IMG/VR virus record: IMGVR_UViG_3300049483_000427
Coordinates: 1 to 23,065 of that record
Length of the DNA: 23,065 nt
Strand: one strand, 5' to 3'
Source of the DNA: a virus
A program made the translations under genes and the position numbers. The notes under the pieces were generated by a model, which worked only from the letters and a program-made list of their open reading frames with translations, was not told the DNA's origin and did not search any database. This document shows, one piece after another, positions 1-23,065 of this stretch (the stretch's first letter is position 1; each line of letters starts with the position of its first letter).

Positions 1-1082
1 GCGGCGGGGAGGACGGATCCGGCGATCGCGTTGAGTTCGATCGCGCGGTTCGCGTCTCCGTCCTCGGCCACGATCGAGGCGAAGCGGCTGATCGCGTTCG
101 ACCAGCGCCACGTGGTGTTACCGGGCGGCATCATTTCGATATCCGCCGAGCGGTAGAGCTTCACGATCGACTCGGCCTCGCCCTTCGACACGCTCTTGGC
201 GAGCGTCTTCACGGCCACGTCCGGATCGATCTCCGTCTCGGCGGCCTTCTTGATGCGCGCCACCGCTCTCTCGGACGCCTCCGGGAGGAGGGCGGCCTTG
301 ACGGCGTCGCCCATCGCGGACACCGTCGCTGCCGTGTCGAGCCGATACGTGCGCTCGGAGAACGCGTCCTCGTCCATGACGCGTCCGAGGTGGATCTCGC
401 GGCGGACGCGCTCCATCGTGGCTCCGTTGACACACATCAGCTCGAGCCAGAAGAAGCTCAGCTCGTTCGCGCCCGACCCGTAGTCGCTGTTCCGCCAGTC
501 GAGGCCGAACACGCCGAACCGCCCCCGAATCGTTTCGAGGACGACGGGACGGATCACGCGGATAGAGGTCCGCACGTCCGTGTATCGCGCCTCGATCGGG
601 ATCCCTCCAACCGCGTTCGCCTCGCGGACGATCCTCTCGGCGAGGGGACGGGAATCGAGACGACGGAACGAGGACGAGAGGATCCCCCGGATCTCCCCTC
701 CCGCCATCCGGACGAGGGAACGTCCTTCCATATGACGCGAAAGCTCGTTGAGGTTGTGAGCCAGGAGAGCGCGTCCCCAGTCGAAGACGTTGAGATCGCG
801 GACGAAGCGCATCGGGACCTCGGAGCGCGCGGCGATCTGGCCGAGGGCGTGATCGTGGAGCGCGATCGGCACCTGCTCGTCGTTCCCCGGTGTCGTCGCC
901 CCAGCGAACGCGAGCGCAATCCCGGACGACGTGTCGCTGAAACGCATCGCCCGGAAGGGCACGAGGGCGTCGTGCGGGTGCTCGGACTCGATCTTGTGAA
1001 GGACCGTCTCGACGTTCTTCGCGGAACGGGCGACGATTTCTTCCATTTTCGCGCGGGCAGAGGCGGGATTCTGAGAAGTCAT
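1..1082 (-). CDS. DUF932 (TIGR03299-like) phage/plasmid protein, C-terminus cut by window edge
   Basis: An open frame runs leftward from ATG at 1082 to the window edge without a stop (360 codons visible). It starts MTSQNPASARAKMEEIV and has a good ribosome site (GGAAGGAG) just upstream. Residues about 73-145 carry the pattern I associate with DUF932 proteins: an 'HALGQIAARSEVP' stretch followed by 'ILSSSFRRLDSRPL' at about 134-147, the family's usual 'aILS..yr.idn..l' block. The family is common on phages and plasmids and its biochemical role is not established. It is the last visible gene of the leftward operon and is separated from the gene before it by a strong hairpin, so its expression may be attenuated. 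The family call rests on motif memory only; coding status is supported by the long open frame, the Shine-Dalgarno site and protein-like composition. Confidence 0.75.
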   Translation of the reverse strand, partial: MTSQNPASARAKMEEIVARSAKNVETVLHKIESEHPHDALVPFRAMRFSDTSSGIALAFAGATTPGNDEQVPIALHDHALGQIAARSEVPMRFVRDLNVFDWGRALLAHNLNELSRHMEGRSLVRMAGGEIRGILSSSFRRLDSRPLAERIVREANAVGGIPIEARYTDVRTSIRVIRPVVLETIRGRFGVFGLDWRNSDYGSGANELSFFWLELMCVNGATMERVRREIHLGRVMDEDAFSERTYRLDTAATVSAMGDAVKAALLPEASERAVARIKKAAETEIDPDVAVKTLAKSVSKGEAESIVKLYRSADIEMMPPGNTTWRWSNAISRFASIVAEDGDANRAIELNAIAGSVLPA

Positions 1083-1109
1083 GGGGTCTCCTTCCATGAT
1101 GGGGAAAAG

Positions 1110-1137
1110 CCCCGGAGGGATCCGCTTCCCTCCGGGG
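1110..1137 (-). terminator. Hairpin terminator or attenuator before the DUF932 gene
   Basis: A perfect 11-bp inverted repeat (CCCCGGAGGGA / TCCCTCCGGGG) surrounds a 6-nt loop. Read on the minus strand the stem is followed by CTTTTCCCC, a short U-run as in intrinsic terminators. It lies after the stop of the 75-aa gene and about 28 bases before the DUF932 start. I see no separate promoter between the hairpin and that gene, so an attenuator that lets some transcription through is as likely as a full stop. Confidence 0.6.
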
Positions 1138-1167
1138 ACGTTGACGGACGAGGGGGAGAACACGTCT

Positions 1168-1395
1168 TCAGAGGACGCGGCCACAACGGATTGCGCCACG
1201 CGACGGGACCGGATGGGGACCCCGAAAGCTGTTCGCGCGGACGCGGATCTCGCGGGTACAGACGGGACAGTGGTAGAGCCAGACCGTGCGCCACGGGGGC
1301 TGGAAGCCTCGCACGCGTTCGCTCCCGGACGGCGTTTCGAGATCGATCACTCCCTCACAGCGCGGGACGATCGCGGGGACGACGACGATCTTCAT
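1168..1395 (-). CDS. Small hypothetical protein with a CPVC knuckle (75 aa)
   Basis: It starts at ATG 1395-1393, which overlaps the stop of the upstream 337-aa gene as ATGA and so suggests translational coupling. The product begins MKIVVVPAIVPRCEG and contains 'YHCPVC' (Cys43, Cys46) with further Cys13 and Cys71, so a small metal-binding knuckle is possible. I do not recognise the family. It is kept because of the coupled start, the gap it fills in the leftward operon, and codons rich in G or C at third positions like its neighbours. The hairpin at 1110-1137 follows its stop. Confidence 0.6.
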   Translation of the reverse strand: MKIVVVPAIVPRCEGVIDLETPSGSERVRGFQPPWRTVWLYHCPVCTREIRVRANSFRGPHPVPSRGAIRCGRVL

Positions 1396-2405
1396 TTCGC
1401 GGCCTTCGTCTCGTTCCAGATTCCCCGGAACCGACCGGGGCCCGCAAAGACCGGCTTCCCGTCGATCATGTAGCCGTGGGAATTGAACGCCCGCCGCGCC
1501 TGCGAGCAGAGACCCTTCGGATTGTCCCTCTTGAACCGCCCGATGAACGACACGATCTGCTCCTCCTTCGGCGTCTCGGCGTTCTTCGGCTTCGCGACCT
1601 TTTCGATCTTCTCGCGGGGAGCCTTCGGGGCCGACGCCGCGCGGGGGGCCTTCTCCGTCTTTCCTTCGGCGCGTCCCTCGAAGCGGTAGCTCGTCGGCAT
1701 TTCGCCCGTGTCGAGCTTCGTCTTCGCGATCTCCCCCTTGAACGGGGACGACTTCGACTTCTTCGCGACGTGCAGCCCCGTCGCGTCCGTGACCTCGACC
1801 CAGGTCACGTGCGCGTCTTCGCCCGTCGCCTTCGCGTCCTCGATGCGGATGAAGCGGCGTCCGTTCTTCGAGGCCGCACTCCAAATCTGTCCCGTCTTCG
1901 GCGTCGGACGGGGGGCGTCCTTCGTGGTGACGGAGGCGGCGATCGCGGCGTCGACCGCCTTCGCGGCCTTCTCGATGGCTTCCTCGGCTGCGACGGCTGC
2001 GATCTTCGGCTGCTTCGAGAGGGCCACGCGAGCGATCGCGTCCTCGGCCTTCTTCACGGCCACGTCGGCCTTCTTCCCTGCGTCCGTCTTCGGGAGGACG
2101 GGCGTCTTCGCGGCCTTCTTTTCGAGCGACGCGGCCATGCGCGCGGCGAGGCCGTTGTCGTTCTTCATCGCGGCCTGGCGTTCGGCCTTCGTCTTCTTCG
2201 TCTTCTTCTCGGAGCCGTGGACGGGAGACGTGGCGGGCGTGTGCTGGGCGGGATGGGTAGCGGACATGGGATTCTCCTTCTTCTTGTTCGAGGCGTTGAC
2301 GTTCTTCGCCCATTCGGCGGCGATCGCCGCTTCCTGTGCGGGTGACAGACGAGAGGCGGCCCGGAGGCCCACCTCGAAATCATCGAGCCAGTCGCGTTGA
2401 CGCAT
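1392..2405 (-). CDS. Lys/Ala-rich hypothetical protein with small C-terminal domains (337 aa)
   Basis: It starts at ATG 2405 behind GAGAGGAGGC. The product has four parts: an N-terminal segment 'MRQRDWLDDFEVGL' (1-46); a low-complexity Lys/Ala-rich stretch (about 66-160) resembling histone-H1-like tails; a region around 170-245 starting 'TGQIWSAASKNGRRFIRI' that looks like a small beta-rich phage domain; and a C-terminal segment (283-337) with 'GLCSQARRAFNSHGYMIDGKPVF'. The positive charge suggests nucleic-acid contact, which is inference. A second in-frame ATG at 2267 has an even better ribosome site (AAGAAGGAG, suitable spacing), so a 291-aa form starting MSATHPAQ may be made instead or as well. 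Function unknown. Confidence 0.75.
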   Translation of the reverse strand: MRQRDWLDDFEVGLRAASRLSPAQEAAIAAEWAKNVNASNKKKENPMSATHPAQHTPATSPVHGSEKKTKKTKAERQAAMKNDNGLAARMAASLEKKAAKTPVLPKTDAGKKADVAVKKAEDAIARVALSKQPKIAAVAAEEAIEKAAKAVDAAIAASVTTKDAPRPTPKTGQIWSAASKNGRRFIRIEDAKATGEDAHVTWVEVTDATGLHVAKKSKSSPFKGEIAKTKLDTGEMPTSYRFEGRAEGKTEKAPRAASAPKAPREKIEKVAKPKNAETPKEEQIVSFIGRFKRDNPKGLCSQARRAFNSHGYMIDGKPVFAGPGRFRGIWNETKAAK

Positions 2406-2419
2406 GGGGGTGCCTCCTC

Positions 2420-2692
2420 TCAGCCGTGGAAGACTTGTTCGGACCCCCCGCAGCGCGAGCAGAAGATCGTTTCGCCTCCGCTCTCCTCATCCCATGCGTC
2501 CGTCTCCGAGGAGAGGTCGTGGCCGGAGAGGGAGCAGCGGAGGACGCGGTAGAGGGAGAGGAGGAAATAGAAGACCGCCGAACGGGGGCGGGACGTGGGG
2601 GATCCGGGATAGCCGTCGCCCATGAAGCCCGCCGCGTCATATGCGGCGTCCATCTTGGCGAGATCCCAGTAGCCGCGAAGATCGATCTTCAT
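2420..2692 (-). CDS. Small zinc-ribbon-like hypothetical protein (90 aa)
   Basis: It starts at ATG 2692 with GGAGGT seven bases upstream. It begins MKIDLRGYWDLAKMDAAYDAAG. The second half has a hydrophobic segment (about 39-51, 'AVFYFLLSLYRVL') and then Cys53, His58, Cys78 and Cys81 ('RCSLSGHD' and 'FCSRCG'). This is a C-x4-H ... C-x2-C arrangement often seen in short phage zinc-binding proteins. It lies between the 47-aa and 337-aa genes with short gaps, so it is part of one leftward transcript. No specific function is recognised. Confidence 0.65.
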   Translation of the reverse strand: MKIDLRGYWDLAKMDAAYDAAGFMGDGYPGSPTSRPRSAVFYFLLSLYRVLRCSLSGHDLSSETDAWDEESGGETIFCSRCGGSEQVFHG

Positions 2693-2695
2693 CGT

Positions 2696-2839
2696 TTACC
2701 TCCAGAAGATCGCGCCCGTCGCGACGCGTGCGACGAACGCCGTGTAAATGGACCACCACGGCTCGACCGCGAGGTCCGGCTGGCGGCGCAGGAATGTCGG
2801 GATGTCGAGCAGGCGAATGTAGCGTTCCGGGGGGATCAT
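2696..2839 (-). CDS. Very small hypothetical protein (47 aa)
   Basis: ATG at 2839-2837 overlaps the stop of the upstream 99-aa gene (ATGA), and the reading ends with TAA at 2698-2696, four bases before the next gene. The product starts MIPPERYIRLLDIPTFLRR and ends with a hydrophobic stretch 'AFVARVATGAIFW', so it could sit at a membrane. It is too short for family assignment. Support comes from coupling to both neighbours and from the absence of any other use for this stretch. Confidence 0.5.
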   Translation of the reverse strand: MIPPERYIRLLDIPTFLRRQPDLAVEPWWSIYTAFVARVATGAIFWR

Positions 2840-3135
2840 GGGAGTGTCGGGTAGACGGGAAACGCGTTCTCGTCGCACGGCCCGACGTGGGGAGCGTCGG
2901 TGCAGTTCGGGCATTCCTGTCCGTGCGCGCGGCGGGTGATCTCGATGTCGAAGCACGAGCCATCGGCGAAAAGAACCTGAAGCCCCGGAACATCGCGCAC
3001 GTTGTCGCCGATGAGAAGGACCGTCTCGACGTTCTTCCCGAGGAGACGGTCCGGGAGGATGCGCTGCAGATGCGTCGCGAGGAGGAATGAGGCGATCTTG
3101 TCGCGTCGGTCCAGATGGTCGAGGGGGATAGACAT
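2836..3135 (-). CDS. Hypothetical protein with Cys/His C-terminus (99 aa), first gene of leftward operon
   Basis: I choose ATG 3135 because GAAGGAGAG lies just upstream. The frame stays open further upstream, but that part reads through the leftward promoter. The product begins MSIPLDHLDRRDKIASFLLA. It has a beta-like centre (about 38-69, 'TVLLIGDNVRD' and 'LQVLFADGSCFDIEI') and a possible metal site near the end: His71, Cys75, Cys78, His83, Cys87. It is the first gene after the leftward promoter at 3334-3363, with a leader of about 190 bases. Family not recognised. Confidence 0.65.
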   Translation of the reverse strand: MSIPLDHLDRRDKIASFLLATHLQRILPDRLLGKNVETVLLIGDNVRDVPGLQVLFADGSCFDIEITRRAHGQECPNCTDAPHVGPCDENAFPVYPTLP

Positions 3136-3333
3136 CTTGCTCTCCTTCAGGATGGGGACGTGGGGGGATCCCTCCCCGCGAGGAGGAGGGGGTGTTGTTA
3201 CGGGATTGTCTCGGCGCGTCTCGCTGCCCATCGCGGAGGCTGGCGGCCGCGCCGGTGAAATGTCTTTGGACGTTTCTTTGGCTCGTCGGGCCGCTGCGGG
3301 GGGGACTGGGGGGATGTCGTTCTCTATGGGAAG

Positions 3334-3363
3334 AATATAGAAGACCCCCTCTCCCATTGTCAA
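3334..3363 (-). promoter_or_regulatory. Leftward sigma-70-like promoter
   Basis: On the minus strand TTGACA (3363-3358) is a perfect -35 box and TATATT (3339-3334) is a 5/6 match to the -10 box, with an 18-base spacer. AT-rich boxes like these stand out in otherwise GC-rich DNA. Transcription would start near 3327 and run into the 99-aa gene and the rest of the leftward operon. Confidence 0.75.
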
Positions 3364-3414
3364 ACCCTCCAAATCCCCTACTCTGACGGGCACTCGGCGG
3401 AATTCCGTCCCCCC

Positions 3415-3443
3415 TTGATAGTTCCCCGGGGGGGATCTATCCT
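3415..3443 (+). promoter_or_regulatory. Rightward sigma-70-like promoter
   Basis: TTGATA (3415-3420) and TATCCT (3438-3443) are separated by exactly 17 bases. Expected start is near 3450, giving a short leader of about 50 bases with AGAAGGAGA before the ATG at 3501. It faces away from the leftward promoter, with the two -35 boxes about 50 bases apart, so one regulator could control both. Confidence 0.7.
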
Positions 3444-3500
3444 CTCCCCGGATTCCCCATCGCGACGAAATCTCAAGGGGAATTCCAGAAGGAGACGACG

Positions 3501-3899
3501 ATGCGAAATAAGGTCAAGGTGTTTCGGCCACGAATCCGGAAAGGGGATCGGGTGATCGATCGCGAGGAGGCGGAACGGATTCGGATCGACCGCGAGGATC
3601 TCCTCGCAGCGAGGAATCGTCTCGCGATCCTCGAAGCGACGATTCGAAACTATGGGCTCGACGCCGAGAAGATCCGGAAGGAGAACGTCGAACTGAGGCG
3701 ACGCGCCGAGGATGCTGAATTCCTCGTCAAGCGGGACGAGAGGGATCGGGGGGAACGCGACGCCGCGCTTCGTGGCGCCAACGAGCGGCTGCAGGAGCTG
3801 CACTCGAAGCTCCGCGAAAGAGAGAACGCGATCCTGGCCGTGGCGATCACTCTCGGGGAAAAGAAGCTCCTCGAATCCTTCGCGACGACGGGACGGTGA
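3501..3899 (+). CDS. Coiled-coil hypothetical protein (132 aa)
   Basis: It starts at ATG 3501 behind AGAAGGAGACGACG and is the first gene after the rightward promoter. The product is very rich in Arg and Glu. From about residue 29 to 115 it shows repeated heptad-like spacing of Leu/Ile/Ala, with segments such as 'EDLLAARNRLAILEAT' and 'ERLQELHSKLRERENAIL', so I expect a long coiled coil. No enzyme motif is seen. First-gene position suggests an early function, but that is position-based inference. Confidence 0.65.
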   Translation: MRNKVKVFRPRIRKGDRVIDREEAERIRIDREDLLAARNRLAILEATIRNYGLDAEKIRKENVELRRRAEDAEFLVKRDERDRGERDAALRGANERLQELHSKLRERENAILAVAITLGEKKLLESFATTGR

Positions 3900-3902
3900 G
3901 TC

Positions 3903-4190
3903 GTGAAGCAAAAATCAAGGAACAGATCCCGCCCGAAAGTGTCCCCCGTCAAGAAGGAAACCCGGGACGATGAGGTAGAGGATTCGATAATCCGAGAACT
4001 ACTGGCGAAGTATCCGGCAACCGAAGCGCGTGTACTGTTGCTCGAAACCGGACTCGCGATGGCAGCCGTCGGAAACGGATGGACGAAGGCCGATCGTCTC
4101 ATGATTTGCCTGAGCCTCCTCGCGGCCGACGTCTCTCCGGATCCCCCGCTCGGAGTAGTGGAGTACATGACCCGATGCGGGGCCGTGTGA
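3903..4190 (+). CDS. Small hypothetical protein (95 aa)
   Basis: The GTG start at 3903 lies three bases after the previous stop; there is no strong ribosome site, so it probably depends on coupling. The N-terminus is basic (MKQKSRNRSRPK) and the rest is helix-like, with hydrophobic segments near 43-59 and 65-75. No family is recognised. A long open frame exists on the opposite strand here, but this strand has the operon context and the gene-like codon pattern. Confidence 0.55.
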   Translation: MKQKSRNRSRPKVSPVKKETRDDEVEDSIIRELLAKYPATEARVLLLETGLAMAAVGNGWTKADRLMICLSLLAADVSPDPPLGVVEYMTRCGAV

Positions 4191-4201
4191 AAGAACAACC
4201 G

Positions 4202-4230
4202 TTGACGAAATCTCTTCCACGGGATAAGAC
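4202..4230 (+). promoter_or_regulatory. Weak promoter candidate before the recombination genes
   Basis: TTGACG (4202-4207) is a 5/6 -35 match, followed after 17 bases by TAAGAC (4225-4230), a poor -10 match. It lies in the only gap of note (4191-4268) in the early rightward block. It could boost the downstream recombination genes, but evidence is slight. Confidence 0.25.
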
Positions 4231-4268
4231 GAAGAAGGGGGAAGGAACAATGAAGAAGGAGGGACATC

Positions 4269-4541
4269 ATGAAGAAGAAGACTCATCGGAAACGCCCCGG
4301 GCGGATACCCGATCGCACGGGACCACGGCTGATGGAGGTCCGCCTCGGCGACGAGCGGATCAGGGGGCTCAAGACGCGGGCCGTATACGAAACGACGATC
4401 AACCGACTCCGGGGAATCAAACTGCGAGTGTTCCCCGCGGAAATCGTGCGCCGCGCCGTGGACGAGTATCTCGAACGGAATCCCCCGCGCCCGGAGGACG
4501 CGATCACGGCGGCGATGGAGCAGGTCGCGACGGTACCCTGA
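4269..4541 (+). CDS. Small basic hypothetical protein upstream of the exonuclease (90 aa)
   Basis: ATG at 4269 follows AAGAAGGAGGGACATC. The product starts MKKKTHRKRPGRIPDRTG and contains 'RGIKLRVFPAEIVRRAVDEYLERNP', a helix-rich segment that could be a small DNA-binding fold of ribbon-helix-helix or similar type (inference). Another ATG at 4250 with its own ribosome site opens the frame used by the downstream exonuclease, but translation of that frame across 4250-4537 gives low-complexity Arg/Gly/Pro text, so I take the 4269 frame as the real gene. Its TGA at 4539-4541 overlaps the CTG that begins the exonuclease frame. Confidence 0.6.
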   Translation: MKKKTHRKRPGRIPDRTGPRLMEVRLGDERIRGLKTRAVYETTINRLRGIKLRVFPAEIVRRAVDEYLERNPPRPEDAITAAMEQVATVP

Positions 4542-5560
4542 CCGTCTGGCTCCCGGATCGGGGCCGGGATTTCCACGCCGACCGCAAGCGCTTCATCGGA
4601 GGCTCGGACATCGCCCCGCTCCTGGGCGTGTCGAAATACCGCACGCCCTTCGACGTGTGGGCCGAGAAATCGGGCCTCGTCACTCCCCGCAAGCCAGAGG
4701 ACGAGTCCGACGAAATGGCGGCGGGGAGATTCCTCGAGCCGTTCATCCGCGACCGCTTTGAAATGAAGACCGGGCTCGTCCTCAAGCGGGTACCGGTCCT
4801 CGTCCGGAAGGGGACGATTCTCGGCGGACATCCGGACGATCTCGCCTGTCAGAAGGGAATCAAGGAGCCGTTCGCAGTCTTCGAGGCGAAGACGCGATCA
4901 CCCTATCTCCGGAATCTTTGGGGGGACGAGGGAAGCGACGCGATCCCGGACGACGAAATGGCCCAGGTGCAGTTTTATATGCACCTGACGGGACTCTCCG
5001 TCGCCTACGTGGCGGCTCTCTTCGACCGCATGCTCTCGATTTTTCGCGTCGCACGGGATCAGGAATTTGGGGAGATCGCCGAGGCCGCCGCCGAGAAATT
5101 CTGGCGCGACTATGTCGAAACCGGAACCCCACCCCCTCTTCGCGGGATGCACGTTGACGCGTACATCAAGCGAAAATTCCCTCGCGCATTGAATCCCGAG
5201 CGCGAACCGACACCCGAGGAACGCGAGCTGGTCGCAAAGATTCAAGACGCCACCGCGGCGCAGAAGGCCGCGGAGGCGGCGTGGAATCAGGCCCGCAACG
5301 AACTGAAGATGAGGATCGGAGACGCGGCGGGTTTGAAAGCCCCCGGCCTGTCCGTCTATTTCCGCGAGAGGAGCGGGCGGCGCACCGTGGACACCGACGC
5401 CCTCCTGACCGCGATCAAGAACGAAATTGCAATCTCTCTCGCCACAGAACACGCCGCACCACTCATCGAGAAGGTCGATCGTTACCGCCTCGAATTCACG
5501 AAGACCGGGGAGCCCTTCCGGGAACTCCGGATCTATCCAGCGAAAGGAGATCTCGAATGA
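4538..5560 (+). CDS. YqaJ-type viral recombinase / 5'-3' exonuclease (lambda Exo family)
   Basis: The conserved core of a YqaJ exonuclease is clear. Residues, numbered from the CTG at 4538: 'RFIGGSDIAPLLG' (18-30), Glu67 in 'GRFLEPFI', 'GGHPDD' with Asp100/101, 'FEAKT' with Glu116 and Lys118, and 'AQVQFYMHL' (142-150). These are the catalytic E...D...E-x-K...Q set of the PD-(D/E)XK exonuclease fold. Such enzymes resect double-stranded ends so that a partner annealing protein can recombine single strands; the likely partner follows with an ATGA overlap. The start is odd: no ATG, GTG or TTG lies in frame between the preceding gene's body and the conserved block. CTG 4538, overlapping the previous stop as CTGA, is my best guess. 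Alternatives are the in-frame ATG at 4250 (adding about 96 poor-quality residues) or a frameshift fusion with the previous gene. Function call is firm; start is not. Confidence 0.88.
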   Translation: MTVWLPDRGRDFHADRKRFIGGSDIAPLLGVSKYRTPFDVWAEKSGLVTPRKPEDESDEMAAGRFLEPFIRDRFEMKTGLVLKRVPVLVRKGTILGGHPDDLACQKGIKEPFAVFEAKTRSPYLRNLWGDEGSDAIPDDEMAQVQFYMHLTGLSVAYVAALFDRMLSIFRVARDQEFGEIAEAAAEKFWRDYVETGTPPPLRGMHVDAYIKRKFPRALNPEREPTPEERELVAKIQDATAAQKAAEAAWNQARNELKMRIGDAAGLKAPGLSVYFRERSGRRTVDTDALLTAIKNEIAISLATEHAAPLIEKVDRYRLEFTKTGEPFRELRIYPAKGDLE

Positions 5561-6687
5561 ACACCCGCAAGCCCGCCACTCCCCCTCCGGACGATCCCTC
5601 CGACCCCCTCTTCGGTCCCGCGCCGAAGATCGGGAAGCTATCCGGGGCCGCCCGCCCTCCGCGTTCGTCACGAGAACCGGGAGACGACGAGGACGAGGTC
5701 CCCGAGACACCGCGCGAAACGCCGCGTTTCGTTGACGTGGCGATTGTGAAGGCGACCCCGGAATCCCCTCACGACACGGTCACGACGAACGAGAAGACGG
5801 GATCTCTCGCGCGCGGCCCGCTCGGGGACGTGGCCGAATATGGGCGCGAGTCCGTGGCCGTCGCGGCCCAGGTGAAGGCGATGATGCAGGGGCGGATAGT
5901 GCAGGCCCTTCAGCGTCCGCGTTCCGTCGAAGACGCCCGCGTGTCAATCCTCCGGGAATGCAAGCGGACGGCCTTCGCCAAGGCCGCCATCTACAAGAAG
6001 CCGGTCGGAGGGAACACGATCGAGGGTCTCTCTATCCGTTTCGCCGAGACCGCCCTCCGTCTTTGGGGAAACGTCGCCTCGGAATCGATCGGGCTCTTTG
6101 ACGACGACACGAAAAAGACGGTGAGGATTCTCGTCGTGGATCTCGAAACGAACACCTGGCACGCACGCGACGTGACCATTCTGAAGCGGATAGAACGGAA
6201 GCAGCTACGCCGCGGACAGACGGCGCTCGGGCAGCGCGTGAACTCCTACGGAGACGTGGTCTTCGACGTGGAGGCGACGGAGGACGAAATGGCGACGAAG
6301 GAGGCAAACGTCCGCTCGAAGGTACTCCGCAACGAGGGACTCCGTCTCATCCCGGCCGACATCCTCGACGAAGCGCGATTGCTCTGCAAGGCGACCCTTC
6401 GCGCCGAGGTGAACGCCGATCCCGACGCGGCCAGGAAATCGGTCGCGGACGCGTTCGCCGAGCTTGGCGTGAGACCGTCCGATCTCGCACAGTTTCTCGG
6501 ATGCGAGATCGCTCAGGCCTCTCCCTCGCAGATCGCGGATCTCCGGACGTGGTACACGTCGGTGCGGGACGGGGACACGACGTGGCAGGAGATCCTCGCC
6601 GCCCGCGTGAACGACCTCTCGCCGGATTCCGACGAAGCACCCGGGCCGAGCGCCGTGGCCCGTCTCAAGGCGCGGATCAAGGGGTGA
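5557..6687 (+). CDS. RecT/ERF-like single-strand annealing protein
   Basis: The ATG at 5557 overlaps the exonuclease stop and has AAAGGAG upstream. The first 90 residues are Pro/Asp/Glu-rich and probably disordered. The core contains 'GGNTIEGLSIRFAETALRLWGNV' spread over about 151-173, 'VVDLETNTW' at 193-201 and 'SKVLRNEGLRLIPADILDEARLLC' over 254-277. I associate this order (GG.T.EGpSiRlAE...WGN, DlETN, RN...IPa.i..EA...C) with a phage family of single-strand annealing or recombination proteins found beside YqaJ nucleases. The role would be to coat and anneal the strands exposed by the exonuclease. The residual doubt is which annealing superfamily it belongs to. Confidence 0.7.
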   Translation: MNTRKPATPPPDDPSDPLFGPAPKIGKLSGAARPPRSSREPGDDEDEVPETPRETPRFVDVAIVKATPESPHDTVTTNEKTGSLARGPLGDVAEYGRESVAVAAQVKAMMQGRIVQALQRPRSVEDARVSILRECKRTAFAKAAIYKKPVGGNTIEGLSIRFAETALRLWGNVASESIGLFDDDTKKTVRILVVDLETNTWHARDVTILKRIERKQLRRGQTALGQRVNSYGDVVFDVEATEDEMATKEANVRSKVLRNEGLRLIPADILDEARLLCKATLRAEVNADPDAARKSVADAFAELGVRPSDLAQFLGCEIAQASPSQIADLRTWYTSVRDGDTTWQEILAARVNDLSPDSDEAPGPSAVARLKARIKG

Positions 6688-6690
6688 CCT

Positions 6691-6882
6691 ACGTGGCACA
6701 ACATCACGGTCTACTTGATCGCCGTGGGGACCGCGGCGACCATCTTCTCGGCTTTGATCCTGACGTGGGAGCTTGTCGTCTACGGCCTCGGGCTCTGGCG
6801 GCAGCGACGTGCGGCGCGGCGATTGTCGCGTCTGCGCTCTGGACAGGAGCTCTCTGGACCTCCGGATTTTCACGGCAGGTGA
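6691..6882 (+). CDS. Small single-pass membrane protein, start uncertain
   Basis: Directly after the previous stop, and in the same frame, a 64-codon stretch reads WHNITVYLIAVGTAA..., a hydrophobic segment of about 24 residues, then a basic tail (WRQRRAARRLSRLRS). That is a typical small membrane protein, and the next gene overlaps its stop (GTGA). No ATG is available. Options are ACG at 6691 (behind AAGGGGTGA at good spacing), TTG at 6715 or GTG at 6724, the latter two lacking a ribosome site and shortening the membrane segment. I list the longest version. It might also be a read-through extension of the annealing protein, which I think unlikely. Confidence 0.4.
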   Translation, partial: TWHNITVYLIAVGTAATIFSALILTWELVVYGLGLWRQRRAARRLSRLRSGQELSGPPDFHGR

Positions 6883-7013
6883 AAGAGGCCGATCGCATCG
6901 CCGCCGAGACATTTCAGAAGGACGCGGACGGGGGGGTCCGCGTCCTCTCCCCTCGTCACGCCAAACGAAAGATGCAGAGGAGGCAACGTCGTGGCGAACG
7001 CGCGAGACGTTGA
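6879..7013 (+). CDS. Very small basic protein (44 aa)
   Basis: GTG 6879 overlaps the stop of the membrane protein, and the frame closes at 7013 inside the start of the DUF1376 gene. The product starts MKEADRIAAETFQKDADGG and ends in an Arg-rich tail (RKMQRRQRRGERARR). The second half overlaps the next gene by 23 bases and contains that gene's ribosome site. Function unknown; coding status rests on context. Confidence 0.4.
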   Translation: MKEADRIAAETFQKDADGGVRVLSPRHAKRKMQRRQRRGERARR

Positions 7014-7773
7014 CTATCGAATGGACTTCTACCCGAAGGATTTTTTCGCCTCGACGGCCTTCCTCTCGTTCGAGCAAAAGGGGGTGTATCTCCTGATGCT
7101 CGCCCTCGCGTGGACGCACGAGGCTTCCCTTCCGAGAGATCCGGAACGCATCCGGGAAGCCCTCGCGATTCCGAAGGACGCGTGGCGGCGCATCTGGCCC
7201 GCTCTTGAGGAGAAGTGGCCCGTTCGGAACGGGTTACGAAGGAACCCGCGACAGTCTGAGATCTGGCAGTCGACCCGTGAACGGCACGAAAGCTGGACGG
7301 CCCGGGGACGGAAGGGAAACGCGATCCGCTGGGGATCCTTGAAGGATCCTCCTGCGATCGCAAAAGGATCGCTGTCTCCGTCTCCGTCTCCGTCTCCGTC
7401 TCCTCCCTCTCTTATACGGAAGGGAGTATCTATCTCCGAGGATCTTCGTCGGCGCTTCGCGCCTCCGACAGTCGAGCAGGTTGCAGAGGAGATTTCCCGG
7501 AAGGGATTCAAGATCGATCCGGTGGCCTTCGTCGCCCATTACGAAGCGAAGGGCTGGAAGATCGGAAAGACGCCGATGAAGTCGTGGCGAGCAGCACTCG
7601 TCACGTGGAGCCGTCGAGACAAGAATCGGGAGTCGGGGATCGTGCCCGGCCGTCCTCTTCCCGCCGACGTGAAGGAATTCAATCGGCGGCTCGGGACCGT
7701 GGACGCCGAAACCTATGCCGATCTGTTTCGGCGCCGCTTCGGCTCCGACCCCGTGGAGGCCCGCGATGAGTGA
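6991..7773 (+). CDS. DUF1376-domain protein, likely replication-associated
   Basis: GTG 6991 has AGAGGAGG nine bases upstream. Residues 11-60 ('MDFYPKDFFASTAFLSFEQKG' then 'YLLMLALAWTHEASLP') match the DUF1376 signature, a winged-helix-like domain at the N-terminus of many phage replication or primosome-type proteins. A Ser-Pro repeat linker follows at 129-139, encoded by tandem hexamers at 7375-7404. The C-terminal domain (about 150-235) includes 'FVAHYEAKGWKIGKTPMKSW' spread over 174-194, a pattern seen in DnaD-like or replication proteins that recruit the helicase. The job of loading the replicative helicase is family-based inference. The gene lies between recombination genes and RusA, which fits a DNA-metabolism block. 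Confidence 0.75.
   Translation: MANARDVDYRMDFYPKDFFASTAFLSFEQKGVYLLMLALAWTHEASLPRDPERIREALAIPKDAWRRIWPALEEKWPVRNGLRRNPRQSEIWQSTRERHESWTARGRKGNAIRWGSLKDPPAIAKGSLSPSPSPSPSPPSLIRKGVSISEDLRRRFAPPTVEQVAEEISRKGFKIDPVAFVAHYEAKGWKIGKTPMKSWRAALVTWSRRDKNRESGIVPGRPLPADVKEFNRRLGTVDAETYADLFRRRFGSDPVEARDE
7375..7404 (+). repeat. In-frame hexamer microsatellite encoding Ser-Pro repeats
   Basis: Four perfect TCTCCG copies and one TCTCCT lie in frame in the DUF1376 gene and encode (Ser-Pro)5. Copy changes keep the frame and would alter linker length. A perfect inverted repeat GGATCCTT-G-AAGGATCC lies just upstream (7333-7349). Confidence 0.9.
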
Positions 7774-7936
7774 CACGCCGAGCCGCGAGGAACGGTGCGC
7801 GACGCTCTGCCCGGTCTGCGGCCTTAAGTACGGCCACGACCGAGACATTCACGCGATGGAGCCGGTGCCCGAACGCCGTATCGACCTGAAGTTTCATGCC
7901 CGTGCCCTGCAACTGCTGGAGGCCCGCGATGAGTGA
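7754..7936 (+). repeat. 20-bp direct repeat spanning two stop/start junctions
   Basis: TGGAGGCCCGCGATGAGTGA occurs at 7754-7773 and again at 7917-7936. Each copy contains a ribosome site (GGAGG), the ATG of the next gene and the TGA of the gene before it, so the whole coupling cassette is duplicated. Confidence 0.9.
7766..7936 (+). CDS. Small zinc-knuckle-like protein (56 aa)
   Basis: The ATG at 7766 overlaps the end of the DUF1376 gene and lies in the first copy of the 20-bp repeat, whose GGAGG serves as ribosome site. The product starts MSDTPSREERCATLCPVCG and has Cys11, Cys15, Cys18, His24 and His29, which could bind one zinc ion. It ends LLEARDE; the previous gene also ends EARDE because of the repeat. 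Function unknown. Confidence 0.6.
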   Translation: MSDTPSREERCATLCPVCGLKYGHDRDIHAMEPVPERRIDLKFHARALQLLEARDE

Positions 7937-8282
7937 GCGCATGAGCGACGAAAGTTTCGCTGAATTCGAGCGCATGGCAGAGGCGCTTGCGACGTTGGGG
8001 GACGTAATCTGTTGGCCGCCACTTATTGCCGAGGTCCGCCGCGCACGGGAGGCAGAGGCCGCCCTGCGCGCCGAGGTCGAGCGGCTGACGACAGAGTTGC
8101 AGATGGAGCGGATCGCCTACGGGCAAGCCTGCGACGACGAGAAGGCCCGGGCCGACCGCTACCGCAAGGCGATTCTCGACGCACCGCACGGTGCGCTTTG
8201 CAAAGCCGGATTCAAGAACCTCTACGACCCCGGCGGCAAATGTACCTGCTGGAAGGCCGCCGCGCTGGAGGAGAAGCCGTGA
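7929..8282 (+). CDS. Coiled-coil small protein with 'RYRKA..DAPH' and 'CWKAAALEEKP' modules (117 aa)
   Basis: ATG 7929 lies in the second copy of the 20-bp repeat; a second ATG at 7941 is also possible. A coiled-coil-like middle (about 37-65, 'AREAEAALRAEVERLTTEL') leads to 'KARADRYRKAILDAPH' and then three Cys around the end (C...C.CWKAAALEEKP). The same C-terminal modules occur in the next gene. Short proteins of this build ('LRAEVERL ... RYRKALEDAPH ... CTCWK') are widespread in phages and have no assigned function. The Cys pattern suggests a small metal site. Confidence 0.6.
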   Translation: MSERMSDESFAEFERMAEALATLGDVICWPPLIAEVRRAREAEAALRAEVERLTTELQMERIAYGQACDDEKARADRYRKAILDAPHGALCKAGFKNLYDPGGKCTCWKAAALEEKP

Positions 8283-8557
8283 GCAAGATTCTTGAGGGTA
8301 ACTTCCCGATCCAGAAATGCGCGCACGCAGACTATGGCCCGTTCTGCGACAAGTGCGCTGATGAGTTGCGCGCCGAGGTCGAATTTGAGCGCGACGCGAA
8401 GGAGCGTGCCGTCTCGCAGAATCGGTACTACAAGGCCCGTGCCGACCGCTACCGGAAGGCGCTGGAGGACGCGCCGCACGACTCACAATGCTTGCACGTT
8501 TTTTACGCCTACGGCTGCGACTGCTGGAAGGCCGCCGCGCTGGAGGAGAAGCCGTGA
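8246..8557 (+). repeat. 37-bp direct repeat at the ends of two tandem paralogues
   Basis: A perfect 37-base match occurs at 8246-8282 and 8521-8557. It encodes the shared ending CWKAAALEEKP, then stop, and contains GGAGGAG plus the GTG start of the following gene. A more diverged match lies just upstream of each copy (the 'KARADRYRKA' coding stretch near 8143-8172 and 8432-8461). Confidence 0.9.
8279..8557 (+). CDS. Paralogue of the preceding small protein (92 aa)
   Basis: GTG 8279 overlaps the previous stop (GTGA) with GGAGGAG upstream, inside the first copy of the 37-bp repeat. The N-terminus differs (MSKILEGNFPIQKCAHADYG, with 'CDKCADEL' giving a CxxC). The second half repeats 'KARADRYRKALEDAPH', a Cys pair and 'CWKAAALEEKP' from the gene before. 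This indicates a duplicated C-terminal module joined to a new N-terminus. Function unknown. Confidence 0.6.
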   Translation: MSKILEGNFPIQKCAHADYGPFCDKCADELRAEVEFERDAKERAVSQNRYYKARADRYRKALEDAPHDSQCLHVFYAYGCDCWKAAALEEKP

Positions 8558-8910
8558 ATCCCCGCGAACATTCCGGGGCGGATTTTCGGCGAATCATCTG
8601 TGGTACCTGCAACGATCTCCGCTGCGTCCGCGGTCGCGGAGGGGAACGAATTTCGTGTCCCCGATGCGGAACGGATTCTCAACGGAGGGACCTGTTCGCG
8701 CGTTACGCTCTCGTTCCCGAACTCGGGCGTTCCGATCTCACCCAGGAGGAGGAGGAGATCGTCCGCGAGTGGCGCGCGCGCGGACATCACGAACTCGATT
8801 GCCTTCGCTGGATAGAGGGCCGACGCTATGAGGCGTTGAAGGACAAGAAGTTTTTGAAAGAATGCTTTCATCGCCTCGCAGAATGGCGAGAAGCGGAGGA
8901 GCAGTCATGA
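8554..8910 (+). CDS. Zinc-ribbon hypothetical protein (118 aa)
   Basis: GTG 8554 overlaps the previous stop in the second copy of the 37-bp repeat. An N-terminal zinc ribbon is visible: Cys16-x2-Cys19 ('ICGTCND') and Cys35-x2-Cys38 ('SCPRCGT'). A helical part follows ('LTQEEEEIVREWRARGHHELDC', split over about 58-79, then 'GRRYEALKDKKFLKECFHRLAEW'). It may bind DNA or a protein partner, but no family is recognised. It ends ATGA-coupled to the membrane protein that follows. Confidence 0.65.
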   Translation: MNPREHSGADFRRIICGTCNDLRCVRGRGGERISCPRCGTDSQRRDLFARYALVPELGRSDLTQEEEEIVREWRARGHHELDCLRWIEGRRYEALKDKKFLKECFHRLAEWREAEEQS

Positions 8911-9119
8911 ACAGTTTTCGTTTTGCGGGATTCTTCTTCGGGATGTTCTTTGCCGCCGCTCTCGGCGGCTTCGTCCTCGGTAGCACCAGTCACGTCGGCC
9001 CAACGTATCTTGTCGTTGCGTCCCTCGCGGGAATCGCGGCGGGCGCGTTCGGTCTGACGACCGCCGTCGTGGCCATCGAGGAGAAGAAGATCGGAGGAGG
9101 GCCGCGCCGTGTCGAATGA
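8907..9119 (+). CDS. Small two-helix membrane protein (70 aa)
   Basis: ATG 8907 overlaps the stop of the zinc-ribbon gene. Two hydrophobic segments, about 5-24 ('RFAGFFFGMFFAAALGGFVL') and 33-56, with a short loop and a charged tail (EEKKIGGGPRRVE) point to an inner-membrane protein with two passes. It lies among DNA-metabolism genes, far from any lysis genes I can see, so I do not call it a holin. The next gene overlaps its end by 11 bases. Confidence 0.55.
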   Translation: MNSFRFAGFFFGMFFAAALGGFVLGSTSHVGPTYLVVASLAGIAAGAFGLTTAVVAIEEKKIGGGPRRVE

Positions 9120-9318
9120 CGAGACGGATCCGAAAACCCTCGCCCGTGCGATGCTCGCCCACGTGAAGGCGATCAACGATCTCAACCTTCAGCTTGCGCG
9201 CCTCGGTGTCGAGGTCCGGATCTCGCAGATTGACACCCGCGCGATCGGAGATCCCGTCCGAAACGTCGTCCTCCACGTCGAGCTGTTTCAGCGGCTCCGA
9301 GTGCAGGAGGCAAATTGA
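9109..9318 (+). CDS. Small hypothetical protein (69 aa)
   Basis: GTG 9109 follows GGAGGAGGG at good distance and starts 11 bases before the previous gene stops. The product begins MSNDETDPKTLARAMLAHVK and looks like a compact alpha/beta protein ('VEVRISQIDTRAIGD' near 34-48). No motif is recognised. Confidence 0.5.
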   Translation: MSNDETDPKTLARAMLAHVKAINDLNLQLARLGVEVRISQIDTRAIGDPVRNVVLHVELFQRLRVQEAN

Positions 9319-9524
9319 CGAGGCGACGGCAAGACCAGGCCCCGATTCAAGGACGGGTGATAGTGACGGTCGAGGACCTCATCGAGGAGCTTGAAAGACT
9401 CCCTCTTGGAACCCGCGTCGTCGTCGGTTGCATGCCCGGCCAAGAGTGGATCGAGATCGGCCCCTACTCTGCGGAGCTCGACTGCGTTCGCATCGTCGGC
9501 TCCTGCGACGGTGATCCCCCGTGA
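9315..9524 (+). CDS. Small hypothetical protein (69 aa)
   Basis: The TTG start at 9315 is supported by AGGAGG five bases upstream and by the TTGA overlap with the previous stop. The core 'VEDLIEELERLPLGTRVVVG' (about 19-38) resembles short phage proteins that begin 'TV.eLI..L..lp...pVvv' and fold as a small alpha/beta unit. Function unknown. Confidence 0.55.
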   Translation: MTRRRQDQAPIQGRVIVTVEDLIEELERLPLGTRVVVGCMPGQEWIEIGPYSAELDCVRIVGSCDGDPP

Positions 9525-9967
9525 TGATCGTCTTCTCGGTCCGGGGGGAGCCGAAGGGGCAGCCGCGCCCCCGAGCCTTCGCCCGGAAGATCGGCGGGCG
9601 ATACGTGGCGCGCATCTTCGACGCCGGTACGGCCGAAGCGTGGAAATCGGCGATCGCGATGGCCGCGCGTGCCCTCGTCCCGCCGTCTCCGGACATGGGG
9701 CCGATCATTCTTCGCCTCGCCTTTTCGATGCCGCGTCCGAAATCCCACTTCCTGAGCGGACGGCTTCGGGCGGATGCCCCTACGTGGTGCACGAAAAAAC
9801 CCGACGTGGACAATCTCGCCAAGGCCGTCATGGACGCCCTGACCGTGTGCCGGTTCTGGCGCGACGACGAGCAGGTTTGCCGCATCGAGGCGAGCAAGCA
9901 ATGGGAAGACGTTCACGCGCTCATCCCGCCCGGCGTCCGCATTGAAATCGAAGGAGCAACGATATGA
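9521..9967 (+). CDS. rusA: RusA-family Holliday junction resolvase
   Basis: Starts at GTG 9521 (or ATG 9524). 'GEPKGQPRPRA' (9-19) is the usual N-terminal block and 'KKPDVDNLAKAVMDAL' at 92-107 carries the conserved acidic residues Asp95, Asp97 and Asp105, with 'RDDEQV' (114-119) adding two more. These are the RusA metal-binding aspartates, which cut branched DNA. At 148 residues it has a typical RusA length. It would resolve recombination or replication intermediates made with the exonuclease/annealing pair upstream, or trim branches before packaging. Confidence 0.9.
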   Translation: MMIVFSVRGEPKGQPRPRAFARKIGGRYVARIFDAGTAEAWKSAIAMAARALVPPSPDMGPIILRLAFSMPRPKSHFLSGRLRADAPTWCTKKPDVDNLAKAVMDALTVCRFWRDDEQVCRIEASKQWEDVHALIPPGVRIEIEGATI

Positions 9968-10575
9968 AGATTCGCGATCGCATCATCGGCCTCGAGCGAG
10001 TACCCGCTTCGAAGCTGCTCCCGAATCCGAAGAACTGGCGACGACACACGGACGCCCAGGCGAACGCCCTTCGGGGGCTCCTCTCCGAAATCGGTTTCGC
10101 CGGGGCTCTCCTCGCGCGTCGAACGAAGAAGGGGTTGATGTTGATCGACGGCCATCTGCGGGCCGAGACGGCCCCGGACGCGAAGGTCCCCGTCCTCGTC
10201 CTCGACGTGACAGAGGAGGAGGCCGACAAGATCCTCGCCACGTTCGACCCCCTCGGGGCGATGGCCGAGGCCGACCACGAAGCCCTCCGCGTCCTCCTCG
10301 AAGGGATCTCGACGGAATCCCCGGACCTCCAGCAGCTTCTCGATTCCCTCAAGGGAGTGGCGGACGTTCACGGGGCCGTCGCCGGATACGAAAAGGCGGG
10401 GGACGACGCGGGCGCGGCCGCGAACGGCGACTGGGCTCTGATCTCCCTGAAGGTCCCTCCGGAGACGTTCACGGCCTACAACCTGCTTCTCGAAAAATGC
10501 CCGGGTCTCGAACCACACGAGAAATTCGCCGCCCTCGTTGCGCGCGCGGCGTCCTCCCTGCGCCCCCCGTCGTGA
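9964..10575 (+). CDS. ParB/Srx-fold domain protein directly upstream of dpdA
   Basis: ATG 9964 has AAGGAG eight bases upstream. The N-terminal domain has the ParB layout: 'VPASKLLPNPKNWRRHTDAQ' (13-32), 'LLSEIGFAGALLAR' and 'LMLIDGHLRAETA' (58-70, the GH.R motif of the nucleotide-binding site), then 'KVPVLVLDVTEEEADKILATFD'. The C-terminal third (about 110-203) is unrecognised and may bind a partner. ParB-domain proteins in phages often accompany methylases, but none is seen here. The gene overlaps dpdA by GTGA, and in bacterial dpd islands a ParB-like protein (DpdB) works with DpdA, so a role in base exchange is a reasonable inference, not shown by the sequence. Confidence 0.8.
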   Translation: MKIRDRIIGLERVPASKLLPNPKNWRRHTDAQANALRGLLSEIGFAGALLARRTKKGLMLIDGHLRAETAPDAKVPVLVLDVTEEEADKILATFDPLGAMAEADHEALRVLLEGISTESPDLQQLLDSLKGVADVHGAVAGYEKAGDDAGAAANGDWALISLKVPPETFTAYNLLLEKCPGLEPHEKFAALVARAASSLRPPS

Positions 10576-11417
10576 ACATCTACCTCGTCGGTTTCGACGG
10601 TCTCGTGAACGGATTTCCTCCGGAGGACTTCCGTCGTCTCGCGCGCTATCGCAACGTCGGGGCCCTCGCTTCGTACTTCAACTATCGCAAGCCCGGTACG
10701 CCGCTGAATCCGAACATCCTCACGATTCGGCGCCTCGGCTGGAAGATGTTCCTCGACTCGGGCGCCTTCTCGGCCCTGCACACCGGCGAGAAGATCGAGC
10801 CAGGAGGGTACGCGGATTTCATCCACGCGCACCGGCAGCACTTCGACGTGATCGCCTCGCTCGACGTGATGCGCGATCCGGTCGCCTCGGAGAAGAACTT
10901 CGCCTATCTCAAGAAGCGCGGCCTCGGGGAAATCGTCCTCCCCGTCTACCACTACGGCTCCGAGAGGAAGTACCTCGACCGCGCCCTCGATGCGTCCGGG
11001 GGACGCGTGGCGATCGGTGGTGTCGCGCGGCTGCGTCCGAAGGACGCCTTGCGATGGCTCTCGGGGACACACGAATACCTCGCGAAAAGGGGATGCCGCT
11101 ACGTTCACGGCTTCGCCGTGACGGGGATGCAGTCGATGGCCGCGTTTCCGTGGTCGTCGGTCGATTCGACCGTGATCCAGAAGGCCGTCGCTCACAACCT
11201 CTTCTTCGTCGGGATGCCGCCGCGACGCCTCGCGCCCTCGATGCTTCTCACGGCCCCGCTGGCCGTGCAGCTCGAAATCGGGAGGATCCTGCGGGGGGCC
11301 AAGACGAGGAAGATTTTCAACGCCGGGACGCGGCAGGCCCTGTGGATGTACTCCGCTCGTTCTTTCGTCGAGTACGTTCAGCGCATGACGGTCGCGAGGA
11401 GGAAACGGAGACCATGA
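10572..11417 (+). CDS. dpdA: DpdA-like 7-deazaguanine DNA transglycosylase (TGT superfamily, phage type)
   Basis: GTG 10572 overlaps the ParB-gene stop; no clear ribosome site, so translation is probably coupled. The protein (281 aa) looks like a short phage-type DpdA: 'MFLDSGAFSALHTG' (59-72), 'FDVIASLDVM' (91-100), 'LPVYHYGSERKYL' (123-135), 'VAIGGVARL' (146-154), 'YVHGFAVTG' (177-185) and 'PWSSVDSTV' (193-201). The order Asp-x-GAFS, D, VYH, IGG, HG, SVDS is that of a TIM-barrel tRNA-guanine transglycosylase relative. Likely catalytic aspartates are among Asp62, Asp98 and Asp198. Only one Cys (175) is present, so the zinc site of tRNA-type enzymes is missing. The role would be swapping guanine in DNA for preQ0. 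The que genes and folE downstream strongly support a DNA target. Confidence 0.83.
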   Translation: MNIYLVGFDGLVNGFPPEDFRRLARYRNVGALASYFNYRKPGTPLNPNILTIRRLGWKMFLDSGAFSALHTGEKIEPGGYADFIHAHRQHFDVIASLDVMRDPVASEKNFAYLKKRGLGEIVLPVYHYGSERKYLDRALDASGGRVAIGGVARLRPKDALRWLSGTHEYLAKRGCRYVHGFAVTGMQSMAAFPWSSVDSTVIQKAVAHNLFFVGMPPRRLAPSMLLTAPLAVQLEIGRILRGAKTRKIFNAGTRQALWMYSARSFVEYVQRMTVARRKRRP

Positions 11418-12013
11418 TCAAAATCGGCTTCATCGGGAATTCCTGCACCGGAAAGACGACGGCGGCCTTCGGCCTCATTGCGGAACTGAAATTCCGGAAG
11501 GCTCTCGTCGGCTACTGCACGGACATGGCGCGCGCGATCACCTTCGCCCCGCAGCTACTCGACACGAAACCGTCCGCTCGCCTGCACGTGCTCTTCCGCC
11601 AACTGGTGGCCGAAACGGAGCAGACGATCCGGCCCGATGCCGACTACATCGTGACGGAGCGCACGGCCCTCGACTGGTGGATCTATTACCGCTGGACGTG
11701 TGAGAACGTGGGCGAGCCACCGTCGCGGGAAATCGAGAATCTCGTGCGCGCGTGGGTCGCGAGCTACGACCTGCTCTTCTTCATGTCCGGAGCCGGAATG
11801 CAATACGTGGACGATGGCTATCGGCCGGCGACGACGCGGATCCGAAACGAGGTCGAACCGTTGTACGCCGAGGAAGTCGCGTGGCTCGCGAAGGGAATCG
11901 CCCGCGACCTCCACGTGATTCAGGGGAGCGACGTGCGGGGGAGACGCGATCTCGTCGTTGCCGCGGCTCTCGAAGCCCTTTCGCCTCTCACGATTCGGGA
12001 GACGAGGCGTTGA
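11414..12013 (+). CDS. P-loop kinase/ATPase-like protein in the modification cluster
   Basis: ATG 11414 overlaps the dpdA stop, with GGAGGAAACGGAG before it. A Walker A motif is plain at 8-15 (GNSCTGKT). 'ADYIVTERTALDWWIYY' at about 76-92 resembles the 'D...ER...D...Y' block of NadR/AAA_28-type nucleotide kinases, and 'YDLLFFMSG' (118-126) looks like the strand leading to a sensor region. At 199 residues it matches small nucleoside or nucleotide kinases. Substrate is unknown. It might phosphorylate a nucleotide or power the DpdA/ParB reaction; both are guesses from its place between dpdA and queC. Confidence 0.7.
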   Translation: MIKIGFIGNSCTGKTTAAFGLIAELKFRKALVGYCTDMARAITFAPQLLDTKPSARLHVLFRQLVAETEQTIRPDADYIVTERTALDWWIYYRWTCENVGEPPSREIENLVRAWVASYDLLFFMSGAGMQYVDDGYRPATTRIRNEVEPLYAEEVAWLAKGIARDLHVIQGSDVRGRRDLVVAAALEALSPLTIRETRR

Positions 12014-12726
12014 GCGTCGAGACGCGAGAGCGCGTTCTCCTCTTCTCCGGGGGGATGGATTCGGTCGCGTGCCGCTATCTCTGGCGGCCCGACCATCTGC
12101 TCTACTTCGACGTGGGGACCCCGTACGCCGCCGCCGAGATCGCACGCCTTCCCCCTCATGCGATCGTCCTCGATCTCAAGGGGCTCGCCCCTCTCACCCG
12201 TCCCGACACGATCCTCCCGATGAGGAACCTCGTCTTTGCCGCCCTCGCGTCCTGTTACGGGGGGACGATCGCGATCGGAGCGACGAAGGAGGATCGGGTG
12301 CTCGACAAGAGCGTGGAATTCGCGGCCCTCGCGTCGCAGCTCCTGACGTTCCTGTGGACCCCGCAGTGGTGGACGACGGGAAAGACCGTCGACGTGATAC
12401 TCCCGCTGAAGCATCTGACGAAGTACGAAATTCTCGGCGCCCTGAAGGCCGAGGGACACGATCTCGAACGGGTCGCGCTCGAATCGTTCTCCTGCTACTA
12501 CCCGCAGCCGTCCGGAGCCTGCGGATCGTGCAAGCCCTGCTGGCGGCGATGGCTCGCCTTCGCGGCCCACGGGGTCTCGTCCATCCCCGACTGCTCCGTC
12601 TACGCCCGGGAGATCGTCCTACCGAGAATCCAGTCGGGGGAGGAGGGGCGCGAGGAGGAGGGACGACTTCTGTGCAGCGTCCTCGATGTTCCGTACCGTC
12701 CGCGTCCGAAGCGGCTATACGATTGA
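12010..12726 (+). CDS. queC: QueC, 7-cyano-7-deazaguanine (preQ0) synthase
   Basis: TTG 12010 overlaps the previous stop (TTGA). It carries the PP-loop 'SGGMDS' (13-18) for ATP, 'LPMRNLVFAALA' (69-80) as in QueC, and a zinc site Cys162, Cys171, Cys174, Cys177 in 'SCYYPQPSGACGSCKPC' (C-x8-CGxCxxC). QueC turns 7-carboxy-7-deazaguanine into preQ0 using ATP and ammonia. The zinc cluster lies earlier than in typical bacterial QueC, and about 60 residues follow it (178-238), with the last part 'LDVPYRPRPKRLYD'. In the cluster it supplies the base that DpdA inserts. Confidence 0.92.
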   Translation: MSVETRERVLLFSGGMDSVACRYLWRPDHLLYFDVGTPYAAAEIARLPPHAIVLDLKGLAPLTRPDTILPMRNLVFAALASCYGGTIAIGATKEDRVLDKSVEFAALASQLLTFLWTPQWWTTGKTVDVILPLKHLTKYEILGALKAEGHDLERVALESFSCYYPQPSGACGSCKPCWRRWLAFAAHGVSSIPDCSVYAREIVLPRIQSGEEGREEEGRLLCSVLDVPYRPRPKRLYD

Positions 12727-12743
12727 AAGAAGGGGGGAGAGGC

Positions 12744-13136
12744 GTGTTCACGATCACCAAGGAATTCTCGGCCTGCTGCTCGCATCGGCTGACGAAAGTC
12801 CCGGACGGGCATCCGTGCGCGCGGGTGCATGGACACAACTACATCGTGGAGCTCGTCCTCGCCGCCGAGAACCTCGACGCGCGGGGATTCGTCGCCGACT
12901 ACCGGGATCTCGACACGTTCAAGACCTGGCTCGACGCGAACCTCGATCATCGCGACCTGAACGCCGTTGGTCCCCTCGCGTTCGGGATTCCTGAATTCGA
13001 GCCCACGGCGGAAAATCTCGCGGAAGCCATTTACACGCTGATCGTCGGCTCCTGGCTGAAGACCTCTTTCGGCCACGCCTTGGTCGCCGTTCGTGTGCGC
13101 GAGACCCCGAAGACCTGCGCCGAGTATCGACCGTGA
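12744..13136 (+). CDS. queD: QueD, 6-carboxy-5,6,7,8-tetrahydropterin synthase
   Basis: I prefer GTG 12744, which has AAGGGGGGAG in place and gives the usual QueD opening (MFTITKEFSACCSHRL). An alternative TTG at 12723 overlaps the queC stop. Zinc ligands are His14, His29 and His31 ('VHGHNY'), the catalytic Cys25 is in 'GHPCARVHG', and 'LDHRDLN' (Asp68-His69) and 'PTAENLAEAIY' (Glu90) complete the active site. At 130 residues the length is normal. It converts dihydroneopterin triphosphate to carboxytetrahydropterin, the substrate for QueE. Confidence 0.93.
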   Translation: MFTITKEFSACCSHRLTKVPDGHPCARVHGHNYIVELVLAAENLDARGFVADYRDLDTFKTWLDANLDHRDLNAVGPLAFGIPEFEPTAENLAEAIYTLIVGSWLKTSFGHALVAVRVRETPKTCAEYRP

Positions 13137-13363
13137 CGATCTCCCGTCTCCCGTTCCGGATCCCGTTCCGCTCGTACTGTCCGCGGTGCGGGCGGATGAT
13201 GAATTCCGACCGCATCCCCTGCGTCTGTCCGATGGTCGCGCGGGCGCGTCCGTTGCGTCCCCCGAGTCGTTCCCCGCTCGCCGAGAAGGCGACGGCTCAC
13301 ATGAAACTTGACGAAGATGAACCGATCGGAGGGAGGAAAACCGACGATGCTTCTCACGAGTGA
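13133..13363 (+). CDS. Small zinc-ribbon-like protein within the modification cluster (76 aa)
   Basis: GTG 13133 overlaps the queD stop (GTGA). 'YCPRCGRMM' gives Cys16-x2-Cys19 and 'PCVC' gives Cys30 and Cys32, a likely single zinc site in the N-terminal half. The remainder is Arg/Pro-rich and may be unstructured. Its end overlaps the next gene by 17 bases. Function unknown; a DNA- or protein-binding accessory to the modification enzymes is only a positional guess. Confidence 0.5.
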   Translation: MTISRLPFRIPFRSYCPRCGRMMNSDRIPCVCPMVARARPLRPPSRSPLAEKATAHMKLDEDEPIGGRKTDDASHE

Positions 13364-13841
13364 TGTCACGATCGAGATCTACGCGTGGGCCGAAATGAAA
13401 GCCCACGAGCTGGCCGCCGAGAGTCGACACAAGGACATCGGCAAGAACGTCGCCTCGTTCATCGGTGACTGGTACGCGGCGAAATACCTCGGGGCCGAAC
13501 TGAAGCACACGAAGAGCTACGACCTCCTCGATCGCGATCTCGGCCGCGTGGACGTGAAGACGAAGCGGCGTTCGGGCCGTCCGTTCCCGCATTACGGCTG
13601 CGACGTGGCGCTGCGGCAGACGGCGCTTGAGCCTTGCGATACCTATCTCTTCGCCACGATCCTCTGGCCAGAAGCGTCGAAGCTCTGGCTTGAGGGCTGG
13701 ATGCCGAAACCCGAATTTCTCCGACGCGCGATCCTCCTGCGGGAAGGGGCGACGAATCCGGAGAACGGCTGGAAATGCACCCAGGATTGTTTCGACCTCC
13801 TCAACCGCGACCTCCGACCACTTCCCGAAAGAAGGCGATGA
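13347..13841 (+). CDS. Candidate PD-(D/E)XK nuclease-like protein between queD and queE (164 aa)
   Basis: ATG 13347 has GGGAGGAAAACCGACG in front. 'FIGDWYAAKYLGAEL' (38-52) resembles the first helix of restriction-type folds (usually G-E..A..yLG). 'YDLLDRDLGRVDVKTKRR' (58-75) looks like the D ... D-x-K core (Asp59 or Asp62, Asp69, Lys71), and 'CDVALRQTALEPCDTYLFATIL' (split over 85-106) would supply the following helix and strand. I do not recognise an exact family and the assignment is by motif only. It is translationally linked to queE (ATGA overlap), so it belongs to the modification operon. It could be a nuclease that spares modified phage DNA, or an inactive DNA-binding relative. Confidence 0.5.
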   Translation: MLLTSDVTIEIYAWAEMKAHELAAESRHKDIGKNVASFIGDWYAAKYLGAELKHTKSYDLLDRDLGRVDVKTKRRSGRPFPHYGCDVALRQTALEPCDTYLFATILWPEASKLWLEGWMPKPEFLRRAILLREGATNPENGWKCTQDCFDLLNRDLRPLPERRR

Positions 13842-14479
13842 AAAGCTACAAGGTCAACGAAATCTTCTTCTCGATTCAGGGCGAGGGGGCGCGGGCGGGC
13901 ACGGCGAACGTCTTCGTCCGCTTCGCGAAATGCAACCTGAAGTGCGCCACGAAAGCCTCCGCGGTGTCTCCGGGCGGCTGGAACTGCGACACCGAGTTCG
14001 AGACGTTCCGCGACATGACCGAGGGGGACATCGTCCGTGCCGCCCTCGATTCGATTCCGAAGGGATCGCGGTACGTACCGAAGCAGCTCGGAATCATCTT
14101 CACGGGCGGCGAACCGGCGCTGCAGCTCGACGTCCCGCTCCTCGTAGCCTTCCATCAGCGAGGTTTCTTCACCGCGATCGAGACGAATGGGACGATGTCG
14201 CTGAATGATCTCCTCTGGCTCGACTGGGTCACGGTTTCCCCGAAGCTTCCGGACGAGAAGGTGCGTCAACGAACGGCCGAGGAGGTCAAGATCGTCGTCA
14301 CGAAAGACTCGCCGATGCCGACGACCGGGATCCGCTCCACCTTCCGCTTCGTCTCCCCCGCGTTCGCGGACGACGGGACGCTCCCGCCCGAGAATCTCGC
14401 CCGTGCTATCGAGATCGTCGGCCTCGATCCCTCGTGGCGTCTGTCCGTGCAACAGCACAAGGGCTGGGGCGTGCGATGA
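13838..14479 (+). CDS. queE: QueE, 7-carboxy-7-deazaguanine synthase (radical SAM)
   Basis: ATG 13838 overlaps the previous stop, with GAAAGAAGG before it. '[23 protein letters not shown]' (split over 6-28) is the standard QueE opening, 'FTGGEPALQ' (88-96) is the SAM-binding GGEP motif, 'AIETNGT' (113-119) and 'SVQQHKGWG' (203-211) are family blocks. The cluster cysteines are Cys32, Cys36 and Cys50 with 'CDTEF' after the last, a C-x3-C-x13-C spacing instead of the textbook C-x3-C-x2-C; QueE is known to vary here. At 213 residues it has normal length. It contracts carboxytetrahydropterin to 7-carboxy-7-deazaguanine for QueC. Confidence 0.92.
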
Positions 14480-15207
14480 GCGATGAACAGGAACCCCCGT
14501 TCCCGGAAGCCGCCGGGGCGGCCTTCGAACTTCGATTCAAGAACCTCACGCGTTCCCGAAAGAGGAATCTGCGGGACAGGATCACGGACAAGATCCTCAA
14601 CGACATGAGGAACGGTCAGGATCCGCCGACCCTCGCGCGCGAGGAGGAGATCCAGAGAGAGACGGTCGCCTCGGCAGAATCCCTCCTCGCGCGGCTGGGG
14701 ATGGATCTTCGACACGCCGACCTCCTTGCGACGCCGAGGCGGTACGTGAAGGCGATGCGGGAAATGACCCGCGGCTATCACGAGGACCCCCGCGCCATCC
14801 TCTCGACCCGATTCGACGCGGACGGCTTCGATCAAATGATCCTCCTGCGAGACGTTCCCTTCGCCTCACTCTGCGAGCATCACTGCCTCCCGTTCACGGG
14901 ACGCGCGCACGTCGCCTATCTACCGGGTCCCCGCGTCGTCGGCCTCTCGAAGCTCGCGCGCGTCGTGGACGTGTTCGCCCGCCGCTTCCAGATTCAGGAG
15001 CGCATGACGAAGCAGATTGCCGATGCGATCGAAAACGCCCTCGACCCGGTCGGAGTCGCGGTGATGATCGAAGCCTCCCACTCGTGCATGGTCGTCCGCG
15101 GTGTGGCAAAGCCAGGGGCGACGATGTCCACGAGCGATCTCCGGGGGGCCTTCCGATCGAACCCGTCTGCGCGCGCCGAATTCTTCTCTCTCGTGCGACC
15201 GGAGTAG
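14476..15207 (+). CDS. folE: FolE, GTP cyclohydrolase I, with N-terminal extension
   Basis: ATG 14476 overlaps the queE stop. The catalytic domain is complete: '[16 protein letters not shown]' (86-101), '[20 protein letters not shown]' (129-148; Cys133 and His136 bind zinc), '[21 protein letters not shown]' (split over 156-176), and '[22 protein letters not shown]' (split over 199-220; Cys204 is the third zinc ligand). It makes dihydroneopterin triphosphate from GTP, the first step toward preQ0. Residues 1-60 precede the usual start and are charged ('[18 protein letters not shown]' inside), with no counterpart I know. It is the last gene of the modification block; a 10-base gap precedes the terminase genes. 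Confidence 0.93.
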
Positions 15208-15217
15208 CATTGCGGGC

Positions 15218-15733
15218 GTGAAGAAGAAGGGTCAACGGATCCTCGTCCACTATCCCCCGAAGGCCGGGCCCCGCCTCCTGATCCTCATCTTCCCGGAGAT
15301 CGTGGACAACGTAGTGCGTGCGGTGTCCGAGGGACAGCCCCTGAAGCTCGCGTGCCGACAGGGGAAGATCTCGGAGCAGACGCTGCACAACTATCTCAAT
15401 GCCGGTGAGGCGGTTGCGGAGGAACGGGACAAGGCGCTCACCGAGGGGCAGCCGTTTGCAATCTCGGAATCCCAGCAGGCCGTCTTGCAATTCTTCGAGC
15501 GGGTGAGGGAGGCACAGGCGATCTCGAATCGACGCGAGGTCGGACTGATTTCCGTCGCGGCGAAGAAGGACTGGAAGGCCGCCGCGTTCCTGCTGCAGAA
15601 CAAGCATCCGCAGGCATTCCCCGTCCGTTCCGGAGGAGGATCCGCCTCCGTCACGACGACGAATCAGGAAGGCGTCTCACAGGTAGTCGAGTTTTCGTGG
15701 GCGGACGGTACACCGGATAACGAGGGGCCGTGA
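15218..15733 (+). CDS. terS: Terminase small subunit-like protein
   Basis: GTG 15218 follows folE by 10 bases with GGAG somewhat far upstream. The product (171 aa) has a helix-turn-helix-like block 'AVSEGQPLKLACRQGKISEQTLHNYL' (split over about 35-60), then helices ('ERVREAQAISNRREVGLISVAAKKDWKAAAFLL' split over about 90-125), which matches phage small terminases that bind the packaging site. It overlaps the large terminase by GTGA, the normal order. The N-terminal part (MKKKGQRILVHYPPK) is unusual but short. Confidence 0.78.
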   Translation: MKKKGQRILVHYPPKAGPRLLILIFPEIVDNVVRAVSEGQPLKLACRQGKISEQTLHNYLNAGEAVAEERDKALTEGQPFAISESQQAVLQFFERVREAQAISNRREVGLISVAAKKDWKAAAFLLQNKHPQAFPVRSGGGSASVTTTNQEGVSQVVEFSWADGTPDNEGP

Positions 15734-17013
15734 TCTTCCGCTGGCCGCGCCTCCACAACGGCGGCCAGGAGGAGGTTGCGCTTCATCCGGCGCGATTCAA
15801 GGTCCTCGCCGCGGGGCGGCGTTGGGGGAAGTCAAAGCTCGGGGCCTTGATGGCGATCCGTTCCGGGATGAAGGGGGGGTACGCGTGGTGGATCTCCCCG
15901 ACATACAAGATGGCCCTGATGGGCTGGCGCGAGCTGATTCGCTTCGCGAAGCTCATCCCGGGGGCGGACGTGAATCAGTCGGAACGAACGATCTTCTTCC
16001 CCCCGTGTCGTTCCGGAGCACAGCCGGGATACGTGCAGGTCCGTTCCGCGTCGGATCCTGATTCCCTCCGGGGAGAGGGCCTCAACTTCGCCTACCTCGA
16101 TGAATTCGCGTTTCAACAGCGCGAGGTCTGGACCCATTCCATTCGTCCCGCTCTGGCGGATCGTCGCGGCAAGGCACTCTTCGGCTCGACACCGTTCGGA
16201 CAGAATCATTTTTGGGATCTTTTCCAGCAGGGTCTTCGATGGGGCGATCCCGGAGTCGAGATCAAGTCGTGGCACTTCCCGTCCGCGAAAAACCCATATC
16301 TCGATGAGGCCGAGATCGAGGCGGCCCGGCGCGAAATGCCCGAGGACGCTTTCCGGCAGGAACACCTTGCGGAATTCCTCGAAGACGGAGCGGGAGTGTT
16401 CCGGGGAATCTCCGGGATCCTCGACCCGCGATTGCACTTCAAGGAATCGGGGACGGGACGATTCCATATCATCGGCTGGGACCCCGCGAAATTTGCCGAC
16501 TTCAACGTGACCACGGTTCTCGACGTGAATGCCGGGGAGATCGTGAACGTGACGCGCTCGAATCGACGCCCGCTGATGGAGCAGTTACGCGACGTGATCG
16601 CCCTCCAGAAGAAGTTTCCCGGCGTCGTGTTCCTCGATGCGACTCGCGACGACACGCTCCTCGAGCTGGCCCAGGCGAATGGTCTGTGGGTCGAAGCCAT
16701 CCGCTTCACCGTCGAGTTGAAACGACGCATGGTGAACGCCCTCTCTCTCGCGATCGAGAAGAAGAAGTTCCGAATGCCGCTCCTCGGAAGCGAGGTCGCG
16801 GTCGGGGAGTTAAAATCGTTTCGCTATGAGATCGGCAAGAGCGGGCACGTCACCTATGCCGCCCCGCCCGGAATGCACGACGACCACGTGACGGCCCTCG
16901 GCCTCTGTGCCCTCGGGATGGGCTCGCGCCTGATGTACGACGGAGAGGGGCGGCCCACCGAGACCGATCTCCCTCGCCCTGAATCACTCTCGGACGGATG
17001 GGGGAGCCTATGA
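15730..17013 (+). CDS. terL: Terminase large subunit (packaging ATPase-nuclease)
   Basis: GTG 15730 overlaps the small-subunit stop. Walker A is 'AGRRWGKS' (28-35), Walker B 'FAYLDEF' (120-126), and the coupling motif 'GSTPFG' (152-157) follows. The nuclease half shows Asp251 ('GWDPAKFADF'), Asp303 ('FLDATRDD') and the 'HDDHVTAL' block (383-390). At 427 residues it is a compact terminase. It pumps DNA into the prohead and cuts it. Position before portal and head genes is standard. Confidence 0.92.
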   Translation: MIFRWPRLHNGGQEEVALHPARFKVLAAGRRWGKSKLGALMAIRSGMKGGYAWWISPTYKMALMGWRELIRFAKLIPGADVNQSERTIFFPPCRSGAQPGYVQVRSASDPDSLRGEGLNFAYLDEFAFQQREVWTHSIRPALADRRGKALFGSTPFGQNHFWDLFQQGLRWGDPGVEIKSWHFPSAKNPYLDEAEIEAARREMPEDAFRQEHLAEFLEDGAGVFRGISGILDPRLHFKESGTGRFHIIGWDPAKFADFNVTTVLDVNAGEIVNVTRSNRRPLMEQLRDVIALQKKFPGVVFLDATRDDTLLELAQANGLWVEAIRFTVELKRRMVNALSLAIEKKKFRMPLLGSEVAVGELKSFRYEIGKSGHVTYAAPPGMHDDHVTALGLCALGMGSRLMYDGEGRPTETDLPRPESLSDGWGSL

Positions 17014-18782
17014 ATGCCTTCGAGCGGACGATCGCCAACGTCCGCAGCGTCTTCGCGAACATGATCGGATCGAGTCGTCCCGACGACGCGAAGGACGGGC
17101 TCTACGTCCAGTCAATGACGGACGCAACGATCGTGGCGACGGCCCGCGAGTACAAGCCTGCGGACATCGAAGCCCTCTGGCGAACGGCCGAGAAGGGCGA
17201 CACGCAGAAGCTCCTCGCCTTCTATGACGAAATGCGCGCGCGAGATCCCCATCTCGACGCCGAGCTTCGCAAGGCCGAGCTGATGATCGTCTCGGGGGAC
17301 ATGGACGTGGCGGCGTGGCCCCCTCAATTCCGGGACGAGGAGGACGCGTCGGCAGAGGCGATGCGATCGCGCGCGGTTGCGGACTACGTGCGCGAACAAT
17401 TCTTCAATCCGTCCGTGCGTGCCCTCGAATTCCTTCGTCACCTTGCGACCGGGCTCTGGAAGATGGTCGCGGGGGCCGAGGTTGTCGCCACGCCCGGGGC
17501 GGCGGACGGACGCGAACGGCTCGACGCTCTCGTGCTGATCCCCGCGCAACGCTTCTGGTGGCCGAAGGGGGAAATGCGCCTGCACTTCCAGTGGTCTCCG
17601 TCGCGGGCGGACGTGATTCCGATCGAGGACATTCGCGATCAGGTTGTCGTCCTCACGGTCGAGGACGAAGTGCCGAACGTAGCGCGCCGCGGCCTCCTTC
17701 GTCGCGTCATGACTTCCTACCTCGTCCGTCAGATGTCCGGACGATGGTGGAATCTGAGGGTCGAGAAGGAGGGGCAGCCAACGAGGGTAGGCAAGGTCCC
17801 GCCCGGCTATCACGCGAAGGACGAAGTCAAGGCGTGGCTGAAGAACATGGGGGCCGAGCCGTGGGCGGTCTTCGAGAAGGATGTCGACATTGTGGTGCAG
17901 GAGTCGTCGCAGAACTCCGAAATGCATCAACGGCTCGTTGACTTCCACGCGCGCGAAATCTCGAAAATCATCCACGGCGGCTCGCAGTTGGCCGACGTGC
18001 AACGCGGGACGGGCTCTCACAATAACGCTCAGACCCAGGAGGCGTTCGCGTGGGAGCTGGCCGAGGGACGCTTCCATTACATCGCGGCCCTCGTGCGCGA
18101 CCGCCTGTTTCGCTACATGGTGGAACGGAATTTCGGTCCCGAAGACGCGGACAAGTACACGCCAGAGCTGATCTCAAATTTCGAGGATCCAACTGACGTG
18201 CAGGCGTTCTCGGCCGCCGTGAAGAACCTCAATGACTCCGGCGTGGATCTGACCCTGCGCTGGATCTATAAGGGGATCGGGGATTCTCCGAAGGACGGCG
18301 AGCCGATGCTGAAGGGGAAGGCTCCCGCCGCCCCTGTCCCTCTCGGCCCGGACGGACGCCCCTTGCCTCCTCCTCCTCCGTCTCCGTCCGGGGAGGACAT
18401 TCCCCCGAAGAACCCGAAGGAGGATCCGAACGCCGATCCCGCCGCGGCGTCCGTCGTCTTCGAGGGGCTCGCCCATCGTCTCCTCGATCGCATGGAAGCC
18501 GAAGGAATCGCGGCTTCTCAACGTCGCGCCGGGGACGACGCCGCGAAGATTGCCGTCAAGGCGAAGGCCGGGGCCGAGATCGTCGCCCCGATCCGCGACG
18601 TGATCCGCAAGGGGGCGGAAGAGGATGTCACCATGGAGCGGCTGTGGCAGATGATCCGTCACGCGCACACGGCGCGGGGTCGTCACACACCGCGCCTTGA
18701 GGCGGCGATCGTGTCGGCCCGTCTGACCTCGATGATGGAAGGCCTCGAAGCGGAAACGAAGAAACGGGCGAAGAAGGGATGA
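17010..18782 (+). CDS. Portal protein, DUF935 (Mu gp29-like)
   Basis: ATG 17010 overlaps the terminase stop (a further ATG at 16998 is possible). The 590-aa product has the DUF935 pattern: 'LLAFYDEMRARDPHLDAELRKAE' (about 67-90), 'FLRHLATGLWKMVAGAEVV' and 'RFWWPKGEMRL', and later 'EISKIIHGGSQLADVQ' and 'EAFAWELAEGRFHYIAALV'. Mu-type portals of this family form the twelve-part ring through which DNA enters. A Pro-rich linker ('PPPPPPSPSGED', near 456) joins the body to a helical C-terminal part (about 490-590). It is followed closely by the Mu-F-like gene, as in Mu-type head clusters. Confidence 0.85.
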   Translation: MNAFERTIANVRSVFANMIGSSRPDDAKDGLYVQSMTDATIVATAREYKPADIEALWRTAEKGDTQKLLAFYDEMRARDPHLDAELRKAELMIVSGDMDVAAWPPQFRDEEDASAEAMRSRAVADYVREQFFNPSVRALEFLRHLATGLWKMVAGAEVVATPGAADGRERLDALVLIPAQRFWWPKGEMRLHFQWSPSRADVIPIEDIRDQVVVLTVEDEVPNVARRGLLRRVMTSYLVRQMSGRWWNLRVEKEGQPTRVGKVPPGYHAKDEVKAWLKNMGAEPWAVFEKDVDIVVQESSQNSEMHQRLVDFHAREISKIIHGGSQLADVQRGTGSHNNAQTQEAFAWELAEGRFHYIAALVRDRLFRYMVERNFGPEDADKYTPELISNFEDPTDVQAFSAAVKNLNDSGVDLTLRWIYKGIGDSPKDGEPMLKGKAPAAPVPLGPDGRPLPPPPPSPSGEDIPPKNPKEDPNADPAAASVVFEGLAHRLLDRMEAEGIAASQRRAGDDAAKIAVKAKAGAEIVAPIRDVIRKGAEEDVTMERLWQMIRHAHTARGRHTPRLEAAIVSARLTSMMEGLEAETKKRAKKG

Positions 18783-18785
18783 TCG

Positions 18786-19496
18786 ATGGAACCGCTCAAC
18801 ATCGACTTCCTACCCGCTACCGTCCGTGACTTCTGGCAGAGGCAGTTTGCCGCGGATCCGAAGGGTCTGAAGAAGCTGATCGAGGACGAACGCGCTTACG
18901 CTCAGTCGTTGTCGGGAGTGTGGGATAAGAACTTCATCGAGGAAATCTATTCCTCGATGCAGGAGGCCATCGCGAATGGACAGAGTAACGTCAGCGAGTG
19001 GACGAAGACGAAGGCCGACGCCATCCTGTCCCGCTACACTGCGGAGGGCGTCTCTGTCCTCGTTGATCCGTCAGGCACTCGCGCGGACGAATTCTCCTCC
19101 TGGTACGGAGACCTCGTTTTCCGCATGGCCTCTGCGAATGCCTACTCTGCGGGACGTTACGCCCAGATGTTCTCTCCGGACGGCGCCGACGTTGCGCCCT
19201 TCTGGATTTACTCGTCGCTCCACGACGACCGGGTGAGGGAGGAACATGCCGAGCTCGATTCCGTCGTCTTCCGCAAGGACGACCCGTCGGCTCGCCAGTT
19301 CCTACCGCCGTGGGATTTCAACTGCCGCTGTCTCGCCTCGGACCTTGACGAGGAGCAGATTCGGAGTGGCGGCTACGAAGTGCGCCGCGGGGCGGACTTC
19401 GCCTTCCAAGCCCCGCCCGGATTCAAGTCCGACCGCGTCCGCCAGCTCGTCCCGTCACCCGTGCGCGAGATAATCGCCAGCCAGGAGGAATCATGA
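18786..19496 (+). CDS. Mu gpF-like minor head / head morphogenesis protein
   Basis: ATG 18786 comes three bases after the portal stop, with AAGGGATGA as a modest ribosome site. The C-terminal half has the Phage_Mu_F signature: 'HDDRVREEHAELDSVVF' (146-162) and 'LPPWDFNCRCLAS' (173-185). The family sits at the portal in small numbers and helps head assembly or DNA ejection. The N-terminal half is helical ('FWQRQFAADPKGLKKLIEDERAYAQSL' split over about 16-42). Length 236 is on the short side for the family. The order portal - F - protease agrees with Mu-like heads. Confidence 0.85.
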   Translation: MEPLNIDFLPATVRDFWQRQFAADPKGLKKLIEDERAYAQSLSGVWDKNFIEEIYSSMQEAIANGQSNVSEWTKTKADAILSRYTAEGVSVLVDPSGTRADEFSSWYGDLVFRMASANAYSAGRYAQMFSPDGADVAPFWIYSSLHDDRVREEHAELDSVVFRKDDPSARQFLPPWDFNCRCLASDLDEEQIRSGGYEVRRGADFAFQAPPGFKSDRVRQLVPSPVREIIASQEES

Positions 19497-20638
19497 CTCG
19501 TCCCGAAATCGTCGCCGTCGACCTGACGCCGCCCGAAGGGATGGTGTTCTTCCAGATCCCGCACACCCTCGCCACGATGGACCCGGAGAATCCGGACATG
19601 CGCGAAATGCAGGTGCTTCCGCTCGGACGCCTGACGACCGTGGACGCGCGCGAACTGGAAGTGACGGTCGAAGATCTCACCCTCGTAAAACTCGACCTCA
19701 TGACGCGGAAAAACGACGTGCCTGTGCTGTTCGAGCATGGGGGCGGACCGAGGGGAGGTCTCGCGGCAGGATGGATTCCCTCGAATTCCTTCACCGCCTC
19801 GTCGCGTCTCGACGGATCCCCCGGTCTTTACGGACTTCCCGACTTCACCGATCTCGCACGGAACGAGATTCGCGCGGACGGTTGGAGGTACGTGTCTCCC
19901 GGCTTCTTCGGCGTTTGGGATGAGAGCGACGTGCTGCACCCGCGCGTTCTCATCGAGGCGTCGTTGACCAACGTGCCCGCCATCGATGGAATGCGGCGCG
20001 TGGCCGCCTCGATCGGCTCCCCACGTCCCGATCACGACACACTCGTGGACTTGATCACACAACCCTCTGGTAAACTTGCGGGCAAAGCCACCGTGCCCTC
20101 GATGGCAGACAATGCGCCCGGGAACGACACGACCGAGGAGACCGAAAAAATGGAAACCGAAGCGATCAAGGCGCTCATCGCCGAATCGCTCAAGCCGATC
20201 GAGGCCCGGGCCGAGAAGCTCGCGGTCGAGAACACGGGGCTGCGGAGCCTCGTGGAAGAGCTTGAGTCGAAGCTCGCGAAGATGCCCGACGAGACGAAAG
20301 CTACCGTCGCGTCGTTCGCCAACGAGGCCGAGAACGGGCGCAAGCTCGTGGCCCTGATGGAACGAGCGACGAAGGCGGGACTCGTCACGGACGACACCAA
20401 GGAATCGTTCGCCGTCCTCGCGAAGGCGAATCTCGACGCGACCGAGAAGGTCGTGGCGCGGGCCGAAGCCCTCGCGCGCGCCCCCCGGGGCGGGCTGTAT
20501 CGGGCCAACGCCCCGACACAGACCGTCATGCACGAGGAATCGCCCCTCACCCGCTCCCAGATGCTCGACGCGGCCGTGAAGCTGCGCGACGCGCGCGGGG
20601 GCTCCGTCCGCGAAGCACTCCGCGAGGTGTCCGAATGA
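19493..20638 (+). CDS. Mu gpI-like capsid maturation protease with C-terminal scaffold
   Basis: ATG 19493 overlaps the F-like stop. The first half (about 1-175) looks like Mu protein I: 'VLFEHGGGPRGGLAAGWI' (78-95), 'WRYVSPGFFG' (131-140) and 'IEASLTNVPAIDGM' (154-167); His82 and Ser157 are candidate catalytic residues (inference). The second half (about 205-381) is Glu/Ala/Lys-rich helix, with 'LIAESLKPIEARAEKLAVEN' as a coiled-coil stretch, typical of a scaffold. In Mu the scaffold gpZ is made from an internal start of gene I, and a matching internal start is seen here at 20150. It would process head proteins during maturation. Confidence 0.82.
   Translation: MTRPEIVAVDLTPPEGMVFFQIPHTLATMDPENPDMREMQVLPLGRLTTVDARELEVTVEDLTLVKLDLMTRKNDVPVLFEHGGGPRGGLAAGWIPSNSFTASSRLDGSPGLYGLPDFTDLARNEIRADGWRYVSPGFFGVWDESDVLHPRVLIEASLTNVPAIDGMRRVAASIGSPRPDHDTLVDLITQPSGKLAGKATVPSMADNAPGNDTTEETEKMETEAIKALIAESLKPIEARAEKLAVENTGLRSLVEELESKLAKMPDETKATVASFANEAENGRKLVALMERATKAGLVTDDTKESFAVLAKANLDATEKVVARAEALARAPRGGLYRANAPTQTVMHEESPLTRSQMLDAAVKLRDARGGSVREALREVSE
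20150..20638 (+). CDS. Nested scaffold protein from internal start (162 aa)
   Basis: In frame with the protease gene, ATG 20150 is preceded by GAGGAG at 20135-20140 (nine-base spacing). The product begins METEAIKALIAESLKPIEAR and covers only the helical scaffold half. This copies the Mu I/Z arrangement. Whether it is really used cannot be told from the sequence alone. Confidence 0.45.
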   Translation: METEAIKALIAESLKPIEARAEKLAVENTGLRSLVEELESKLAKMPDETKATVASFANEAENGRKLVALMERATKAGLVTDDTKESFAVLAKANLDATEKVVARAEALARAPRGGLYRANAPTQTVMHEESPLTRSQMLDAAVKLRDARGGSVREALREVSE

Positions 20639-21021
20639 ACGCGCCGCAGGGCTACCAGCCGGAAGGTCCGATCACCCTTTACTCGGACGCCAAAATCACG
20701 ATGAGCCCCGCTGGGGGCGGCCTTCTCGTCAAGCGGACCACCACCGGCTTCGATCTCTGCGGAGCCGGGGATACCTGCATCGGCGTTCTCTTCGAGGAGT
20801 GCGAGATCGGCGACGAACGCGCGATCTATCCGATGGGATCGGCGCGCATTCCCCTCTACGTCTCAGCGGACGGCAATCTCGCGACGATCGGTACCGCCGT
20901 CGTTCCCGACGCCGGAGGCAAGGTGAAGGCCGGAGCGAACGACGCGAAGTCCGGAAAGATGATCACGGACACGGTGGCGAACGTCGGCGAGATCGTTTAC
21001 GTCCTCACGGGAGCGTGCTGA
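20635..21021 (+). CDS. Head decoration / stabilisation-like protein (128 aa)
   Basis: ATG 20635 overlaps the protease stop. The product is Gly/Ala-rich, almost all beta-like, with no charged coils ('GPITLYSDAKITMSPAGGGLLVK', split over 11-33; ends 'EIVYVLTGAC'). Position between protease/scaffold and major capsid is that of decoration proteins such as lambda gpD or DUF2190-type cement proteins. The assignment is mainly positional, helped by size and composition. Confidence 0.65.
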   Translation: MNAPQGYQPEGPITLYSDAKITMSPAGGGLLVKRTTTGFDLCGAGDTCIGVLFEECEIGDERAIYPMGSARIPLYVSADGNLATIGTAVVPDAGGKVKAGANDAKSGKMITDTVANVGEIVYVLTGAC

Positions 21022-21022
21022 C

Positions 21023-22129
21023 ATGAAAGACAATCGCGACACCATCACGACTCCCGAGGGCTTCGAAGCCTACGTGAAGAAGGCGGGGAACTTCCGGCCG
21101 ATCGACGACAAGCTGAACGTCGAGATCATGCGGGCGCTCGAAAAGGACTTCCCGCAGACGTTCGGACGCATCGCCGACTACCGGCCCCCGACGAAGGTCG
21201 TTCTCCCGATCAAGAGCGGCATCGTGCAGGACGCCTACCTGAAGGACGCGATCCTCCCGGAATTCGTCGGTGGCCCGCTCGAACAGGCCTCGTATCCGAT
21301 TCTTCAGAAGGAACGGTTTTACGCGGACGACTCGACCATCGCCCTCAACGCGAAGGCGAAGCGGTCGGACGTCACGATCTCGTGGGGCCAGGTCACGGTC
21401 AAAGCGCACGCGCGCGAGGCCGCGTCGGAGCGGCGCGAGCAGGCCGCCGCGTCGTTCGGCGCGGGTATGGATATCCTCGCCTACAAGGCCGACGTGATCA
21501 CCGAACAGCTCGCCGTCGAAGAGGAGGTCGCGGTCGCGGCATTCCTCTCGACCGCCGGGAACTTCACGACGGTCAAGAGCGTCGGCGCGGGCGAGTACTG
21601 GAACGACTACTCGACGCCCTCGGACCCCGTCTCGATGATCTTCGACTACAAGGAGACCCTCCGGACGACGGCCCGCCTCACGGGGACGATGATGCAGGAC
21701 CTGCTCTTCGTCATGGGGAACTCGGTCTTCGAGAAGCTGCGTCGCCATCCGAAGGTCGTCGCGATCTCCTCCGTCGCCCTCTTTGGGGCGGGCAAAGGGA
21801 GCCTCGATCTCCCCGTGGACGAGGCATTCCTCGCGGCCCTCTTCGGGATGAACATCGCAGTCGGACGCGCGGGATACTCCCCGAAGCTCGGCGGCGCGGT
21901 GACGGACATCTGGGGCAAGACCGCCGCGATCGTCTACACGGGCGGCGGCGCCCCGATCGCCCCGCGGTTCGGATTCAACGTGACCTCCGAGGGTTACCCC
22001 TCGTCCCTCGAATACTTCGACCCGTCGGTCGGGACGAAGGGAGCGGACGTGGTCAAGGTCTCGGACGCGTGGAATCCCACGGCGATCAATAAGGACAGCG
22101 GCGTGCTGTTCACCACGGCCATCCAGTAG
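21023..22129 (+). CDS. Major capsid protein (HK97 fold expected)
   Basis: ATG 21023 comes one base after the previous stop, with GGGAG upstream. The 368-aa product has features of an HK97-like coat: a long alpha spine-like segment 'REAASERREQAAASFGAGMDILAYKADVITEQLAVEEEVAV' (split over 131-171), a beta-rich 'DDSTIALNAKAKRSDVTISW' (102-121), and 'MMQDLLFVMGNSVFEKLRRHP' in the A domain. Size, position after protease and decoration genes, and a terminator right behind it are all usual for the most highly expressed late gene. I cannot name the closest capsid family. Confidence 0.83.
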   Translation: MKDNRDTITTPEGFEAYVKKAGNFRPIDDKLNVEIMRALEKDFPQTFGRIADYRPPTKVVLPIKSGIVQDAYLKDAILPEFVGGPLEQASYPILQKERFYADDSTIALNAKAKRSDVTISWGQVTVKAHAREAASERREQAAASFGAGMDILAYKADVITEQLAVEEEVAVAAFLSTAGNFTTVKSVGAGEYWNDYSTPSDPVSMIFDYKETLRTTARLTGTMMQDLLFVMGNSVFEKLRRHPKVVAISSVALFGAGKGSLDLPVDEAFLAALFGMNIAVGRAGYSPKLGGAVTDIWGKTAAIVYTGGGAPIAPRFGFNVTSEGYPSSLEYFDPSVGTKGADVVKVSDAWNPTAINKDSGVLFTTAIQ

Positions 22130-22163
22130 AAGCCCGAACCCTTCTCCCCCTCGGGCGACTCGC

Positions 22164-22193
22164 GGCCCCGGTTGCTTCATGGCAGCCGGGGCC
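22164..22193 (+). terminator. Hairpin terminator after the major capsid gene
   Basis: A 12-bp stem (GGCCCCGGTTGC / GCAGCCGGGGCC, one G-U pair) with a 6-base loop TTCATG, followed by GTACTCTTT, lies 35 bases behind the capsid stop. The U-run is short, so it may be partial. It probably sets off the capsid transcript from the next late genes. Confidence 0.6.
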
Positions 22194-22207
22194 GTACTCT
22201 TTGGCCC

Positions 22208-22486
22208 ATGAGATTCCGCGCCACGTGTGCCTTCATGGTCAGGGACGACCTCGGGATCCCGCATCATTTCGCCCCCACGTCGGGCACTCTCGACGCGGAT
22301 CACCTTCATGCGCTCTGCCCTTCGATGAACGTAGTCGAGTCGTTCATCGAGCAAGGCGTCCTCGAGCCCGTCCCCGACGACGACGCCCCGGTTGCACCCG
22401 CACGCGCTCTCGTCGGCCACGCACCGGAGGCCATGCAGTACGTCAAGCCCGAGCCCCCACGGGACGGGCGGAAAGGGAAACGATGA
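22208..22486 (+). CDS. Small hypothetical late protein (92 aa)
   Basis: ATG 22208 gives MRFRATCAFMVRDDLGIPHH and ends KPEPPRDGRKGKR. I see no good ribosome site; the start lies 15 bases after the hairpin at 22164-22193. The first 65 residues look folded and the tail is Pro/charged and probably loose. It is coupled by ATGA to the following gene. Late-block position between capsid and later structural genes suggests a virion or assembly role. No family is recognised. Confidence 0.6.
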   Translation: MRFRATCAFMVRDDLGIPHHFAPTSGTLDADHLHALCPSMNVVESFIEQGVLEPVPDDDAPVAPARALVGHAPEAMQYVKPEPPRDGRKGKR

Positions 22487-22962
22487 ACGACTCCGAAATC
22501 CTCGCGAAGATCCGGGAGCTCGTGCTCACACCGACGACTCCCGCGGCGATCCCCGACGAAAAGGCGTGGATCTACAAGAGCGGTCCCCATCCAAGCGGTC
22601 CCCTCCCGGACGACGCAAGCGAGTCGGATCTCAAGCGATACGCCTCGTGGGGTCTGAAGATGGACGGCCGCGCGGGCGTCGCCCCCTCGGATCTCCCGGC
22701 GCTGATCGCGGTGTGCGAACGGCTGTTCGCCCTGGCTCCCGACGCGCCGCCCGAGGCCGCCGATGCGATTGTCGCGCGCGCCGGCTTCTTCCCGATCCCC
22801 GTCTCCTGCTACCTGCTCCTCACGGGCGCGTCGTTCGGCTTCTCGTCCACGCTGACGCCCACGCTCATGGGGCCCGCATCGCTGCAGACGATCCGCGAGG
22901 CGGCGTTCTACTCCGCGTCGAAACCCCTCCCCGGATCCCCCGGCCCCGGTGTGAATCCCTGA
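22483..22962 (+). CDS. Hypothetical late protein, possible head completion (159 aa)
   Basis: ATG 22483 overlaps the previous stop, with GAAAGGGAAACG before it. The product begins MNDSEILAKIRELVLTPTTP, continues with a mixed helical part ('ASESDLKRYASWGLKMDGRAG'), and ends in a Gly/Ser/Pro-rich region. It may be one of the small head-completion proteins that usually follow the capsid gene, but I see no signature to prove it. Its stop shares a base with the next start (TGATG). Confidence 0.55.
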   Translation: MNDSEILAKIRELVLTPTTPAAIPDEKAWIYKSGPHPSGPLPDDASESDLKRYASWGLKMDGRAGVAPSDLPALIAVCERLFALAPDAPPEAADAIVARAGFFPIPVSCYLLLTGASFGFSSTLTPTLMGPASLQTIREAAFYSASKPLPGSPGPGVNP

Positions 22963-23065
22963 TGCGTCTCGCCGGGGCGGTGATCGTTCTTGTGTTCGCC
23001 GCCCCGGCGTTTTCCATCACCCCCTATCCCACTCCCACCCGGACGCGCATCCCTCCGTCCCCGAC
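22962..23065 (+). CDS. Exported protein with signal peptide, cut by right edge
   Basis: ATG 22962 overlaps the previous stop. The 34 visible codons begin MRLAGAVIVLVFAAPAFS, an ordinary signal peptide with a likely cut after 'AFS', then a Thr/Pro-rich stretch (ITPYPTPTRTRIPPSP). An exported protein among late phage genes could be a surface or envelope-acting protein. The rest lies outside the window. Confidence 0.5.
   Translation, partial: MRLAGAVIVLVFAAPAFSITPYPTPTRTRIPPSP

Follow-up and report, generated by a model that had tools for sequence, protein, structure and literature searches.

Does the run of deazaguanine-type genes on this viral fragment equip a phage to replace guanine in its own DNA and, if so, can the replacing base be named from the genes? 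The window, i.e., the entire 23,065-base IMG/VR record analyzed here, is a linear fragment encoding a Mu-type portal, MuF proteins, a T4-type terminase large subunit, a YqaJ exonuclease, and RusA, a set of genes which indicates that it derives from a tailed phage. From 9964 to 15207 all genes are on the plus strand, with 4-base stop/start overlaps at most junctions (Table 1). A sequence-only reading had described FolE, QueD, QueE, QueC, and a DpdA-like transglycosylase as a complete co-directional run at 10572-15207, and profile searches recover all five at that place and on that strand, with family matches (7e-67 to 1e-15) that are far beyond chance. The boundaries of the run required revision, as it starts at 9964 with a ParB-like gene, one gene upstream of dpdA, and includes three genes that had gone unmentioned.

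Table 1. Genes of the predicted cassette and the adjoining terminase genes, in order along the window.
Feature	Position	Strand	Evidence
ParB-like protein, probable DpdA partner (bacterial DpdB counterpart)	9964..10575	+	phrog_620/498 ParB-like matches
DpdA, predicted DNA guanine transglycosylase, GTG start	10572..11417	+	phrog_887 5.8e-31
AAA_28 P-loop kinase/ATPase, between dpdA and queC	11414..12013	+	PF13521 3e-8; phrog_2107 2e-14
QueC-family protein, divergent phage clade (QueC'), TTG start	12010..12726	+	PF06508 1e-15
QueD (6-carboxytetrahydropterin synthase)	12723..13136	+	PF01242 (PTPS) 3.6e-27; TIGR03367 1.9e-21
Small ORF, zinc-ribbon-like pattern CPRCG...C.C	13133..13363	+	sequence pattern only
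ORF, possible PD-(D/E)XK-type nuclease (invariant DVKTK)	13347..13841	+	sole relative found in MW202701, 33%
QueE (CDG synthase), CX3CX13C cluster motif	13838..14479	+	TIGR04508 2.2e-40, below that model's cut-off
FolE, GTP cyclohydrolase I	14476..15207	+	PF01227 (GTP_cyclohydroI) 7e-67; NCBIfam NF006825 4e-71 (above cut-off)
TerS, terminase small subunit, directly 3' of cassette	15218..15733	+	phrog_4102 3e-13
TerL, terminase large subunit	15730..17013	+	PF03237 1e-9

Relative to related cassettes, the window has three inserted genes, which encode the AAA_28 kinase, the zinc-ribbon-like product, and the nuclease-like product. No homolog of the kinase was detected in the related cassettes, and HMM scans returned no family match for the small ORF and none for the nuclease-like ORF. 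Scans of viral contigs for close relatives with single window proteins (DpdA, QueC, and the kinase) found none, and profile searches were therefore used. The order ParB-DpdA-QueC-QueD-QueE-FolE recurs in the Rosebush-group phage TA17A, in CRB2, where the terminase genes come next as they do here (PMC6392294), and in a prophage of Phocaeicola plebeius DSM 17135 and an Acidobacteria contig, where the next genes are terminase-like by position and sequence; none of these four cassettes carries the three insertions. Its occurrences span Rosebush-group mycobacteriophages and prophages of Bacteroidota and Acidobacteriota. The Rosebush/B2-cluster mycobacteriophages (TA17A, CRB2) further resemble the window in their 4-base overlaps, but TA17A differs in possessing a canonical QueC (YGQRH, YPDC) and a CX3CX2C QueE. 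About 28% of G in Rosebush DNA is dPreQ0, as is 32% of G in CAjan DNA, where the modification is lost on deletion of CAjan dpdA (PMC6884629). The DpdA1 clusters of Seuratvirus CAjan and Nonagvirus 9g likewise have FolE, QueD, QueE, and a DpdA that belongs to the family of the window's, but have another gene order and no ParB annotated beside dpdA. QueC is canonical in CAjan and 9g has a Gat-QueC making dG+, whereas the window has a divergent form that we name QueC'. Of the components of a Hutinet group 2 phage preQ0/DpdA cassette, the window has a DpdA homolog, FolE, QueD, QueE, and a QueC at the family level.

The family matches, the coupled run, and the order held in common with dPreQ0-carrying phages together give good support to the proposal, already made in the sequence-only reading, of a phage-borne cassette for 7-deazaguanine DNA modification (PMC6884629, PMC6392294). 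From these genes, their order, and their conserved residues we infer the following pathway. FolE, QueD, and QueE would convert GTP to CDG, as suggested, like base exchange by DpdA, by strong homology to enzymes that have been tested. QueC' would then activate the CDG carboxylate with ATP and aminate it, and DpdA, probably with the ParB-like protein, would replace guanine by this product in phage DNA after replication, leaving the DNA resistant to some host restriction enzymes. We consider it very probable that the locus is such a self-contained cassette, leading from GTP to a 7-deazaguanine base that is placed in phage DNA by DpdA and renders virion DNA restriction-resistant. The cassette itself is of a known kind; its novelty lies in its QueC and QueE.

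The product of 10572-11417 is very probably DpdA, judging by its sequence family and conserved catalytic residues, and its homology to verified DpdA proteins makes a fold outside the TGT/DpdA type unlikely. It has matches in 212 phage records by tblastn, and blastp connects it to the DpdA of phage 9g (4e-13) as well as those of CAjan and Quinobequin; the 9g and CAjan enzymes have been verified in vivo (PMC6884629). The conserved motifs FLDSGAF, a GG pair, HGF, and SVDS are all present. A DpdA profile built from four sequences found no significant match among solved structures, with bacterial DpdA 7ui4 at E 0.65. The ParB-like gene, whose stop overlaps the dpdA start by 4 bases, was recovered at 6e-13 by a profile from which the window copy had been left out. 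That profile has 32 matches in the 7,726 ORFs of all loci, 24 of them in the position just before dpdA and the majority of the others adjoining it. In bacteria, the ParB-like ATPase DpdB acts with DpdA (PMC12839542), and ORF1 of CRB2 was proposed earlier to be a DpdB homolog (PMC6392294); taken with the adjacency to dpdA, these precedents make it likely that the ParB-like gene is part of the DpdA system and encodes a partner of DpdA. The window resembles the bacterial Dpd system (DpdA, DpdB, DpdC) in pairing a transglycosylase with an adjoining putative ParB-like partner, but its DpdA is of the short phage type, its role would be protection of phage DNA rather than host defense, and no DpdC-type protein was detected among the proteins scanned from this fragment record. 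A 2023 study in NAR reportedly deals with DpdL, DpdM, and DpdN, and with DpdA3 and DpdA4.

Among the enzymes predicted to produce CDG, FolE and QueD match their families strongly (Table 1), and QueD contains CxxxHGHNY and LDHRDLN. Matches to QueF fall on FolE below cut-off, via the shared T-fold, and no QueF is claimed; a scan of part of the window ORFs on this fragment record revealed neither a QueF nor an ArcS nor a Gat domain. QueE matches phrog_2076 (4e-31) in addition to TIGR04508, and its AF2 model (pLDDT 90.5) is predicted to have the QueE fold, the best solved match being QueE 4njg (Z 24.1, rmsd 2.4, 200 aligned). Its cluster motif is CX3CX13C and conforms to neither the canonical CX3CX2C nor CX14CX2C, the latter a known alternative spacing (PMC4389238). 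The cysteine spacing varies among relatives: CX3CX13C in locus L072, CX3CX12C in L013, CX3CX9C in L066 and L067, CX3CX8C in Bacteroides-type phages, and CX5CX6C in L037, L039, and L040, with the first and third Cys invariant in 24 sequences. The window cysteines are Cys32, Cys36, and Cys50, and the loop at 31-50 is the least certain part of the model (pLDDT 57-70).

The profile searches that placed DpdA, QueD, QueE, and FolE in their families, QueE below the TIGR04508 cut-off, gave a divided result for QueC: the window protein is well within PF06508 (58 bits against a gathering cut-off of 22) but falls under the cut-off of the NCBIfam equivalog TIGR00364 (35.5 against 150.3 bits). Its ATP loop, SGGMDS, agrees with the canonical SGGxDS, the C-x8-CxxCxxC zinc motif is present (CYYPQPSGACGSCKPC), and E42, R99, N100, D133, K165, Y189 (E. 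coli numbering), the C-Y pair, and the zinc cysteines are kept. The canonical YxQxHxxE and YPDC motifs are absent, with V35, T37, and Y39 in place of Tyr35, Gln37, and His39, and VLDK in place of YPDC, whose Tyr and Cys are lost. E. coli QueC requires Y35, R99, Y131, and Y189; the Y35A and Y131A changes abolish it, and it has been argued that proteins without the signature can be expected not to make preQ0 (PMC13329287). The statement in the sequence-only reading that the catalytic and metal residues of each enzyme are visible therefore does not hold for QueC, and the cysteines of QueE depart from the canonical spacing. Its assignment of all steps to preQ0 is not supported either, as the QueC lies outside the canonical clade and lacks tyrosines required in E. 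coli.

The divergence of QueC' is shared by a lineage. Among 39 deduplicated phage and prophage relatives, a single sequence has Tyr at position 35, 32 have Tyr at position 39, and 32 have Lys as the final residue of YPDC, while E43, R72, N73, D99, K138, and four Cys (window numbering) do not vary. The window protein falls in the clade of these 39 sequences, which stands apart from canonical QueC and from Gat-QueC with support of 100/99. Gat-QueC proteins of Pseudomonas and Vibrio are among the tblastn matches of the window QueC; an origin from Gat-QueC was rejected, as the two lie apart in the tree and a kinase, not a Gat domain, is encoded upstream. Six reference phages (CAjan, Dp-1, nt-1, HVTV-1, CP220, and TA17A, which stands for Rosebush) have QueC proteins scoring 156-251 bits to PF06508 with Y35 kept in all six, compared to 36-48 bits for the QueC' of BS162P1, NCTB, and MT835482. 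None of the six has the QueC' type, and the expectation that this phage carries at least dPreQ0 is not supported.

About 60 QueC' loci were found, with DpdA in 56 of 60, always on the same strand, and the two genes are immediate neighbors in 39 loci (26 DpdA-QueC', 13 reversed), counts that are inflated by near-copies among the loci. The occurrence of both orders suggests a functional tie and not one frozen operon. FolE, QueD, QueE, and QueC also supply queuosine, and some phages have these genes without DpdA (PMC6884629), so the genes might be thought to boost queuosine in host tRNA with no modification of DNA; we regard this as highly improbable, given that DpdA and ParB genes are coupled to the set and that the bacterial genomes with a QueC' prophage already have their own canonical QueC.

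The AF2 model of QueC' (pLDDT 94.1) suggests that the protein most likely activates CDG with ATP. Its structural matches are nearly tied, at Z 15.8 for QueC 3bl5, 15.6 for QueC 2pg3, 15.3 for QatC 9y02, and 14.6 for Cap9 9nto, and so the fold does not discriminate between preQ0 synthesis, a halt at ADG, and ligation to a different amine. QatC and Cap9 share with QueC' the fold, the ATP-binding loop, and CDG-activating chemistry, the QatC match extends over 203 residues and takes in the C-terminal tail, and the QueC' profile matches Cap9 at 4e-9 and QatC at 1e-5. These likenesses would fit a CDG ligase of the QatC/Cap9 type, or an enzyme coupling CDG to an amine other than ammonia, whose product would be either an adduct on a protein or a novel base derived from CDG. 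We think this improbable: the tied Z values favor no one match, no CD-NTase, qatA, qatB, or qatD is present among the neighboring genes examined, DpdA and genes for de novo CDG synthesis being found instead, the association with DpdA points to DNA, and the YxDC catalytic residues that Cap9 retains are lost in QueC'.

QueC' may yield preQ0, ADG, or another CDG derivative; because it is divergent and lacks residues essential in E. coli, the end base cannot be read from the sequence. QueC' could be a true preQ0 synthase that works through other side chains, such as the clade-conserved Tyr39 and Lys100 (each in 32 of 39 QueC'), giving dPreQ0 as in Rosebush and CAjan. It takes the QueC position in a syntenic cassette, the Rosebush counterpart of which produces dPreQ0 (PMC6884629), it retains the zinc site, the RN pair, D133, and K165, and no tailoring enzyme is seen in the window. 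The mutational results for E. coli QueC and the argument from signature loss count against this reading, which we hold to be a reasonable possibility though somewhat short of probable. Were QueC' to halt at the amide, the DNA would carry dADG, a possibility raised by its altered pocket residues and by CP220, which is reported to have 100% of its G as dADG (PMC8306585) and is the only one of the six reference phages with Phe for Tyr131 and Ser for Gln37. This correlation comes from a single phage, however, and CP220 QueC has kept Tyr35 together with YPDC-like residues, with the score of a canonical QueC (156 bits), making a halt at ADG rather unlikely. More broadly, we tentatively suggest that QueC' may be a functionally distinct, phage-specific CDG-activating enzyme working with DpdA, and that the base may be something other than preQ0, either ADG or a CDG amide new to phage DNA.

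In conclusion, the modification predicted here probably acts as camouflage against host restriction enzymes. QueC' is nearly absent from the annotated phage collection, where E. coli QueC matches 303 records and 4 QueC' records were identified. An isolate, Bacteroides phage BS162P1, has QueC' and a DpdA-family gene, and this phage and the P. plebeius prophage provide material for tests. Two questions become testable. One is which residues allow a QueC to proceed to the nitrile instead of halting at the amide; the other is whether phage DpdA systems generally include a ParB-like partner. The deazaguanine of a phage is predicted from gene content, yet QueC' departs from the residue pattern expected of a preQ0 synthase while remaining tied to DpdA. 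If QueC' gives a base other than preQ0, gene content would predict the wrong base for a whole set of phages that spans several bacterial phyla.

The AAA_28 kinase-like insertion of the window is absent from all related cassettes compared. Two comparison loci, L003 and L059, encode 732-aa DpdA products; alignment of the L003 protein suggests a long intein-like insertion at its conserved SxDS catalytic site, and L059 DpdA is placed beside it by ORF length alone. The QueE cluster motif of loci L037, L039, and L040, CX5CX6C, matches none of the described QueE motifs and represents a further spacing variant.

The QueC of phage CP220, for which full dADG has been reported (PMC8306585), carries Tyr131 to Phe and Gln37 to Ser substitutions, a possible clue to an amide-stopping QueC. 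A single phage contig (L053) carries a tandem QueC-family pair.

Coordinates of cassette features in the window and comparison loci
Feature	Locus	Position	Strand	Remark
AAA_28 P-loop kinase-like gene	window	11414-12013	+	between dpdA and queC
DVKTK-containing ORF	window	13347-13841	+	invariant DVKTK
DpdA	L003	8677-10875		
DpdA	L059	8680-10878		
QueC (CP220)	L116	100978-101595		
QueC-family pair	L053	726-1418, 1430-2140		one QueC' (the divergent clade of the window QueC), one divergent QueC-family gene

The DVKTK-containing ORF, for which the search turned up a single relative, in MW202701, is possibly a PD-(D/E)XK nuclease within the cassette, and unmodified host DNA might be cut by this putative enzyme.
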